This document shows, piece after piece, positions 1 to 64,000 of a stretch of DNA of 64,000 bases. This stretch comes from Candidatus Phaeomarinobacter ectocarpi (GTDB lineage: Bacteria > Pseudomonadota > Alphaproteobacteria > CGMCC-115125). The first letter of the stretch is position 1; each line of letters begins with the position of its first letter. Below the pieces are notes generated by a model that ran no database searches, was not told where the DNA came from, and was given only the letters and a program-made list of their open reading frames with translations. Made by a program: the position numbers and the translations under genes. The stretch covers positions 1,830,677-1,894,676 of the forward strand of contig NZ_HG966617.1 of the NCBI RefSeq assembly GCF_000689395.1, in the 5' to 3' direction.

Positions 1-2
1 CC

Positions 3-257
3 TACACGGCGGCAGGGTTTGTCGGCATCCCCTTCCCCCGTTTTGCCCTCTATGCAGGTGCATTGGCTGCCGGATGGTCCACCGGGCTTTACACCATCAT
101 CGCCATTTTGGGTGAAACGGTGCTCAATGAACTGGGCCCGTGGCGCTGGGGCGTTGCCGCATTTGTGATTGCCCTGGCCATTGTGTTGCCGCGCGTTACA
201 GAGAAAATCATCAAGAGCCGCAGTCAGAAAGCAGCTGCGCCGACTGATACGCCCTAA
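3..257 (+). CDS. C-terminal part of a DedA/VTT-like membrane protein
   Basis: The open frame enters from the left edge, so the N-terminus and start are outside the window; 84 residues remain. The visible part has two hydrophobic stretches (around residues 12-40 and 50-62) and a short basic, alanine-rich cytoplasmic tail. The pattern of a Gly-rich helix followed by Pro-Phe-x-x-Phe and another hydrophobic helix resembles the end of the VTT (DedA/SNARE-associated) domain, whose members are inner-membrane proteins linked to lipid transport and membrane homeostasis. The family call rests on this short tail only and could be wrong; another polytopic membrane protein is possible. The next gene begins about 30 bases downstream on the same strand, so the two may be co-transcribed. 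Confidence 0.5.
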   Translation, partial: YTAAGFVGIPFPRFALYAGALAAGWSTGLYTIIAILGETVLNELGPWRWGVAAFVIALAIVLPRVTEKIIKSRSQKAAAPTDTP

Positions 258-289
258 CGGCGCCTTTTCTCTTGCACGACACGAAACCA

Positions 290-1420
290 ATGACCGGCAC
301 TGCGATTTCTCCCAACCGCCCCATTCATGTGGGCATGCCGCCTCTGGATATGTCCGGTCCGCCGGTTTCGTTTTTTGAGTTCTGGCCGTCCTGGCTGTTT
401 TACGCCCCCATCGCCCTCCAGTGGTGCTGGCTGGCCCTGCGCTATCGCGGGGCGGGCCTGGCGCTCCTCGCCAATCCGTCGTTCCCCGACGGCGGCATGG
501 CCGGCGAAAGCAAACTCGAAATCTTTGACATCCTTGACGGCAAGGCAAAAGAAGCCACCGCCTGCTGGGTGCCCTTGACGCGCACGACTGCCGGCGAGAC
601 CGGTGCCGCCACTGATCTGGAAACCGCTTTGTGCGCTCTGCGGGACAACAATATCGAGTTGCCCATTGTTGCCAAGCCGGACATCGGCTGCCGCGGCGTC
701 GGTGTACAGCCGATCCGGTCGGTCGAGGATCTCACGACCTATCTCACCAACTTCCCTGCGGGTGCCAGCATGGTGCTGCAGGACATGATTGAACATGAAG
801 CTGAGGCTGGCGTGTTTTACATCCGCCTGCCGGGCGAACCCAAAGGCTTCATTTTTTCGATGACGTTGAAGTATTTTCCCCACGTCATCGGTGATGGCGT
901 TTCAACCCTCAAGGAGCTCATCTGCGCTGATATGCGCGCTGGGGTGTTGCAACACATTTACCTGCCTCGCCACACACACCGCCTTGACACAGTGCTGCCA
1001 AAGGGTGAGCCCTTCCGTCTGGCGTTTGCCGGCAGTCACTCCCGCGGCACAATCTTTCGGGATGGCGCGGCCTACATCACCCCACAGATGGAAGATGCGT
1101 TTGACGAAGTCGCAAAAAGCATCCCCGAATTCTATATCGGCCGATTTGATATTCGCTTTGAGAGCATGGAGAATCTGCAGCAAGGTGAAGGTTTCACGCT
1201 GATGGAAATCAACGGGGCCGGCGGGGAGGCAACCCACATCTGGGATCGCAAGACCACACTGCGCCAGGCCTACACCACGTTGTTTGAACAAAACCGGTTG
1301 CTGTTTGAAATCGGCTTCCGCAATCGCAAGCGCGGGTTCAAGCCACCGAGCATCTGGCGGCTTTATGACGCCTTCAGGCGCGAGCAGAACCTCTTCAACC
1401 GTTACCCGCTGACCAAGTAA
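290..1420 (+). CDS. ATP-grasp domain protein, probable carboxylate-amine ligase
   Basis: A 376-residue protein with an ATP-grasp-like core. A Lys-Pro-Asp-Ile-Gly followed by a Gly-rich loop near residues 128-138 fits the ATP-binding lysine and flexible loop. An IGRFDIR segment is followed by EINGAGGE near residue 306, which fits the acidic and asparagine metal ligands of D-Ala-D-Ala ligase and RimK relatives. These enzymes join a carboxylate to an amine (or similar nucleophile) through an acyl-phosphate. An N-terminal hydrophobic stretch (about residues 33-50) could be a membrane anchor. The ATG at 290 is preferred over an in-frame TTG at 272; neither has a clear ribosome site. The substrate cannot be read from sequence. 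It follows a DedA-like gene closely, so a role in envelope chemistry is possible but only inferred. Confidence 0.7.
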   Translation: MTGTAISPNRPIHVGMPPLDMSGPPVSFFEFWPSWLFYAPIALQWCWLALRYRGAGLALLANPSFPDGGMAGESKLEIFDILDGKAKEATACWVPLTRTTAGETGAATDLETALCALRDNNIELPIVAKPDIGCRGVGVQPIRSVEDLTTYLTNFPAGASMVLQDMIEHEAEAGVFYIRLPGEPKGFIFSMTLKYFPHVIGDGVSTLKELICADMRAGVLQHIYLPRHTHRLDTVLPKGEPFRLAFAGSHSRGTIFRDGAAYITPQMEDAFDEVAKSIPEFYIGRFDIRFESMENLQQGEGFTLMEINGAGGEATHIWDRKTTLRQAYTTLFEQNRLLFEIGFRNRKRGFKPPSIWRLYDAFRREQNLFNRYPLTK

Positions 1421-1438
1421 ACAAGAGCGGGCGCGCGA

Positions 1439-2026
1439 TCACAGTTCAGGGCGCCAATGGCTCATGCGGTCATCAAGGTCCGGCCGCACCCGTTCGTTTG
1501 GTGGCGTAACGACTGACCCGAAATACATGAAACCCGCCACGCGCTCATTTTCGTGCAGGCGCAACGCCTGCAGAACCATCGAATCATAGGCATACCATTC
1601 GGTCAGCCACTGCCCGGCCAGACCCATGGCGGTTGCCGCATTGAGCATGTTCTGGCACACCGCACCGGACGACAAAATCTGTTCCCACTCGGGAATTTTG
1701 GACTCTGGATTCACGACCGAGATAACCGCGACGACCGCCTTGGCACGGGTAAATCTTTCACGCTCGAACTGCCGCCGGTCATCTTCGTCCGGCATGCCGC
1801 TGGCAAGATAGGCCGCCTCCAGCACCCCACCGAACTGGGCGCGGGCGTTTCCTTCAAAGACGATGAAGCGCCACGGACCCAATTTGCCGTGATCCGGCAC
1901 GCGAAGACCGGCTTTCAGAATGTCTGACAACTGATCTGCATCCGGACCATCCTGCCCCATATCCCGGGCAACAATGGAACGGCGCGTTTTCAGAAGCTGG
2001 ACGAGGTCGTTCGGCGAATTGGTCAT
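1439..2026 (-). CDS. Nitroreductase family protein
   Basis: A 195-residue protein with the hallmarks of the small FMN-dependent nitroreductases of the YdjA type: an N-terminal LLKTRRSIVARDM segment (Arg-Arg-Ser for FMN phosphate binding), a VPDHGKLGPWRFIVF motif, a central helix with SSGAVCQNMLNAATAMGLAG, and a C-terminal GSVVTPPNERVRPDLDD. These enzymes use NAD(P)H to reduce nitro groups or quinone-like acceptors as homodimers. The internal ATG at 2026 is preferred; nine extra residues would be added by an upstream in-frame start without family support. It ends convergently, 18 bases from the ATP-grasp gene. Confidence 0.85.
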   Translation of the reverse strand: MTNSPNDLVQLLKTRRSIVARDMGQDGPDADQLSDILKAGLRVPDHGKLGPWRFIVFEGNARAQFGGVLEAAYLASGMPDEDDRRQFERERFTRAKAVVAVISVVNPESKIPEWEQILSSGAVCQNMLNAATAMGLAGQWLTEWYAYDSMVLQALRLHENERVAGFMYFGSVVTPPNERVRPDLDDRMSHWRPEL

Positions 2027-2106
2027 ACTCACAAGCCTGCAGATTGGCGACATTTACCCGCCAACGTAGTGGCTTTGCGTGCAATCGCAAGCATAAGCCA
2101 CACAGC

Positions 2107-3843
2107 TTACTGAGCGACAGTACCCTCAATATCAGCACGGATTTGCGGCGCTGGAGATGTGAGCAATCCAACCACATCAATGTCAGGTGGGGATGATTTT
2201 CCAGACCCGTTTACGCCGGAACGCAACTGCGCCAGTGAAAAATCCATCCGCACGTCGTAGGTCCGTTCGGTCTGATTGCGCAGACGCTGCTCCGCCTCGT
2301 ACCAGGCACGCTTGGTATTACCATCCCTGCAGGACGCGAGTTCCGCAGGATCAGTCGCACCCCACCGCCGCTCCGGGCAGTGATACGGGTCAAACGACAG
2401 ATCAAACAGCCGCTTCTGCACTTCATCAAATCCAAGTTCAACCGGGGCACCGGCTGAGTTTGTATAGGTGATGGAGCACGCAGCGACTTCCTGACGATAG
2501 ACAGACAGCAGATCCGCCCGAACATCCGTGCCGGTGTATTTCACCCGCTCACTGCCGGTCTCCACCAGCTCCACGAACCGGGCGATCTCGTCGCGCAATT
2601 CCACGAAGGATGTTTTCAGCCGCGCATCACGTGACGGCGTGGAATATGTCTCCCACTCTCCGCTCGTCCCATAGATGTTTTGCGGTAGCCGCGATGGTTG
2701 AGGCTTGCGGTTGATGCCGCCTGAGACGGCCTCCTCCACCGCATACACCCGATAGGTAAGGTCATCACACAGACCACGCATCATGTTGCGTGTTTCCGTC
2801 AGCGGATCATAGACGAGGTTACGTCCAGCAACCGCGGTGCGGACCCAGTCATAATAGTCGAGCCGCTGACCATTGAAGGCGAAGGACGCCCCCTGCCACT
2901 GACGCTTGTTCTGCGCCCCAGTGCCGAAATACTGATCGACAGAGAAGTCTTCCAGATCGCTGTTTTGCGTGTAGGTGTATCGGCCGCCAACCAGGCTGCC
3001 ATCTGGGGCGCGTGTGGCACCGACGAGTTGAACGGGCCGCCAGTTCTTGAAGCCCGCCCCCATGGTCGGCCGGGACCGGACGAATTTGCGGCCATAGACA
3101 CCGCGGGTAATCGAATTGTCCGGGTGTGCGTCGATGTAGTGAATGCGCCCATCCGGATCGACCCGGTACACCACGGCCACGTGACCATTGGGGTCATAGA
3201 TATTTGTGCCCGGACGAATGGAGCGCGGGTCAACGCTGCTGGAATAATGATCCGCAGGCAGACCCCGCTTCTCTTCGGGGTGATAGCGATACATGGCCGT
3301 CGACACATAGTTCGACACCCGGCGCAGCACATCCGGCCCATCCATGGGTTGCTGACCAGGCCAGTTGATCACCACGGCTTTTTCAATAATGCGGTTGCCC
3401 GATGCCACATATCGCACGTCTCGAGTATAGCCATTGGGCGCCACAGCAGACGCGAATGCGAAGGGCAGACCGTTCATCCACGCGAAATAGCCGCGCAGGG
3501 TGTAAGGCAGGTCAGCGCAGTCGGCAAAATAGTTCACGCCGCGTGGGTTGCTGCCGCGATACACATTGGCCGCATGCTTCAGGCACTGATCCGTCGTGCG
3601 GCAGTTGCTTTCGCCAATGGCCGTGATGAAATCCTCATAGGCCTTCTCATCCGTCGCCGTCCAGCGATCACGCAGGATGCGCCACGACCTGTCGGTGCGA
3701 ACCGGCGGAAGTGGTGCCGTCGCATCTGACGATTGTTCGAACTGTGTTGGACCTGTTTGAGCAAGTGCGGTCGAGGAAGCGGTGGCACCAGCCAATGAAA
3801 CAACACCCGCAATAATTGCGGACGCGCCAATTCGAGATTTCAT
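2107..3843 (-). CDS. Secreted putative cysteine hydrolase (NlpC/P60 or transglutaminase-like), unnamed
   Basis: A 578-residue protein starting at ATG 3843 with a clear signal peptide ending in an alanine-rich ALAQ cut site, so it is exported. A FADCADLPYTLRGYFAW motif puts a Cys near residue 108. It is followed by a GHVAVVYRVDPDG stretch with His near residue 221 and an IDAHPDNSI with His near residue 239. This Cys...His...(His/Asp/Asn) order and the beta-strand look of the His region resemble papain-fold peptidoglycan peptidases or transglutaminase-like enzymes; the assignment is structural inference. The C-terminal 300 residues are charged and without recognised repeats. The open frame extends 106 residues upstream, but that part lacks a signal peptide and covers the divergent promoter of the chemoreceptor, so I reject it. 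Confidence 0.65.
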   Translation of the reverse strand: MKSRIGASAIIAGVVSLAGATASSTALAQTGPTQFEQSSDATAPLPPVRTDRSWRILRDRWTATDEKAYEDFITAIGESNCRTTDQCLKHAANVYRGSNPRGVNYFADCADLPYTLRGYFAWMNGLPFAFASAVAPNGYTRDVRYVASGNRIIEKAVVINWPGQQPMDGPDVLRRVSNYVSTAMYRYHPEEKRGLPADHYSSSVDPRSIRPGTNIYDPNGHVAVVYRVDPDGRIHYIDAHPDNSITRGVYGRKFVRSRPTMGAGFKNWRPVQLVGATRAPDGSLVGGRYTYTQNSDLEDFSVDQYFGTGAQNKRQWQGASFAFNGQRLDYYDWVRTAVAGRNLVYDPLTETRNMMRGLCDDLTYRVYAVEEAVSGGINRKPQPSRLPQNIYGTSGEWETYSTPSRDARLKTSFVELRDEIARFVELVETGSERVKYTGTDVRADLLSVYRQEVAACSITYTNSAGAPVELGFDEVQKRLFDLSFDPYHCPERRWGATDPAELASCRDGNTKRAWYEAEQRLRNQTERTYDVRMDFSLAQLRSGVNGSGKSSPPDIDVVGLLTSPAPQIRADIEGTVAQ

Positions 3844-3935
3844 GCCCAGCCCTTCGATATCTTCAACAGCACCCAAGCGGAAGGTTAACAAGTTCTGACG
3901 CTCGCGTCGCCGCAACTTTTCTGCAACCAGGCCGG

Positions 3936-3951
3936 GTTTACGCAACCTTAA
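3936..3951 (-). promoter_or_regulatory. Possible CtrA-type site in the divergent region
   Basis: On the minus strand this reads TTAA, seven bases, TAAAC. That is one mismatch from the CtrA consensus TTAA-N7-TTAAC known in alphaproteobacteria. It lies between the secreted hydrolase gene and the first chemoreceptor, about 80 bases upstream of the latter. CtrA often controls motility genes in this class. A single imperfect match is weak evidence. Confidence 0.25.
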
Positions 3952-4029
3952 AGTGTGACATCTAATTATCCGCGCGGGGTCGAGCTGGGACGTGTCAATG
4001 CACGCGCCCGGCCTGTTAGGGGCTACAGA

Positions 4030-6186
4030 ATGCACATCAAATCGCTGAATTCCATGAAACTGTCGCACAAGCTGCAGGCGGTCATCGTCGGACTTGCGGC
4101 AACCGCCGCACTTGTTACCAGTGTTCTTGGCTTTTTCGGCGCCCGGTCGGCGCTGGACCATGCCATCGAAAAAGAGCTCATGGTCATCTCGACCGATCGC
4201 GCAACTGCGGTTGAGACATATCTCAAAAGCATAGATGAAGAGATCAAATTCCTTGCCAGCAACGACATGATTGCAGATGCGGTCATTTCGTTCACGGACG
4301 GCTGGAATGCATTGCAGGGTCAGCCGACATCAACCCTGCAGAAGCATTACATCACCGAAAACCCCAATCCCATCGGGTCCAAGGAAGTCCTTGATCAGGC
4401 GCGGGATGGCTCGCTGTACTCGGATTATCATGGCTATTACCACCCATGGTTCCGCGACCTGCAGCAAAGCCGTGAATATTATGACGTCTTCCTGTTCGAT
4501 ACGGATGGCAACCTGATCTATTCCGTCTTCAAGGAACTCGACTACGCAACCAATCTTGTGTCCGGTAAATGGGCCGAAAGCGGCCTTGGCCGGGTTTACC
4601 GCGCTGCGTCCAAGGCAGCAGCCGGGGAAACCGTATTTGATGATTTTGCGCCTTACGCGCCATCCGCTGATGCGCCCGCCAGCTTTATCGCGACACCTGT
4701 TTTCGATCGCAACAACACCCGCATCGGTGTGATCGCGTATCAGATGCCATCCGGCGTCATCAACCGGATTATGGCTGAAGTAGAAGGGTTGGGCGAAACC
4801 GGCCAGAGCTACATCGTTGGTAGCGATCTCCTGATGCGCTCGAACTCCCGCTTTCAGGAAGAAAGCACGATGCTGACGGTCGAGGTGGATAGCCCTGCCG
4901 TGCGTCATGCGCTGGAAGGTGGCCATGGCGTCGATATTGAACCCAGCCTCGAGGGCCAGGAAGCATTTGCGGCCTACTCACTGATAGATGTGTTTGGCAT
5001 CAAATGGGCTGTGATCGCCGAGATTGAAATCGCTGAGGCAGAAAAGGACGTAACCGCCCTGCTCTACACCTTCATGGTCGTCGGCGTCATTGTCATTCTC
5101 ACCGCAGGCGCCTTGGGTACGTTGATGTCCAGACAGGTCTCCAAACCTGTTACCGCGATGACAGGCGCAATGCGTCGCCTGGCTGACAGAGACTGGTCCG
5201 CAGAAATTCCACACACCGATCGCCAGGATGAAATCGGCGAGATGGCAAGTGCCGTCCTGGTGTTCAAGGAAAATGGTCAGGAAGCAGAGCGTTTGCAGGC
5301 GAACGAGGCTGAACGCGAGGCGCGGGCAGCTGAAGACAAACGCCAGGCCATGAACCAGTTGGCAGATTCCTTTGAAACCTCCGTTGGAGAAATCGTGGAA
5401 GCGGTTTCATCGACAGCCATGGACCTGAAGGAAACCGCACAGGGCGTTGCAGCCATTGCCGAAGAAACCACCGCACAGTCTGCCACTGTTGCAGCAGCTG
5501 CCGAGGAATCTTCCGTCAATGTGCAGACCGTGTCGTCAGCAACAGAAGAGATGTCAGCGTCTATCTCGGAAATGCAGCAGCAGGTCATGCGCTCCCGCGA
5601 TGTGTCCGAACATGCCGCCGAGAGCGTGGAAAAGGCAGTCGGACAGGTGACAGGCCTCTCCGAGGCTGCCAACCAGATTGGTGATGTGCTGGGCCTCATT
5701 CAGGACATTGCCGAGCAGACAAATTTGTTGGCACTCAACGCAACCATTGAGGCCGCCCGTGCGGGTGACGCCGGCAAGGGATTTGCGGTGGTTGCCAGCG
5801 AAGTGAAGTCTCTGGCAACGCAAACCCAGAAAGCGACGGAGCAGATCCGTCAGCAGATCGAAGGTGTGCAGACAGAAAGCCAGACAGCGGTTTCCGCCAT
5901 CGGTGGCATCCGGGAGGTCATCAGTCAGGTGACTGAAATCTCCCAGTCCATCGCTGTTGCCATTGAAGAGCAGACAGCCGCAACCGGCGAGATTGCCCGC
6001 AATGCGCAGCAGGCGGCCGGTGGGACCCATGAAGTGTCTTCAAGCGTGAAGGGCGTCAGCGAGGCATCGCAACAGGCATCTGCTGCCTCAACCGAGCTCC
6101 TTGCCTCGTCCAACAGTCTGGCAGAACAGGGCGACACTTTGCGTGAGCGCATGAATACGTTCATCCAGAAGGTCAGAGCCGCATAG
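4030..6186 (+). CDS. Methyl-accepting chemotaxis protein 1
   Basis: A 718-residue transmembrane chemoreceptor. TM1 spans about residues 14-38, a periplasmic sensor domain of about 300 residues follows, TM2 lies at about 347-366, then a HAMP segment and a coiled-coil signalling domain. The conserved hairpin tip [20 protein letters not shown] is near residue 564. The sensor has a [11 protein letters not shown]-type motif and a [13 protein letters not shown] segment, as in Cache-type ligand-binding domains. The ATG at 4030 has an AGGGG nine bases upstream and is chosen over a GTG at 3955. It senses an unknown ligand and signals to CheA through CheW. It is followed by a terminator and then a close paralogue. 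No CheB/CheR docking pentapeptide is visible at the C-terminus. Confidence 0.93.
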
Positions 6187-6226
6187 TCAGAATACGGACG
6201 GCCTGAACCAAGACCATGACACGACT

Positions 6227-6264
6227 GAAAGGCGCCCGGGGCAACCGGGCGTCTTTCTACTTTT
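6227..6264 (+). terminator. Rho-independent terminator after chemoreceptor 1
   Basis: A 13-bp stem (6227-6239 with 6245-6257, one G-U pair) and a five-base loop are followed by a T-rich tail. It sits 40 bases after the first chemoreceptor stop, so the two chemoreceptors are probably transcribed separately. Confidence 0.75.
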
Positions 6265-6385
6265 ACGCGCATTGTTATCCACATGCGCGCATGGAGGGTT
6301 CACCCAAATTTAGGCTGCAACCCATAGCGTCGTATTCCGATAAATAACCCGCCACGCCACCTTCAGTGACCCTCGGAGCAGCTTG

Positions 6386-8542
6386 ATGCGCGCACCACGC
6401 CTTTCTGAACTCACACTTTCTCAAAAACTTCCCGCCGTCATGATCGGCCTTACAGTTGCAGCGGTGACCATCACCACATCGCTGGCTTTCTTTGGTGCCA
6501 AAGACGCCCTGGACACGCAGGTCAGCAACAAGCTCCAGAACGTCGCAGCCGACCGTGCCCTCGAGGTGGAAGAATATGTCGATACCCTGGGACAGGAGCT
6601 GGCAATTCTGGCCACCAGCACGACTGTCATTGAAGCCATTGGGGCCTTCGACGATGCCTGGCTGTCGCTGGGCAGCAACGCCGCCGAGCAACTTCAGCGC
6701 GATTACATCACGGAAAACCCCCACCCCCCTGCCCAGCGCCATGAGTTGCTGACAAAGGAAGACGGGTCCTTCTATTCCCACACCCATAGCTACTACCACC
6801 CGTGGTTCAAGGACCTGCAGCAGCGTCGCGGGTATGACGATGTCTATCTGTTCACCACATCAGGCGACCTCGCCTACTCGGTGTTCAAGGATTCAGATTT
6901 CGCCACAAACTTCACGCAAGGAGAATGGGCGCAATCTGGCCTCGGCCGGGTGTTCCAGGCAGCAAAGGCCGCGGACCCGGGCACAATCATCTTTGAGGAT
7001 TTTGCCGCCTACGGCCCATCTGCCGGCGAACCTGCAAGCTTCATCGGCATGCCGGTGTTTGACCGTATCGGCAACAGGGCCGGTGTGATCGCCTATCAGA
7101 TCCCCGCAAGCGTCATCAATGGTCTGATGACCAAGAGCAATGGACTGGGCGAAACAGCGCAGAGCTTTCTGGTCGGGCCGGACAAACTCATGCGGTCAGA
7201 TTCGCGGTTCAGTGCGACACCCACAACACTCAAACGCACTGTCACTTCCCAAGCGGCCACCCTTGGACTTGCAGGCAAGACCGGCGTCGTTTCCTCCGTC
7301 GATCTGACCGACGAACCAGCTTTTGCGGCCTATGACAGCGTCTCCCTGTTTGGCAGCGACTGGGCCGTCATTGTTGAAATCAGCAAGGCGGAAGCCGAAG
7401 CGGGCATCTCTTCCCTGCTCAACCAGTTTCTTCTGGTCGCAACGCTGGTGCTCATCGGCGCAGCCATCGTTGGCTTCTTTGTCGCTCGTGGCATTACACG
7501 CCCGCTGACCGCAATGACGTCCGCCATGGAGGGCCTCTCCAACAAGGACTGGTCAATCGACATTCCAAGCCTCGACCGCAAGGACGAGATTGGCGCCATG
7601 GCCCTGGCGGTGGAGAAGTTCAAAGGTGCAGGACAGGACGCCGAACGGCTTCAGAGCGAAGAAGCAGCACGCGAAGCCCGCGCCGCCGAAGACAAGCGGA
7701 ATGCGATGAACCAGATCGCATCGGACTTCGAAGCCTCCGTCGGAGAAGTGGTGGAAGCCGTTGCGGCAACAGCCATGGACCTCAAGGACACTGCTCAGGG
7801 TGTGTCCTCCATCGCCGAGCAGACCACGGCACAATCCGCCACCGTCGCGGCCGCTGCTGAGGAATCGTCCGTCAACGTACAGACAGTGTCGTCAGCAACA
7901 GAAGAAATGTCTGCGTCCATCTCGGAAATGCAGCAACAGGTCATGCGCTCTCGCGATGTGTCCGAGAAGGCAGCGGAAAGCGTTGAAGAAGCCGCCGGCA
8001 AAGTGACCGGGCTGTCTGATGCAGCCCATCAGATTGGCGACGTGCTGGCACTCATTCAGGACATTGCCGAGCAGACAAACCTGCTGGCACTCAACGCCAC
8101 CATCGAAGCCGCCCGCGCAGGCGATGCCGGCAAGGGGTTTGCTGTCGTGGCCAGCGAGGTCAAGTCGCTGGCCACCCAGACTCAGAAAGCCACCGAGCAG
8201 ATCCGCGTCCAGATTTCTGGCGTGCAGTCTGAAAGTCAGACGGCGGTTGCTGCCATCAGCGGTATCCGGGACGTAATTTCCCAGGTGACGGAAATCAGTC
8301 AGGCCATTGCCCTGACCATTGAAGAGCAGGCCGCCGCCACCAATGAAATTGCCGGTAATGCGCAACAGGCGGCCAGCGGTACTCAGGAGGTTTCCACGAG
8401 TGTTCAGAGTGTCAGCGAGGCTTCACAGCAGGCGTCGGCGGCGTCCAGCCAGCTTCTGTCGTCATCAAACACCCTGGCCAAACAGGGCGACGTGCTGCGC
8501 GAGCGCATGCAGGCATTCATAAGCCAGATAAGAGCCGCATAA
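6386..8542 (+). CDS. Methyl-accepting chemotaxis protein 2 (tandem paralogue)
   Basis: Also 718 residues with the same plan: TM1 near residues 12-36, a periplasmic Cache-like sensor with the [11 protein letters not shown] motif, TM2 near residue 348, HAMP, and a signalling domain nearly identical to that of the preceding gene (same hairpin-tip sequence and long shared coiled-coil segments). The two diverge mostly in the periplasmic half and the C-terminal tail, as expected after a tandem duplication followed by change in ligand range. The ATG at 6386 has GGAG eight bases upstream; a TTG directly before it is unlikely to matter. It ends 20 bases before a bidirectional terminator shared with thrS. 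Confidence 0.93.
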
Positions 8543-8561
8543 CTCTCGACCCGCATTCAAC

Positions 8562-8602
8562 AAAAAGGGCGGCACCCATCAGGATGCCGCCCTTTCTGTT
8601 TT
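8562..8602. terminator. Bidirectional terminator between chemoreceptor 2 and thrS
   Basis: A perfect 11-bp stem (8564-8574 with 8585-8595) encloses a ten-base loop. It has a T-run on the right for the plus strand and an A-run on the left that becomes a T-run for the minus-strand thrS transcript. It sits between two converging genes, which suits a shared terminator. Confidence 0.85.
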
Positions 8603-8617
8603 CATTAGCAACCGGTG

Positions 8618-10558
8618 CTACTCGTCAGCCGCTGCAACCTTCGCGGCATGAGGCGGCAGGGCCTCTTCGGCAAGCAGCCTTGCGGCTTCTTCCAACGGCA
8701 GAATGGTCTGGGCCTTGGAGCCGAGCCGGCGGATCGCAACGGTGCGTTCCTCTTCTTCGCGCTGACCAACCACAAGCAAGGCCGGAACCTTCGCCAGCGA
8801 GTGCTCACGCACCTTGTAGTTGATCTTCTCGTTGCGGAAATCAGACTCCACATTGAGACCATGGCGCTTGAGCACGTCGATCACTTCGCGACCATATCCA
8901 TCAGCATCAGATGTGATGGTGGCCACGACACACTGCAGCGGTGCAAGCCACAGCGGGAAGCGACCCGCGTGGTGCTCGATCAGGATGCCGAGGAACCGTT
9001 CCAGAGAGCCGAACAACGCCCGGTGGATCATGACGGGCACATGCTTGTCGCCATCCTCACCGATGTAGAAAGACCCAAGACGACCGGGCAGGTTGAAGTC
9101 CAGCTGTACGGTGCCGCACTGCCAGTCACGCCCAATGGCATCGCGCAGAACGAACTCGATCTTGGGGCCATAAAAGGCACCCTCGCCCTCATTCAGTTCA
9201 TACTCGAGACCCGTCGCTTCAATCGCGGTCTTGAGAGAGGCTTCCGCCTTGTCCCAGACTTCGTCCGAGCCGACGCGCTTTTCAGGCCGGTCGGAGAATT
9301 TGAGCCGTACATCCTCAAAGCCGAAATCGCGGTAGATCGACAGGATGAGATTGGTAACGGTCACGCATTCGTCCGTGATCTGCTCATCTGTGCAGAAGAT
9401 ATGTGCATCGTCCTGCGTGAAGTGCCGCACACGCATCATGCCGTGCAACGCGCCGGACGGCTCGTAGCGATGGCACTTGCCGAACTCGGCAAACTTGAGC
9501 GGCAGCTCGCGGTAGCTGCGCAGCCCATGCTTGAAGACCTGCACATGGCCCGGGCAATTCATCGGCTTGAGGCAGAAGGTACGGTCATCCGGCGTAACGG
9601 ATGTGTACATGTTCTCGCCGAACTTTTCCCAGTGACCGGATTTCTCCCACAGGGATTTGTCCATCACGTCAGGCGTGTTGATTTCTTCATACCCGGCCTT
9701 GTTCTGCTGATCCCGCATATAGTCGATCAGCGTCTGGAACATCCGCCAGCCATGGGGGTGCCAGAAAATCGAGCCCGGTCCTTCTTCTTGGAAGTGGAAC
9801 AGGTTCATTTCGCGACCCAGCTTGCGGTGATCGCGCTTTTCTGCTTCTTCCAGCATCGTCAGGTGACGCTTGAGGTCTTTTTCATTGGCCCACGCCGTGC
9901 CGTAAATGCGCTGCAGCTGCGCATTGTTGCTGTCGCCACGCCAATAGGCCCCGGCAAGCTTGGTCAGCTTGAAGGCTTTGCCCACGCGGCCCGTAGATGG
10001 CAGGTGCGGCCCACGGCAAAGGTCCTTCCAGTCGCCCTGACGATAGACCGTGATCTCTTCGTTCTCGGGCAGGTCTGAAATGATCTCGGCCTTGTAGGCC
10101 TCACCTATAGACTTGAAGTGGTCAATCGCTTCGTTGCGATCCCACACTTCACGCGTGATGGCTTCGTCACGGTCAACGATTTCGGCCATGCGCTTTTCGA
10201 TCTTCTCGAAATCATCCGTCGAGAACGGTTCCTCGCGGGCAAAGTCATAGAAGAAGCCGTTTTCGATGTTCGGGCCGATGGTGACCTGGGTGCCGGGAAA
10301 CAGTTCCTGCACCGCCTCGGCCAGCACGTGCGCCGTATCATGACGAATGACCTCGACGCCCTCAGGTTCATCGCGCGTCACAAGCCGCACTGTGGCGTCC
10401 TGCTCGATTGGCCGCGTCAGATCCCAAAGCTCGCCGTCCACATCAATCAGGACGACTTTCTTGGCGAGTGATTTTGAAATGTCTTCCGCGAGCGCCAGTC
10501 CTGTGACGGCGTCTGGGAATTCACGAATAGATTTATCGGGGAGCGTCAGCTTGACCAT
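8618..10558 (-). CDS. thrS: Threonyl-tRNA synthetase
   Basis: A 646-residue class II synthetase that charges tRNA-Thr in the cytoplasm. It has an N-terminal TGS domain (about 1-60), the editing domain with the [10 protein letters not shown] (HxxxH) zinc-like motif, the class II catalytic core with the [21 protein letters not shown] block, and the C-terminal anticodon-binding domain (from about residue 545). Length is typical. The start at 10558 is set by a strong GAGGAGGAGAGG just upstream; the frame extends eight residues further but without a better site. It is the last gene of the leftward housekeeping cluster that includes yidD and the Fe-S scaffold. Confidence 0.97.
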
Positions 10559-10679
10559 CCCTCTCCTCCTCATTCTCTGCACACAATGCAGGTAAGCCCG
10601 AGAGCGTTAGTGGTGTGGGACAAATGGAGTCCCTATGAACCCGGGGTGCGTCGCACCCCAGACAGAAAGTCGACCGATT

Positions 10680-10985
10680 TTAGTCGGGAAACTTTTCCCG
10701 AATATGGGCACCGGTCCAGCGCCCGTTTTTCCAGGGAGTAAGCGCACTCACGTGCTCCAACTCCTCCGGCACCGGATCAAGCCCCTGTGTGCCCAACGGA
10801 TGGCACCTCAGAATGCGTGACACAGCTAACCAGCCGCCCTTCCAAACCCCGAACCGGGTAATGGCCTCCTGCGCATAGTCAGAGCAGGTCGGCACATGTC
10901 GGCATCGCGGCCCCAACAGGGGCGACACGGCGTTCCTATAAACCCAGATGAGGCCCAAGGCCAGATACTTGAACGGATTAGGCAT
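10680..10985 (-). CDS. yidD: Membrane protein insertion efficiency factor
   Basis: A 101-residue protein matching YidD: an amphipathic N-terminus, then the [23 protein letters not shown] block with conserved cysteines, and the [16 protein letters not shown] motif. In other bacteria YidD is a small membrane-associated partner of the YidC insertase. Here it is upstream of thrS on the same strand, about 120 bases away. The C-terminal 25 residues are polar and variable, as is usual. Confidence 0.93.
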
Positions 10986-11076
10986 CGCCGCTTCTCACAA
11001 CGTCCAAGCTAGGCGGACAGGATTAATCATGTGTTAACCCTGCCCGCCTTTGAGGACAATCGGCAAGCCTGCAGCC

Positions 11077-11787
11077 CTAATATGCGAAGCGAACCCCGGC
11101 GACAAAGGCCGTGGCATCCGTATCCTCGCCGTCTGCACGGGCAAAATCAGCCGTCTCACCGAGCTTGGCTTCGTAATTGACGCCGATATAGGGATTGAGA
11201 CCGCCCGTCACCACATAGTGGAAGCGGAGTCCGGCTTCGATCTTGGAGAAACCGGAACCAATCTCACGTGCCTGATTCTCGCTGGCACTGATGTCCAGTT
11301 CCACCAGGGGCTGAACAAACGTGCGGCGGGTCAGGAAGATTTCAGTCTCAATTTCCGTACGAAAAGACACGTCCCCGTCATCAGACAGATAAGCATTGCC
11401 CTCGAACTCAACCCACTGCTCCAGCAGGCCGGTGAGGCCCAGCACCAGATGCGTCGTCTCCGGGTCCGGTGCCAGATCATGACGCACGCCGCCCTGGACA
11501 TCGAAGAAGTCCGAGATCGGCCGCCGGTACAGAAGATGCACCTCCGAGCTTTCGAACTGGCCGCCACCAGTGCTTCGCTCAGCCTCAATGCCCAGAACGA
11601 CCTTGTGGTCGTCATTGCCGATGACCAAGTCACCTTCAACGAAGCCCACATCATCGCCATCCTGGACACGGTATTCGAGCCGTTCCACTGAGGCGTGACT
11701 GAGGATCATGTTGTCCATTTCTGCTGCAACCGCCGGCAGAGTGGACACAGCGAGCACGCAGCCCGCTGCCACAAAACGCGCCCACAT
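11077..11787 (-). CDS. copB: Copper resistance protein B (outer membrane)
   Basis: A 236-residue protein with an N-terminal signal peptide and alternating beta strands typical of the CopB/PcoB outer-membrane family, ending in an aromatic residue (FAY) as barrel proteins do. Motifs include VGFVEGDLVIGNDDHKVVLG, YRRPISDFFDVQGGVRHDL and GLNPYIGVNYEAKLGETAD. It lacks the long Met-rich N-terminal region seen in longer relatives. Its ATG shares a base with the copA stop codon, so the two are translationally coupled. CopB is thought to act with CopA in periplasmic and outer-membrane copper handling. Confidence 0.9.
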   Translation of the reverse strand: MWARFVAAGCVLAVSTLPAVAAEMDNMILSHASVERLEYRVQDGDDVGFVEGDLVIGNDDHKVVLGIEAERSTGGGQFESSEVHLLYRRPISDFFDVQGGVRHDLAPDPETTHLVLGLTGLLEQWVEFEGNAYLSDDGDVSFRTEIETEIFLTRRTFVQPLVELDISASENQAREIGSGFSKIEAGLRFHYVVTGGLNPYIGVNYEAKLGETADFARADGEDTDATAFVAGVRFAY

Positions 11788-13499
11788 CAGTGATGCGCCT
11801 TTGCAGGAGCGTCCGCGTTGGCCATGCCCCAGAGCGTCTCAAGCTCCGGGTCGACCATTGCCGTTTCTTCAGGCCCGCCTTCCACGATGACCTTGCGGAA
11901 CATGCCTGCAGCCATGTGGTACATGAGGTGGCAGTGAAACGCCCACTGCCCCGGCGCATCCACCTCGACATCCGCAGATATAGTGACGTTGGGCGGCACG
12001 GTCAGAACATGCTTGAGCGGGTTCCATTTGCCTGCCCCCACATCAACGATCTTCCACATGCCATGCAGGTGCATGGGATGCGCCATCATGGTCTCATTGA
12101 TGAAGGTGAAGCGCACCCGCTCTCCATATTGGAGACGCAGGGGCTCAGCCTCCGACAGTTTCTTGCCGTTGATGGACCACATATAGCGCTCCATGTTGCC
12201 GGTGAGCCGGAGCCTGATCTCTCGGTCATAAGGCCGCTCTTCATAGAGTGGTTCCTGCGCGCGCAGATCAGCCAGCGACAGGAACTTGCCACCATTGGCT
12301 GCGTCCGGTTCCAGCCCCGAGCCAGGTGCATAGAACGGGTCATCATCCCCACCCGACATCGCACTCATGTCATGACCCATGGCCGCATGGTCCATCTTGG
12401 AATGGTCCATGGTTGCCATGTCGTGCCCCATCGCAGCGTGGTCCATACCGTCCATCGATCCATGATCCATGTCGGCCATGGTGAGCCGGGGTGGATCGCG
12501 AAGCTCCGGCACGTCGGCGAACATGCCCTCACGCGGGGCCAGCGTGCCGCGGGCAAACCCGTCGCGCGCCATGGTTTCCGCGAAGATCGTGAACGCCTTG
12601 TCCTCGCGTGGGCGGACAATCACGTCATAGGTTTCCGCCACCGCAATGCGGAACTCATCCACCGGCACCGGACGCACATTGTTGGCATCCGCCTGCACCA
12701 CGGTCATCTTGAGGCCGGGAATGCGGACATCGAAGAAGGTCATGGCTGAGGCATTGATAAAGCGCAGGCGGATACGTTCACCCGGCTCAAACAAACCCGT
12801 CCAGTTCTGGTCCGAGTTTTGCCCGTTCATCAGATAAGTGTAGCCCTGCACATCGGAGATGTCGGATGGCATCATCCGCATCTCACCCCAGTCCAGCCGG
12901 TCTGAGATCGCTGCATCAAGACCATCCTCGGACGCATCCCTGAAGAACTCACCAACTGTGCGCTGGATACCATTGTAGTGATCCGGCGACCGCTTGAGGT
13001 TGCGGAACACCTGCATCGGGCTGTCTTCGTGCCAGTCTGACAGCACCACTGCATAATCCTGGTCATAGCGGAACGGTTCGCGACCTTCGGGCTCAATGAT
13101 GATGGGGCCATACATCCCCGCTCCTTCCTGCAGACCGGAATGGGAGTGGTACCAATAGGTCCCCGCCTTGGGCGCCTTAAAGCGATAGGTAAAGGTCTCA
13201 CCCGGCTTGATGCCTGGAAAACTCATGCCAGGGACGCCGTCCTGATCGAACGGCAGCACAAAGCCATGCCAGTGGATCGACGTATCAACCTTCAGCGTGT
13301 TGGTGACATTGATGGTGAGGTCTTCCCCCTCCTTGAAACGCAAGAGTGGCGCCGGCACCTGGCCATTGATGGCAAAGCCCGCCACAGGCTGACCAGATAC
13401 CTCAAGGGAGATTGGACCCACTTCAAGGTCATAGGTCCCCGCCGCCGCAGGGACGATGCCTGCCAACAGACATAAAGCCGTCAGAATACGGAGTTTCAT
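11787..13499 (-). CDS. copA: Multicopper oxidase, copper resistance protein A
   Basis: A 570-residue periplasmic multicopper oxidase. Copper ligands are visible: HWHG near residue 75, HSHSG near 120, HPMHLHG near 476 and HCHLMYHMAAGM near 523, which supply type 1, 2 and 3 centres. A Met/His-rich loop with repeated MDH and MGHDM units lies near residues 340-383, as in CopA-type copper-binding oxidases. The N-terminus is an ordinary Sec-type signal without a twin-arginine motif, unusual because many CopA enzymes use Tat. ATG 13499 has GGAG nine bases upstream. It starts six bases after the upstream cupredoxin gene and overlaps copB by one base, so it is the third gene of a four-gene operon. Confidence 0.95.
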   Translation of the reverse strand: MKLRILTALCLLAGIVPAAAGTYDLEVGPISLEVSGQPVAGFAINGQVPAPLLRFKEGEDLTINVTNTLKVDTSIHWHGFVLPFDQDGVPGMSFPGIKPGETFTYRFKAPKAGTYWYHSHSGLQEGAGMYGPIIIEPEGREPFRYDQDYAVVLSDWHEDSPMQVFRNLKRSPDHYNGIQRTVGEFFRDASEDGLDAAISDRLDWGEMRMMPSDISDVQGYTYLMNGQNSDQNWTGLFEPGERIRLRFINASAMTFFDVRIPGLKMTVVQADANNVRPVPVDEFRIAVAETYDVIVRPREDKAFTIFAETMARDGFARGTLAPREGMFADVPELRDPPRLTMADMDHGSMDGMDHAAMGHDMATMDHSKMDHAAMGHDMSAMSGGDDDPFYAPGSGLEPDAANGGKFLSLADLRAQEPLYEERPYDREIRLRLTGNMERYMWSINGKKLSEAEPLRLQYGERVRFTFINETMMAHPMHLHGMWKIVDVGAGKWNPLKHVLTVPPNVTISADVEVDAPGQWAFHCHLMYHMAAGMFRKVIVEGGPEETAMVDPELETLWGMANADAPAKAHH

Positions 13500-13505
13500 C
13501 ACTGG

Positions 13506-14114
13506 CTACTCCACATCTACCGTGCCGACCATGCCGGCCGCATAATGGCCCGGCACGTTGCACGCAAACTCTATGTCACCGCCGGACGTGAAGGTCCACA
13601 CAACGTCACCGCTCTTGCCCGGCTCAAGCAGTACGCTGTTGGGATGATCATGGGTCATCATGTGGCCGTCTTCGCCCATGGGGGTGTTCATCATCTCGTG
13701 ATTGATGTGATCGCCCATCAGGACGCCGTGCTGCTGCATCATCATCATCTCGCCCTGATGCGCTTCATGATAGGACGGCGTGCCCAGATTGAACTCATGA
13801 ACCAGCGTGCCGTTGTTGGCGATCTTGAAGTGGACAGTCTCGCCCGCCGAGACCGATAGCGTTTCCGGCTCAAAGTAGTTGTCACCCATGACGATCTCGA
13901 TGACCCGTTCAGCATCCGCCAGCTTGCCCGGTTTGCCGAAGGACATAGGGCCTGCCATTGCCTGCTGTGCACCATGCATCGAACCATTCATCGAACCGTG
14001 CCCGGCGCCATGATGATGGTCCCCTGAACCGGCAGCATGTGCACTCCCGACAGAGATAAAGGCACATGCTGCAATCAGTGAGGGCAGCTGATGAAAACGA
14101 ATTTTGATAGACAT
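13506..14114 (-). CDS. Periplasmic cupredoxin-domain copper protein
   Basis: A 202-residue secreted protein. After a signal peptide (cut near SAHA) comes a His/Met/Gly-rich linker. Then follows a plastocyanin-like domain with YFEPETLSVSAGETV, the ligand motif LVHEFNLG, a Met/His-rich insert (MMMMQQHGVLMGDH region) and the C-terminal CNVPGHYAAGM that supplies Cys, His and Met for a type 1 copper site. It probably binds or carries copper to CopA. ATG 14114 has GGAG eight bases upstream. An upstream in-frame start is possible but would bury the signal peptide. Confidence 0.85.
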   Translation of the reverse strand: MSIKIRFHQLPSLIAACAFISVGSAHAAGSGDHHHGAGHGSMNGSMHGAQQAMAGPMSFGKPGKLADAERVIEIVMGDNYFEPETLSVSAGETVHFKIANNGTLVHEFNLGTPSYHEAHQGEMMMMQQHGVLMGDHINHEMMNTPMGEDGHMMTHDHPNSVLLEPGKSGDVVWTFTSGGDIEFACNVPGHYAAGMVGTVDVE

Positions 14115-14219
14115 GAAGAAGCTCCGCATATGAGCGCGAGGCGTCCCGGTCGGGCACGCTGGCGCAGATGGATTGTCTGAAAGGCTCAAGCTGAAGCCGC
14201 CGTTGAAAACGGCAGCGAC

Positions 14220-14558
14220 CTAGCTCAGACGGGGCGGAGGTGGATCGAGTGTGTAGGTCTTGCCAACGCTGGCAGGCGTAAAGGCAGCCTCAAACGAGGC
14301 ATGGACCCATGGCTGCGCAACGCGCAACGGTCCCGATGCCGTTTTGATGCCGACCATGCAGGACGCTGCTAAAGGACACAGACGAAGTTTGGACGGGTCC
14401 GTTTCCGGGTCCACGGGCATGTCGTGGCCGGTGTTGTCCATCTCCATCATGTCACACCCAAAGGCATGCGCGCCCGCCATGTCAGCGGACGCAAAGGCCG
14501 GAGCAGCAGCCGTGATAAGAATCAGGACGGCCAGAAATGGTGCAATGAAGAAGCGCAT
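14220..14558 (-). CDS. Small secreted Met/His/Cys-containing protein heading the copper operon
   Basis: 112 residues with a strong signal peptide (hydrophobic to about residue 23), then MDNTGHDMPVDPETD, two later cysteines and a proline-rich end. I do not recognise a family. Met, His and Cys content together with position as first gene of the cop operon suggest a periplasmic copper-binding role, which is inference. ATG 14558 is chosen because the other in-frame ATG at 14573 lies inside the CueR-type operator; in the predicted promoter the transcript would begin at or next to 14558, giving a leaderless message. Confidence 0.7.
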   Translation of the reverse strand: MRFFIAPFLAVLILITAAAPAFASADMAGAHAFGCDMMEMDNTGHDMPVDPETDPSKLRLCPLAASCMVGIKTASGPLRVAQPWVHASFEAAFTPASVGKTYTLDPPPPRLS

Positions 14559-14564
14559 GTGAGA

Positions 14565-14595
14565 ACGATGCACCTTCCAGCAGGGGGAAGGTCAA
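14565..14595 (-). promoter_or_regulatory. CueR-type copper promoter and operator
   Basis: On the minus strand a -35 TTGACC (14595-14590) is followed by a 19-base spacer and a poor -10 (14570-14565). The long spacer contains an inverted repeat, ACCTTCC, seven bases, GGAAGGT (14592-14572). The full 21-base repeat differs by one base from the site I recall at the Escherichia coli copA promoter. This architecture (long spacer with central dyad) is typical of MerR-family activators such as CueR. The TGA stop of the upstream Fe-S scaffold gene lies inside the -35 element. No cueR gene is in the window. Confidence 0.8.
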
Positions 14596-15053
14596 GCAGC
14601 ACTTTGTGTTTCAACCTGGCCGATCGCATCAAGCGTCGCCTCGAAGGTGAGCAGGATCGACTGATGGCGATTGCGGAACTCACGGGCCGGCTGAAGAACC
14701 TCGAGATCGGACCACTTGCCCGTGGGGGGCGCACCCTCCTCCTTCAGCATGGCCCGCATGGCATCCCGCGCCACTTTAACCTCATCGCGAGTGGAGCCGA
14801 CGATATGTGCGGCCAGGACTGACGAGGACGCTTGCCCCAGGGCGCAGGCCTGAACCTCATGGGAAAAGTCACTGACTTTTCCTTGGGCCATCTTGAGATG
14901 CACGGTCACTTTGGACCCGCACATCTTGCTGATGGCCGTCGCGGACGCGTCTGCATCCTCCAGAACGCCAATCCGCGGAATATCTGCGGCGAGTTCCAGA
15001 ATCCGGCGGTTGTAGACCTCGTTGAGGCCATTTTCGGTGACTGTTTGGCTCAT
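14592..15053 (-). CDS. Iron-sulfur cluster assembly scaffold-like protein (IscU/NifU fold)
   Basis: A 153-residue protein with the IscU/SufU fold pattern: an LNEVYNRRILELA start, DASATAISKMCGSKVTVHLKM with the first Cys, and HEVQACALGQASSSVLAAHIVG with the second. At the third ligand position of classic IscU (His-Cys) this protein has RHQS, so the third Cys is absent. Such shortened-ligand versions are common near yidD and hisI in alphaproteobacteria and their exact role is not settled. ATG 15053 fits the family start; the frame extends 12 residues further. Its stop codon overlaps the copper promoter. Confidence 0.85.
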   Translation of the reverse strand: MSQTVTENGLNEVYNRRILELAADIPRIGVLEDADASATAISKMCGSKVTVHLKMAQGKVSDFSHEVQACALGQASSSVLAAHIVGSTRDEVKVARDAMRAMLKEEGAPPTGKWSDLEVLQPAREFRNRHQSILLTFEATLDAIGQVETQSAA

Positions 15054-15384
15054 GACGCTGAATTTGTGCTCAAATCGGCAGAATTCCAAGCCCTCTTGTC
15101 ATCCAACCTTGCGCAACACACGTATGTCTTAACGGTTTCAGACAAGATGTGTTCGCGGCTGATATCGCAAATGTGCAATACTGTATGCGCAGTTTAAGCA
15201 ATGTGGACCGGGCCTGCCCGTGCCATATATCCACTACCGGCGCGCGTGCCGAATACTAAAAGACTGAGCCGTTACAAGGCTTCGCGCCCCGATTTCACCA
15301 ATGAAGCGCCTCGCCGCGCCTCATTCCCGGATGTTTTCGCTACCGGGACGGGGGGCCGCGCGTGCGCAAGGAAGGACCAGACCG
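15054..15384. other. Divergent intergenic region between Fe-S scaffold and folE
   Basis: About 330 bases with no gene I can support. It must hold the promoters of both divergent genes. A small CCCGG...CCGGG hairpin precedes folE. I found no riboswitch I recognise. Confidence 0.4.
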
Positions 15385-16017
15385 ATGGACGCCATGGTTG
15401 ATAAAATGGATGCCACCGACATGACTGAAACGACAGAGACCCGCCCCAGCCGCTCCGAAGCCGAAGCAGCCGTGCGGACCCTTATTTCGTGGGCCGGTGA
15501 CAACCCGGACCGCGAAGGCCTGATCGACACCCCATCACGGGTTGTCCGCGCCTACGAGGAATTCTTCGAAGGCTATGATGAGGACCCTTCCGAAGTGCTG
15601 GGACGCACCTTTGAAGAGGTTGAGGGCTACAACGACATCGTGATGCTTCGCGATATCTCGCTGGAAAGCCACTGTGAACATCACATGGTGCCGATCCTCG
15701 GCAAGGCGCACATCGCCTATATGCCGATCAACTCTGTTGTGGGCATTTCCAAGCTGGCCCGCGTGATCGAGATCTACGCCAAGCGCCTGCAGACGCAGGA
15801 GACCATGACGGCCCAGATTGCTGAGACCATTGTCAGCGCCCTGAAGCCTGCCGGTGTCGCGGTGATGATTGAAGCAAAGCACCAGTGCATGACGACGCGC
15901 GGCATCAAAAAGCCCGATGTGGCCACGATTACGACCCAGTTCACGGGCGTCTTCAAGGACGATCCGCGCATGGAAGAGCGTTTCTTCCGCCTTGTGCGCG
16001 GCGACCGTAGCTACTAG
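15385..16017 (+). CDS. folE: GTP cyclohydrolase I
   Basis: A 210-residue enzyme converting GTP to dihydroneopterin triphosphate, the first step of folate synthesis. The [23 protein letters not shown] motif carries zinc and catalytic residues, and [13 protein letters not shown] supplies the second zinc Cys. Residues from about 30 on match the family well; the first 25 are an acidic, variable extension. ATG 15385 has GGAAGG nine bases upstream and is preferred over the ATG at 15301. A terminator follows the gene, and hisI starts about 90 bases on. Confidence 0.97.
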
Positions 16018-16044
16018 AACCTGTCGCTTCAGACATGATTTCTG

Positions 16045-16080
16045 CGGCCCTGCATATTATGTATGCAGGGCCGTCGTTGT
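16045..16080 (+). terminator. Rho-independent terminator after folE
   Basis: A perfect 12-bp stem (16045-16056 with 16062-16073) with a five-base loop and a moderately T-rich tail lies between folE and hisI. Confidence 0.75.
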
Positions 16081-16108
16081 TTGCAGATGTTATTTGCGAG
16101 TTAGACCC

Positions 16109-16603
16109 ATGACCACAAAACCTGAATTTGCCCCCCGCGTGACCGTTGAGCAGGTGGAAGAAGGCCACGACCTGGCACCGAAGTTCGATGCCAATGGCCT
16201 GATGCCGGTTGTGACCACGGATGTGCATACAGGTGACGTGCTGATGGTCGGCTACATGAACGACGAGGCTTTTGCCAAAGCCATCGAGACCGGTGAAGCG
16301 CACTACTTCTCCCGCTCGCGTCAGGCTGTCTGGCACAAGGGTGCGACCTCTGGCCTTGTCCAGAAGATCGTCGAGCTGCGCATCGATGACGATCAGGACT
16401 CGGTGTGGATGAAAGTGGACGTGGCCGGCTCGGGCGCCTCATGCCACGTCGGCTACATGTCCTGCTTCTATCGCGAAATCCCCATGGGGGAACGCGAGAC
16501 CGAAGGTGACTTCAAGTCGGTGGTACTGACCTACAAGGAAGACCAGAAGACGTTCGACCCGGTCGAAGTCTATGGCGACGCGCCGAACCCCACCAAGCTC
16601 TAG
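16109..16603 (+). CDS. hisI: Phosphoribosyl-AMP cyclohydrolase
   Basis: A 164-residue enzyme that opens the purine ring of phosphoribosyl-AMP in histidine synthesis. Family motifs are clear: VLMVGYMNDEAFAKAIETG, HYFSRSRQAVWHKGATSG, the acidic metal site RIDDDQDSV, and the zinc-binding Cys residues in GASCHVGYMSCFYR. It is the stand-alone form without the HisE domain. ATG 16109 is the family start; the longer frame to 15917 runs back through the folE end and its terminator and is rejected. Confidence 0.96.
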   Translation: MTTKPEFAPRVTVEQVEEGHDLAPKFDANGLMPVVTTDVHTGDVLMVGYMNDEAFAKAIETGEAHYFSRSRQAVWHKGATSGLVQKIVELRIDDDQDSVWMKVDVAGSGASCHVGYMSCFYREIPMGERETEGDFKSVVLTYKEDQKTFDPVEVYGDAPNPTKL

Positions 16604-16617
16604 AGCATCACGCGCAC

Positions 16618-16640
16618 CGTGTCCGCGGACTTGATCCGGG
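16618..16640. repeat. Palindromic intergenic repeat, copy 1 (half-like)
   Basis: Contains CGGACTTGATCCGGGG, the inverted form of the core of the second copy 100 bases downstream. This kind of short GC-rich palindrome is commonly dispersed in alphaproteobacterial genomes (REP-like). Confidence 0.5.
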
Positions 16641-16742
16641 GTCCACTTGCAGGTCGGCATCTGCGAGCCTGTCGGTTTAAGTCCTTGCGCGCGTCATGCG
16701 CATCACCCCGCCTGCACCGCTCTCAATCAAGCGGTCTGCGAG

Positions 16743-16769
16743 TAGGCCCCGGATCAAGTCCGGGGCTAC
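16743..16769. repeat. Palindromic intergenic repeat, copy 2
   Basis: A near-perfect palindrome built on CCCCGGA-TCAAG-TCCGGGG with flanking complementary GTAG/CTAC. It overlaps the last codon and stop of the GNAT gene, so it may also end that transcript. With copy 1 it forms an inverted pair. Confidence 0.55.
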
Positions 16770-17305
16770 GGTGTGACCTGGCGTGGACCGCCCCACTGGT
16801 CCCGGTTCATCTTGCAGAAGAAATGCGGCAGACCGACGTGGTCCCCGTGATGGGTGAACACGAAGCCTGCGCCCTGCATGACTTTCTGTGAGGCAGTGTT
16901 GCGTACGAGCGTGAAACACCATGCTTCTTCAAGGCCGGTGCGCTCAAACACATCGTCCACGCAGGGCCGTGCAAACTCGTGACCCCGCCCCTGCTTCCAG
17001 AAATCAGGCGCCACTGCATAGGCCAGTTCCACAATTGGCTTGCCGTAAAACAGCACAAGCCGCAGTCCGGCATAGGCACAAAACCGGTCCGTCTCCTTGT
17101 CGGTGATGTGCCAGATGCCAAACCCATGGAGGTCCCAGTGGGCCGCCCATGTGCGCGCGGCATCACGGCTCTTTTGCTCGGGAAAGGGCTTGCCGTCGGC
17201 GGACAGGGTATCGGTCGCGCGTGCATCGGCCTGAATGGCTCTGAGATCCTGCCAGTCACCCGGCTGGAATGGACGGAAGGTCATGCGGTCGGTCTCAAGC
17301 TCCAT
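16766..17305 (-). CDS. GNAT family N-acetyltransferase (RimJ/RimL type)
   Basis: A 179-residue protein with the GNAT fold. It begins with a LETDRMTFRPFQPGD strand and helix, has an IVELAYAVAPDFWKQGRGHEFAR segment that includes the acetyl-CoA-binding loop (variant of Q/RxxGxG/A), and a late FTLVRNTASQKVMQGAGF typical of RimJ/RimL-like enzymes. They transfer acetyl from acetyl-CoA to an amine; the substrate is unknown. A GAGGAG precedes ATG 17305. The 3' end overlaps a palindromic repeat. It sits apart from the housekeeping genes on either side and reads in the opposite direction. Confidence 0.85.
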   Translation of the reverse strand: MELETDRMTFRPFQPGDWQDLRAIQADARATDTLSADGKPFPEQKSRDAARTWAAHWDLHGFGIWHITDKETDRFCAYAGLRLVLFYGKPIVELAYAVAPDFWKQGRGHEFARPCVDDVFERTGLEEAWCFTLVRNTASQKVMQGAGFVFTHHGDHVGLPHFFCKMNRDQWGGPRQVTP

Positions 17306-17438
17306 CGCTCACGTCTCCTCAATTCTGTCGCCCAAGAGTGACTTGCACATATGGCCAATGCTGGCATCCTGCGGCCAACGATATTGACCAAGAGTCGCAT
17401 GAGCCAAAACGGCTGCGGACCATAAGGATTTTGAGGCT

Positions 17439-18416
17439 ATGACGCGACCCCGAATTGGCTTGGCACTTGGCGGCGGCGTCGCGCGCGGCTGGGCGCATAT
17501 CGGCATCATGCGGGTGTTGATGGAAGAAGGTATCAAGCCGGACATTATTGCGGGTACCTCCATCGGGGCTGTTGTGGGCGGCTGTTACTCCGCCGGCAAG
17601 CTGGATGAAATCGAGGCCTGGGCCCGTAGCCTCACACCCCGCCGTGTCCTGGGATTGCTCGACATGACCTTTGGCGGGTCTGGTCTTTTGTCCGGCATGA
17701 AGCTCGCCCGGCTCCTGGAAGATGATCTGGGAGACGTCGAACTACAGGAACTGGGCACGCGCTTCATTGCCGTCGCGACGGAGCTGGCAACCGGTCATGA
17801 GATCTGGCTGCGGGAGGGAAAGCTCGTTCCCGCCCTGCGGGCGTCCTATGCCCTGCCCGCTGTCTTCACGCCGGTCAAAATCGAAGATCGCTGGCTGGTG
17901 GATGGGGCGCTGGTGAACCCGGTCCCGGCCTCCGTATGCCGTGCGTTCGGCGCGCGCCTCGTGATTGCCGTGTCCCTGTCCTCTGACACCTATGGGCTTG
18001 GCATGGTCACCGAAGGTGAACAGATAGACAAGCTGGACTTTGGATATGACGAACAGCAAAACGGCGGCGGCGCATCCCTCGCCCGTGCCATGGTCTCCCG
18101 CGCCACGCGGCCTGACCGCGCGCTGGTACGTCAGCTTTTTGGCTGGGACAAAAAAACGCCTGGCATCACGACAGTGATGATGGGCGCCCTCAACATTATT
18201 CAGGACCGCCTCGCACGCATGCGCCTTGCCGGTGATCCACCCGATGTGATGGTGGCTCCACGTATCGGCCACATCTCCCTGAGCGATTTTCACAAGGCAG
18301 ACGAGTGCATCAAGCTAGGCGAAGAAGCCGCGCGGGAGGCCATGCCGGTGATCCGGGAGGCCATGGATTTCCTCAGTGGCAAACCCGACATGCCCGGCGA
18401 ACCGGTTTCGGAGTAG
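17439..18416 (+). CDS. Patatin-like phospholipase family protein
   Basis: A 325-residue protein of the RssA/NTE patatin group. The oxyanion Gly-rich segment GGGVARGWAHIG (residues 11-22), the nucleophile elbow GTSIG near residue 40 and the catalytic Asp in VDGALVNPVP near residue 154 are all present, so a Ser-Asp dyad hydrolase of lipid esters is expected. The C-terminal region is family-typical. No signal peptide is visible, so it probably acts in the cytoplasm or at the inner membrane. A GST gene starts nine bases after its stop, which suggests co-transcription. Confidence 0.92.
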   Translation: MTRPRIGLALGGGVARGWAHIGIMRVLMEEGIKPDIIAGTSIGAVVGGCYSAGKLDEIEAWARSLTPRRVLGLLDMTFGGSGLLSGMKLARLLEDDLGDVELQELGTRFIAVATELATGHEIWLREGKLVPALRASYALPAVFTPVKIEDRWLVDGALVNPVPASVCRAFGARLVIAVSLSSDTYGLGMVTEGEQIDKLDFGYDEQQNGGGASLARAMVSRATRPDRALVRQLFGWDKKTPGITTVMMGALNIIQDRLARMRLAGDPPDVMVAPRIGHISLSDFHKADECIKLGEEAAREAMPVIREAMDFLSGKPDMPGEPVSE

Positions 18417-18425
18417 GAGCGCCAG

Positions 18426-19157
18426 ATGGCCATCGACCTTTACACCGCGGCCACACCGAATGGCTGGAAGGCCTCGATCATGGTGGAAGAACTCAAGGAG
18501 GCCGGTGCAGCGCTGCCAGCGGTCTCGGTCCACACCATCGACCTGCGCAATGGAGATCAGTTTTCCGACGCCTTCACCGCCATCAATGCAAATCAGAAAA
18601 TTCCGGCGATCATCCATGATGGCCGGGCCATAATGGAAAGCTGCGCCATTCTGGAATATCTGGCGGAGCAATTCCCGACCCCGCTTCTGCCTTTGGATGA
18701 GCGCAAGTGGGATGTGGTGCCATGGCTCTATTGGCAAGCAGCCAATCTCGGCCCGACGTTCGGAAACAAGCTCAGCTACACGCGCTACATGGACGACGTG
18801 GAGCCGATCAAGAAAGAGCACCCGCTGACGCGCTTCAACAATGAAGCACAACGTCTTGTTGCGATTCTGGAATCGCGGCTTGAAGCCCACGACTTCATCT
18901 GTGGAAATGAGTTTACCGTCGCCGACATTTCCATCTGGCCATGGGTGCGCGGCTGGAAATGGAGCAAGGTGGACATCACCAAGTCCCCCCGCCTCATGGC
19001 GTGGGTGGACCGTGTAAGGGCGCGTCCAGGTGTTGAACGCGGCATTGCCTATGGTGTGCCAAAGGACGAGATCGACCAATGGAGCGCAGAACGCAAAGCT
19101 CAATACGCCAAGTCAGGCGCAAGCATTGCGTCCAATACGCCCCAAAAATCGACCTAA
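18426..19157 (+). CDS. Glutathione S-transferase, YfcG/YghU (Ure2-like) type
   Basis: A 243-residue GST. The N-terminal thioredoxin-like domain starts with YTAATPNGWKASIMVEELKE, the signature of the Nu-class/Ure2-like bacterial enzymes YfcG and YghU, with a NQKIPAIIHDGRAIMESCAILEYLAE glutathione-binding segment. The helical C-terminal domain carries FTVADISIWPWVRGWKW. Relatives reduce disulfides or peroxides using glutathione. It closely follows the patatin gene and is convergent with the CBS gene. Confidence 0.93.
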   Translation: MAIDLYTAATPNGWKASIMVEELKEAGAALPAVSVHTIDLRNGDQFSDAFTAINANQKIPAIIHDGRAIMESCAILEYLAEQFPTPLLPLDERKWDVVPWLYWQAANLGPTFGNKLSYTRYMDDVEPIKKEHPLTRFNNEAQRLVAILESRLEAHDFICGNEFTVADISIWPWVRGWKWSKVDITKSPRLMAWVDRVRARPGVERGIAYGVPKDEIDQWSAERKAQYAKSGASIASNTPQKST

Positions 19158-19173
19158 CGGCGAATCAAAACTC

Positions 19174-19605
19174 TTAGCCGCTGGCGATATACGCCTTCAA
19201 AGATTCAGCTTCGAGTTCCGCATCAGCGATGCGCCGCTTCACGACGTCACCGATTGATATGATCCCGGTCAGCTTGCCGTCTTCTGTGACAGGCAGGTGC
19301 CGCATGCGCCCTGCCGTCATCATTTCCATAAGACGCTCGGTTGAATCCTGCAGGCTGCAGGTCACAACTTCGCGGGTCATATGGGCCGATACCGGTTCTT
19401 TGAGCGCATCGCAGCCGCTGCTTGATGTCGCCCGCACAATGTCACGTTCAGACAGGATGCCTGCCACGCGCTGTGCAAAGTCGGTCACGACGATGGCGCC
19501 AATGCGCTTTGCCGCCAGCATATTGACCGCGTCCTGTAACGTGGCCTCTGGCGTAATCGTCGCAACATCCCGACCCTTGTCCTTCAGGATGCTAGATACA
19601 GTCAT
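19174..19605 (-). CDS. CBS-domain protein
   Basis: A 143-residue protein made of two CBS motifs: the first in ATLQDAVNMLAAKRIGAIVV with GILSERDIVRA, the second in DSTERLMEMMTAGRMRHLPV with GIISIGDVVKRRI. Paired CBS motifs bind adenosine ligands such as AMP, ATP or NAD. As a stand-alone module it probably regulates another protein. ATG 19605 follows a GGGAGAG site; the upstream extension of 27 residues is rejected. Similar genes sit near hisI and patatin genes in related genomes as I recall. Confidence 0.92.
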   Translation of the reverse strand: MTVSSILKDKGRDVATITPEATLQDAVNMLAAKRIGAIVVTDFAQRVAGILSERDIVRATSSSGCDALKEPVSAHMTREVVTCSLQDSTERLMEMMTAGRMRHLPVTEDGKLTGIISIGDVVKRRIADAELEAESLKAYIASG

Positions 19606-19924
19606 CACACGCTCTCCCTTATCCAGCGATGATGAAACAAACGCGAAGCACCGCTTATCCGCAGAATTCAGCCGAATATGGCCCATTTACTGCGGAAACA
19701 CGTACGAATCCTTCTCAGGAACACTCCGCGCATACGAACCGCAAGTATGAGCGCGACATTCCGACGCGACAAGCCAAGAAGATGAACAAGGTCAACAAGT
19801 TAGGACAGCTATGTTGACACATTTAGGGGCTTTTATGACAGATTTCAGAGCCTAAGCTGGCCGCATTTCCGGCGCATTACCCGCCTACTCGCGTTCCACC
19901 ACATATTCCAGGGACGGCCCGACC
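19606..19924. other. Intergenic region between the CBS gene and the DUF2157 gene
   Basis: About 320 bases. A TTGACA at 19814-19819 may be a -35 element for the rightward gene but no convincing -10 follows at normal spacing. Nothing else recognisable. Confidence 0.35.
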
Positions 19925-21241
19925 ATGATCCTGCGGCAGCAATATCTCAAACGCCTGAAGGGCGATCTCGACCGCTGGTCCCAGCGTGGTCTGGTGGATC
20001 CAGCCAAGATCCCCGCCATCATCAAGGACGCTGAAGGCACCGGCAGCGGCACGTCCCTCACCACCATTCTGGCTGTGCTTGGTGTGGTTCTGCTCGGCTT
20101 TGCGGCCATGAGCTTTGTGGCCGCCAACTGGACCGAGATGTCGAAGCTCACAAAACTGCTGATGCTGGCATTTGGCATGTGGGGCGCGGTGGGCATTGCC
20201 GCATGGCGCATCCGTGTGGATGAGGAAGGCGATGAGGTTGGTCGGGCGCTCTACACCGAAGCAGCCATTCTTCTGGCGGTGATACTGTTCGGTGTCTCGA
20301 TCATGTTGATCGGCCAGATGTATCACATCGGCGGCGAGTACTCGGACGGCCTGATGCTGTGGCTGGCAGGTGCCTTGCTGACCGCCTGGCTGGTGCCATC
20401 ACGCGCTGCGCTCATACTGGCCATCATCCTTGCGCCCATGTGGAGCGTCGCCGTCCTGACCGAGGACCCAAGCGTCCTGCACTGGCAGTTCCTGATCCCC
20501 ATCTCCTTTGCCAGCCTGCTTGCCGCCGGCATGGGGTGGCGCCCGGCGGCTCACCTCATCATCTTTGCCTGGGGTGTCTGGTTCTTCGTGACGGCCATGT
20601 GGCTGCTGGGGCACCTCGACTGGTCGCTGGACAGCGTGATGGTGCTGGCAACCCTGGTGGCCCTCACCATCTTCGCCAAGGGGCATATCTCCCTGCGCGT
20701 CATTGCTCCCTTTGAGGACGCGATGATCCATTGGGGACTGTTTGCTGCCATGGCCGTGGCGTTCTGGTTGCCTCTGGCAGCAGAAGGTCTGCTGCCCGAC
20801 GAAGACCATTACATGTGGCTGGCTGCCCTACTTGGCGCTGCTGTGTTGGGGACCAGCGGGTGGGCCTTTTCCCAGTCGCGCCTGCTGTTGCCGGACATGG
20901 CCGTGATTGTTGGTGCCGTGCTGGTGCTCATCGCATTTCCCTATGCACGCCTTGCCTGGGGTGACGTCATCGATTGGCTCTTCGTCATTGCCTATTTTGG
21001 AGCGTCGGTCTGGTGCGTCAGTTATGGCACCCGCACCCATGACCGCTTCAGCATCAATCTGGGCTTTGCAGCCTTCGGCCTCATGGCGCTTTACGTCTAC
21101 TTCGAAACAGTAGGCACTTTGCTGGACACCGCCGCCTTCTTTGCCATCGGCGGCCTGCTGCTCATCGGCCTGAGTGTAGGCCTTGGCCGCATCAGGACGC
21201 GGCTGCTGGCACAACAATCCAAATCACAGACGGAGGGCTGA
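19925..21241 (+). CDS. DUF2157 polytopic membrane protein
   Basis: A 438-residue protein with a soluble N-terminal segment of about 45 residues (LKGDLDRWSQRGLVDPAKIPAI, typical of DUF2157), then about a dozen hydrophobic helices rich in Trp, and a basic C-terminus. The family has no established function. The partner gene immediately downstream encodes a GDYXXLXY protein, and these two families are regularly found together, so they likely act as a unit in the inner membrane. ATG 19925 has an AGGGACG nearby. Confidence 0.85.
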   Translation: MILRQQYLKRLKGDLDRWSQRGLVDPAKIPAIIKDAEGTGSGTSLTTILAVLGVVLLGFAAMSFVAANWTEMSKLTKLLMLAFGMWGAVGIAAWRIRVDEEGDEVGRALYTEAAILLAVILFGVSIMLIGQMYHIGGEYSDGLMLWLAGALLTAWLVPSRAALILAIILAPMWSVAVLTEDPSVLHWQFLIPISFASLLAAGMGWRPAAHLIIFAWGVWFFVTAMWLLGHLDWSLDSVMVLATLVALTIFAKGHISLRVIAPFEDAMIHWGLFAAMAVAFWLPLAAEGLLPDEDHYMWLAALLGAAVLGTSGWAFSQSRLLLPDMAVIVGAVLVLIAFPYARLAWGDVIDWLFVIAYFGASVWCVSYGTRTHDRFSINLGFAAFGLMALYVYFETVGTLLDTAAFFAIGGLLLIGLSVGLGRIRTRLLAQQSKSQTEG

Positions 21242-21244
21242 GCC

Positions 21245-21916
21245 ATGACGGACTGGCTTGAAAGCATTTCGCGTGCGCCTTACCGGTTCTGGGGCTTGAT
21301 CCTTGCGGGCGTTTTGATGACCGCCCTGCTGGGCCAGATCGTGATCGAACGCATCACCCTGCTCTCCTCGGGAACGGAAGTCCGGCTGGCGACTGCACCA
21401 GTCGATCCGCGCGACATCTTCCGGGGCGACTACGTCATCCTGACTTATGACATCTCACGGCTGCCAATGGACAGCCTTGCAGAAGACGCCGACGACCTGA
21501 CTGCAGGTAGCCCTGTTTATGTGACGTTAACAGAACATGCAGACGGGCTATGGCGTGCCAACGGTATTTTTCCGGACTACCCGGATACTGAAGGAACCGC
21601 AGTCACCATTAAGGGCCGCATAGCATGGTTGGATAGAAGTCCCACCACACCGACCACCGTTGCCCCCGACGTGGACGGCATCACGCCGACGCCAGCCGTA
21701 CCGGAGTCTGAACGTTGCGTGCGCTGCCTGCAGGCGACAATTGAATACGGGATTGAAAGCTACTTCGTACCGGAAGGCGAAGGGCGTGTACTCGAAGACA
21801 TGCGCGACGAACGCAGCATAACGGTGATTGCAGCCGTTGCTGAAAACGGAACCGCCGCCATCAAGGGGTTGATCCTCGACGGCGGCGATCCTGTGTATCT
21901 GGAGCCTTTGCTCTAG
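21245..21916 (+). CDS. GDYXXLXY-domain membrane-anchored protein
   Basis: A 223-residue protein with one N-terminal transmembrane helix (about residues 14-34) and a periplasmic region. The defining motif appears as FRGDYVILTYDISRL near residue 62. Two cysteines close together (ERCVRCLQ) lie near residue 160, a possible disulfide or metal site. It starts three bases after the DUF2157 stop behind a GGAGGG site, so it is co-transcribed with it. Function is unknown. Confidence 0.85.
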   Translation: MTDWLESISRAPYRFWGLILAGVLMTALLGQIVIERITLLSSGTEVRLATAPVDPRDIFRGDYVILTYDISRLPMDSLAEDADDLTAGSPVYVTLTEHADGLWRANGIFPDYPDTEGTAVTIKGRIAWLDRSPTTPTTVAPDVDGITPTPAVPESERCVRCLQATIEYGIESYFVPEGEGRVLEDMRDERSITVIAAVAENGTAAIKGLILDGGDPVYLEPLL

Positions 21917-21980
21917 CAGAGCCGACCTCTTGGACTAGCCTCTGATCTAGCCGAGCCGACCTCTTAGACTAGCCTCTGCT
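21913..21980 (+). repeat. Two tandem 34-bp repeat units
   Basis: Two adjacent 34-base units (21913-21946 and 21947-21980) differ at only a few positions, each beginning with CTAGC and containing GAGCCGACCTCTT. The first starts at the stop codon of the GDYXXLXY gene, so it overlaps the gene end. Function is unknown; weak complementarity (CAGAG/CTCTG) could give a small hairpin. Confidence 0.8.
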
Positions 21981-22007
21981 TTAGCAGGGGGCAGGTCTCA
22001 GAACGAA

Positions 22008-22349
22008 CTAGTCGTCGTTCTTGGTGTCCGGGAAGCGGTTCAGCGGGAACGGCTTCTGATCCTGATTGAACGTCACATAGGCCAGGCACTGCCAGACGAA
22101 CTGAATGAGGTTGCGGCTGAAGGTCTTGAGTTCTTCATTGGCTTCACCTCGAACAAGTATCACCACGAACTGCAAGGCACCGAGGAAAATCGAGATCGAG
22201 AAGGCCAGATTTCCGAGGAACCAGAAACCAAGCATAAACAGCAGCCGGACCCAGAGCGCTTCATCACCATTGGCATCAGAACCGAGGCGTTTGGTGGTGG
22301 TGTCTTCGTTGGGTGTTTCACCGGCGTTAGAAGCTGTGGCGTCGCTCAT
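22008..22349 (-). CDS. DUF4389 membrane protein
   Basis: A 113-residue protein with an acidic N-terminal third, two hydrophobic helices (WVRLLFMLGFWFLGNLAFSI and a following FLGALQFVVILV), and the family-typical ending ELKTFSRNLIQFVWQCLAYVTFNQDQKPFP. DUF4389 has no known function. The ATG at 22349 is used; a TTG three codons upstream is nearer to an AGGAG and cannot be excluded. Confidence 0.85.
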   Translation of the reverse strand: MSDATASNAGETPNEDTTTKRLGSDANGDEALWVRLLFMLGFWFLGNLAFSISIFLGALQFVVILVRGEANEELKTFSRNLIQFVWQCLAYVTFNQDQKPFPLNRFPDTKNDD

Positions 22350-22497
22350 TTTGAACAATCACTCCTGAAAAAAGGATGCTCCGCAGGCATCCGACTGCCG
22401 CATCAAGTGACACGTCTGGTGCGCGGGGCGTGTTCTGGATTTGGGAAGTCACGCAACGCTTTCAATAGGTTAATCCCTATTTTCCGTAAGTTGCTTG

Positions 22498-23277
22498 TTA
22501 TTCATCTGCCTCGACCCCCGGATCGAACCGGCGGAACAGCAAAATCCCCGCAACGAAGCCCGCAATATGAGCCTCCCAGGCAATGTTCTGGGTCTCGGAT
22601 GTGGCACCGACGCCCAAAAAACCCATTAGCAAGGCCAGTCCGAGCCAGACCCCAACAAACATCATGGCCGGGCCGCTGGACAGCACTTTGTGGGCAGGGC
22701 GGCGTGGAATGGCACGCAGGGCCTCGGTTGAGTGATCAAACCCAAAGCGCGCCAGGGGGCCGCTGCTTTCGAAAACAAACAGCGCCGCCCCGGCAATGAC
22801 GCCGGAAATGGCACCTGAGGCTCCGACAACAATCACAAACTCGCCGACATGGGCCGTTGCGTAAACGATCCCGGCAATGATGCCGCAAATCAGGAAAAAC
22901 CCGATAAACCGGAATGTCCCCAGCCGTCGTGCGACAGGGGTGCCGAAAGCCAGCAACCAGACCGAGTTAAAGACCAGATGCATCCAGCCGCCATGCAGGA
23001 AGATGTAGGAGAGCGGAGTCCATACGGCGCCCCAGACCGGATAGGGAAAGACCAGCTGCGCCCCGTCGGGCCCCGCCCCATAGCGCGCCGGAATGAGCGC
23101 AAAATTGGCAAGAAACTGAAAATCCGCCTGTATGTCGAACAACAGCTCACGCGCCAGATGAATGCCAATAAAGACCGCCACCAGGCCAATCAGGATGGTT
23201 GGCGCCCGAAACATGGGATAACTGGCTGGCGGCTGGCGGTCATCGGAACCCCCCGATGGGGTCAGGTCGTCATTCAC
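22498..23277 (-). CDS. Rhomboid family intramembrane serine protease
   Basis: A 259-residue polytopic protein. The rhomboid L1 motif HGGWMHLVFNSVWL precedes the catalytic Ser in GASGAISG near residue 152, and the paired His is in WEAHIAGFVAG near residue 236, so the Ser-His dyad is intact. These proteases cut transmembrane helices within the membrane. It starts with GTG at 23277, which overlaps the stop of the upstream isomerase gene (GTGA), so translation is coupled. The N-terminal 25 residues are polar and cytoplasmic. Confidence 0.93.
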   Translation of the reverse strand: MNDDLTPSGGSDDRQPPASYPMFRAPTILIGLVAVFIGIHLARELLFDIQADFQFLANFALIPARYGAGPDGAQLVFPYPVWGAVWTPLSYIFLHGGWMHLVFNSVWLLAFGTPVARRLGTFRFIGFFLICGIIAGIVYATAHVGEFVIVVGASGAISGVIAGAALFVFESSGPLARFGFDHSTEALRAIPRRPAHKVLSSGPAMMFVGVWLGLALLMGFLGVGATSETQNIAWEAHIAGFVAGILLFRRFDPGVEADE

Positions 23278-23915
23278 GCGGCATCTCCTGCGGCTTTGAG
23301 GGCGGATTCAACAAGTTCCAGCCTGTCATTGCCGAAATACATGTCCGTCTTGTTAACGAACATGGTTGGCGAGCCAAAGCCACCACGCTCAATGACTTCT
23401 TCTGTATTGGCTCTCAAACGACCCTTGGCATCGTCAGACTTGATGGCCGCCTGGAACCCGTCCCAGTCCAGCCCCGCCTGATCGCAGATCTCGTTAAGGA
23501 TTTCAGGCTGCGAGATATCCTTGAGATCACCCCAATAGGCCTCAAAAGCCGCGCGGCTGTAGTCCACGACCTTGCCTTCATCCAGCGCATAGATGGCCCC
23601 ACGCATCACATCAACGGCCCGCACGGGGAACACCGGCGGCATGCCGATCTTGACGCCGCAGAACTTTGCCCAGTCCTGCAAATCCTTAACGTAATAACGC
23701 CCCTTTACGGGATGCGGATTGGCACGCTGCTCATAGACCGCTTCGTTAACCTTGTTGAAGATGCCGCCCACCAGAACCGGCCGCCAGTCGATGGTCGCCC
23801 CTGCCCGCCTGGCCACATCTTCCACCCGAGAGAAGGCCAGATAGGTCCAGGGGCTGGAACAGTCGTAAAAGAACTCGAGGGTCGCTGGCACGTGATCTCT
23901 CCCAATAAGCTGCAT
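23274..23915 (-). CDS. 2-hydroxychromene-2-carboxylate isomerase family protein (DsbA/GST-kappa fold)
   Basis: A 213-residue protein of the HCCA isomerase family: LEFFYDCSSPWTYLAFSRVEDVARRAG at the start (a Ser rather than a redox Cys pair), a WRPVLVGGIFNKVN motif, and a C-terminal GGFGSPTMFVNKTDMYFGNDRLELVE. Characterised relatives isomerise a naphthalene-degradation intermediate using glutathione, but many family members lie outside such pathways and no degradative neighbours are seen here. It is translationally coupled to the rhomboid gene. Confidence 0.88.
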   Translation of the reverse strand: MQLIGRDHVPATLEFFYDCSSPWTYLAFSRVEDVARRAGATIDWRPVLVGGIFNKVNEAVYEQRANPHPVKGRYYVKDLQDWAKFCGVKIGMPPVFPVRAVDVMRGAIYALDEGKVVDYSRAAFEAYWGDLKDISQPEILNEICDQAGLDWDGFQAAIKSDDAKGRLRANTEEVIERGGFGSPTMFVNKTDMYFGNDRLELVESALKAAGDAA

Positions 23916-24229
23916 TTTGCGTCGTTTTCAGCCCTAGATGGCCGTAACCGCACCAAATTGGCAAGCCGCCCCAATCCACCATGCCCCGTTTAAGCACGCC
24001 CTGAGCAGGTGAGTGTCCCGCTTTGGATCAAACCGGGACATCTCAGACTGGCACGGTTCTCGCGGTTGTCAGCTTCATGAACGATCGCCACCAGGCCCCA
24101 CCACTGAAAACTGCCGTTTCCATGGTTAATCCGTATTCGGACGGCACGGTTTTTCACTGGCACGGCCATTGCTCCTATCGGTCTGTGCGCTACCCCCGGA
24201 CGCACATCAACGAAGGAAAGCGACACGCC
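23916..24229. other. Promoter region of the hfa operon
   Basis: About 315 bases between divergent genes. The frame of hfaA stays open upstream to 24023, but that extension has no signal peptide and no family support. A CtrA-like half-site lies at 24122-24129. Confidence 0.4.
24122..24129 (-). promoter_or_regulatory. CtrA-type octamer upstream of hfaA
   Basis: The minus strand reads TTAACCAT, the octamer described as a CtrA half-site in Caulobacter. It lies about 100 bases upstream of the hfaA start. Holdfast-anchor genes in Caulobacter are cell-cycle regulated, so the position makes sense. An eight-base match can be chance. Confidence 0.3.
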
Positions 24230-24685
24230 ATGTTGGGCTCTACGCAAAACCAGAAAAAAGCACAGAAGCGTACCGAATGGTTCGCAGCTGTTGCCGGTGG
24301 CGTTGCAGCCCTGGGCATTGCAGCCCTGAGCATGACGGCAGGTGAAGCTCTGGCGGCCAACGAGCCGTGGGAAGAGAACTACACCATGAACACCCCATAC
24401 GGTGATCAGCCGGGCGAAACCAATCGCGCCTTCAACCCGTCAACCCGTGATGCAAATGGGAATCGGGTCGTTTCCAATACGTTCACTCAATTCAGCAACA
24501 CTGCAGGTGTCGCTGGTGAAGGTTCTGGCGTCGGGACTTCTGGCATCTTCGGCTCTGCGTTGGCCGTCGGTAACCAGCTCAACGTCGTAACCAATGGCAA
24601 CAACAACACAGTGATCGTCAACTCAACACAAATAAACAATGGCGATCAGGAGGCCGTTCTCAATGGCACGCTCGATCTTGACTAA
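24230..24685 (+). CDS. hfaA: Holdfast anchoring protein A-like
   Basis: A 151-residue secreted protein. A long signal region reaches about residue 43. Then comes ETNRAFNPSTRDANGNRVV, which matches the HfaA signature of Caulobacter, followed by an Asn/Thr/Val-rich curlin-like part (LAVGNQLNVV, NNNTVIVNSTQINNGDQ). In Caulobacter HfaA, HfaB and HfaD fix the polar polysaccharide holdfast to the cell surface and form amyloid-like polymers. ATG 24230 has AAGGAAAG upstream. Its end overlaps hfaB by 23 bases. Confidence 0.85.
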   Translation: MLGSTQNQKKAQKRTEWFAAVAGGVAALGIAALSMTAGEALAANEPWEENYTMNTPYGDQPGETNRAFNPSTRDANGNRVVSNTFTQFSNTAGVAGEGSGVGTSGIFGSALAVGNQLNVVTNGNNNTVIVNSTQINNGDQEAVLNGTLDLD

Positions 24686-25853
24686 ATCCCCGACAAAGAC
24701 ACGCACCCCGCTTCGCGGCATTGCACTGACGTTTGGCGCGCTGGCTCTGGCCGGCTGCATCAGTCCTGTTGCAGGCCCCAGCGGCACCTACGCGACACCA
24801 ATCGGCAACGCGCCGGTGATCAGCAACGAAACGCCGTACTCCACGGCACTGCGTTGCCTGTCCCGCCACGTGCGCAGCCAGGGCATGTCCGGTCCGCGCA
24901 TCGCGGTTGGTCAGATTGCTGACTACACCGGCAAGGAAGAATTTGAAGGCGGCCGCAAGGTCACCCAGGGCGCAGCCCTGATGGCCATCTCCGCCCTTGC
25001 CAAGTCCGGCGTTCGTCTCGTCGAACGTTTCGACACAGGCGTCTCCGAGCTTGAGCTGAAATATGCCAACAACAAGCTGATCGGCGACACGGGTGAAAAG
25101 GGTGCGTACCGTCAGGTACACGCCGGCCAGATCCCCGGCTCCGACTATTACCTCGTTGGCGGCATCACGGAACTGAACTTCAACATCCGCTCCGGTGGTC
25201 TTGACGGTCTGTTCTCTGAAGAAAACCCACTGGGCACAACGGCAACTCTGGTTGCCAAGCAGTATGTGCTGAATGTTGGTCTTGACCTCCGCCTGGTGCG
25301 CACATCCACACTCGAAGTTGTGGACGTGATCTCCTACCAGAAGCAGATCATCGGCCGCGAACTGCGCGCAGGTGTGTTTGACTTCTTCGGCGGCAACCTT
25401 ATCGACGTTGGTGCTGGTGAAAAGGCTCTTGAGCCAATCCAGCTGGCAGTTCGCTCTGTCGTGGAACGTGCCGTGCTTGAGATGGTCGGCAGCCTCTACT
25501 CTGTTGGTCCACAGACCTGCAACGGCAACGATCCCCTGGGTGGCGGCAGCCTGCACAACAATCGCTACGTGAACGACCTCAACGGGTCCTCCCACGCAGT
25601 GAAGGTTCCCCACGCAACACAGGGTCACACGACCCAGACCTACGCAGCTGCACCGACCTACAATGCACCTGCTCCGATCCAGGCTGCTCCGGCTTACCCC
25701 GCAGCAACACCTTACTCCCCCCGTGCAGTAGCTCCACAGCCTGCACCGATGACGACTTCTGGAGGATACGACTATGGCACACGCAATCGCCCGTACGGCT
25801 GGTATGCAGGCTCTAATGGCAACGTCGATAGCGGTCTTCGCGGCTCTCTCTAG
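24663..25853 (+). CDS. hfaB: CsgG/HfaB family secretion lipoprotein
   Basis: A 396-residue lipoprotein with lipobox LAGC (Cys near residue 32). The CsgG-like core runs from ALRCLSRHVRSQGMSGPRIAVGQIADYTG through VTQGAALMAISALAKSGVRLVERFD, DYYLVGGITELNFNI and VVDVISYQKQIIGRELRAGVFDFF. CsgG-type proteins form outer-membrane secretion pores for curli; HfaB is needed for export or stability of HfaA and HfaD. The last 90 residues are Ala/Pro/Tyr-rich and low-complexity, and this region is where hfaD begins in another frame. ATG 24663 has a strong AGGAGG nine bases upstream. Confidence 0.9.
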   Translation: MARSILTKSPTKTRTPLRGIALTFGALALAGCISPVAGPSGTYATPIGNAPVISNETPYSTALRCLSRHVRSQGMSGPRIAVGQIADYTGKEEFEGGRKVTQGAALMAISALAKSGVRLVERFDTGVSELELKYANNKLIGDTGEKGAYRQVHAGQIPGSDYYLVGGITELNFNIRSGGLDGLFSEENPLGTTATLVAKQYVLNVGLDLRLVRTSTLEVVDVISYQKQIIGRELRAGVFDFFGGNLIDVGAGEKALEPIQLAVRSVVERAVLEMVGSLYSVGPQTCNGNDPLGGGSLHNNRYVNDLNGSSHAVKVPHATQGHTTQTYAAAPTYNAPAPIQAAPAYPAATPYSPRAVAPQPAPMTTSGGYDYGTRNRPYGWYAGSNGNVDSGLRGSL

Positions 25854-26559
25854 CGCTGCCTACGCTCAGGAAGCCACCACGGGTGGTGCCACGACAGGCG
25901 GTGTAGGTGCCGACGCGATTGTTGACGCCATTGCAGACACCGATGCCTCAGACGCATCCTCTGCAGCCCCTACGCTGCCAACGTCTACGGTCCTCAACGG
26001 CCAGATCAACCTCAACTCGGTGATCTCGGATGTGAAGGTTGTGTATGACGACGGCTCCGGCGTGGACGCAACTGCGGCTTCATTTGCCAACGATTTCACG
26101 GCGGCGACCCGAGGCTCAACTCTGGACCTCACATCGAACCAGACCAATGACGGCCAGGTGCGTGCAAAGGTTGACGTGACTGTGGACACCATCGACGGCT
26201 ATGTGGGTGCAAACTCTGTGGCCATCGGCAACAAGGTTCTCGCCGGCTCCAACTTCACCGGGTCCAACATGGCCATCGGGCAGACCAACAACGCCCGGGT
26301 GACAGCAACGACCAACCTCACAACCAGCGATGGCTGGGGTCAGGTACACGGTTCGGCCACAGCTATCGGCAACTCCGTTCATGGAGCCGCCGCCGGCTAT
26401 GGCAATGAGGCACCCCTGAACGCGACGAGCAATCAGACGAATAACGCCAACATCAAGTCTTCTGTGAACCTGAAGACGGACAACACAAACCACGCGGCCT
26501 TCTCATCTATCCAGGCCACGTCAATCGGCAACACCGCCACTTACGGCTCAGACTGGTAG
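25774..26559 (+). CDS. hfaD: Holdfast attachment protein D-like, curlin-type repeats
   Basis: A 261-residue secreted protein with a signal peptide cut near SAAYAQ. It contains at least three modules of about 50 residues with the pattern Q-T-N-[DN]-x-x-[VI], a Thr/Val strand ending in x-T, and a terminal [AS]-I-G-N, for example NQTNDGQVRAKV, GQTNNARVTATTNLTT and NQTNNANIKSSVNLKT; a weaker fourth copy precedes them. This resembles curlin repeats and suits an amyloid-like beta fold. It starts 80 bases inside hfaB behind GGAGG, so the two frames overlap. Position and composition support HfaD, although it is shorter than the Caulobacter protein as I recall it. Confidence 0.8.
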   Translation: MAHAIARTAGMQALMATSIAVFAALSSAAYAQEATTGGATTGGVGADAIVDAIADTDASDASSAAPTLPTSTVLNGQINLNSVISDVKVVYDDGSGVDATAASFANDFTAATRGSTLDLTSNQTNDGQVRAKVDVTVDTIDGYVGANSVAIGNKVLAGSNFTGSNMAIGQTNNARVTATTNLTTSDGWGQVHGSATAIGNSVHGAAAGYGNEAPLNATSNQTNNANIKSSVNLKTDNTNHAAFSSIQATSIGNTATYGSDW

Positions 26560-26631
26560 GCCACGCAGGGCAGACTTCTGAGACGTATCGAGCAGCGCTA
26601 ACAACCGTCGGGGTTCTAGGCGCAAACACTA

Positions 26632-26667
26632 AGGGGAGATCCAGAACGGATCTCCCCTATTTTTTTG
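26632..26667 (+). terminator. Rho-independent terminator of the hfa operon
   Basis: A perfect 11-bp stem (26632-26642 with 26648-26658), a five-base loop and a run of T bases. It ends the hfa operon and faces the converging tetR gene that ends at 26683. Confidence 0.92.
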
Positions 26668-26682
26668 TGCCGTGTGGATGTG

Positions 26683-27315
26683 TCAGCGCGGCCGTGAGAC
26701 AGGCAACTGCGACGTCAGGGTATCGGCAAAAGCAGCAATCTCTTCGACGGTGCTGCCCGCCTCTATGCGCTTATCGACAATGAGCATGGACGCCCCATGC
26801 ACGAGCGACCAGGCGGCTGTGCAGGCGGTGTCGATGTCCGCATCACTTGCGCCTGGCAGGCAGGCCGCAACGCCGTCACGCAGCATAGTGAAGCTTTCAG
26901 ACGCAATGACGAGCAGATCGTCATATTTCTCGGCGACGGCAAAGCGCGGACCATGCATCAGGCGAAACAGTTCCGGATTCTCAAACGCGAAAACGATATA
27001 GCCAGCGCCCAGGCCACCCATATGGGCGCCGGAGTTTTTAGCCCCCGACGACCGTTTCGCCATCTCGGCAGATAATCCGGCAAACCCTTCAGCTGCGATG
27101 GCGGCCAGAAGTGCATCCTTGTCTGCAAAGTGATGGTAGGGCGCGGCCTGGCTGACCCCGGCCTCCCGCGCCACGCCGCGCAGGGAGAGACCTTCAACGC
27201 CGCTTTCCTCCAGCACACGCCGCCCTGCAGCCACCAGCTCCCGCTTCAGGTCGCCATGGTGGTAAGCCGCAGATTTGCTCGCATTTGCAGGTTTTTTCGC
27301 CGGTTTCTTCGCCAT
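26683..27315 (-). CDS. TetR family regulator (WHG-domain type)
   Basis: A 210-residue regulator. After a Lys/Ala-rich tail the HTH reads HHGDLKRELVAAGRRVLEESG, GLSLRGVAREAGVSQAAPYHHFADKDALLAAIA, typical of TetR proteins with a C-terminal WHG domain. It is divergent from the carotenoid oxygenase and probably represses both. Two ATGs are possible (27321 and 27315). The predicted promoter places transcription start at 27315, so I choose that one as a leaderless start; no ribosome site is visible before either. The inducer is unknown. Confidence 0.9.
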   Translation of the reverse strand: MAKKPAKKPANASKSAAYHHGDLKRELVAAGRRVLEESGVEGLSLRGVAREAGVSQAAPYHHFADKDALLAAIAAEGFAGLSAEMAKRSSGAKNSGAHMGGLGAGYIVFAFENPELFRLMHGPRFAVAEKYDDLLVIASESFTMLRDGVAACLPGASDADIDTACTAAWSLVHGASMLIVDKRIEAGSTVEEIAAFADTLTSQLPVSRPR

Positions 27316-27320
27316 GGTCA

Positions 27321-27357
27321 TTTCTAATCTTGACAGCGTTAGAATGCAACCTATCTT
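27321..27357. promoter_or_regulatory. Interleaved divergent promoters with a palindromic operator
   Basis: Rightward: TTGACA (27330-27335), 16 bases, TATCTT (27352-27357), for the carotenoid oxygenase. Leftward: TTGCAT (27349-27344), 17 bases, TAGAAA (27326-27321), for tetR. An inverted repeat TTCTAA...TTAGAA spans 27322-27344 and covers the rightward -35 and the leftward -10 and spacer. A related 14-base direct repeat (TCTTGACAGCGTTA at 27328, TCTTAACGGCGTAA at 27354) is also present. This suits TetR repression of both directions. Confidence 0.6.
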
Positions 27358-27403
27358 AACGGCGTAAAGATTGTTTCAATCCGCTCTGCAGGGAGAGCTC
27401 AGA

Positions 27404-28987
27404 ATGACCAAGGACTCCAACAGCCAGTCGGCCAGCCAACCAGCAGGCCAGTCAACGGGATTGACCCGCCGCCGTGCTCTTCTCACCGGCACAGGTGCCG
27501 CCGCGGCCGCCTTGATCCCCATGTCCGCTCAGTTGTCGACCAGAGGTTTCATGTCATCAGCACACGCATCAACAACCACGAAAGCGGCCCCTCACTGGAT
27601 GACCCTGCTGGGGGTCTCTGAACAGGGCGGCCGCAACTATGTGCCCGAAATCGAAGGCACCCTCCCCGCGGACATGTCCGGCACGCTCTACCGCAACGGG
27701 CCCGGCCTGTTTGAGCGCAACGGCTACCGCAAGCAGCACCTGCTGGACGGCGACGGGCTGGTGCAGCGCCTGGCGATCCGCGACGGCAAGGCCCATTACT
27801 CAAACGCCTTCGTCGACACGCCGAAACTGCAGGCCGAGGAAGAAGCCGGCAAGTACCTGCACGCCACCTGGACGACACGCCGCCCCGGCGGCGTCCTGTC
27901 CAATCTCATGGGCGGCGACATTTCAAGTCAGGCCGGTGTGACGGTCTATCCCGTGAACGGCAAGATCGCCGCGCGCGATGAAGGTGGGGCGACGTTCCTG
28001 CTCGATCCTGAAACCCTCGAGACGCGCTCCACCCTCCCCACCTCTGCCATCTCCGGCGGGTACAAGGCGCACGCCAAACTGGACCCCACCACCAATGAAT
28101 GGATTCTGGCCGGTCAGGGATTTGGCCCCACCATGTCGCTGCATGTGTCCGTCTACAAACCGTCCATGGAGCTGGCGACCGAGTTCAGCTTTGACTCACC
28201 GCGACAGGTCTACATCCATGATTTCTTCGCCACGAAGTCCAGCATCATCTTTGTGCTGCACCCGTGTAATTTCTCGCCGGTCGGATTCCTGGCAGGCTTC
28301 AACAGCGTTACGGATAGCCTGACTTTCGACAAGTCGCAGGGCACCATTCTGGCGGTTGTGCCCAAGTCCGGCGGCGACCCGAAGTTCTTTGATGTGCCCG
28401 GCTCGTTCATGTGGCACGCCCTGAACTCATATGAGGCAGGAGATGAAATCATCGCGGACTTTGTCGGCTACGATGACCCGGACCACTTCATCGGCGACAA
28501 CCCGTTCTTCAAGCAGATCATGAACGGCAAGATGGGCAACGCCCAGCGCCCCGGCACCATCCGTCGCTATGTCATGTCACTGAGCACCGGCAAGGCGCGC
28601 GAAGAAATTCTTGATACGGACAATCACGAGTTCCCCATGACGGATCCCCGTGTTCAGCTTGGCGCACATAAGGTCGGCTACTATGCAGTTGGCGGCATTG
28701 GTGGCGTGAACAGCGGCGTCAAGCGCATGGACATGCAGTCGGGCAAAACGCAGGTGTTTGATTTCGGCATCGACAATGCGCAGGTCGGCGAGCCCGTGTT
28801 TGTGGCCCGCGATGAACAGTCCGGCGCCATTGACGATGGCTGGCTGATCGCCCAGTGCCTTGACGCAAAGAGCGAGCGCACCTTCTTTGGTGTGTTTGAT
28901 GCCAATGCCGTTGACGCAGGGCCACTGGCAAAAATCTGGCTCAGCCACCACGTACCGATTTCTTTTCACGGCGGCTGGGCAGCCTGA
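27404..28987 (+). CDS. Carotenoid oxygenase family protein, Tat-exported
   Basis: A 527-residue protein of the carotenoid cleavage dioxygenase family (RPE65/lignostilbene dioxygenase fold). The four iron-binding His residues can be assigned to AHAKLD (about 222), YIHDFF (about 270), WHALNSYE (about 336) and SFHGGW (about 521), and the YRNGPGLFERNG start block is conserved. These enzymes cleave polyene or stilbene double bonds with O2 and Fe(II). The N-terminus has TRRRALLTGTGAAAAA, a twin-arginine signal, so the enzyme is exported folded, unlike most bacterial members. ATG 27404 has GGGAGAG upstream. The substrate is unknown. Confidence 0.92.
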   Translation: MTKDSNSQSASQPAGQSTGLTRRRALLTGTGAAAAALIPMSAQLSTRGFMSSAHASTTTKAAPHWMTLLGVSEQGGRNYVPEIEGTLPADMSGTLYRNGPGLFERNGYRKQHLLDGDGLVQRLAIRDGKAHYSNAFVDTPKLQAEEEAGKYLHATWTTRRPGGVLSNLMGGDISSQAGVTVYPVNGKIAARDEGGATFLLDPETLETRSTLPTSAISGGYKAHAKLDPTTNEWILAGQGFGPTMSLHVSVYKPSMELATEFSFDSPRQVYIHDFFATKSSIIFVLHPCNFSPVGFLAGFNSVTDSLTFDKSQGTILAVVPKSGGDPKFFDVPGSFMWHALNSYEAGDEIIADFVGYDDPDHFIGDNPFFKQIMNGKMGNAQRPGTIRRYVMSLSTGKAREEILDTDNHEFPMTDPRVQLGAHKVGYYAVGGIGGVNSGVKRMDMQSGKTQVFDFGIDNAQVGEPVFVARDEQSGAIDDGWLIAQCLDAKSERTFFGVFDANAVDAGPLAKIWLSHHVPISFHGGWAA

Positions 28988-29016
28988 TTGACCTGCAGGC
29001 GGACTGCACAAAAGAA

Positions 29017-29052
29017 AGCGGGCGTTCAGGTCCCCCAACCTGAACGCCCGCT
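29017..29052. terminator. Long hairpin between converging genes
   Basis: A perfect 15-bp stem (29017-29031 with 29038-29052) and a six-base loop. On the minus strand it is followed by a TTTCTTTT tail, so it can end the leftward secreted-protein transcript; on the plus strand it lies 30 bases after the carotenoid oxygenase but lacks a T-run. Confidence 0.75.
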
Positions 29053-29121
29053 GGTAAAGATGAAGGCTGCACCAAGGACAGTCAGCGCGCTTTCACCTTC
29101 AACTCTCCTGTCGGAAAGCCT

Positions 29122-29976
29122 CTAGTAAACGCGACCGCCAACACCACCCGTGAGCACAAGGCCGCCAAGATCAGCGGCACTGCCGTGACCACCGCTCGCA
29201 GCACCTGTGCCACGATGAATAAGCACTTCGGCGAGCGGGCCACCAGCGAGCTGCGCATGACCGAGGTCCGCACGACGTTCTTCAGGAGCACAGGCGAGAC
29301 GGCCAGCCTGGCCAAAGCGCAGAGCTTCACCGCCCTGGCACTCGATGACAAAGCCATTGGTGTAGTCAGCGTGGCCATTGACCCATTCACCCACCGTGGC
29401 CCCCAGCGCATATCCGGCGGGGCAGCGGAACACTTCGCCCTTGTAGTCCACACCGATTTCAGCCGGCGCAACACGCCATGCGTTGGAAAGATGACCCTTG
29501 CCGTCAATGCACTCTGCCTTCACAGGCTTGGGCGCAAGAGGCTCCACCACGTCGATCTTGCCCAGGGCAACCGGTGTCGGCTGCATGATGACAAAAGATG
29601 ATCCGCCGCCACCGCCGATAAAGACGGTTTCGTTGTTGATGACTTCACGCTCGATGATGGTGGTCTCGCGAATGGTTTCGCGCTCGATGATTGTTTCTTT
29701 TTCGCGGAACGTCTCCGTGCCACCGTCCTTCTTGTCTTTCTCGCCGTTAAACATCGGCACATGCACGTTGGGAACGGGCACGGATACATTGAAGACGTGG
29801 GTGGAAACCTTCGGCACGCCAACGGACACATGCGGTGCGTTTGGCATTTTCGGGCCGTGGCCGCCGTAACTTCCCTTGCCCTTTTCAGGACCGGCGAAGG
29901 AAACAGCGCCAAGCAGCGTTGCAGTGAGAGACACTGACAAGGCGCCGACGGCAGCAATCCGGGATACGTGTTTCAT
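29122..29976 (-). CDS. Uncharacterised secreted protein with charged Glu/Thr/Arg repeats
   Basis: A 284-residue protein with a clear signal peptide (residues 1-28). The mature part has three zones: a Gly/Lys/Pro/Val-rich region with repeated PNV and VPKV-like elements, a charged stretch with repeated ETI-IERE-TIRETT units around residues 90-115 that ends in VFIGGGGGSS, and a C-terminal half with four cysteines (AECIDGKG, FRCPAGYA, IECQGG, LACAPEE) and a Gly/Ala-rich tail. I know no family. The layout suggests a surface or extracellular protein with a disulfide-linked domain. ATG 29976 has AGGAG eight bases upstream. No operon partner. Confidence 0.75.
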   Translation of the reverse strand: MKHVSRIAAVGALSVSLTATLLGAVSFAGPEKGKGSYGGHGPKMPNAPHVSVGVPKVSTHVFNVSVPVPNVHVPMFNGEKDKKDGGTETFREKETIIERETIRETTIIEREVINNETVFIGGGGGSSFVIMQPTPVALGKIDVVEPLAPKPVKAECIDGKGHLSNAWRVAPAEIGVDYKGEVFRCPAGYALGATVGEWVNGHADYTNGFVIECQGGEALRFGQAGRLACAPEERRADLGHAQLAGGPLAEVLIHRGTGAASGGHGSAADLGGLVLTGGVGGRVY

Positions 29977-30158
29977 TTTGGCACTCCTGCGGGTCATTCA
30001 GGGGGGCAAATGACCCAGTTTCTGTCCTAAAGCGGCCAATTCGCCGCTGATGTGACAGAAAATGCAGTTTGTGTGCCGCCATGCCGACATTTCGCCAACA
30101 TACTAATTTATTCGATTGACAAGCCAAACCTGTTACTGTTCAAGTGACCAGCGAATTG

Positions 30159-30174
30159 TTATTCATTCGAATAA
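30159..30174. promoter_or_regulatory. Palindromic operator candidate before the GST-TetR operon
   Basis: The inverted repeat TTATTC, ATTC, GAATAA (with a perfect ATTCGAAT inside) lies 15 bases before the GST start. The same TTATTC half, as TTATTCGA, occurs 51 bases upstream at 30108-30115 beside a TTGACA. It probably binds the TetR protein encoded by the second gene. Confidence 0.5.
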
Positions 30175-30188
30175 TTTTGAGGCTGCTC

Positions 30189-31004
30189 ATGCTGACCCTG
30201 TTTCACAATGCTGTCTCCACCTGCTCCCAGAAGGTGCGGTGGATGCTTTCTGAAAAGCAGATGGAATTCGCGTCGCGGGAAATCGACCTTCTGGCCGGGG
30301 AGCAACACGCGGATTGGTACACCAAGATCCATCCCGATCACGTGGTGCCCGCCCTTCTCGACGATGAAACGGTCATTCTCGAGTCGTCCCTGATCATGAT
30401 GTATCTGGATCAGATCGGTGGCGGCGAACCGCTTGTCCCCGATGATCCTCTTGAAGCGCATCGAATGCGGTCATGGACACATCTGATTGATCACAAGATC
30501 CACGCAGAAGCAGCCGTCATCACGTTCGCGCTCGGCCCCCGGCACCTCGTAAACGCACAGCCCGCTGAAACACGCGAGGCAGCCATTTCCCGCATCGTCG
30601 ATCCAATTGCCCGCGCACAGCGGCGGAGTGTTCTTGAGCACGGCGTAGAGGCCCCCGAATTCAAAACTGCGATCGAGCGCTTCATCAAGATGCTGGATGA
30701 AATGGAAACGCGGCTCCAACACGCCCAGTGGCTTGCAGGAGCGGCACCAACAATCGCCGATGGCGCAGTCCTGCCCTATGTGCTGCGGCTGGAGCATCTT
30801 AGCTTGGACAACATGATCGCAGCCTATCCCGGTGTCACCGCATGGCTTGCACGCATGAAGCAACGCCCAAGTTTTGCAAGCGCCGTTGAGCAATGGATCC
30901 CTGACGAGGTCATCGCCTTCCTGAGGCAGATGGCCCCTGGCGACCAAGACGCACTCCAGCAACTTCTCCATGACATTGAGACCACAAAGAAGGACGCATC
31001 CTGA
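30189..31004 (+). CDS. Glutathione S-transferase family protein
   Basis: A 271-residue GST with the thioredoxin-like N-terminal domain (LFHNAVSTCSQKVRWMLSEKQMEF, a possible catalytic Ser/Cys in STCS), the glutathione-site segment HVVPALLDDETVILESSLIMMYLDQ, and a longer helical C-terminal domain (WLAGAAPTIADGAVLPYVLRLEHL). ATG 30189 has GAGG six bases upstream. The gene overlaps the following TetR gene by one base and is upstream of a flavin monooxygenase, so the three probably serve breakdown or detoxification of an aromatic compound; the substrate is not evident. Confidence 0.88.
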   Translation: MLTLFHNAVSTCSQKVRWMLSEKQMEFASREIDLLAGEQHADWYTKIHPDHVVPALLDDETVILESSLIMMYLDQIGGGEPLVPDDPLEAHRMRSWTHLIDHKIHAEAAVITFALGPRHLVNAQPAETREAAISRIVDPIARAQRRSVLEHGVEAPEFKTAIERFIKMLDEMETRLQHAQWLAGAAPTIADGAVLPYVLRLEHLSLDNMIAAYPGVTAWLARMKQRPSFASAVEQWIPDEVIAFLRQMAPGDQDALQQLLHDIETTKKDAS

Positions 31005-31654
31005 TGGTTCGTGATGATTCAAAATCTGAAAACGCCGCATCGGCAAAGTCCGGCGGCACCGCGCGCTCCAAAAAGCGTGAAGAAACATCCGCCCGCATTG
31101 TGCATGCAGCGCGGCAATCCTTTGCCAAGCGTGGATTTCATGGCACCAGCACCCGTGACATCGCCAGCGTGGCAGGCACCAATCAGGGATTGATCACCTA
31201 CCACTTTGGCACCAAGGACGTGCTATGGCGCGCTGCTGCGGACAATCTGTTTGAAGAAATTGGCGAACGCCTGTTTGACCGCCTCACCCAGCCGCAATCA
31301 GCTGACGAGCGGGAGAACGCACGCGAGTCCATAAGAGAGTTCGTCCGCTTCTCTGCAGAATATCCTGAGTTCTTCTGGCTCATGGTGGATGAGGGCAAGA
31401 ACGCGGATGAGCGGCTCGACTGGCTGATCTCGACCCATCTGCGCCCACGCTTTGAGGCCCTGTCAGACTACATGCTCAATGCACTTGGCTACGCCGAAGA
31501 AGACTTGCCCCACGTCTACTACACACTCGCTGGCGCCGCGTCCCTGATCTTTGCGGTTGCGCCTGAGTGCCGGCAACTCACCGGAATCGACCCCCTGAAA
31601 AAAGAGACTGTTGAACGCCACGCGGATTTTGTCGCGCGGCTCATCATCACGTGA
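31004..31654 (+). CDS. TetR family regulator of the GST-monooxygenase operon
   Basis: A 216-residue regulator with a basic N-terminus, HTH segment RIVHAARQSFAKRGFHGTSTRDIASVAGTNQGLITYHFGTKDVLWRAAADNLF, and a C-terminal ligand-binding domain. The start overlaps the GST stop (TGATG), so translation is coupled. It likely represses its own operon by binding the palindrome upstream of the GST gene; that is inference. Confidence 0.92.
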   Translation: MVRDDSKSENAASAKSGGTARSKKREETSARIVHAARQSFAKRGFHGTSTRDIASVAGTNQGLITYHFGTKDVLWRAAADNLFEEIGERLFDRLTQPQSADERENARESIREFVRFSAEYPEFFWLMVDEGKNADERLDWLISTHLRPRFEALSDYMLNALGYAEEDLPHVYYTLAGAASLIFAVAPECRQLTGIDPLKKETVERHADFVARLIIT

Positions 31655-31714
31655 CGCCAGACAGATCCAGACGCAAGACCGGTCCAGTCAGCAGGCAGGA
31701 AAAGGAACACACCC

Positions 31715-33496
31715 ATGAAAACCATAGAAACTGACGTTCTCATCGTTGGCGCCGGCCCCGCAGGTCTTACAGCTGCAAGTCTGCTTGCCCGCTCAGGCGT
31801 TGATGCGCTGACGCTGACCAAATACGGCACTGCTAACGCGCCCCGTGCACACATCACCAACCAACGCGCCGTCGAGGTTTTCAGAGACCTCGGCATCGAG
31901 GAGGAAGCGCAGGCAAATGCCCTGCCCCACCTCCTCATGGGCAAGCAGGTATACGCAACGACATTCGCCGGCCGCGAACTGTCCCGGATGATGACCTGGG
32001 GCACGGGCGATGACCGGATCGGTGACTATCGGGCTGCCAGTCCGTCGGAGATGTGCAACATCGCGCAGAACACACTGGAACCCATCCTGCTCCGCCGCGC
32101 GCAAGAGTTGGGCGCGGACATCCGGCAAGACCATGAAGTCCGCTCAATCAAGGACATGGGCGACTTTGTGGAAGCCCATGTCGTGCCCAGAGACGGATCA
32201 CCGGAATTCAAGGTCAGGGCGCGCTACGCTATCGGTTGCGACGGATCGCGCACGGTCGTGGGCACTGACGGCGGATTTGAGTTTGAAGGTGTAATGGGTC
32301 TCCGCGATGCCGTGACAGTCTGGATCGATGCCGATCTGAGCCGCTATACGGCTCACCGCTCCGGCGCGTTGTTTGTCACCCTCACGCCGGGAAGCACCGG
32401 CACCATGGGCGTTTGGACCTGCGTCAAACCGTGGACCGAGTGGAGCACCATTTTGTTGCGCGCCGAAGGGGACCCGCACGACCTCGGTGAAGAAACGATC
32501 AGGGAGAGTATCCGCGCATCCATTGGCGACGACAGTGTCGAGTTTTCAATCCGCAAGGCCAGCTCCTGGCAGTTCAACCATATGGTTGCGTCCAACTATC
32601 AGCGTGGCCGTCTCTTCATCGCCGGGGACGCAGCGCACCGCCATCCTCCTGCAAACGGGCTGGGCAGCAACACATCCATTCAGGACAGTTACAACCTGGC
32701 CTGGAAACTCGCTTTGGTGGTTAAGGGTCATGCAAGCGAAGACCTGCTGCGCACCTACACGGTAGAGCGGCAACCGGTGGGCCGGCGGATCATCGACCGG
32801 GCCATCCAGAGCGTCATGGAGATGGTCGAATGGATCAACATTTTTGACTTTGGGCCGCAGACAAGCTGGGACGAGGCAAACCAGAAAATTGATGAGATTT
32901 TTGGCCCCGATGGAGGCCCCGAACGGCAGAAGATTTTTGAGGCTCTGAAGTTGCAGAACGGACAGTTCAATGCCCATGGCGTTGAACTGGGCCAGAGCTA
33001 TCAATCCGACGCTGTGGTCGGTGACGGATCAAGCGTCAAGCCGTCTGACCGGGACGCAGACCAGTTTCATGTGCCGACAACAGTACCCGGAAACCCGGTT
33101 CCCCATGCATGGCTGACGGTGGGTGACAAAGACACGTCAACGCTTGATCTGTGCAAATACGATCAGTTCACCCTCATAGTGGGGGCCGACGGCGGCAAAT
33201 GGATGGACGCCGTGGAAAGCGTGGCGTCTGAGCTGGGCGTAAAGATGGAAGCCGTCCAAGTATCTCTCGGCCTGCCCATCAATGATGTGTACGGAGACTG
33301 GACCGAGAGGCGCGAAGTCAGTGACGATGGATGCGTTCTGGTCCGTCCCGACCGCATCGTAGCCTGGCGATCCATGGACATGAGCAGCGACCCGGAGGCC
33401 GCGCTGCGTGACGTGATGTCGAAGGTCCTTGGCTCAGGCAAGACCGCCACGTCAGCGGATTCAATCGAGAGCAAGGAACCCGCCGCAGTCGCTTAG
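31715..33496 (+). CDS. FAD-dependent aromatic monooxygenase, TfdB/phenol hydroxylase type
   Basis: A 593-residue class A flavoprotein monooxygenase. The GAGPAGL dinucleotide-binding motif is at residues 12-18, a CDGSRT (DG motif) lies near 175, and GDAAHRHPPANGLGSN near 305 is the FAD-ribityl motif in the form seen in 2,4-dichlorophenol 6-monooxygenase (TfdB). The C-terminal thioredoxin-like domain of that group is present. Such enzymes use NADPH and O2 to hydroxylate phenols. It is the third gene after GST and TetR on the same strand (60-base gap) and ends 12 bases from the converging RND gene. Confidence 0.93.
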   Translation: MKTIETDVLIVGAGPAGLTAASLLARSGVDALTLTKYGTANAPRAHITNQRAVEVFRDLGIEEEAQANALPHLLMGKQVYATTFAGRELSRMMTWGTGDDRIGDYRAASPSEMCNIAQNTLEPILLRRAQELGADIRQDHEVRSIKDMGDFVEAHVVPRDGSPEFKVRARYAIGCDGSRTVVGTDGGFEFEGVMGLRDAVTVWIDADLSRYTAHRSGALFVTLTPGSTGTMGVWTCVKPWTEWSTILLRAEGDPHDLGEETIRESIRASIGDDSVEFSIRKASSWQFNHMVASNYQRGRLFIAGDAAHRHPPANGLGSNTSIQDSYNLAWKLALVVKGHASEDLLRTYTVERQPVGRRIIDRAIQSVMEMVEWINIFDFGPQTSWDEANQKIDEIFGPDGGPERQKIFEALKLQNGQFNAHGVELGQSYQSDAVVGDGSSVKPSDRDADQFHVPTTVPGNPVPHAWLTVGDKDTSTLDLCKYDQFTLIVGADGGKWMDAVESVASELGVKMEAVQVSLGLPINDVYGDWTERREVSDDGCVLVRPDRIVAWRSMDMSSDPEAALRDVMSKVLGSGKTATSADSIESKEPAAVA

Positions 33497-33508
33497 TAAA
33501 AGCCGCCC

Positions 33509-36500
33509 CTACTCCGCAGGCGCAATGCGCCCCTTGAGCCGCTGTTCTTCTGCCCGCCTTGCTTCGCGCCGGGCGATCCAGATGAACAGGGCTGGGGTGA
33601 AGTACAGCGCCAGGATGGCTGAGCCGCCCACACCACCGGCAATGCCGGTGGCCATGGGCTGCCAGAAGCGACCGCCGAACAGGATCAGCGGCAGGAAACC
33701 GCCGACCGTTGTCAGGGTCGTGGAGATGATGTGGCGGCTGGCATTGATCACAACGTCTTCCGCCGCCTGCAGATCGCCCTCCTTGGCCCCGTCATCGGCC
33801 CTGAGTGCCGAGAGCACGATGATGGCCCCGTTGATGGCAAGGCCCACCAGACCCATGGTGCCGACGATGGCAACGAAGCCGAGCGGATTGCCGAACAGCC
33901 AGACACCGAACAGCGCCAGACCGACGGACAGGAAAGCCACCGCAAAGACGATGCCCGCATAGCGGAACGAGTTGAACGACAGGATGATGGACGCAGCCAT
34001 CAACACCAGCAGCGGACCGGCAAAGGCGGCAAAGCTGCCCAGTGCCTCTGACTGGTTTTCCGCGTCGCCACCAAACTCAAACCGGTAGCCGCGCGGCGGC
34101 TCGTAGTTTGCGTCTGCCATGTGCTGACGGAACTCGGCGAGATTTTCAGCCGGCAGTTCAAACGGCACCAGGAACCCCTGAATGGTGTTGGTGCGCTCGC
34201 CATTGCGCCGGGTGATACCCGCAAGCTCGGGAACAAGTCCGATTTCCGCAATCGCCGTCAGCGGCACGCCGGGCATGCCGTTATTCGTCAGCGGGCCTCG
34301 AATGGTCGGCAGAATGTACTCGGAGCGAATGTCGCTGATCTCACCGCGACCCCCATCACCCACGCGCACCCGCACGGGCAGCTCTTCTGTCGCCTCCACA
34401 ACGGAGCCGCCAACAGACCCTTCAAAGGACGCATCGAGCGAGCGGGCAATATCAACCGCCTGCAGACCCGCATTCTTGGCCTCGTCCTCATTGGCAATGA
34501 CGCTTAGCTTCGGCTGGCCGCCAGCCAGCTTGGCAATCGTGTAGGTGACGCCGGACGTGCGGTGCATGATGGCGCGCAGCTTTTCGCCCTCCTCCCGCAG
34601 CACGTCCAGATCCGGACCAACAACGCGCACTTCAAGCGGCGCGTCGGCCGGTGGCCCCTGCTCGAACGGGACAGCCAGGATGGTGGCGTTCGGGAACGTA
34701 TTGCGCAGGTCGTTCTGGATCTGCGGCAGATATTTCAGCGTGGCATCTCCCGAGACCGTGCGCACAAAGGCACCCGCATAGGACGCCAGCCCTTCGGATG
34801 AATTGGTCATGGTGTAGAAGACGCGCGGCGCGGGATCGCCAATCACCCAGTAGCTGTCGACGACGGACTCATGGCTGTTGAGCCGCTCGCGGATCTTCTC
34901 GACTTCCACACGCGTCTCCGCGAGGGATGTCTGCGCCGGCAGGAACACCTGCACCTGAAACATGTCGCGGTCATTGGCCGGGAAGAACTGGTTTTCCAGC
35001 GACCCGGCCATGGTGAAGCCCACAATTGGCAACACCATCGCAACCGCGACACCGATGATCGGCCGCCGCAGAATGAGTCGGATGCTCCTGCGATAGAGGT
35101 CAGCCAGCTCGCGGTTGACGTAGCCGTCTTTCCACCACACCTGCTCGCGGCGGGTGTCGGCGTCATTGTCGTTGGACACGAACCCGGCGATCGCCGGAAT
35201 GACGGTCATGGCGAGGAAGAACGAGCTGCTCAGTGCCATGATCACGCCGATGGCCAGCGGCCCCACGAACTCTCCTGCTCCGCCCGGCGCCAGGAAGATC
35301 GGCGCGAAAGCCAGACAGGTGGTCAGCGTCGACGCGAACAACGGCACAAACAGATGCGAGATTGTTTCCGATATGGCTTCGCCGGGACTCGCGCCGTTTT
35401 TGCGCGCGGCATTGAAGTCATCGACCACCACAATGGCGTTGTCGATCAACAGGCCCAGCGACACGATGATGCCCACCATGGATGTCTGGTGCAGCGGCAT
35501 GCCGATGAGGTTGTAACCGATGAACACCATCAGCACGGATAGGGGCAGGGCTGCGCCAACAAGCAGCGCCGATTTCCAACCCAGGGTAATCAGCAACACG
35601 CCCATGACGATGGCTGCACCCAGCAGCATGTTGGAGCCAAGCTCAATAAGGCGCGCCGACGTATAGACATTCTGGTCAAACACAATGACCTGCTTGATGC
35701 CGCGCGGCAGGTCTGCCTCGAAGTCCTCAAGGATGTCTGCGGCGCGAATGGACCACACGTCCACACGTCCACCCGCTTCCATCTCGGCCGAGACCATGAC
35801 GCCGCGTTCACCGCGCACCAGTGCCAAGCTGCGCGGCGGGTCACGCACACCCTTGGTGACGGTCGCGATGTCGCGCAGGCGAACAATCTGGCCGTCAGGG
35901 CGTTGCTTGATCGGCAGATCGGCAATCTGCGTGATGCTCTGCAATTCGCCTGTCACCTCAATGGACAGATCATTGACCGAGTTGCGGATTTGACCGGCGG
36001 ACACCTTGGCGTCTGCCAGCGTGATGGCCCGCGAAATTTCCGCGACGCTGAGATTGAGCGACGACACCGCCACCGCATCAAGGGTCACGAGCACTTCTTC
36101 TTCGGCCTCGCCATGCAGGTCCGTTTCGCGGGTGCCGGGAATGTTCAGCAGGCGGTCTTCAAGGTCATCCGCAAGGCGGGTCAGAATATCAACCTGGGGC
36201 GGTCCTTCTTGATCCCACACCAGACCGACCACGATGGTGACGGCGGTTGATGAGCGATCCTGAAGGTCGGGCTTGGAAGCCGCAGGCGGCAGCACCGCTT
36301 CGGCTTCGGTGAGTTTGTTGCGCGCCTTGGACCAGATCTGGTCAGGCACCATCACATAGTCATGCAGCTCGATACGAACGAGGGACGTGCCCGCCCGCGA
36401 GTCAGAATTCACTTCCTTGATCTCAGGAACTTCGCGCAGACGCTCTTCAATGGGCTGCGAAATCAGGCTCTCCATCCGCAGTGCGTCAGCACCGGGCATG

Positions 36501-36646
36501 AAGGTAATCACCGTGGCAAAGCGCCGGGTCAGTGCCGGGTCTTCCTGGCGACCCAGACTGGAAAACGCCAGCCAACCCGCAATGATGATCAGGCCCAGTG
36601 TCAGGGCTGTCAGACGCGGATTTCGATAAAACAGGTTCGACCACAT
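33509..36646 (-). CDS. RND family efflux permease
   Basis: A 1045-residue inner-membrane transporter of the hydrophobe/amphiphile RND family (AcrB-like). Twelve hydrophobic segments fit two sets of six helices flanking two large periplasmic loops. The GLLIDNAIVVVDDFN block near residues 395-410 carries the proton-relay Asp residues of TM4. It exports small amphiphilic molecules using the proton gradient, with the adaptor encoded directly upstream. No outer-membrane TolC partner is nearby. Start at 36646, 24 bases after the adaptor stop. Confidence 0.95.
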   Translation of the reverse strand: MWSNLFYRNPRLTALTLGLIIIAGWLAFSSLGRQEDPALTRRFATVITFMPGADALRMESLISQPIEERLREVPEIKEVNSDSRAGTSLVRIELHDYVMVPDQIWSKARNKLTEAEAVLPPAASKPDLQDRSSTAVTIVVGLVWDQEGPPQVDILTRLADDLEDRLLNIPGTRETDLHGEAEEEVLVTLDAVAVSSLNLSVAEISRAITLADAKVSAGQIRNSVNDLSIEVTGELQSITQIADLPIKQRPDGQIVRLRDIATVTKGVRDPPRSLALVRGERGVMVSAEMEAGGRVDVWSIRAADILEDFEADLPRGIKQVIVFDQNVYTSARLIELGSNMLLGAAIVMGVLLITLGWKSALLVGAALPLSVLMVFIGYNLIGMPLHQTSMVGIIVSLGLLIDNAIVVVDDFNAARKNGASPGEAISETISHLFVPLFASTLTTCLAFAPIFLAPGGAGEFVGPLAIGVIMALSSSFFLAMTVIPAIAGFVSNDNDADTRREQVWWKDGYVNRELADLYRRSIRLILRRPIIGVAVAMVLPIVGFTMAGSLENQFFPANDRDMFQVQVFLPAQTSLAETRVEVEKIRERLNSHESVVDSYWVIGDPAPRVFYTMTNSSEGLASYAGAFVRTVSGDATLKYLPQIQNDLRNTFPNATILAVPFEQGPPADAPLEVRVVGPDLDVLREEGEKLRAIMHRTSGVTYTIAKLAGGQPKLSVIANEDEAKNAGLQAVDIARSLDASFEGSVGGSVVEATEELPVRVRVGDGGRGEISDIRSEYILPTIRGPLTNNGMPGVPLTAIAEIGLVPELAGITRRNGERTNTIQGFLVPFELPAENLAEFRQHMADANYEPPRGYRFEFGGDAENQSEALGSFAAFAGPLLVLMAASIILSFNSFRYAGIVFAVAFLSVGLALFGVWLFGNPLGFVAIVGTMGLVGLAINGAIIVLSALRADDGAKEGDLQAAEDVVINASRHIISTTLTTVGGFLPLILFGGRFWQPMATGIAGGVGGSAILALYFTPALFIWIARREARRAEEQRLKGRIAPAE

Positions 36647-36670
36647 ATGCGCTGCCGCCTTTGCTAAACG

Positions 36671-37849
36671 CTACTGGACGCTGGATTGACTGACTTGGGC
36701 AGTGCTGTTGCCCGCCGGTGGCTCGACGATCCGCACACGCTGACCCGGCGCCAGACGGTGCGATCCTTCCACAACATAGGCTTCGCCATTCTTGAGTGTG
36801 CCGCGCACAAAGGCCCGGTCTGCTTCCGTATGGAGCAGCTGCACCGTGCGGCGTTCAACGATCCCGGCGTTCTTGGGTGCCTGAGCTGCCGCATCGCCTG
36901 TGGCTGTGTCAGGTGCCACAACGAACAGCGCCCACAGTCCGCGCCGCCCTTCGGTGAGCGCTGCAAGCGGCACCCAGAACCCTGGTTCGGTCATTGTCTG
37001 CGTGAGTGTCACACGGGCAAGTTCACCGGCACGCACCTGAGAAAACGGCGCTTCAACAACGAAGATGGCGTTGACCGTGCGCGTCTCGGCATCAACCTCG
37101 GACACGACGTTGGACAGGGCTGCGGGGTAAAGCTGACCGCGCACTTCAATCTGATGGATTTTGCCGTCATCCAGTCCAATCAAAGCGTCCGGCGGAATGC
37201 CGATATGCGCTTCAAGGCTGGCGCTTTCCAGCAGGCGGAAGATCGGCTGTCCGGCATTCACCACCGTGCCCTCATCCACCATGCGCGCGACCACATGACC
37301 GTCATAGGGCGCGCGGATGGATGCAAGCTCGATGGCTACTTCAAGCGACGTGATGCTGGCGCGGGCACCGGCAAGCTGCGCCGCAATGGCCTGCCCCTCA
37401 AAGCGCGCTTCGTCGTAGCGCTGCTGGGAGACGTTTTTGCGCTCAAGCAGCTTCTTCTGCCGCTCAACGGTTACCTTGGACAGGGACAGTCGCGCGCTGG
37501 CTTCACGTTCCTGCGCGCGGGCCTGTGCCAGTTGCGCTTCAAGGCTGCGGATGTCGAGGGAGGCAAGAACATCACCCGCCTTCACCACGGCCCCTTCATC
37601 AACAGTGACAGAGGCAAGAAGACCCGGACGTTCAAACCCAAGATTGCTGGAGCGGCTGGCATTGATGCGTCCGGCATAGCGGGCCTGCACATCATAGGTG
37701 TCGGTCATCTCGACTTTGGCAGTGACTACCGGCATCAACCGGTCCCGGTCGATGCTCTGGCTGATCGCATCCGGCGCGCCGCTGAAGAAGAAAACCGTGG
37801 CGCCCGCTACCAACAAAACGGCGATGCCCAACAAAAGACGTCTGTTCAC
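36671..37849 (-). CDS. RND efflux periplasmic adaptor subunit
   Basis: A 392-residue membrane-fusion protein. It has an N-terminal membrane anchor (residues 5-24), the lipoyl half-motifs GLLASVTVDEGAVVKAGDVLASLD and IRAPYDGHVVARMVDEGTVVNAGQPIFRL, a central coiled coil (about residues 105-160), and beta-barrel and membrane-proximal domains. It links the RND permease to an outer-membrane channel. The start is a GTG at 37849 in this reading. It is the first gene of the efflux operon and divergent from the HxlR regulator. Confidence 0.93.
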   Translation of the reverse strand: MNRRLLLGIAVLLVAGATVFFFSGAPDAISQSIDRDRLMPVVTAKVEMTDTYDVQARYAGRINASRSSNLGFERPGLLASVTVDEGAVVKAGDVLASLDIRSLEAQLAQARAQEREASARLSLSKVTVERQKKLLERKNVSQQRYDEARFEGQAIAAQLAGARASITSLEVAIELASIRAPYDGHVVARMVDEGTVVNAGQPIFRLLESASLEAHIGIPPDALIGLDDGKIHQIEVRGQLYPAALSNVVSEVDAETRTVNAIFVVEAPFSQVRAGELARVTLTQTMTEPGFWVPLAALTEGRRGLWALFVVAPDTATGDAAAQAPKNAGIVERRTVQLLHTEADRAFVRGTLKNGEAYVVEGSHRLAPGQRVRIVEPPAGNSTAQVSQSSVQ

Positions 37850-37953
37850 GCTCTAACCCCACCCACTTTGCGCGCCGGCGATACATGCCGCCGTCAGCCA
37901 CTGGTCAGTTACGCTGGGCAACCGCAACCGGACCACAGCGGATCCGGATAGTC

Positions 37954-37970
37954 AGTTGCACCACGCAACT
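37954..37970. promoter_or_regulatory. Palindromic operator 1 between RND operon and hxlR
   Basis: A perfect inverted repeat AGTTGC, five bases, GCAACT. Together with a matching site 32 bases away it forms a pair on the same helix face, as expected for a dimeric regulator. HxlR is the obvious candidate. Confidence 0.6.
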
Positions 37971-37986
37971 TAGGTTGTCATGGTAG

Positions 37987-38001
37987 GTTGCTTCATGCAA
38001 C
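37987..38001. promoter_or_regulatory. Palindromic operator 2 between RND operon and hxlR
   Basis: A perfect inverted repeat GTTGC, five bases, GCAAC, with the same half-site and spacing as operator 1; the centres are 32 bases apart. Confidence 0.6.
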
Positions 38002-38060
38002 GTACTAGACACAAAATTCCCCAAAAAACTGCGGGAAATGCCCGTTAAGGAGATACATGG

Positions 38061-38540
38061 GTGCGCCGGACCAGTTTTGCCAACTCTGATTGCACACTTG
38101 CCGGGTCGCTGGAGATCATCGGCGAATGGTGGACAATGCTGATTATCCGTGAGGCCCTGACCGGTTACCGGCGGTTTGAGGACTTTCGGGAGCGCCTCGG
38201 CATCGCCCGCAATATTCTGACGCGCCGCCTCCGCCATCTGGAAGCCAATGGCATTCTGGAACGTGTCCAGTACCAGGACCGTCCGCCACGCTATGAGTAT
38301 GTGCTGACCCAGAAGGGCAAGGAACTGGGCATCGCCCTGATGGCGCTGGCCCAATGGGGCAACAAATGGAAGACGGCCGGCGACACCCCCGCCCCCATCC
38401 GCTTCAACAGCGCCGAAACCGGGGCCCCGTTGGAAGTGCGCATCATCGATACGGCCACTGACCAGCCGATTTACTATAAATCCGTGGTGGTCACCCCGCC
38501 CGACGGCATCACCCGGCACCCGGGCAAAGACAGCGAGTAA
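38061..38540 (+). CDS. HxlR family winged-helix regulator
   Basis: A 159-residue regulator of the HxlR family. The HTH core reads CTLAGSLEIIGEWWTMLIIREALTGYRRFEDFRERLGIARNILTRRLRHLEANGIL, followed by the wing (RPPRYEYVLTQKGKEL). HxlR proteins are dimeric and often respond to electrophiles or redox through a Cys; here one Cys is near the N-terminus (NSDCTLAG), matching the sensing Cys position of YodB/HypR-type members. A C-terminal extension of about 45 residues is unusual. The start is GTG 38061 behind AAGGAG. It likely controls the divergent RND efflux operon. Confidence 0.92.
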   Translation: MRRTSFANSDCTLAGSLEIIGEWWTMLIIREALTGYRRFEDFRERLGIARNILTRRLRHLEANGILERVQYQDRPPRYEYVLTQKGKELGIALMALAQWGNKWKTAGDTPAPIRFNSAETGAPLEVRIIDTATDQPIYYKSVVVTPPDGITRHPGKDSE

Positions 38541-38681
38541 CGCAAAAACCGCTGTTTTCTGGGCCCTTCCGGCCTTTTCCACAGAAAAATCACTCTTATC
38601 CCACGGCTCTCCCCACTGCGACGCGGGGCTGGCATGGCGTGTGCTCTTTTACGTCCAACGGGCCCAATCGGGGGCTTTTCT

Positions 38682-38751
38682 GTGCCGCAGCGGCACGGAA
38701 GTGTCCCGGATAAGCCCATCGGATCAATCAGGGACGCTTTCTTAGGACACT
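38682..38751. other. Inverted repeats upstream of the PAS_5 gene
   Basis: A perfect GTGCCGC/GCGGCAC palindrome at 38682-38696, followed by AGTGTCC at 38700 and its complement GGACACT at 38745, could fold into a long stem. Role unknown; it may end the hxlR transcript or regulate the next gene. Confidence 0.35.
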
Positions 38752-38785
38752 TGGGAAAGCCGACAGCCAAAAGAGCGCGTATCCA

Positions 38786-39406
38786 ATGACCAAAACGCGA
38801 GCCGCACGAGACCTCCTTGCTTACTGGTACCGGTTGTCTGCCGGCCGACAGGCCCCGCGCCGCGACGAGATTGAACCGCGCGACATCAAACGGCATTTGC
38901 CCGAGATGTTCATTCTGGAACTCGAACGGCCCGGCGTCTTCACCTTCCGCCTGGCAGGCACGGCGCTGTGCGCCAATTATGGCTTTGAACTGCGCAACGA
39001 AGAGTTTTCGTCCCTCTGGCACGGCGAAAGCCGCGTTACGGTGACAAGCCTGCTGGAGCGCGTTGTCGGCAACGCTGAACCTGTGCTGGTTGAGTTTGCT
39101 GCTGAGAGCATGCGCGAACGCAATGTGCGCTTTGAACTTCTGCTTCTGCCGCTTGCCGCATCAAACGGCCGCCTCTCCCGCGTCCTGGGCTGCGTCGCCC
39201 CGCTGGAAGATCCCTTCTGGCTCGGCACTGACCCGATCGTGCGTCAGTGGACTGAAACCATCGAAGTGCTGGATGCCGAAGAAGGCGAGACCATTCCCAT
39301 GACGGAACGTGTCGAGCTGGACGTGGAAGATAATCCCCACGCACCACCCGCCATCGCGTTTCGCGAAGTGCGCCCGTACCTGCGGCTGGTCAAGACAGAC
39401 AATTAG
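38786..39406 (+). CDS. PAS_5 family protein
   Basis: A 206-residue cytoplasmic protein. LLAYWYRLSAGRQAPRRDEIEPRDIKRHLPEMFILEL and FTFRLAGTALCANYGFELRNEEFSSLW match the PAS_5 family, which is nearly confined to alphaproteobacteria. Members have a single PAS-like fold and no output domain, and their role is poorly defined (some are linked to cell-cycle or stress control). A short acidic C-terminal part ends with a RPYLRLVK segment. Confidence 0.85.
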   Translation: MTKTRAARDLLAYWYRLSAGRQAPRRDEIEPRDIKRHLPEMFILELERPGVFTFRLAGTALCANYGFELRNEEFSSLWHGESRVTVTSLLERVVGNAEPVLVEFAAESMRERNVRFELLLLPLAASNGRLSRVLGCVAPLEDPFWLGTDPIVRQWTETIEVLDAEEGETIPMTERVELDVEDNPHAPPAIAFREVRPYLRLVKTDN

Positions 39407-39511
39407 CAGGCTCACGCCCTCGCTCGTCAGGCTGATGTGAGACACGTTTCTACGTTGGTATTTACTTGAGTAAACTGTCTACTACTCTTGGCAGAGCTAA
39501 AGGCGGCGGCG

Positions 39512-39742
39512 ATGCAATACGGCGGGAAAAAATATAGCTACATTCGCGGAAGTGACGTGGACCGGGACGGTATGTTCATTGAGGTCGCTGATCATCTGAA
39601 GCCAGCGGAACCGGTCATCGAAGTATTTTACTCCGATGAGACGCACAAAATGCGCGTTACGCTTTTTGAGAAAGATGTCCCCTTGGAACTGCTGCAATGG
39701 GCAATTTCACTCGCGCAAGAGCAGCTCCCGCCACGCACCTAG
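39512..39742 (+). CDS. Small uncharacterised protein
   Basis: A 76-residue soluble protein (MQYGGKKYSYIRGSDVDRDG start, acidic and aromatic, LLQWAISLAQEQLPPRT end). I do not recognise a family. ATG 39512 has AAGG upstream; a TTG at 39488 is an alternative. Its TAG stop shares the palindrome CTAG with the stop of the converging pentapeptide gene, so the two genes overlap by four bases. Confidence 0.6.
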   Translation: MQYGGKKYSYIRGSDVDRDGMFIEVADHLKPAEPVIEVFYSDETHKMRVTLFEKDVPLELLQWAISLAQEQLPPRT

Positions 39743-41229
39743 GACGCGGCGGGCATCACCAGTTCATCATCAAAGTCGATGAGCTGAACGCGAAGTTCGT
39801 CCGCACCCTTGGCGCCTCGCAGGTCCACACCACTGAGTGTGGCTCCACGCAGGTCAGCGCCGCGCAAATCAACATCCACCAGAATGGCACCGGTCAGGTC
39901 TGCGTCCCGCAGATCGGTCTTGAAAAGGGACCCGCCGGTGAGATCAATGCCGCGCATGTTTGTCTTGCGAAGGTCGCCGCCCGATAGGACCGCGCCATGG
40001 GCCCGCACCGGCCACTTCTTGCCGCCAAGGCCACCGATGGGCATGGGCGAAAGATCAGCATTCATCATCACAACACCATTGGCCTTGATGCCGGAGAGCT
40101 TTGCACCACGCAGATCAGCAAAAGCCATGCGGGCCTTTCTGAGATGCGCGCCTTCAAGGTCGCTCATGGTGAGGTTCACGTGAGACAGGTTGGCATCCGC
40201 CAGGACCGTGTCGCGCATGTCGGCAGCCGGCAGTTTTGCCCGCGCCGCTTCAAGGCCGGTCGCATCAATGCCGCGCGCCTTGAGCTGGCGGCCATGCTGA
40301 CCAAGACTTGCCACCCACAATCCATGGTCCTGGATCATGTCTTCGATGGTTTCGCCGTCGGCGGTGCGTTTTTGAGGGATGATGGCACCGGTCACATCTG
40401 CATGGGTCAACTCACTGCGGGTAACCTGAGAGGCTGTAAGATCAGCACCCTGAAGGTTCGTTCCGTCCAGCACGCCACCCACAAGCGTTGCACCACGCAG
40501 GCAGCAGCCCGACAGGTCAGCATCAGTCAGGTCGCAACCGGTAAAGATCACACCTGAGAGATTTGAATCGCACAGTTGCGTCTTGCGCAGCTTGGCATTG
40601 GTGAAATTTGCGTCCGTCAGGTCCGTGCCGCTCAACTGCGCGCGAACAACACGTGCGCCTTCAAAGTTCACTTCCCGCAGGGTCGCGCCTGACATATCAG
40701 CACTGGCATCAATGCCATTGAAGTAGGCAAGATTGCCGCCGCCATCCCGCGCCATGATCATGCCGTCACGAATGTCGGCGCCTTCAAGATTGCTGCCCTC
40801 AAAATCCGCGCGGGCAAATGTCCCGCCGCGAAGATCAGCGCGCATGAGATTGGCGCCGCGAAAAGACGCACCGGTGAATTCGGCACTGAAAAAATTGGCG
40901 CCCGTCAGATCTGCGCCATCAAACTGGGCGCCGTCACCGCTCACACCGACAAATTCCGCTTCCCGCAAATCAGCACCGCGGAAATCCATATGCTCAATGC
41001 ATTGAAATGACAGGACCAGCCGCTGACCACCTTTGCGCCCGGTGATGAAGTTCCGGTGACGCGCCAATGCAATGCGCAGACTGCGTTCGTCCGGGCCTTC
41101 CTGCGTTGCCACCACGCTTGACGGCATGGCGTTCGCCGGTGCGGCTTTGAGACCTACGCCAGGACCAAGCGGCGACCGCGTCCGAATGCGCCCGCGCGTG
41201 CCTGATGTTTTTGCTTTTTGATCGCCCAT
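39739..41229 (-). CDS. Pentapeptide repeat protein
   Basis: A 496-residue protein. After a basic, disordered N-terminus of about 75 residues come long runs of A(D/N)LXX-type pentapeptides (FRGADLREAEF, FDGADLTGANF, LRGADLRGATLSG and many more) in two blocks separated by an acidic linker containing GETIEDMIQDHGLW near residues 250-290. Such repeats fold as a right-handed quadrilateral beta-helix. Without a signal peptide it is probably cytoplasmic. DNA-mimic proteins that protect gyrase share the fold, but that role is not implied. The start is set by family-free reasoning: ATG 41229 downstream of GGAGG. Confidence 0.9.
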   Translation of the reverse strand: MGDQKAKTSGTRGRIRTRSPLGPGVGLKAAPANAMPSSVVATQEGPDERSLRIALARHRNFITGRKGGQRLVLSFQCIEHMDFRGADLREAEFVGVSGDGAQFDGADLTGANFFSAEFTGASFRGANLMRADLRGGTFARADFEGSNLEGADIRDGMIMARDGGGNLAYFNGIDASADMSGATLREVNFEGARVVRAQLSGTDLTDANFTNAKLRKTQLCDSNLSGVIFTGCDLTDADLSGCCLRGATLVGGVLDGTNLQGADLTASQVTRSELTHADVTGAIIPQKRTADGETIEDMIQDHGLWVASLGQHGRQLKARGIDATGLEAARAKLPAADMRDTVLADANLSHVNLTMSDLEGAHLRKARMAFADLRGAKLSGIKANGVVMMNADLSPMPIGGLGGKKWPVRAHGAVLSGGDLRKTNMRGIDLTGGSLFKTDLRDADLTGAILVDVDLRGADLRGATLSGVDLRGAKGADELRVQLIDFDDELVMPAAS

Positions 41230-41294
41230 AACGTGGGAATTCCTCCATTCAGGAGAAACTACAACCAAACACTACAGGGCAAGATAAGGCAGCA

Positions 41295-41340
41295 GCCCGA
41301 ACTGGACTAAAATCAATTTCAAATTTTAGACAGTTCGGGC
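41295..41340. other. Long stem-loop between GMC oxidoreductase and pentapeptide gene
   Basis: An outer perfect 10-bp stem (41295-41304 with 41331-41340) and an inner 7-bp AT stem (41307-41313 with 41323-41329) close a nine-base loop. Both flanking genes read leftward. There is no T-run, so it is not a typical terminator; it may be a processing or attenuation element. Confidence 0.6.
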
Positions 41341-41360
41341 CCGATACCTGCGCAATAAAC

Positions 41361-43022
41361 CTACTCAGCAGCTGCTGCTGCCTCGCGGTCTTCGGCAATC
41401 TTTACATTTTCAGGCGCAAGCGCAGACCGGCCACGGATCATGTCGGCGGTCTTTTCCGCAATCATGATGGTTGGCGCATTGGTGTTTGCCCCGACCAGCG
41501 TCGGCATGATGGAGGCATCCACCACACGCAGACCCTCAACGCCCCGCACCTTCATGCTCGGATCAACAACCGCCATGTCGTCGGTGCCCATCTTGCAGGT
41601 CCCGACCGGGTGATAGAGCGTTTCAGCTGTTGCACGGATCCAGGCATCCAGCTCGTCGTCGGTGTTGACGTCTGCCGGTGGCTTGAGCCGTTGACCGCGA
41701 TACTGGTCAAAGGCCTGCTGGCGGAACACTTCTTCCGTGCGGCGAATGCCGTCGCGCATGGCGCGGCGGTCGTTTTCAGATTCGAGATAATTCGGCTGCA
41801 GCAGTGGTGCGTCCAGTGGATCAAGCGACTTGAGCGCAAGGTATCCACGGCTTTCAGGCCGCGTTGGATACATGACGCAGGAAAAGCCGTGCTTGTCCGT
41901 AATGCCGTCGCGACCGTGCGGATCACCCATGGCAACACTCACATAATGAAGCTGGATATCCGGCAGATCGAGGTCAGGCCGCGTCTTGAAGAACGCGCCG
42001 GCCGCAGTTGGCGGGTAAGACGCGTCGCCCGTGCCGAACAGCAGATAGGAAAGCCCTGCCTTGATGCGGTTGATTGGAGAAGCAGCCCGATGAAGCGTCA
42101 CAGGCTGCGTGCATTCAAACTGGCTGACAACACCCAGGTGATCCTGCAGGTTCTGCCCAACGCCCTTGACGTCGGACACAACATTCATGCCCCACTTGCG
42201 CAGATAGTCGGCATCACCAATGCCAGACAGCAAAAGGAGTTGCGGCGAATTGATGGCACCGCCGGACAGGATCAGTTCCTTGTCCACCTGCACCTGCTTG
42301 GTTTCACCATCCTGCACATATTCGATGCCGGAAACCTTGCTGCCATTGAACAGGATACGCGTTGTATGCGCGCCCGTTTCAGCCACGAGGTTGTCGCGGT
42401 CAAGCGCCGGCACCAGATAGGCCTGCGCAGCTGAGCAGCGCTTGGAGCCCTTGATTGTGTGTTCGTAGCGGGCAAAGCCTTCCTGCTGCGCGCCATTGAA
42501 GTCGTCCGTAGCCGGATGACCGGCCTGTTGGCCAGCTTCGACAAACACATCCATCAGGATATCATTCGTCCGAACTGATTTTTGAACGTGCAAGGGGCCT
42601 TCCTGACCGTGGAACGTCGTGTCGTCACGGTTGGAGCGTTCGGCTTTCTTGAAGTACGGCAGGCAGTCCGCATAGGCCCAGCCCGGATTGCCGAGCTGAC
42701 GCCACAAATCGTAGTCGCGCGCATGACCGCGGGTATAAACCATCGCGTTGATGGACGATGACCCGCCCCACCCGCGACCGCGCGGCCAGTAGAGCTTGCG
42801 GTTGTTCAGATGCGTCTGACCTTCCGTTTCGTAGCCCCAGTTATTTTCATTCTTGCTGCCGACAATCTGGGAATAGCCAGCGGGCATGTGAATGAAGGTG
42901 TTCTTGTCCTTGGGACCGGCTTCCAGGATCAGCACCCGGGCGCCTTCGTCCTCGCTCAGACGGTTCGCAAGCACACAGCCCGCGCTGCCCGCACCCACAA
43001 TCACATAATCAAACGCTTCCAT
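41361..43022 (-). CDS. GMC family oxidoreductase (choline/alcohol dehydrogenase type)
   Basis: A 553-residue flavoenzyme. [21 protein letters not shown] is the FAD-binding start, [20 protein letters not shown] and [18 protein letters not shown] are the two GMC signatures, and HPVGTCKMG near residue 471 with a C-terminal [17 protein letters not shown] carries the active-site His and Asn. It resembles membrane-associated alcohol dehydrogenases such as AlkJ and choline dehydrogenase BetA; no choline-pathway neighbours are present, so an alcohol oxidation role is more likely. Length is normal. ATG 43022 has AGGAAACG upstream. Confidence 0.93.
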
Positions 43023-43106
43023 CGTTTCCTGCCTTTACTGCAAAGGCGCGCGTTACTCTTTGGCTGTCCCAAATGAGCCGCGCCGCCCTACGCGCCATAT
43101 AGTCGA

Positions 43107-43133
43107 CGCGGCTGCCCATTTCGAGCAGCCGCG
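43107..43133. other. Hairpin upstream of the GMC oxidoreductase gene
   Basis: A 9-bp perfect stem (CGCGGCTGC with GCAGCCGCG) and a nine-base loop, in the 200-base gap between the OmpA-like gene and the GMC gene. Both flanking genes read leftward, so it lies after the OmpA-like gene and before the GMC start. Confidence 0.45.
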
Positions 43134-43204
43134 CCAAATCACATAAGTGACAATACCGTAAAAAGTGACGCCCGCGTCAAGTTCTATTCAACGCAGCGTC
43201 AATA

Positions 43205-43224
43205 GCGGGCGGAACTCCGCCCGC
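43205..43224 (-). terminator. Hairpin just after the OmpA-like gene
   Basis: A perfect 8-bp GC-rich stem (43205-43212 with 43217-43224) with a four-base loop, five bases beyond the OmpA-like stop. The following minus-strand sequence is only weakly T-rich, so efficiency is uncertain. Confidence 0.5.
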
Positions 43225-43228
43225 AGCC

Positions 43229-44092
43229 TTACGGAACCAGCTGGATTTCCACCCGGCGGTTAAGCGCCTCGCGGACATTGTCGCCCGTCTGCACAGCCAG
43301 CTGTGTCTCGCCATAAGCCACTACACGGATCGCATCAGGCAGCGCGCCCAGCTCGATCATGGTGGCTTTCACAGCTTCTGCGCGGCGCAGCGACAGCGCA
43401 TCATTGTAGGACGCCCTGCCGGATGTATCCGTGTGGCCACCCAGAACAATCTCGCCGTGCCCGCCGGTGCGTGCGGTTTCCATGGCAGCACCGATGACGT
43501 CCAGCGCGTCCGCGCGCAGGAACCACTCATCAAAGCCGAAGTAGGATGTGAAGGTGGCCGGATCTGGGAGCGTCACCTGCACCGGCGGGGGTGCGATCGA
43601 TGCTTCAAGTGCGGCGATGCTTGAATTGAATTCCGACTGGCAGCGTGACACCGCAGCGGCATCGGAGTCTGGATCAATCGCCCGCAGATACCAGCAATCA
43701 AAAGCGGCCTGGGCGTTGGCGGCCTGCGCCGGCGCGGATGTGCGGCCGGACGACAATGCGCTCGTCAGACGGCTGCGCGCCGCGTCAAACGTGGCAATTG
43801 AGCCCCTGCCTGGCTGAAGAGCACCGGACACCGGCACCACGGGGGCAACAACCGTTCCCTGCGCTGCGGCAATGGCGCGCGACGCAAAGGCGTTGGACAG
43901 CTCTTCGTTGTCTTCTTCGTAGGCCCGGGCCGAATGATTGAGATAGGCGTCATAGAGCGCCTGTGTGAAAGGATCGCCCGACGGCGTCATTTCACGGGCA
44001 TCGTCCAGCTGGTAGCTGGCGCAGGAAGACAGAAACACAGCAATCGCCACAAAGGCCGCATGCCGAATATTCAAACCAAATAGCTGACGCAT
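43229..44092 (-). CDS. OmpA family lipoprotein
   Basis: A 287-residue protein starting at ATG 44092. A lipobox (FLSSC) follows a hydrophobic stretch, so it should be lipid-anchored in the outer membrane. The middle is helical and Ala-rich. The last 110 residues are an OmpA-like peptidoglycan-binding domain: GGHTDTSGRASYNDALSLRRAEAVKATMIELG with the diaminopimelate-binding Asp and Arg, then VVAYGETQL and NRRVEIQL. It probably ties the outer membrane to the cell wall. The frame extends 21 residues upstream without a lipobox rationale. Confidence 0.9.
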   Translation of the reverse strand: MRQLFGLNIRHAAFVAIAVFLSSCASYQLDDAREMTPSGDPFTQALYDAYLNHSARAYEEDNEELSNAFASRAIAAAQGTVVAPVVPVSGALQPGRGSIATFDAARSRLTSALSSGRTSAPAQAANAQAAFDCWYLRAIDPDSDAAAVSRCQSEFNSSIAALEASIAPPPVQVTLPDPATFTSYFGFDEWFLRADALDVIGAAMETARTGGHGEIVLGGHTDTSGRASYNDALSLRRAEAVKATMIELGALPDAIRVVAYGETQLAVQTGDNVREALNRRVEIQLVP

Positions 44093-44246
44093 GTTCTTAT
44101 TGATCCCCAACGCAGGCGTTAACCGTAATTGCGGGGACAGTATCAGCGCTGGCAAAGCAGGCCAATGGCAGAATTGGCCGGAATTTAGGGAAACAATGCC
44201 CCAAATGACCCGCCCCTATGCAGCACTGCGCCAGCGGCGGGCAGAC

Positions 44247-44765
44247 CTATATCTTGATGCCCTTCTTCGAGAGCCGCTGTTTCAGCCTCTCCATGGCTTG
44301 TGGCATCCGCGACTGCATGGCCTGCATGCCCAACTGCATCCCCTTCTGGGTCAGTGCGGGCATCTCCTCAATCATCCGACGTCCACTGTCGGATCTGTAG
44401 AACGCGACATAGTCTGTCAACTCCTCCTTGGTGAACGTATCTGCATACAGGGGAGCTGAAATCAACAGAACACTCTCGACCACACCGTTCAACTCTTCGG
44501 ACATGACATCCGAGACAATCGCCAACTGGTCGCTTGTAAGTTGCGGATGCTGACGTTTGATGCCGGCAACCTGCAGCGGAACGAGCGTATCGATCATCCC
44601 TTTGGTGACATTGCCCGCCTGGCTCAGCTCTATCATTTCCTCAGCCAGCTGAAGTTTCTCGGCTCGCTCATCTGCATATGTTGCTTGCGTGGACAACGCC
44701 GACGCCAAAATGATCACCGCCAGTGACCGTGTCCAACCAAGATACTTTTCCACGCCCGTCTCCAT
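44247..44765 (-). CDS. DUF2059 secreted protein
   Basis: A 172-residue protein with a signal peptide (cut near ATYA) and the C-terminal DUF2059 block, SAPLYADTFTKEELTDYVAFYRSDSGRRMIEEMPALTQKGM. Helical and likely periplasmic; function unknown. ATG 44765 is chosen; eight more residues are possible upstream. Confidence 0.85.
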   Translation of the reverse strand: METGVEKYLGWTRSLAVIILASALSTQATYADERAEKLQLAEEMIELSQAGNVTKGMIDTLVPLQVAGIKRQHPQLTSDQLAIVSDVMSEELNGVVESVLLISAPLYADTFTKEELTDYVAFYRSDSGRRMIEEMPALTQKGMQLGMQAMQSRMPQAMERLKQRLSKKGIKI

Positions 44766-44866
44766 CCCTGCCAATTCACAACCAAACACACCTGAACACC
44801 ACTATCGCAATGTTTCGCTATGGGGTCGACTGCAAATTTCTGGAAGACGGGCCCAAATGGCAGCCG

Positions 44867-45625
44867 CTAGAATTCTTCCTTATACGGACGAAGATCGAGC
44901 TCAAGGGTCCAGGTGCTGGCATGCTGCATATGCAGGTTCCAGTATTCCGCCGCGACAGCATCCACGTTCAGGCCGCCATCTTCGCCTTTGGCTTCAAGGT
45001 ATTCCGCAAAGCGGGACTTGAGCTGGGCGCCATCAACGCCGCCATCAATGACAGCGTGCCCCACATGCAATCCGCGCTTGCCGAACTCGCGGGCCATACC
45101 GTGGGCAAGAGCGCGCTCGGCAGCCTTTGCGGACGCAAATGCCGTAAAGGGTGGCCGCGCCCGCATGGATGCGGTTGCCCCGGTGAAGATGAGCGTGGCC
45201 TGGGTGTCGCGCACGCCCTCGCCTTCCGGCAGAACCCGCTGCGCCATTTCGCGGCCGACCAGGAAGCCACCGAAGGCACACAGGCGCCACAGATCCTCAA
45301 AGAACTCGTCCGACATGTCCGTCAGAGCGCTGAAGCGGTTATTGCCCGCGTTGTAGACAACAAGGTCAGGCTTGCCCGCACCCTGCTCTGCTGTATCGAA
45401 CATCCGCTTCACGTCAGCGGTCTGGGTCGTATCCGCGACAATCGCCGTGGCCTTGCCGCCTGCGGCTTCAATTTCACTCACCACAACATCAAGCTTCGCC
45501 TGCGTACGACCAGCGACATAGACGTGCAGCCCTTCCGCGGCTGCGCGCCGGGCAATGGCCCCGCCAATACCTTCGGACGCGCCCACACCGACGATGAGCG
45601 CCACTGAACCTTTTTCGATCTTCAT
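44867..45625 (-). CDS. Short-chain dehydrogenase/reductase lacking the usual Tyr
   Basis: A 252-residue Rossmann protein with a modified cofactor loop (VGVGASEGIGGAIA) and NAGNN. The catalytic segment reads FTGATASMRARPPFTAFASAKAAERAL: the Ser and Lys of the SDR triad are present but the Tyr of YxxxK is Phe. The C-terminal HVGHAVIDGGVDGAQLKS is shared with a known subgroup of SDRs that also lack this Tyr, so this is not decay. Its reaction is unknown. It stands alone. Confidence 0.85.
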   Translation of the reverse strand: MKIEKGSVALIVGVGASEGIGGAIARRAAAEGLHVYVAGRTQAKLDVVVSEIEAAGGKATAIVADTTQTADVKRMFDTAEQGAGKPDLVVYNAGNNRFSALTDMSDEFFEDLWRLCAFGGFLVGREMAQRVLPEGEGVRDTQATLIFTGATASMRARPPFTAFASAKAAERALAHGMAREFGKRGLHVGHAVIDGGVDGAQLKSRFAEYLEAKGEDGGLNVDAVAAEYWNLHMQHASTWTLELDLRPYKEEF

Positions 45626-45860
45626 TCGATTTTCCCCTGCTCTGGTTGGCGGCCCGACCCGTTAACGCTTTGCTTACCCTGCAAATCCAGGCCCGCCGCC
45701 ATGCGAAGCCCGTTCTGATTTCAAACCCACATATTGGGACACCCGGACGCCTTCGCCACAAAAATCTCTACCCGCAAATGCAACCTGCCGTTAACCCGCT
45801 CCATGAAACCATGACGGTCCGACATTCACCGACAACGCCCAACTGGGCGGGAGCGACACA

Positions 45861-46487
45861 ATGGGCAGCATGGCAGACATCGAGCACGACGAGCGCCGCA
45901 CATATCAGCGGATTCCCGTTGGCTATACGTCGCGTTGCCTGATGCCCGATGGCGGCGAATACGAAGGCATGGTGTCCAACATCTCCGCATGTGGCTGCTA
46001 CATCGAACTTGATGCCTTCGCCACACGGCCTGACCCATCAGAGCGCGTCGTTGCCTATGTAGACAAACTCGGCCGCTTTGAAGGCGTGGTTGTCCGCAGT
46101 GCCGAAGACGGTTTTGCCCTCGAGCTTGAAATGACACCGCCAAAGCGAGAGCGCTTTGCCGCGATGCTGGCCAAAGTCGCCAATGGCGACCAGGCCGCCC
46201 TTGAAGAAATCCGCCGCCACCCCCGGGTGGACGCGGCTGACAAGCCCACCACACTCACCCTGGCCAACGGGTCAACGGGCAGCTGCAAGATCATCGACAT
46301 GTCGTTGAGCGGTGCCTCCGTTGAAACCCACCTGCGCCCCACCATCGGTGTGTATGTGGAAATTGGCCGCATGCGCGGTCGCGTGGTGCGCCACCACGAA
46401 AACGGATTTGCCGTGGAGTTCGCCGAAGTGGCACCAACGCCCAAAGCCGTGATGCGCCATTTCGAGCCGTCTCATCAGACAATGTAG
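45861..46487 (+). CDS. Double PilZ-domain protein
   Basis: A 208-residue cytoplasmic protein with two PilZ-like domains. The first has the full c-di-GMP signature: DERRTYQRIPV (RxxxR) at about residues 10-20 and NISACGCYIEL. The second has KIIDMSLSGASVET near residue 147 and a matching strand pattern but no clear arginine motif. It is likely a c-di-GMP receptor acting on motility, holdfast or polysaccharide. ATG 45861 has GGGAG upstream; ATG 45870 is also possible. Confidence 0.9.
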   Translation: MGSMADIEHDERRTYQRIPVGYTSRCLMPDGGEYEGMVSNISACGCYIELDAFATRPDPSERVVAYVDKLGRFEGVVVRSAEDGFALELEMTPPKRERFAAMLAKVANGDQAALEEIRRHPRVDAADKPTTLTLANGSTGSCKIIDMSLSGASVETHLRPTIGVYVEIGRMRGRVVRHHENGFAVEFAEVAPTPKAVMRHFEPSHQTM

Positions 46488-46610
46488 CCGCCTGTGCGTC
46501 TGAACGCGTATCGACGGCCTCCGTGTGAGTGAGGCCTGCGGCATCGTCTCGTTCGCGGCCACAAAAATGCCACTGGACCAATCAGGCGTCAGGCCAGTAG
46601 CGTCCGACTT

Positions 46611-47690
46611 ATGACATCGATTCATTCTGCCCCATTGCTGGCGGCCCCTTTCCTGACTGCCGCTGCCAGCCTCACGCTGCTGGCCGCCATGATGGTAACC
46701 GCCACGCCCGCACACGCGGCGTCGGATACCTGTGGCAAAGACCGCCACAGCATTGCGTCCGTCCAGATTGAAAATGATCTTTTCGGCAATGGCGCAGACC
46801 GCAACTACACCCACGGTACCGCTGCCTCCCTCGTATCTGCCGGCCCTGTGCCGCAAATCCTCAAGGATATCGGCGACGGCACGCCGGGCTTTCGCCAAAG
46901 CGACCGGATGCAATTTTCCGTCTCTTTAGGGCAGTCCATCTTCACCCCGGACGACATTTCGGTTCCCACGTTGCAACGTGATGACCGGCCCTATGCGGGC
47001 TGGCTGAACATGGGCCTTGGTGTTGTTGCCTTCCATGATGGCTGCGATGGGGAGCCGGGACGCATCGATTCCCTTGAGATTGCAATCGGTGTCGTCGGTC
47101 CATGGTCACAGGCCGATGATGTTCAGATCACCTGGCACGACTGGATCGACACCGTGGAACCGCGCGGCTGGAGCAACCAGCTGAAGAATGAGCCCGGCAT
47201 CGTCCTCACCTATGAACGCCGCCTGCCGCGCTCCATCGATGTGCAATGGATTGAAGACGCGCTGCCGTTTCGTCTTGAGGCAGACGCAACGCCACACTTT
47301 GGCTTTTCGGCTGGCAACATTTTCACCCATGCCGTCGCCGGTGCCACGCTGCGGGTGGGGACGGATCTGAGATCAACCGACGGCGTGCCGCGCATACGCC
47401 CGAGCCTGCCGGGATCGGCCTATTTCGAGCCAAGCGACAGCATCGACTGGCAGTTGTTCGCCGGAACGGAAGTGCGCGCGGTGGCCCGCAACATCTTTCT
47501 GGACGGAAATACCTTCCGCAAAAGCCACCGGGTGGAAAAAGAGCCGCTGGTGGCTGACTTCCAGGCCGGCCTGTCTGTCACCATCGGCCCGGCCCGCGTC
47601 AGCTTTACAAATATCTGGCGCAGCAAGGAATTCGTGAAACAGGACGCCTGGGACGAATTCGGCTCGATTTCCGCCGCTTTTCACTTCTAG
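46611..47690 (+). CDS. Lipid A deacylase LpxR family protein
   Basis: A 359-residue outer-membrane protein with a signal peptide cut near AHAA. Family motifs include IASVQIENDLFGNGADRNYTHG (Asn-Asp pair of the active site), RPYAGWLNMGLG, GPWSQADDVQ, a following His, and PRGWSNQLKNEPGIVLTYERR, and the protein ends in Phe. LpxR removes the 3'-acyloxyacyl group from lipid A in Salmonella. Activity here is inferred from the motifs. Confidence 0.88.
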   Translation: MTSIHSAPLLAAPFLTAAASLTLLAAMMVTATPAHAASDTCGKDRHSIASVQIENDLFGNGADRNYTHGTAASLVSAGPVPQILKDIGDGTPGFRQSDRMQFSVSLGQSIFTPDDISVPTLQRDDRPYAGWLNMGLGVVAFHDGCDGEPGRIDSLEIAIGVVGPWSQADDVQITWHDWIDTVEPRGWSNQLKNEPGIVLTYERRLPRSIDVQWIEDALPFRLEADATPHFGFSAGNIFTHAVAGATLRVGTDLRSTDGVPRIRPSLPGSAYFEPSDSIDWQLFAGTEVRAVARNIFLDGNTFRKSHRVEKEPLVADFQAGLSVTIGPARVSFTNIWRSKEFVKQDAWDEFGSISAAFHF

Positions 47691-47791
47691 CCAGGCCTGA
47701 CACGGACCCGAGACCCGATTGCCGGGCAAAATGTCGCCAAACTGGAGTAGAATAACGCGTCTGCATGACTGTTCACGCTTAGGAGAAGACC

Positions 47792-48295
47792 ATGACCTTG
47801 AGCTTCAAGTCGGTGACCACCGGGTTTTTGGCCCTTTTCGGCGCCTTAGCCATCCTCGCAGCATCGCCAAATCCAGCCCGCGCGGAATGCAGCGACACCA
47901 ATACCGGCGGCATTGTCGGCGGCATCGCCGGTGCGGCCCTGGGTGGTTGGCTCGGCTCTCAGTTCGGTTCCGGTGGCGGCAAAACCGCCGCAACCATTGG
48001 CGGCGTGGTGCTTGGCGGCATCGCAGGCAACCAGCTCGGCAAGAACCTCACCTGTGAAGACGAGGAATATGTCGAAGACACCACCTATGAGTCCCTGGAA
48101 ACCGGCGAAGACGTGGCCTGGAGCAATCAGGACAGCGGCAATTACGGCCATGTGCGCCCCGGAGAGGCCTACACCAATGCCCAAGGTCTTGAGTGCCGGA
48201 CATTCGAACAGGAGATATATGTGGAAGGACGCCCGGTGAAGGACACGGGCACCGCCTGCAAGCAGCCCGATGGCTCCTGGCAGATCAGTTCCTGA
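47792..48295 (+). CDS. RT0821/Lpp0805-type surface protein with glycine zipper
   Basis: A 167-residue secreted protein. The signal peptide ends near ARAE; then come two glycine-zipper stretches (GGIVGGIAGAALGGWLGSQFG and GGVVLGGIAGNQLG) typical of the Rickettsia 17-kDa antigen family, and a C-terminal domain with AYTNAQGLECRTFEQEIYVEGRPVKDTGTACKQPDGSW. Outer-membrane or surface located; function unknown. ATG 47792 follows a good TAGGAGAAG site. Confidence 0.88.
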   Translation: MTLSFKSVTTGFLALFGALAILAASPNPARAECSDTNTGGIVGGIAGAALGGWLGSQFGSGGGKTAATIGGVVLGGIAGNQLGKNLTCEDEEYVEDTTYESLETGEDVAWSNQDSGNYGHVRPGEAYTNAQGLECRTFEQEIYVEGRPVKDTGTACKQPDGSWQISS

Positions 48296-48390
48296 GCCTA
48301 TTTGGGGCTGAAAATGCCCCTTTGAGGGTGTGAGATCACCCTCAGACCGGACCGGCTGAAACTTTTTTCCAGTTTTTTGCATCTTTTTTG

Positions 48391-48424
48391 AAGGCGCGAG
48401 TCCCCAACAGGACCGCGCCTTTTC
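48391..48424. terminator. Rho-independent terminator after the glycine-zipper gene
   Basis: An 8-bp stem AAGGCGCG/CGCGCCTT (48391-48398 with 48414-48421), extended by an inner GTCC/GGAC pairing, followed by TTTT. A T-rich run also precedes it, so it may work in both directions. Confidence 0.75.
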
Positions 48425-48715
48425 GCAGTTTCAGCGTCCGCGATGCGTGCCCCGCCCCAAGTATACTGGCGCCGGCTCAGCCTAGACCCATGCTGTTTTT
48501 GGCTGAATCCATGGCGTTTTGAGCGTAGGGACAATTCGGCACAAAACACCATAAAAATCGAAGTACAATCTAATCTGAATTAGCGCGATATGTAGATAAA
48601 TATAGATGGGATTTATACTTATATCTACTTAAATACAGATGCGGAAATCAGAAGTATAGAAAAGGAATAAGCGCAACCTCTGCACATCTTTCAGAGTGAC
48701 CAAGGGGTTGGTTCA
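48425..48715. promoter_or_regulatory. AT-rich leader of the BTLCP gene with two inverted repeats
   Basis: This gap turns AT-rich from about 48550 to 48700, unlike its surroundings. It contains CTAAT, CTGA, ATTAG (48570-48583) and a 7-bp inverted repeat GTAGATA/TATCTAC (48592-48598 with 48622-48628). No gene is evident. It probably includes the promoter of the following cysteine peptidase gene and binding sites for a regulator. Confidence 0.45.
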
Positions 48716-49465
48716 ATGTTTATTCTACGCAGCGCACTTATGCTGGCAGTCGTATTCGCACTTGCCGCATGTCAGACCACCGGCAGTTCGGCTTCGCCTA
48801 ACGCGCCGGCTCAGTTTTCAAACGCAGCCATGCCTGCCACCAGTCAGTCCGCCAGGACCATGGTGGAAGGCGACCGGGCACGTCCGCCAATCGGCTATAT
48901 CGGCTTTTGCCTTCGCCACCGCGAAGACTGTGAGCCGGACGCGGGCATTACCACTGCATCGACAGGTGCCGCGACCACAGCGAACCTGTCTCACGTGACT
49001 TTGACGCCGCAGAAGTGGCGCGAGCTCAACGAGGTGAACACCTATTTCAACCGCACCGTCCGTCCGGTCGAAGACATCGACCTTGTGCAGAAAATTGAGT
49101 GGTGGAGCTATGCCATCAACTCAGCCGGTGACTGCGAGGACTATGTGCTTGAGAAACGCCGCGCTCTTATTGCGCGAGGCTGGCCTGCCGACGCCCTTCT
49201 GATCACTGTTGTAAAGCATTGGAATGGCCAGGGTCATGCCGTGCTCACCGTCGTAACCGACAAGGGCGACCTTGTTCTCGACAACCTGGCAATGGGTATC
49301 GTGTCTTTCGACAAGGCCCCCTACTCCTGGCTGATGCGTCAGTCCCGCCAGCACCCAATGCACTGGGTGAAGCTTAACGGTGAAGGTACGTCCGTCCAGA
49401 CCGCTGCCCACACTGCTTCTACCCAGAGCTCCAACTTCGTGGCGGAGGGCACTTCGGGCCTCTAA
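48716..49465 (+). CDS. Bacterial transglutaminase-like cysteine proteinase (BTLCP) lipoprotein
   Basis: A 249-residue protein with lipobox LAAC, so it is a lipoprotein. The BTLCP catalytic residues are visible: Cys in AGDCEDYVLEKR near residue 139, His in NGQGHAVLTV near 172, and Asp in LVLDNLA near 188. Relatives such as LapG cleave large adhesins in response to c-di-GMP signals, but an LapG role cannot be assumed; no LapD- or adhesin-like gene is nearby. It is preceded by an AT-rich leader and followed by a terminator. Confidence 0.87.
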   Translation: MFILRSALMLAVVFALAACQTTGSSASPNAPAQFSNAAMPATSQSARTMVEGDRARPPIGYIGFCLRHREDCEPDAGITTASTGAATTANLSHVTLTPQKWRELNEVNTYFNRTVRPVEDIDLVQKIEWWSYAINSAGDCEDYVLEKRRALIARGWPADALLITVVKHWNGQGHAVLTVVTDKGDLVLDNLAMGIVSFDKAPYSWLMRQSRQHPMHWVKLNGEGTSVQTAAHTASTQSSNFVAEGTSGL

Positions 49466-49514
49466 TAGCGCCGACCCCGACGGAGGGTTTTCTGCCACGA
49501 AACCGATCGATCCT

Positions 49515-49590
49515 GCCGGACAGCTGGATCAATACCCGACCCCGCCGGACAGCGAGGTCAAACTAAAGAAGGCCGATACCGCCGGACAGC
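49515..49590. repeat. Three short direct repeats GCCGGACAGC
   Basis: The decamer occurs at 49515, 49544 and 49581 in a 76-base stretch after the BTLCP gene; the third forms part of the terminator loop. Purpose unknown. Confidence 0.5.
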
Positions 49591-49613
49591 GGTGTCGGCC
49601 TTCCCGGTTTTTT
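49568..49613. terminator. Strong terminator after the BTLCP gene
   Basis: A 15-bp stem with one T-G pair (49568-49582 with 49589-49603), a six-base loop and a TTTTTT tail. It also lies just beyond the end of the converging crotonase gene and may serve both. Confidence 0.88.
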
Positions 49614-49629
49614 GACCTGACGTTAAAGT

Positions 49630-50421
49630 CTAGCGACCCTTCCACACAGGCTTGCGCTTCTGGGCAAACGCCATCGGCCCTTCGATCAAATCTTCACTCT
49701 TGAAGAGTGCGTGCACCGCATCGTATTTGCCCGTCACTGCCTTTTCGAGATTTGCCTCATCCAGACCGCCGTAGACACTCTGCTTGGAGGCGCGAATGGA
49801 CATCGGGCTACACGCTTCAATCTGCTTGGCCCAGTTCATCGCCACGTCCATGAGCTCCGCATGCGGAGCGACTTCATTGACAAAGCCCAGCGTCTGACCT
49901 TCAGCCGCAGGTACCACACGACCCGTAAGGATCATGCCCATGGCCTGCTTGACGGGTATCTGGCGCGGCAACCGGTGCAATCCGCCAGCAAGAGCAGCAA
50001 GCCCCACCTTGGGTTCCGGCAACGCGAAGGTCGCCTTGTCTGACGCAATGATGAGATCGCAGGCCAGGGCAATTTCAAACCCACCGCCCATGGCAACACC
50101 GTTGACCGCAGCAATGACGGGCTTGGTAATGCCATAGCGTGCGGTCAGTCCGGCGAACCCTGTCTTGGGAACTTCAATCGCGTTGCCTTCTGCCTGCCAT
50201 TTGAGGTCATTGCCCGCAGAAAACGCGCGGTCGCCGGCACCGGTGATAATGGCAACCCAAAGATCATCGTCAGCCTCAAAAGCATCAAAGATCTTCTCCA
50301 GCTCAAAATTGGCTGGTGGATGCAGCGAGTTCATCCGGTCGGGACGGTTGATCGTGACCTTGAGCACATTGCCGTCGCGTTCAGCGGCAGAAAACTCAAG
50401 ATTATTGAAGGCATCACTCAT
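49630..50421 (-). CDS. Enoyl-CoA hydratase/isomerase family protein
   Basis: A 263-residue crotonase-fold enzyme. It has the CoA and oxyanion segments AGDRAFSAGNDLKW and NGVAMGGGFEIALACD, and both usual acid positions are filled (GGFEIA and ATFALPEPKVGL), so hydration or isomerisation of an enoyl-CoA is plausible. ATG 50421 has GGAG eight bases upstream; the open frame extends 41 residues further but without a start motif. Confidence 0.9.
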   Translation of the reverse strand: MSDAFNNLEFSAAERDGNVLKVTINRPDRMNSLHPPANFELEKIFDAFEADDDLWVAIITGAGDRAFSAGNDLKWQAEGNAIEVPKTGFAGLTARYGITKPVIAAVNGVAMGGGFEIALACDLIIASDKATFALPEPKVGLAALAGGLHRLPRQIPVKQAMGMILTGRVVPAAEGQTLGFVNEVAPHAELMDVAMNWAKQIEACSPMSIRASKQSVYGGLDEANLEKAVTGKYDAVHALFKSEDLIEGPMAFAQKRKPVWKGR

Positions 50422-50676
50422 GGGGGCGCTCCGTATGTTGATTGTTCGCATGACGTTGCGTGGCGCGCCTGGAAGCCCAAAGCGCACACCACGTTCGCGG
50501 GCACAGTGCGACGGAGGCCCCGCCGCTTCAAGCCTGCGACGCACGCAAAGCTACATGCGCACACAAAAAGCCCGATGGACCCTGCGTCGGAGCTTCCCTA
50601 TTCTTTTTGGCGAAGCATCTGAATTGATTCGGTGCAGATTTCATACGTGCATCTGACAGCAAGCGGAGAAGCGCCC

Positions 50677-51054
50677 ATGACCGACCCAAACCAATCGGCG
50701 GCTCCGGTTCACGAGGAGCCCTCAAGCGCGCCTGACCCGCTGATGGCCCACATCACCTATGGCCTGTACGCCGTCGGCTTCCTCAACGGGCTGACGGCCA
50801 TCGTCGGTGTTGTGATCGCCTATGTGCGTCGTCCAGACGTGAAGGGCACCTATCTTGAAAGCCATTTCACCTATCTGATCCGCACCTTCTGGATGTCGCT
50901 CCTTTACGGGATCATCTGCACACTGCTTTTGATCATCGGCATCGGCTTCATACTTTTCTTCGCTCTGGCGATCTGGGTCATCTACCGGATTGTCAAAGGC
51001 TGGATCAGACTTGCGGATGCCAAACCGGTCGATGATCCAACCAGCTGGATCTAG
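50677..51054 (+). CDS. DUF4870-like small membrane protein
   Basis: A 125-residue protein with a polar N-terminus and three hydrophobic stretches (HITYGLYAVGFLNGLTAIVGVVIAYV, a central FWMSLLYGIICTLLLIIGIGFILFF, and IWVIYRIVKGW). The layout with VRRPDVKGTYLESHFTYLIRTFW resembles DUF4870-type proteins, whose role is unknown. ATG 50677 follows GCGGAGAAG. It is 14 bases upstream of the GYF_2 gene, so both are likely co-transcribed. Confidence 0.8.
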   Translation: MTDPNQSAAPVHEEPSSAPDPLMAHITYGLYAVGFLNGLTAIVGVVIAYVRRPDVKGTYLESHFTYLIRTFWMSLLYGIICTLLLIIGIGFILFFALAIWVIYRIVKGWIRLADAKPVDDPTSWI

Positions 51055-51068
51055 AAACACACATCCCT

Positions 51069-51704
51069 ATGACCGACGCGCCTCACAGTCCGGGAGATGC
51101 AAGCCTCGACGATCCGTTCGACGGGCGCTGGGTGCTGCAGGTCAGTGGGCGCATTTATGGTCCCTATACGGGTCACGCTCTGCGCGACTATGTGCGGGAA
51201 GGCCGCGTCGTAGCCCACTCCATGCTCGCCCGCACCGGCCAGCCGGCAGGTGAAGAAGAATGGATGCCCGCAGCGCAGGACCCGGTGCTAAGCCAACTCT
51301 TCTCGGCAGCTGACACGGAACTCCTGCAGGTGCGCCAGGAGATGGACACGCCGTCCCCGTCGGGAGGCGGGCCGCAGGGGTTTGGATCAAAGAAGACGCA
51401 GACCGATCGACGCGACCAGCCCACGTCTTTCAACATCGTCATCATCACCGATGTGAAATCACGCTCAAGCGGCCCACTTGAAAACGCGTTGATGTCGCTG
51501 GGACCTGCCTACAAGATTTCAGCAAATGTCTGGGTCGTACATACGCCCTCCGGCGCACCGGAAGTCGTGAACCTGCTCACGCAGCATCTGGGCGGCAGCG
51601 ACCGGCTGTTTGTCGTGGACGCCACGCGCAACCGCACAGCCTGGTTCAACATGGGCCCGGAAACCGACGCAAAGATCAGACAGGTCTGGAAGCAGGACAA
51701 GTAG
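51069..51704 (+). CDS. GYF_2-domain protein
   Basis: A 211-residue protein. The N-terminal 75 residues match the GYF_2 (DUF4339-like) domain: WVLQVSGRIYGPYTGHALRDYVREGRVVAHSMLA. A Ser/Pro/Gly-rich linker follows, then a separate alpha/beta domain with INIVIITDVKSRSSG-like and SDRLFVVDATRNRTAWFNMGP segments. The linker suggests a two-module protein. No signal peptide. The role is unknown, but GYF-type domains often bind proline-rich peptides. Confidence 0.82.
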   Translation: MTDAPHSPGDASLDDPFDGRWVLQVSGRIYGPYTGHALRDYVREGRVVAHSMLARTGQPAGEEEWMPAAQDPVLSQLFSAADTELLQVRQEMDTPSPSGGGPQGFGSKKTQTDRRDQPTSFNIVIITDVKSRSSGPLENALMSLGPAYKISANVWVVHTPSGAPEVVNLLTQHLGGSDRLFVVDATRNRTAWFNMGPETDAKIRQVWKQDK

Positions 51705-51725
51705 GATTGGTTGCGCAGTAGCGCT

Positions 51726-52703
51726 TTACCGGTCCGGGCGCGCGCCGGGAACCGGCACACCGGACGCAGCATTGTCACCCACCCCGCCGCGTAAGGAGAG
51801 GGGCCCCGCAGGTGCAGACTGTGTAGCAGCACCCGTGCCCCCACGGTCTGCAACTTCGGCATAGATGACAGCTGCCCGGCGCCACTGCTCAAACATCGCA
51901 GCATTCATGGCCCCTGCCGTCTGGCAGGTCTCGGCGTTGTTGTCGCCCGCATTGCAGGACATGGTCGTCGTCAGCAGTTCCTGCTGGATGGCCAGGCGGG
52001 TTTCAAAGTCGTCATAATTGTCCGACGCAACAGCACGGTCTTTCAGGGTGGAGATGGCGCTGCACCCCGCCTGCTGCCGCTCAAGTGCAAGAGCAACCGC
52101 ACGGTGGGTCTCAGACAGGTCACCCGCCTTGACGGAGCTGCACAACCGCCCGGTCAGATGCGCCTGCACATGATCAAACAGGCGGATGAGTTCCCGCTCG
52201 CGCGGCGCAAGATCAGCATATTGCGAGGCCAGTTCTTCACCCTCTGCCCCCTCAAGCAGCACAACAGCTCCATTGCCGGCCGGGCGCGGTGCCTGACCCA
52301 GCAGCGTTTCCACGTCCACATTGTCACGTGCCAGCGCAGTCTGAAGCGCATTGGCCATGTCAGGACGACCCGTATCGCTGGAGGGAATGTAGAGAAACTG
52401 AATGCCCAGCGGCCGGGACTCAAACTGGAAGAACGCCTTGACGCCGTCACGTTCGAGCAAACCCTGCGCGCCCTCGCCGACCCGCTGGCCGTTAAGGGCA
52501 AATACCTTGCCTGCTGAATCCGTGTACTGACCAACAACGCGGCCATTGTCCTCAGCAATGCTGGCAACCACCCCCTCGCTCAGGGCAAAGCCAACATACC
52601 GGCCAGAGAAAGTGCCACCGGATTGCGCATGGGCAGCCGGAAGCAGCAACAGGCCTGCCACCACGACAGCCAGCAATCGAGACGTGATGACCCTAACCCG
52701 CAA
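51726..52703 (-). CDS. Uncharacterised secreted protein
   Basis: A 325-residue protein with a signal peptide ending near AHAQ. The mature part starts with a beta-rich segment (GTFSGRYVGFALSEGVVASI) and continues with helical, Gln/Ala-rich sequence containing three cysteines. No family recognised. The start is decided by the ribosome site: a TAGGAG seven bases before TTG 52703 is in good position, while the ATG at 52748 lies inside the upstream gene and leaves the signal peptide 15 residues from the start. It is ten bases after the stop of the crotonase gene, so it is in its operon. Confidence 0.75.
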   Translation of the reverse strand: MRVRVITSRLLAVVVAGLLLLPAAHAQSGGTFSGRYVGFALSEGVVASIAEDNGRVVGQYTDSAGKVFALNGQRVGEGAQGLLERDGVKAFFQFESRPLGIQFLYIPSSDTGRPDMANALQTALARDNVDVETLLGQAPRPAGNGAVVLLEGAEGEELASQYADLAPRERELIRLFDHVQAHLTGRLCSSVKAGDLSETHRAVALALERQQAGCSAISTLKDRAVASDNYDDFETRLAIQQELLTTTMSCNAGDNNAETCQTAGAMNAAMFEQWRRAAVIYAEVADRGGTGAATQSAPAGPLSLRGGVGDNAASGVPVPGARPDR

Positions 52704-52713
52704 CCGAAAACTC

Positions 52714-53553
52714 CTACTGACCCTTGAACTCGGGTTTGCGTTTCTCAAGGAACGCCATCATGCCTTCCTTCATGTCTTCTGACCGCATCAGCGGCAGAAG
52801 CTGCAGGTAAACGTGATGCACATGATCCGGGAACGTCTCATTAAGTCCGATCCGCATCATGCGCTTGGAAGCCTGCACCGCCAAGGGGGCATTGTCAGCA
52901 ATCTCCCGCGCCAGTTTGCGGGCTTCCCCCATGAGATCGGCAGCCGGGACCACGCGGGACGCAAGGCCCCACTCGACACTTTCTTCAGCTGAAAGCGTGC
53001 GGCCGGTAAAAATGAGTTCAGACGCCTTTTCCCACCCGATCATCCGCGGCAGGAACCAGGTCCCGCCGGATTCAGGCACCACGCCGCGCTTGGTGAAAGC
53101 CGCCGCCAGCTTGGCAGTGTCGGCCATCAAACGGATGTCGCAGCCAAGAGCCGTATCCATGCCGTAGCCGGCAGCCCCGCCATTGACGGCGCAGATGGTG
53201 GGCGTGTCCATCGCCTGCATGACGGTGGGGGGCGTGTTGCGCAGGTCCAGCGTGGCGCTGACCTTATTGCTGTTCATGCCACCACTGATGCCGCCCCCGC
53301 CGGTGGCTTCCTCAAGATTGAGCCCGGCGCAGAACGCGCGGCCGGTGCCAGTGAGGATGACGCATCGCACATCGTTGTCCTCTTCAGCCTGCACAAGAAG
53401 GGCCGTCAGTTGCGACAGCATCTCACGTGAAATTGTGTTCATCCGCTCAGGCGCATTGAGCGTGATGGTCGCAATGGCGTCCGTCACGTCATACAGCACC
53501 TCGTTGGATGCCCCTGTATCAGACGCTTGTCCAAGATCATGTGCTTCGCTCAC
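52714..53553 (-). CDS. Crotonase-fold enzyme with atypical catalytic acids
   Basis: A 279-residue enoyl-CoA hydratase/isomerase relative. The oxyanion segments TGRAFCAGLNLEEATGGGG and NGGAAGYGMDTALGCD are present, but at the two acid positions it has Asp (GYGMD) and a basic residue (FTKRGVVPES); a later Glu in VPESGGTWFLPR may substitute. The start is GTG 53553 with GGGAGG eight bases upstream. The substrate is unknown. Confidence 0.88.
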   Translation of the reverse strand: MSEAHDLGQASDTGASNEVLYDVTDAIATITLNAPERMNTISREMLSQLTALLVQAEEDNDVRCVILTGTGRAFCAGLNLEEATGGGGISGGMNSNKVSATLDLRNTPPTVMQAMDTPTICAVNGGAAGYGMDTALGCDIRLMADTAKLAAAFTKRGVVPESGGTWFLPRMIGWEKASELIFTGRTLSAEESVEWGLASRVVPAADLMGEARKLAREIADNAPLAVQASKRMMRIGLNETFPDHVHHVYLQLLPLMRSEDMKEGMMAFLEKRKPEFKGQ

Positions 53554-53612
53554 GATCAGCACCTCCCGAATTCGTTTGTTGAATGGCTTTTTCCAACCCT
53601 AGCGCCGTTTGA

Positions 53613-54146
53613 TCAGTCCGCCAACTTGCGCATGGTCTTGGCAAACTGCTTCCAGTTTTCGACGTAATGCAGGGCGGACAGTTTGAGGGCTGCGCTGTCT
53701 TCGGGAGTCAACTCGCGTACAACCTTTGCAGGTGACCCGACCGCCAGAACGCCATCGGGGATTTCCTTGCCCTCGGTCACCAGGGCATGCGCCCCGATAA
53801 TCGAGCCCTTGCCAATTTTCGCGCCATTGAGAACCGTGGACCCGATGCCGATCAGGGAGCCCTCGCCGATGGTGCAGCCGTGCAGCATGACCATGTGGCC
53901 GATGGTGACATCCGGCCCGATGGTGAGCGGCATGCCGGGGTCTGAATGAAGCACGGACCCATCCTGCACATTGGAGCGTTCGCCAATGGTGATCGGCTCG
54001 TTGTCGCCCCGCACTGTGGCGCCGAACCAGACGCTCGAATCCGGCTTCATGATGACATTGCCCATGACGGACGCACTGGGCGCCACCCAGAAATTACCGT
54101 CACCGGGCAGCTGCGGCTTGAGGTCGTCGAGTTCGTAGATTGCCAT
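53613..54146 (-). CDS. Gamma carbonic anhydrase family protein
   Basis: A 177-residue left-handed beta-helix protein built of hexapeptide repeats. The family signature FWVAPSASVMGNV, VWFGATVRGDNEPITIG, SNVQDGSVLHSDPG and VTIGHMVMLHGCTIGEGSLIGIGSTVLNGA includes the three zinc-binding His residues (HSDPG, GHMVM, LHGC). Such trimeric proteins are close to YrdA/PaaY; carbonic anhydrase activity is uncertain. ATG 54146 follows AGGGAG. Confidence 0.92.
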   Translation of the reverse strand: MAIYELDDLKPQLPGDGNFWVAPSASVMGNVIMKPDSSVWFGATVRGDNEPITIGERSNVQDGSVLHSDPGMPLTIGPDVTIGHMVMLHGCTIGEGSLIGIGSTVLNGAKIGKGSIIGAHALVTEGKEIPDGVLAVGSPAKVVRELTPEDSAALKLSALHYVENWKQFAKTMRKLAD

Positions 54147-54329
54147 GAGGTCTCCCTGGACGCCTGTTGCGGCGTGCTATTTTACCGTGTCGATTCCGTG
54201 CAATTGTGGCACTTCTTTTGGAACGCGTCTCGCCTTTCAAATGGCGTTATGCCGTCGGTACACAGCGGCGTCACATGAACACGTTACTCTTCACCGATCT
54301 CGATGTTTTTCGCCTTATTGGAGTGCCCG

Positions 54330-56417
54330 ATGCCCATATCAGACCCGACAGACATAAATTGCGGCATCGCTCTTGAACCCACTGAGGACCAGCGCTCCAG
54401 CCCCGCCAATGTTGCGACCTTCGGCGAGGTCGCTGCTGCGCGCATGGGCCGTCGTGCGTTCCTCAAAGGAGCATTGGGCACAACAACCTACACGGCACTT
54501 GCGGTGTCTCCTGCAGCCCTTCTGGCCGCCTGTGGTGAAGAGGAAGCGGCCACTCCCGCTGCCCCCACCGCCCCGTCTGCGCCGACAGCGGCACCGGGAT
54601 CGCTGGCGCAATTCACGGAGATCAGCCATGGCGTTTCAACCGACAATGTGGTGTCGCCGGGGTACTCAGCCGACATCCTGATCCGCTGGGGTGACCCGGT
54701 GCTGGCGGACGCCCCGGCCTTCGTACCCGGCGCCGCAGATGCGGATGCCCAGGAAAAACAGTTTGGCTACAACAACGACTATGTGGGGTTCGTGCCCCTG
54801 AATGACGACGGCACACGTGGTGCGCTTTGCATCAACCACGAATTCACCTCTCGGGACATCATGTTCCCCTATGACCTGAGGAATACCAGCCCCAAGGAAC
54901 TCGCCGACACGGAAATGGCTGCCCATGGTGGGTCGGTCGTCGAGATTGCACAGATGGCAGACGGGGGATGGCGCGTCGTTGCCGACAGCAAGCTCAACCG
55001 CCGCATCACCACCCGCTCCACAGCCATGGATGTTTCCGGCCCGGCAGCAGGTCATCCACGCATGCAGACCAATGCCGACCCGACGGGGACACGCGTCATT
55101 GGGACGCTCAACAATTGCGCCGGCGGCATCACGCCCTATGGCACTTACCTGATGGCGGAAGAAAACTTCCACTTCTATTTCCTCGGCGAGTTGGATGACG
55201 CGGAGCGCGAAGGCGCCACGGCAGGTGACCTGGAGGCCGCCTGTGCCGCGGGAGAAGCCAGCCACCCTGAAGCCCGCAACTATTGCCGCTATGGCGTGGC
55301 CATGGGCGGCGGCTACGATTGGGGGCGCCATTTCGACCGGTTCAACATCAACAAGGAACCCAACGAGGCAAACCGCTTTGGCTGGGTCGTCGAAGTTGAT
55401 CCGCTCGATCCCACCTCGACACCCGTCAAGCGCACGGCCCTGGGTCGCTTCAAGCACGAAGGTGCGGAAAGCATCACCAACAAGGATGGCCGTTTGGTTA
55501 TCTATATGGGCGATGACCAGCGCTTTGATTATCTCTACCGGTTCGTGACCGACGGCACCGTCAACACCGATGACCGGACGTCGAATTTCGGCCTGCTGGA
55601 TTCAGGAGTGCTCAGCGTTGCGAAATTCAGCGATGACGGGTCACTGACCTGGATGCCCCTCATCCACGGACAGGGGCCGCTGACCGCGGACAACGGGTTC
55701 GACACCCAGGCGGATGTAATGATCGAGACCCGGCGCGCCGCTGATCTGCTGGGGGCAACGCCCATGGACCGGCCCGAGGATGTGGAACCCAATCCGGTCA
55801 CAGGCAAGGTCTATGTGGCGCTGACCAACAATTCCAGGCGCGGGCCATCACAGATGGATGCGGTGCATGACCGTGCGCCCAACTATTGGGGCCTGATCGT
55901 CGAGATGACGCCGCCTGATGGCGACCATTCAGCCGACACGTTCACATGGAACATCTTGGTCAAAGGCGGCGACCCGTCGGTGCCCGTCACCGGAGCACAG
56001 TTCTCGGAAGCCACCACCAGCAACGGATGGTTTGCCTGCCCGGATAACCTGGCGGTCGATCCCGCAGGCCGGTTGTGGGTGACGACCGATCAGGGCAGCG
56101 GCTGGCCACAAATCTCCGGCACTGCCGACGGTGTGTGGAGTGTCGGCACCCAGGGCGAGGACCGCGCCACGAGCGCCATGTTCTACCGGGTGCCTGTTGG
56201 TGCAGAAATGTGCGGCCCCTGCTTCACCCCTGATGGCGAAACACTGTTTGTCGCCGTTCAGCACCCCGGCACCGATGGCGCCCTTGCGTTCGAAGGGCAT
56301 GCCCGCGCGTCTGATTTTGAGGACCCGATGACCCGCTGGCCGGACTTTCAGCCGGACATGCCGCCGCGCCCCTCGATCGTGATGATCCGCAAGGATGATG
56401 GCGGGCGCATTGGCTAG
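54330..56417 (+). CDS. PhoX family phosphatase (DUF839), Tat-exported, possible lipoprotein
   Basis: A 695-residue enzyme. The N-terminus has MGRRAFLKGAL (residues 39-49), a Tat signal, followed 18 residues later by a lipobox-like LLAAC (Cys near 67) before an Ala/Pro/Thr-rich linker. The PhoX body has ALCINHEFTSRDIMFP, NNCAGGITPYGTYLMAEENFHFYF, FGWVVEVDPLDP and YMGDDQRFDYLYRFV, matching the calcium- and iron-dependent alkaline phosphatase family of marine bacteria. It probably releases phosphate from organic phosphates outside the cytoplasm. ATG 54330 follows GGAG by seven bases. Confidence 0.9.
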   Translation: MPISDPTDINCGIALEPTEDQRSSPANVATFGEVAAARMGRRAFLKGALGTTTYTALAVSPAALLAACGEEEAATPAAPTAPSAPTAAPGSLAQFTEISHGVSTDNVVSPGYSADILIRWGDPVLADAPAFVPGAADADAQEKQFGYNNDYVGFVPLNDDGTRGALCINHEFTSRDIMFPYDLRNTSPKELADTEMAAHGGSVVEIAQMADGGWRVVADSKLNRRITTRSTAMDVSGPAAGHPRMQTNADPTGTRVIGTLNNCAGGITPYGTYLMAEENFHFYFLGELDDAEREGATAGDLEAACAAGEASHPEARNYCRYGVAMGGGYDWGRHFDRFNINKEPNEANRFGWVVEVDPLDPTSTPVKRTALGRFKHEGAESITNKDGRLVIYMGDDQRFDYLYRFVTDGTVNTDDRTSNFGLLDSGVLSVAKFSDDGSLTWMPLIHGQGPLTADNGFDTQADVMIETRRAADLLGATPMDRPEDVEPNPVTGKVYVALTNNSRRGPSQMDAVHDRAPNYWGLIVEMTPPDGDHSADTFTWNILVKGGDPSVPVTGAQFSEATTSNGWFACPDNLAVDPAGRLWVTTDQGSGWPQISGTADGVWSVGTQGEDRATSAMFYRVPVGAEMCGPCFTPDGETLFVAVQHPGTDGALAFEGHARASDFEDPMTRWPDFQPDMPPRPSIVMIRKDDGGRIG

Positions 56418-56438
56418 CAGATGTGCCGGGCAGACCGG

Positions 56439-57050
56439 TTAAGCCGCAGGACGCATATGCTCCATCAAGGCATCCACCATGTCGCTGGTGAGATGATCGC
56501 GCTCCTTGAAGGCAAATCTGTCGATATTGATCGGCAAGGCCAGCGCCCCATGCACACCCGCCCACAACAATTGCGCCATGCGAACAGCTGACCCCGCACG
56601 GATGGAGCCCGCCGCCTGACCTTTGGCAACGGCCTTTATCAACAGGTCCATGATCGGCAAGTCTTCTGCCGCATCCTGCTCCGGCGTTGGCAGCTCGTCA
56701 GGCCGCACAAACATCAAAGCACCCTTGTACAGGTCCTGATTGGTGTGGGCGAAGGACACGTAGGTTTCCAGAATGCTCCGTATACGCTCTACCGGATCAT
56801 CTATGTCACCGGCCAGATCATGGAGCGTGTTGGCCAAGCCCTGCACGCGCCCCTGCCACAGGGACTGCATGAGTTCCGTGAGGCTGTTGAAGTAGGCGTA
56901 GATCTTGCCGACCGACACCCCTGCTTCTTTCGCCACCGCGCGTGCGGAAATAGCGGTGATGCCCTTTTCGGCGAAGATCTTTCCCGCCGCATCACGAATG
57001 CGGCTGCTTTCTTCGTGCCGTTGGGCCTCGGTCGCAGGGGTTCTCGGCAT
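56439..57050 (-). CDS. TetR family regulator downstream of coq4-like gene
   Basis: A 203-residue regulator. The HTH is SSRIRDAAGKIFAEKGITAISARAVAKEAGVSVGKIYAYFNSLTELMQSLW. It starts ten bases after the coq4-like stop on the same strand, so the two form an operon and the regulator likely controls its own promoter. The ligand domain is helical, ending in MVDALMEHMRPAA. Confidence 0.92.
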   Translation of the reverse strand: MPRTPATEAQRHEESSRIRDAAGKIFAEKGITAISARAVAKEAGVSVGKIYAYFNSLTELMQSLWQGRVQGLANTLHDLAGDIDDPVERIRSILETYVSFAHTNQDLYKGALMFVRPDELPTPEQDAAEDLPIMDLLIKAVAKGQAAGSIRAGSAVRMAQLLWAGVHGALALPINIDRFAFKERDHLTSDMVDALMEHMRPAA

Positions 57051-57060
57051 CTTGGTCTGA

Positions 57061-57765
57061 TCAGGCGGCGATAGCGTGACGCGTCAGGTTGAAGCGCTCT
57101 CGCAGCACCTCAAGTGGCGTGTCGATTTCATCTTCCCAGCGCTCGAAATAGATGTTTTTCGAATTGCGGCCAAAGCTCCAGCCATCCGTAAATGCATCCA
57201 TGCCCTCGGTGATGAAGCCCGGCGCCAGAAACGCTGTATGCGCCGTCGTCACCGCCACGCGGAACGCGTGATAGGGCTGGCGAAGCTGCGCGAGGTAGTA
57301 AGCGGCCAGCGCCAGTTCGCCATAGATGGTCGCTTCATATCCGGTCAGCACGTGATGGAAATCATGGGTCTGAAACCCGCGCACCATCATGTAGCTCAGC
57401 TCATCCGGCAACCGGTCAAGCTTGCCGGATGCCTTCAGCTCTTCATTGAAGGCGCGATAGTTCTTGCCGAGATTTGCTTCCAGATTGTTGTCGATGATGA
57501 ATTTGAGGTACCCCGCCCCAAGCGTGCCGGGCGCGCACTGCTTCAGCCGGTCCAGGCTGAGCGGCTCGGCGATGTAACCCTCCTCGAGCACATCCTTGAT
57601 GCCGGGAATTTTGTGAAGCTCCTCTACATAAGCATCGATTGCGCTCTGGGGAGCCTTTTCCCAGTAATCGTGAAACAGGAAGTACACGCCATATTCCAGC
57701 GGCGTGTTTACCGACCGCATGAACTTCTCAACGAAGGCGTCATCTACTTTGGGATTGTCGCTCAT
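57061..57765 (-). CDS. Coq4-family ubiquinone biosynthesis-like protein
   Basis: A 234-residue protein with the Coq4 zinc motif HDxxH-x11-E intact: THDFHHVLTGYEATIYGE near residues 132-149. Coq4 is needed for ubiquinone synthesis in eukaryotes, where it has recently been linked to a decarboxylation/hydroxylation step at the ring; bacterial members are less well studied. Two adjacent ATGs follow a GAGGAG; the second (57765) has the better spacing. It shares an operon with a TetR gene, so its expression is regulated, which is unusual for a housekeeping quinone gene. Confidence 0.87.
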   Translation of the reverse strand: MSDNPKVDDAFVEKFMRSVNTPLEYGVYFLFHDYWEKAPQSAIDAYVEELHKIPGIKDVLEEGYIAEPLSLDRLKQCAPGTLGAGYLKFIIDNNLEANLGKNYRAFNEELKASGKLDRLPDELSYMMVRGFQTHDFHHVLTGYEATIYGELALAAYYLAQLRQPYHAFRVAVTTAHTAFLAPGFITEGMDAFTDGWSFGRNSKNIYFERWEDEIDTPLEVLRERFNLTRHAIAA

Positions 57766-57816
57766 CATACCGCTCCTCACATGGCCCTAGCTGTGGGCAT
57801 CTCGTTTCTGGAGACA

Positions 57817-57869
57817 TGAATAAATGAACATGTTCATTATTGCAAGAAAAAAGAACGTGTTCATTTATG
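57817..57869. promoter_or_regulatory. Symmetric divergent promoter with two TetR operators
   Basis: A palindromic TTGCAA (57840-57845) can act as -35 in both directions. Leftward, 17 bases lead to a -10-like TATTCA (57822-57817), and this spacer is filled by the perfect palindrome AATGAACATGTTCATT (57823-57838). Rightward, 18 bases lead to TTTATG (57864-57869), and this spacer holds GAAC-GT-GTTC (57853-57862), the same core with one changed base. The palindrome centres are 27 bases apart. The coq4-tetR operon and the NTF2-like gene diverge from here. Confidence 0.65.
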
Positions 57870-57966
57870 TGTGCGCAAACGATCCGCCGACTGTTCAATC
57901 TTGAGCGCCCTAAACCCGCAAGGCTCAGGTAGAGTCCGGCAACTCAAAGAACGTCAGGAACCCGAA

Positions 57967-58404
57967 ATGATCGAAAAATGCATCGCCGATTGGCACGACT
58001 ACATCATCCACAAGAAGCCCGGTGGCCTTGAGGATCTGATCGCAGATGAGTGCGTGTTCCTGTCACCGGTCGTCTTCACGCCCCAGCATGGCAAGGACAT
58101 CACCCTCGCCTATCTGCGCGCTGCAGGCGGCACACTTGGTGGTCAGGCCAAAGGCGACGACGGCAAGCCGGCGGACAACGCAGGCAAGTTCAAATACACC
58201 AAGGAAGTGCTGGCCGGGCATCATGCCGTGCTCGAGTTTGAAACCGAGATGAATGGCAAATATGTCAACGGCGTCGACATCATCACCTGCAATGACGAAG
58301 GCAAGATCACCGAGTTCCGCGTGATGATCCGTCCGTTGCAGGCGGTCCAGGCGGTTCATGCCGCCATGGGCGCCATGCTCGAAAAGATGAAACAGGCAGG
58401 TTAA
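57967..58404 (+). CDS. NTF2-like (SnoaL-type) domain protein
   Basis: A 145-residue cytoplasmic protein with the cone-shaped NTF2-like fold pattern: ADWHDYIIHKKPGGLEDLIADECVFLSPVVF, then GKFKYTKEVLAGHHAVLEFETEMNGKYVNGVDIITCNDEGKITEFRVMIRPL. Such folds serve as isomerases, hydratases or binding proteins for small hydrophobic molecules. It is divergent from coq4-tetR and shares its control region, so it may work on the same metabolite. ATG 57967 follows AGGAAC. Confidence 0.85.
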   Translation: MIEKCIADWHDYIIHKKPGGLEDLIADECVFLSPVVFTPQHGKDITLAYLRAAGGTLGGQAKGDDGKPADNAGKFKYTKEVLAGHHAVLEFETEMNGKYVNGVDIITCNDEGKITEFRVMIRPLQAVQAVHAAMGAMLEKMKQAG

Positions 58405-58544
58405 TCCACCCCGGCACCGGAACCCGCCCGCCGCACAGGCGTTAAGCCTTAGGACGCCTCTTCATTGCATCCCGCGCCGCAATACCGCAGGCTTGGGCAA
58501 GTGTGGGGGTCCCAGACATTCTCGATATGTCTTGGAGGGGTAAA

Positions 58545-59636
58545 ATGCGTGCGTTTCTCTTGGTTTTCCTGGCAATTGTCATTCCCGGCGGTGCCATTCT
58601 GGCGCTCGAAGCCGGACTGCTGGACGAGTATGTGGACCAGATACCTGCAGAGACCCTGATCCTGCAGGAACTCAACGCCGTCGTTGGACCCGACGAACTG
58701 GATGGTCGCGTCCTCGAGGCGCTGGAAGACGGCCGCCAGGATGACGCGGAAATGTATGCGGAAGTCGCCGCCTATATGAACCGCCCTCTCAGCCCGCAGA
58801 CTGCTGACGCCCTTGCCGCTTCCCAGACGACGACAGCCGTCGTGCTGCGCAACACCGGCAATTTCTTTGAAGGTTTCGTCTCCGGTGAAGGCAGCGACAG
58901 CGCCGCCTTTGCAGGCGCTGTGACCTCTGACCTCACCGTCATCGGCGACCTCCGCGATATTGGCGGCGAAGGCTCCAAGATGGTGGCGGGCGAAGAATAC
59001 AGTGAAGTCATTCTCGGCCTCTCCGTCGTGGGCCTTGCCGTGACCGCGGGCACGGTTGCCAGTGCCGGGGGCGGTCTGCCCGCCCGTGTCGGCGTCTCCC
59101 TGCTTAAGGTTGCCAAGAAGGCCGGCACAATGACCAAGTCCTTCACTCAGGAACTGGGACAGCTGGTGTCGCGCGCCGTGGACTTCCCCGCCCTGCGGCG
59201 CACCCTGTCTGACGTGTCCCTGGCCAATCCCAATGCCACGCGCCGGGCGATCGGCAATTACGCTGACAACATCAAGAGCGCGGAACTGTTTCCAGTGCTC
59301 GCCCGCATGGACGGCATGCGGACAGCCGTCGGTCCCGCTGAGAGCGTGCGGCTGATGAAATACGTCAAGAACACCCGCGACCTCGACAATGTGGCCGACA
59401 TGTCAAAGACCCTCGGCGTCAAGACACGCGGCATCATTGAGCTGACCGGCAAGACATCGCTGCGGGCCTTCAAGGGCGCGATCAATATCATTCGCTGGAT
59501 GCTGGAATGGGTATGGGCGCTGGGCGTAGCCATTGTCGGCTGGCTCGGCCTGGCTGGCAGCCGCCGCGTCATTAAGAACCGGCGGACACGGGTGGCCCAG
59601 ACACAGGCTGCGGCTACACCCAACAAACTGGCCTGA
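58545..59636 (+). CDS. Uncharacterised membrane protein
   Basis: A 363-residue protein. It has an N-terminal membrane segment (residues 3-22), a helical acidic region, a central segment with SDLTVIGDLRDIGGEGSK and following hydrophobic stretch (ILGLSVVGLAVTAGTVASAGGG), a basic coiled region, and a C-terminal helix (IRWMLEWVWALGVAIVGWLGLAG). Similar proteins of this layout occur in many proteobacteria, but I know no assigned function. ATG 58545 has a strong GGAGGGG upstream. It stands alone between a small-protein gene and an NTF2-like gene. Confidence 0.75.
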   Translation: MRAFLLVFLAIVIPGGAILALEAGLLDEYVDQIPAETLILQELNAVVGPDELDGRVLEALEDGRQDDAEMYAEVAAYMNRPLSPQTADALAASQTTTAVVLRNTGNFFEGFVSGEGSDSAAFAGAVTSDLTVIGDLRDIGGEGSKMVAGEEYSEVILGLSVVGLAVTAGTVASAGGGLPARVGVSLLKVAKKAGTMTKSFTQELGQLVSRAVDFPALRRTLSDVSLANPNATRRAIGNYADNIKSAELFPVLARMDGMRTAVGPAESVRLMKYVKNTRDLDNVADMSKTLGVKTRGIIELTGKTSLRAFKGAINIIRWMLEWVWALGVAIVGWLGLAGSRRVIKNRRTRVAQTQAAATPNKLA

Positions 59637-59701
59637 CGGCCACACCCACAAGTTTACTTGCGTTCAGTCAGACCGCTGTCTCGCAAAGCTGTATCGGTTC
59701 A

Positions 59702-59745
59702 CAAACAAAAATGGGCGCTCTTCCTGAGGAGAGGAAGAGCGCCCA
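59702..59745. terminator. Terminator between the 363-residue protein and small membrane gene
   Basis: A perfect 13-bp stem (59712-59724 with 59733-59745) and an eight-base loop. The left flank gives the minus strand a T-rich tail, so it mainly ends the leftward small membrane protein transcript. Confidence 0.8.
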
Positions 59746-59797
59746 GTATTGCAAGACGTCAAGGGAGGAATGCGTCGTCTTGAAAAAGCCGGTGTGC

Positions 59798-60088
59798 CTA
59801 GATGTAGGCCAGCGTCTGTACGATCACGATGGCACCAAGGGCGGTTGAGCCCACATAGGCTGCGAACGTCCCGCGGCCGGAATACGATGCCGGGTTGGTG
59901 AACATGTTGATGACGGCGTCACGCAGCGGCTGGTTCTCGCGCGCGATAAGCTGGTTGGCGGTAAACATCAGGATGACGAGCGTAACGGCGAAAAACGCGT
60001 TGCCCGGAGCCATCAGGCCCATCTCGAAAAGAACCACCGTTACAACCATCGCTGCAGCGGCAACAAAATTACCAATCATCGTCTGCAT
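59798..60088 (-). CDS. Small membrane protein
   Basis: A 96-residue protein with two clear hydrophobic helices in the first half (FVAAAAMVVTVVLFEMGLM and AFFAVTLVILMFTANQLI) and a third near the end (VGSTALGAIVIVQTLAYI). No family recognised. ATG 60088 follows GGGGAG. A sigma-70-type promoter lies about 80 bases upstream. Confidence 0.75.
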   Translation of the reverse strand: MQTMIGNFVAAAAMVVTVVLFEMGLMAPGNAFFAVTLVILMFTANQLIARENQPLRDAVINMFTNPASYSGRGTFAAYVGSTALGAIVIVQTLAYI

Positions 60089-60168
60089 GGTTTTACTCCC
60101 CGTTGCACTGCGAAATGAGGGGTGCCCGAAGGCGTGTTGCAGTGCATCAAATACTGAACTCGTATATT

Positions 60169-60197
60169 CAGATAGGCGCAGCATGTGACAGGGTCAA
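60169..60197 (-). promoter_or_regulatory. Sigma-70-like promoter for the small membrane protein
   Basis: Minus strand: TTGACC (60197-60192), 17-base spacer, TATCTG (60174-60169). Spacing is optimal; the -10 matches at four of six positions. Transcription would begin about 75 bases before the ATG. Confidence 0.5.
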
Positions 60198-60538
60198 GAC
60201 AATGGGGCCAGGTTGGTTACGGATTTATATAACAAACCGATATGACTTCGCCGGATTGACGATTTGTCAAATAAATGTATAAAACTGTTAGTATATTGTT
60301 TTAATTGATATTTTTGGAATATCCGACCAAATAACACCAGAATTCCGCGTTTATGAACGCTGAATCATTTTCGGATCATTCTCATTTGAGTATGCCAGCC
60401 ATGCACTGAGGCAGGGCTACCCATGCGTTTGACGCACCGCAATACGGGCGGCAAAAGGCCGAAATGTGCATTTGGGAGTCGCCGCCGCATGGATCGCGGG
60501 GCCGGTGTGAGACATCAAAGCTGGTTGGAACCGGTGTG
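60198..60538. other. AT-rich intergenic region
   Basis: About 340 bases without a supported gene. From 60220 to 60380 it is far richer in A and T than the rest of the window. No RNA fold or transposon remnant was recognised. Confidence 0.5.
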
Positions 60539-60850
60539 CTAGCGCGCCAAAATCAGGCTCAGCACGAAAATGCCGGACATGAAGCTCCAGAAAACGGCAA
60601 TGGACACAGACAGTCCAAGCCAGATCCACGGGCGCTGTTCCAGAACCCGCGCCCGCACCGCATTGCGCATGATCACCACCGGGCCGGCGAAAACGAGCGT
60701 CGCCATGCCGGTGACAACTTCCGGCAGAGGGGCCGTCAGCACACCAAAGCTTGGCGGCTTGTTGGTCACCAGTCGATAGAAGCTGGACGTCAGCCCCGCC
60801 GTCACCACGCCGGTGAGCACAGCCATCGCAAATGCAGTCATCTCGCCCAT
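60539..60850 (-). CDS. Small membrane protein (possibly DUF6949-like)
   Basis: A 103-residue protein with three hydrophobic helices (AVLTGVVTAGLTSSFY, VVTGMATLVFAGPVVIM and WIWLGLSVSIAVFWSFMSGIFVLSLI). The Pro-rich TNKPPSFGVLTAPLPEVV loop between them is distinctive. I have a weak memory of a small alphaproteobacterial family with this layout but cannot confirm the name. Function unknown. Confidence 0.7.
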   Translation of the reverse strand: MGEMTAFAMAVLTGVVTAGLTSSFYRLVTNKPPSFGVLTAPLPEVVTGMATLVFAGPVVIMRNAVRARVLEQRPWIWLGLSVSIAVFWSFMSGIFVLSLILAR

Positions 60851-61151
60851 GTGACGCCCTAACCCTCAGATGGAACCCCATGCCGGCACACAACAGCGCA
60901 GCATTCGTCCACGCGATAAATCGCAAGACACGTACCAAAGGAAAAATCGCCGGTTTTGCGGGGTTTTCTGGCCAGTCCCGTCCATCAGGCCGAGCCTGAG
61001 GCCCATTCCGTGACACGCTGCCAGCGCCGGCGGCCCGGCTGTGTCCCAGATTTGGACGCCATGCGTTGCCGCGCCCCCGAATCCTGTGAAATGCTGCGCG
61101 CCATCCTGCCCCTTACTTCCATGCCCGCCATCAGGGCTCCAAAGGACATCC
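60851..61151. other. Intergenic region before the single-TM protein
   Basis: About 300 bases between divergent genes. The rightward frame stays open to 61041, but this part is Cys- and Pro-rich without coding character. I see nothing else. Confidence 0.35.
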
Positions 61152-61925
61152 ATGGCCCGCCGTCAGCAGCAAGCGCGTACTCAGGACGAAGTGGTTGAGC
61201 GCCCGCCCTGGCTCATTCCGGTGCTTGTCGCCAGCGGCGTCGTCGTCTTTGCCGCCATCTTCCTTTGGTACTATGTGGGCCCGACGACCGAAGAGATTTT
61301 GGGCACGGCGCCTGAATCCACAGACCGGTTGCAGGACGTCCATATTTCCATCGGCGACGTGCAGCTGGCCGTCCCCGCCAACTTCACCCGCTTTGCCGCC
61401 GCGCGCGACGGGGGCGCGCTTGAGCGTGTGGACCTCCACGCCCTGCTGCCGGAGCTTGATCCGTTCACGGAGCGAAAACGCGAGCAGTTTGACCGTTCTG
61501 ATTCAGAGTCGCCCGTTCTGCATATGCGCATCGAAGAAACCACAGCCGTGCTGGCTGCGCAGCCGCGTCTTGAATTGGTCTATCTGCCAGCCGTCAGCAA
61601 TCGCGCTGGCGAGCCCGGCCCGTTTGGCCTGCGGCATTACATTTTCAGAAACGAAACCGGTTTCAGCGGCCAGGACATGTATGTGGGCGCGGGCCCTGCC
61701 GGTGCGCCTGCTGTCTTGATATGCGCCCGCGAGGAACCGCTGCTGTGGTGCCGCCGGGAAATTCTGCTGAGTGAGAACGTGGTGCTGCGCTACCGCTATA
61801 AGCGGGCATTCCTGCAGGACTGGAAAGAGATCGACAATCAGACGCTGGCGCTGATCGCCTTGTTCCGCGACAGGGCAAAGCCTGCACAACCGCCGGAGGA
61901 ACTCCGGTTGGCGCCCGCCGAATAA
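61152..61925 (+). CDS. Uncharacterised single-TM protein
   Basis: A 257-residue protein with a basic Gln-rich cytoplasmic N-terminus, one transmembrane helix (WLIPVLVASGVVVFAAIFLWYYVG, about residues 19-43) and a periplasmic domain with beta pattern and a Cys pair (LICAREEPLLWCRREI). No family recognised. ATG 61152 follows AAAGGACATCC. Confidence 0.75.
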   Translation: MARRQQQARTQDEVVERPPWLIPVLVASGVVVFAAIFLWYYVGPTTEEILGTAPESTDRLQDVHISIGDVQLAVPANFTRFAAARDGGALERVDLHALLPELDPFTERKREQFDRSDSESPVLHMRIEETTAVLAAQPRLELVYLPAVSNRAGEPGPFGLRHYIFRNETGFSGQDMYVGAGPAGAPAVLICAREEPLLWCRREILLSENVVLRYRYKRAFLQDWKEIDNQTLALIALFRDRAKPAQPPEELRLAPAE

Positions 61926-61973
61926 ACAGGCCTGAGTAAAAAGGCCGGAGCAAGCGGGCCCCGGCAAACGGGC

Positions 61974-62192
61974 TTAGGAGCCGGTTTCCAGATCGAAGGC
62001 GAGAATGGCCATGTTGAAGTCATAGGAGACTTCACCGTCTTCATCATCGCGGAACAGCACACCGATGAACTCATCGCCGATATAGACCTCAACCGAGTCA
62101 TCCTTGATGGGACGGTTACGGACTTCGATCGTATCCAGCCGGAATTTCTTCCGCAGATAAGATTCAAGCTGCTTGATTTCTGACTGATCCAC
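61974..62192 (-). CDS. DUF3126 family protein
   Basis: A 72-residue acidic protein matching DUF3126: LESYLRKKFRLDTIEVRNRPIKDDSVEVYIGDEFIGVLFRDDEDGEVSYDFNMAIL. The family is short, conserved and largely limited to alphaproteobacteria; function unknown. Confidence 0.92.
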   Translation of the reverse strand: MDQSEIKQLESYLRKKFRLDTIEVRNRPIKDDSVEVYIGDEFIGVLFRDDEDGEVSYDFNMAILAFDLETGS

Positions 62193-62304
62193 GGGGCGTG
62201 CTCCAGGCTGGCATTAGGGGACGTGATTTCGGGGGATGTGATTTGGGCGCAAAACCCGTGCGCCTCATGTAACGCCTGAGCGCCCAGACTGCAAACGGGC
62301 AGCC

Positions 62305-63129
62305 TCAGCCCTTGGCAGCACGCGCCGCCATCATCTTCTCTATCATGCAGCCCACGTCATATTCATCGTCGCCCTCATAGCGCGGCGCGTAGGTTTCAAA
62401 GGCCTTGCGCAGGGCTTCGTAGCGCTTGTTGATATGCACCATGTTGTAGGCGTGGGAGACCACGTACAGCTCACCCGCCTTGAGCTGTTTCAGTGTGAGG
62501 GCGGTGAACTCGTCTGTGGGCATGCCACCGGGATTACCGGCGGTCATTTCAGACTGCACATAGCCGGGGCAGATGAGCGACACATCAATGAAGTCCGGCA
62601 CTTCTTCCGCCAGCTGCTCGGTAATCGCCAGCACCGAGTGCTTGGACGAGATGTAGGCGGACGACCCTGGCACTGCGGGGAAGAAACTGTTTTCGGATCC
62701 CACATTGTAGATGGCGGCGGGCGTCCCCTGCTCCACAAAGCGCGGCCCAAAGACCTGAATGCCATACAGAGTGCCGTACACATTGATGCCCAGCACCGTG
62801 TCGAATTCTTCAAGGTCGAGCGACATAACCGGGCCACGCTTGCCCTGAGCAACGCCGGCATTGTTGAGCAGCACGTCGGCTTTGCCGAAGGTCGACCAGG
62901 CGAAATCGGCCAACGCTTCAACATCAGCCCGCTTTGAGACATCGCCCGCCGTCCCTGCCGCCTCAAATCCCAGTTCCTTGAGGGCCGATACGGCCTCATC
63001 CACCCGGTCCTTGCGACGGCTGGCGATCACAAGCTTTGCGCCGTCGGCCCCAAACTGCTTGGCAAAGGAGAAGCCGATGCCGGTGGCTCCGCCCGTGATG
63101 ACGACAACCTTGTTCTTGAAATCCTGCAT
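62305..63129 (-). CDS. Short-chain dehydrogenase/reductase
   Basis: A 274-residue SDR with the classical motifs: TGGATGIGFSFAKQFG cofactor loop, NNAG, and the catalytic SSAYISSKHSV (YxxxK). The substrate is unknown. Its C-terminal 60 residues are longer than usual. ATG 63129 has GGGGGAAG upstream; the frame continues 176 residues upstream but that region lacks coding character and holds the promoter of the MFS gene. Confidence 0.9.
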   Translation of the reverse strand: MQDFKNKVVVITGGATGIGFSFAKQFGADGAKLVIASRRKDRVDEAVSALKELGFEAAGTAGDVSKRADVEALADFAWSTFGKADVLLNNAGVAQGKRGPVMSLDLEEFDTVLGINVYGTLYGIQVFGPRFVEQGTPAAIYNVGSENSFFPAVPGSSAYISSKHSVLAITEQLAEEVPDFIDVSLICPGYVQSEMTAGNPGGMPTDEFTALTLKQLKAGELYVVSHAYNMVHINKRYEALRKAFETYAPRYEGDDEYDVGCMIEKMMAARAAKG

Positions 63130-63360
63130 GGCGCTTCCCCCGGTTATGGCCCTTAATGACCCGCGTTCATTTTCATAACAAAGAGGTAGTCGTCCTCTCC
63201 CTGAGGCGCAATCAGATTTTTCAGTTTGCGAATGTTGCGCTTCATCCGCGTGCGGGGGTGACATTTTCGCAAATCCCCCCACATGATGAGGCGATATCTG
63301 AGAAAATCTGTATGACGGCCCAAACCTGCGCAAAAAGCGGGAGTGGCTGCGGAGGAAACT

Positions 63361-64000
63361 TTGGCTGACCCCGCTTCTACCGGCACCCCCGGTACCAGTG
63401 CACCTGCGGCTGTGCCCGCAGGCGAGCGTCTGAAGAACACCCCGTTGGCAGCCTATGCCGCCCTCACCTTCCCCATGGGAGGGCTCGGCCTTCCCATCAC
63501 CGTGTATCTGCCGCCGCTCTATGCCACCGAAGTGGGCCTTGGTCTGGCGCTCGTCGGCACGATCTTCATGATCACCCGGATATTCGATGTTGTGACGGAC
63601 CCCATCATGGGGGTGGTCATCGACCATTACCCCACACGCTGGGGACGGCGGCGTCACTGGATCGCCCTGTCGGTTCCCCTGCTGCTTGTGTCAGCTTTCT
63701 TTATCTACTTCCCGCCCATCGGCGCCGGGGCCTCCTACCTGCTGGTGTGGATGCTCGTTTTGTATGTCGGCTACACCATGCTGACCATTGCGCACCAAAG
63801 CTGGGGCGCGGAGCTCTCCAACGACTATGCCGAGCGCAACCGCATCTATGGCTGGCGCGAAGTGGCGATCATTCTGGGCATGGTGTCCGTGCTCGCCCTG
63901 CCCGCCATTCTGGAACAGACGGCGGACGTGGATGCCTTTGGCAAGGTCAGCGCCATGGGCTGGTTCCTGATCATCAGCCTGCCGCTCACAGCCCTTGCCG
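63361..64000 (+). CDS. MFS transporter, GPH (glycoside-pentoside-hexuronide) type, 5' part
   Basis: The gene runs off the right edge; 213 codons are visible. It appears to start at TTG 63361 with GGAGG five bases upstream. After a 20-residue polar tail the first helix (LAAYAALTFPMGGLGLPITVYLPPLYATEVGLGLALVGTIFMITRIFDVVTDPIMG) carries the RxxDxxxDPxMG motif of GPH sugar:cation symporters. Further helices and a GAELSNDYAERNRIYGWREV loop fit the family. The substrate is unknown. Confidence 0.87.
   Translation, partial: MADPASTGTPGTSAPAAVPAGERLKNTPLAAYAALTFPMGGLGLPITVYLPPLYATEVGLGLALVGTIFMITRIFDVVTDPIMGVVIDHYPTRWGRRRHWIALSVPLLLVSAFFIYFPPIGAGASYLLVWMLVLYVGYTMLTIAHQSWGAELSNDYAERNRIYGWREVAIILGMVSVLALPAILEQTADVDAFGKVSAMGWFLIISLPLTALA

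What the first reader, a model, noticed from the sequence alone, without database searches (positions are those of the whole stretch)
14558..14595. Near-perfect CueR operator overlapping the stop of an Fe-S gene, with a probably leaderless copper operon
The minus strand shows TTGACC, a 19-base spacer holding ACCTTCC-N7-GGAAGGT, and a -10 such that transcription would begin at the first usable ATG (14558). The dyad is one base off the Escherichia coli copA CueR site as I remember it. The -35 contains the TGA stop of the Fe-S scaffold gene, so the promoter sits precisely at the gene end. Four genes follow: small secreted Met/His protein, cupredoxin, copA, copB. The regulator itself is not in the window.
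Basis: partly seen in the sequence, partly recalled or inferred. Interest (0 to 1): 0.6.

Follow-up and report, generated by a model that had tools for sequence, protein, structure and literature searches.

The report
CueR-driven leaderless copper-sensor leader gene
In a marine bacterium a copper-sensing switch (CueR) appears to start an mRNA exactly at the first codon of a small exported protein that itself looks like a second copper sensor guarding the copper-detoxification genes behind it, a layout repeated in at least eight bacterial families.

Summary
TTGACC-19-CATCGT with ACCTTCC-N7-GGAAGGT lies at 14595-14565(-); it differs from the E. coli copA box by 1 of 24 bases and is the only perfect dyad in the 3.42 Mb genome. 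A CueR-family gene lies about 180 kb away, directly before its own CueR box and the copA ATPase. Three congeners keep the box and put the ATG at exactly base 38 from the -35.

Across Alphaproteobacteria, 151 CueR boxes (52 families) show a sharp ATG spike at base 38 (27 sites, 18 families; background about 3 per offset). No open frame starts at 38 or 39 in 33 sites outside that class. Leaderless transcription is therefore well supported, though no start was mapped.

CutF and CruR sense copper as nascent chains and control downstream genes in cis. Eight families have this CueR, leaderless CutF-like ORF, CopI layout.

Best reading: two-tier control, with CueR (cytosolic copper) setting transcription and the nascent exported peptide (periplasmic copper) gating copI-copA-copB. 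Tier one is likely (about 0.85). Tier two is inferred (about 0.6). New variant of a known kind.

The parts
14590..14595 (-). -35 TTGACC, containing the TGA stop (14592-14594) of the NifU_N/SufU-like gene
   Evidence: sequence; overlap also in G002 and G003, absent in G001
14572..14592 (.). CueR operator dyad ACCTTCC-N7-GGAAGGT within the -35/spacer region
   Evidence: exact dyad, only perfect copy in the genome; conserved in G001, G002, G003
14565..14570 (-). -10 CATCGT (weak; CATCTT in G002/G003, CAGGCT in G001)
   Evidence: sequence and comparison
14556..14558 (-). ATG start codon = predicted +1 (leaderless mRNA)
   Evidence: base 38 of the box in all four congeners and five other families; ATG spike at base 38 over 151 CueR boxes
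14220..14558 (-). CutF-like leader gene, 112 aa
   Evidence: open frame conserved in 4 congeners, dN/dS about 0.07-0.13; invariant C35, C61, C67 and LDPPPPRL in genus; sub-threshold DUF2946 hit
14487..14558 (-). predicted Sec signal peptide, residues 1-24 (MRFFIAPFLAVLILITAAAPAFAS); the next in-frame Met is residue 27, after it
   Evidence: read from sequence; no signal-peptide program was available
14358..14378 (-). candidate copper site C61-PLAAS-C67
   Evidence: invariant in genus; C61 invariant and C67 nearly invariant (90% or more) in 11 proteins of alignment A2
14226..14243 (-). C-terminal PPPPRL, candidate ribosome-stalling motif
   Evidence: PPPR invariant in A2; R. capsulatus CutF ends PEPEGPPPRL (PMC8456105)
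14196..14216 (-). RNA hairpin GCTGCCGTT-TTC-AACGGCGGC, 3 bases after the stop codon; no U-tract
   Evidence: 46-nt fold z -2.27; a hairpin close behind the stop also in G001-G003 with other sequence; 40-locus tendency mean z -1.01 vs control -0.07
13506..14114 (-). copI-like periplasmic cupredoxin, with a GGAG Shine-Dalgarno
   Evidence: NF051440 184 bits (cut-off 280), Pfam Cupredoxin_1 and Copper-bind
11787..13502 (-). copA/pcoA multicopper oxidase
   Evidence: TIGR01480 720 bits, over its cut-off
11077..11787 (-). copB outer-membrane copper resistance protein
   Evidence: Pfam PF05275 213 bits
14592..15053 (-). upstream NifU_N / SufU-like Fe-S scaffold gene (neighbour, not part of the operon)
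   Evidence: PF01592 E 2e-10; TIGR01994 65 bits, below cut-off

Best explanation
A two-tier copper switch. (1) Cytosolic Cu(I) bound by CueR untwists the 19-base spacer at 14571-14589 so that sigma-70 RNA polymerase starts at or within about 2 bases of A14558. (2) The mRNA is leaderless; ribosomes start at its 5' AUG and make a small exported peptide. (3) The peptide is a CutF-like sensor: while it leaves through Sec, its Cys pair meets periplasmic copper, which holds the ribosome on the C-terminal PPPPRL; the ribosome parked at the gene end keeps the structured post-stop RNA open and lets copI-copA-copB be translated or transcribed on. The detoxification proteins are then made only when both compartments see copper. 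Shown by comparative sequence: operator, cueR, fixed start distance, constraint on the leader peptide, operon order. Inferred: copper induction, the exact +1, and all of step 3, whose downstream mode (translation as in CutF, or Rho as in CruR) is open.
For: Operator: unique perfect dyad, 1 of 24 bases from E. coli copA, kept in 3 congeners; cueR next to its own box and copA ATPase. Leaderless: ATG at base 38 in G000-G003 and in families f83, f155, f58, f97, f35, at 39 in f108 and f65; of 151 alphaproteobacterial boxes ATG at 38 in 27 sites/18 families vs means of 3.4 sites/2.9 families per offset 41-110; no open frame from 38-39 in 33 sites of the phylum outside the class; no room for a Shine-Dalgarno. 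CutF-like: length 112, Sec-type start, PP within 15 residues of the end, downstream gene 105 bases away; dN/dS 0.07-0.13; C-x5-C about 40 residues before PPPPRL, as in CutF C69-C73 and PPPRL 114-118; M1, C61, PPPR invariant at 18-32% identity between families; DUF2946 hits in 5 of 11 members, best E 0.0013; structured RNA after the stop.
Against: No expression data. The -10 is poor (CATCGT). The Cys spacing is C-x5-C, not CutF's CxxxC or CruR's CxxC, and the DUF2946 hit for the window protein is under its cut-off (15.1 vs 23.7 bits). The post-stop hairpin does not cover the copI Shine-Dalgarno, about 70 bases further on; the small stem that does (GCUC/GAGC) lies in an intergenic region that folds no better than chance (z -0.77). 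Starts at base 38 are also found for copA ATPases (16 of 88 sites with first in-frame ATG at 38-40), so leaderlessness is not special to the sensor (family-level Fisher p 0.10).
Confidence: 0.6

Rival explanations
1. CueR control and leaderless start are real, but the small protein is an ordinary periplasmic copper chaperone or scavenger acting in trans; there is no translational gate.
For: Secreted, Met/His/Cys containing, first in a copper operon; the DUF2946 match is below cut-off; no SD-shielding structure is secured. CutF was itself first discussed as a chaperone for CutO (PMC8456105).
Against: The body of the protein diverges to 18-32% identity between families while one Cys pair and PPPR at the very end persist, at CutF's distance; structured RNA directly after the stop; CutF does not act in trans (PMC9973294).
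Confidence: 0.25
2. The operon is CueR-controlled but mainly leadered: the main start lies elsewhere, or read-through from the NifU-like gene gives most transcripts, with translation from GTG 14573 or ATG 14558.
For: No terminator-like site was found between the genes; an in-frame GTG at base 23 of the box; GGAAGG 14 bases before the ATG could weakly pair with 16S rRNA.
Against: The GTG is a by-product of the operator (GGTG) in this genus and would put the -10 inside the coding region; in a read-through RNA GGAAGG would sit in the dyad hairpin (-13.4 kcal/mol fold); distance conserved to the base in several families.
Confidence: 0.12
3. Chance resemblance: the dyad is not a CueR site and the operon answers to another regulator such as CopRS/CusRS.
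For: No binding data; copAB operons are often under two-component control in other bacteria (general knowledge).
Against: Perfect dyad with -35 and 19-base spacer conserved in four genomes; 151 such boxes vs two or three control hits in 387 genomes, most before copper genes (88 copA ATPase, 10 cueR).
Confidence: 0.03

Closest known systems
Rhodobacter capsulatus cutF-cutO-cutG (CutF nascent-chain copper sensor; PMC9973294, PMC8456105)
   Same: Short Sec-exported leader protein first in a multicopper-oxidase operon; Cys pair about 40 residues before a C-terminal PPPRL; RNA stem-loop behind the leader gene.
   Different: C-x5-C instead of CxxxC; CopI cupredoxin is the next gene; hairpin does not cover the next Shine-Dalgarno; CueR box and leaderless start (the word 'leaderless' does not occur in either paper, and no CueR site for cutF was seen in the passages read).
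Bordetella pertussis CruR (bp2923), DUF2946 uORF (PMC9426467)
   Same: Small Cys leader ORF in first position with a proline C-terminal arrest motif; copper operon.
   Different: CXXC and RAPP motifs; copper shuts the operon down by Rho-dependent termination; controls a TonB-dependent transporter.
Xanthomonas copLAB
   Same: Small cis-acting copL before copA-copB, needed for copper-dependent copA expression (as cited in PMC9973294).
   Different: CopL was not compared by sequence here and its promoter was not examined.
E. coli CueR-copA promoter
   Same: 23 of 24 bases identical over -35 and operator.
   Different: E. coli copA has its ATG at base 71 of the box, with a leader; here the ATG is at base 38 and the target is a periplasmic detoxification operon.
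Cupriavidus metallidurans czcI2
   Same: Reported among leaderless mRNAs by start mapping (PMC7563307) and counted as CutF-like (PMC9973294).
   Different: Belongs to a Czc metal-efflux system, lacks the C-terminal proline motif.

Membership tests
CueR-type (MerR family) promoter | CCTTCC-N7-GGAAGG dyad between -35 and -10 | tested here: met
   exact 14/14 arms
CueR-type (MerR family) promoter | over-long 19-base spacer | tested here: met
   14589-14571 between TTGACC and CATCGT; the same in G001-G003
CueR-type (MerR family) promoter | cognate CueR in the genome | tested here: met
   TIGR02044 172.5 bits (cut-off 147.4) at 1663267-1663644
CueR-type (MerR family) promoter | copper-dependent activation and CueR binding | not testable with these tools
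   needs expression and binding assays
Leaderless mRNA | start codon at or within a few bases of the transcription start | tested here: inconclusive
   predicted +1 coincides with ATG; conserved spacing; no mapped start
[quoted passage not shown]
   112 aa, signal read by eye, PPPPRL-S, copI 105 bases downstream
CutF-like proteins | CxxxC copper motif of CutF itself | tested here: not met
   C61-x5-C67; relatives have mostly C-x5 to x7-C. The wider CutF-like set allows varied Cys/His motifs
CutF-like proteins | stem-loop that shields the next Shine-Dalgarno | tested here: inconclusive
   post-stop hairpin present but about 70 bases from the SD; intergenic z -0.77
CutF-like proteins | acts in cis by copper-dependent slowing of its own translation/export | not testable with these tools
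   needs toeprinting, pulse labelling and reporter assays
Pfam DUF2946 (PF11162) | score above gathering cut-off 23.7 | tested here: not met
   15.1 bits, E 0.041; 5 of 11 relatives hit at E up to 1, best 0.0013
CruR | CXXC and RAPP motifs | tested here: not met
   sequence
CopI (NF051440) | score above the equivalog cut-off 280 | tested here: not met
   184 bits, E 2e-54: a homologue, not an equivalog by that rule

The most novel reading that the evidence does not exclude
In Alphaproteobacteria CueR controls a defined leaderless regulon, and the leaderless start of the CutF-like sensor is functional: the operator-to-AUG distance is under selection because initiation by 70S ribosomes at a 5' AUG sets how many ribosomes can park at the PPPPR end, so transcriptional and nascent-chain copper sensing are mechanically linked.
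Probability: 0.15. Interest if true: 0.75.

Novelty: new variant of a known kind. Interest (0 to 1): 0.5.

Why it matters
CueR promoters and CutF-like nascent-chain sensors are both known, but in the papers read here they are not described together, and a start codon fixed on the predicted transcription start of a CueR promoter is not described either. If right, one short stretch of DNA reads copper in two compartments in series, and the position of the ATG in a CueR box becomes a simple predictor of leaderless copper genes across Alphaproteobacteria. It gives ready-made test cases in eight families for how leaderless initiation and ribosome stalling combine.

Tried and rejected
(1) Finding distant relatives with the genus alignment: the genome-contig scan gave only the known congener and a class-wide profile search gave only weak extra hits; anchoring on CopI and on the CueR box worked instead. 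(2) Pattern at up to 3 mismatches as evidence: rejected, equal to its control genome-wide. (3) A conserved SD-shielding stem like cutF-cutO: not established. (4) Intrinsic terminator after the leader gene: rejected, no U-tract, and the scan is at shuffle level. (5) Stop/-35 overlap as a meaningful feature: rejected, in G001 the stop lies upstream of the -35 without overlap. (6) Leaderlessness as a speciality of the sensor gene: not supported; copA ATPases have it too, family-level Fisher p 0.10. (7) Structure prediction of the 112-aa protein: not run, a nascent sensor of this size would not be diagnostic. (9) Sites classed 'CutF?' by rule include false ones (for example L197, L212, L220); only those checked by eye for a signal-like N-terminus and copper context were counted.

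Full report
OBSERVATION. On the minus strand the window reads TTGACC (14595-14590), a 19-base spacer, CATCGT (14570-14565), six bases, then ATG at 14558; the dyad ACCTTCC-N7-GGAAGGT spans 14592-14572. The dyad is exact. It is the only perfect one in the window and in the 3.42 Mb genome; allowing three mismatches the pattern is no more common than its control, so only the perfect match counts. The E. coli copA box, confirmed by search, is TTGACCTTCCCCTTGCTGGAAGGT; the window differs by one base, in the spacer. The TGA inside TTGACC is the stop of a NifU_N/SufU-like gene.

REGULATOR. Outside the window, at genome 1663267-1663644, lies the only protein above the CueR family cut-off (172.5 bits). 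It is followed directly by TTGACCTTCCCGTAACTGGAACGT and a gene for a copper P-type ATPase whose ATG lies about 80 bases from the start of that box, i.e. with a leader. One genome thus appears to use CueR twice: with a leader for the pump, without one for the window operon.

LEADERLESS START. The genus (a relative is recorded as Candidatus Phaeomarinobacter) has three other genomes held. All keep the box and all have ATG at base 38 counted from the first T of TTGACC, although the six bases before it differ (TCTCAC, TCTGCC, TCCAGC, CTGCTC) and one first protein is only 32% identical. Loci with a CopI cupredoxin in 385 alphaproteobacterial genomes then showed small leader genes behind CueR boxes: ATG at 38 in families f83, f155, f58, f97 and f35, at 39 in f108 and f65. 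Other loci have starts at 34 (a second f108 genome, too close to the -10 to fit the same start), 42-56 (f68), 67 (f106), 102 (f81) and about 108-120 (f135).

To remove selection by gene, all 151 exact TTGACCTTCC-N7-GGAAG sites held from Alphaproteobacteria were read; a scan of 387 genomes found sites in 101 of them with two or three control hits, and the sites cover 52 families. ATG occurs at base 38 in 27 sites and 18 families, at 39 in 10 sites and 8 families, against means of 3.4 sites and 2.9 families (maxima 11 and 9) for offsets 41-110. Sites are not independent, so the family counts are the fairer figure. Among copA-ATPase targets 16 of 88 have their first in-frame ATG at 38-40; among cueR genes none of 10. 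Of 33 sites in other classes of the phylum none opens a gene at 38 or 39; the one ATG at 38 is followed by a stop. In E. coli copA starts at base 71. The spike both predicts the transcription start (base 38) and supports leaderless messages as a habit of alphaproteobacterial CueR promoters. Leaderless mRNAs are common in this class: 375 mRNAs, 9.6% of CDSs, in Caulobacter (PMC4117421).

THE FIRST GENE. 14220-14558 encodes MRFFIAPFLAVLILITAAAPAFASADMAGAHAFGCDMMEMDNTGHDMPVDPETDPSKLRLCPLAASCMVGIKTASGPLRVAQPWVHASFEAAFTPASVGKTYTLDPPPPRLS. It is a real protein gene: substitutions fall on third positions and dN/dS (NG86) is 0.12, 0.07 and 0.13 in three comparisons. ATG 14558 is the only start that keeps the signal peptide apart from a GTG made by the operator itself. 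Within the genus GCD, CPLAASC and LDPPPPRL are invariant. Between families identity falls to 18-32%, yet M1, C61 and PPPR are invariant and C67 nearly so. R. capsulatus CutF has C69XXXC73 and ends PEPEGPPPRL (118 aa; PMC8456105): the same ending at nearly the same distance from the Cys pair. CutF has been shown to sense periplasmic copper as a nascent chain and to gate cutO in cis (PMC9973294). CruR does the opposite through Rho (PMC9426467), and CopL, before copAB in Xanthomonas, also fails to act in trans (cited). The window gene meets the published CutF-like filters but not CutF's own CxxxC, nor the Pfam DUF2946 cut-off.

BEHIND THE FIRST GENE. A 9-bp hairpin begins three bases after the stop (fold; z -2.27 for 46 nt), without a U-tract. 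Hairpins of other sequence lie close behind the stop in the congeners. Over 40 CopI loci the 50 nt after the leader stop fold better than shuffles (mean z -1.01; 160 random stretches of the same loci -0.07; Mann-Whitney p 1.2e-5). The copI Shine-Dalgarno GGAG lies about 70 bases further on; the small stem covering it is not backed by the fold statistics. RNA structure at the parking place of a stalled ribosome is therefore supported; direct SD masking as in cutO is not.

MECHANISM. Most likely CueR-Cu(I) starts a leaderless message; the CutF-like peptide is exported while being made, and copper on its Cys pair prolongs a stop on PPPPRL, which opens expression of copI-copA-copB. Confidence about 0.95 for a CueR site, 0.85 for leaderless, 0.6 for cis gating by the nascent peptide, lower for which downstream mode. 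Every step after the sequence evidence is inference.

NOVELTY. CueR sites, leaderless messages and CutF-like sensors are all known. czcI2 of C. metallidurans, counted as CutF-like, has been reported as leaderless (PMC7563307), so even a leaderless member is not without precedent. The serial combination, and the fixed ATG at base 38 of alphaproteobacterial CueR boxes, were not found in the papers searched; that library lacks most subscription journals. Verdict: new variant of a known kind, interest 0.5.

Noticed in passing
sites G576:C6:136132-136158 and G609:C7:68692-68718 (alphaproteobacteria): Fully symmetric CueR palindromes with TTGACC on both strands of one dyad (hits on + and - offset by 5 bases), which could act as bidirectional CueR promoters.
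   Followed up: no
L037 and L054 (genome G239, family f4): Two exact CueR boxes in one contig, each followed at more than 80 bases by a short ORF with signal-like N-terminus and Cys but no C-terminal PP; a possible CutF relative without the stalling end.
   Followed up: no
L033, L035, L043, L105, L115, L137, L147, L150, L169, L173, L175, L180, L187, L188, L193, L213, L226: CueR boxes with an in-frame ATG of a copA P-type ATPase at base 38-40: predicted leaderless copper-pump genes in 12 alphaproteobacterial families.
   Followed up: partly
L055-L099 (CopI loci): Most CopI genes in Alphaproteobacteria are preceded by a small exported Cys protein ending in PP; those with starts at base 38-39 end in PPPR plus one to a few residues, while those with later starts end in PPPE, PPR or PPEYR.
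   Followed up: partly
window 14573: In-frame GTG created by the operator (GGTG); annotation programs may call the leader gene 5 codons too long, hiding the leaderless start.
   Followed up: yes
window 14592-15053: NifU_N/SufU-like gene directly upstream with no terminator-like site before the CueR promoter, so read-through into the copper operon is possible.
   Followed up: no
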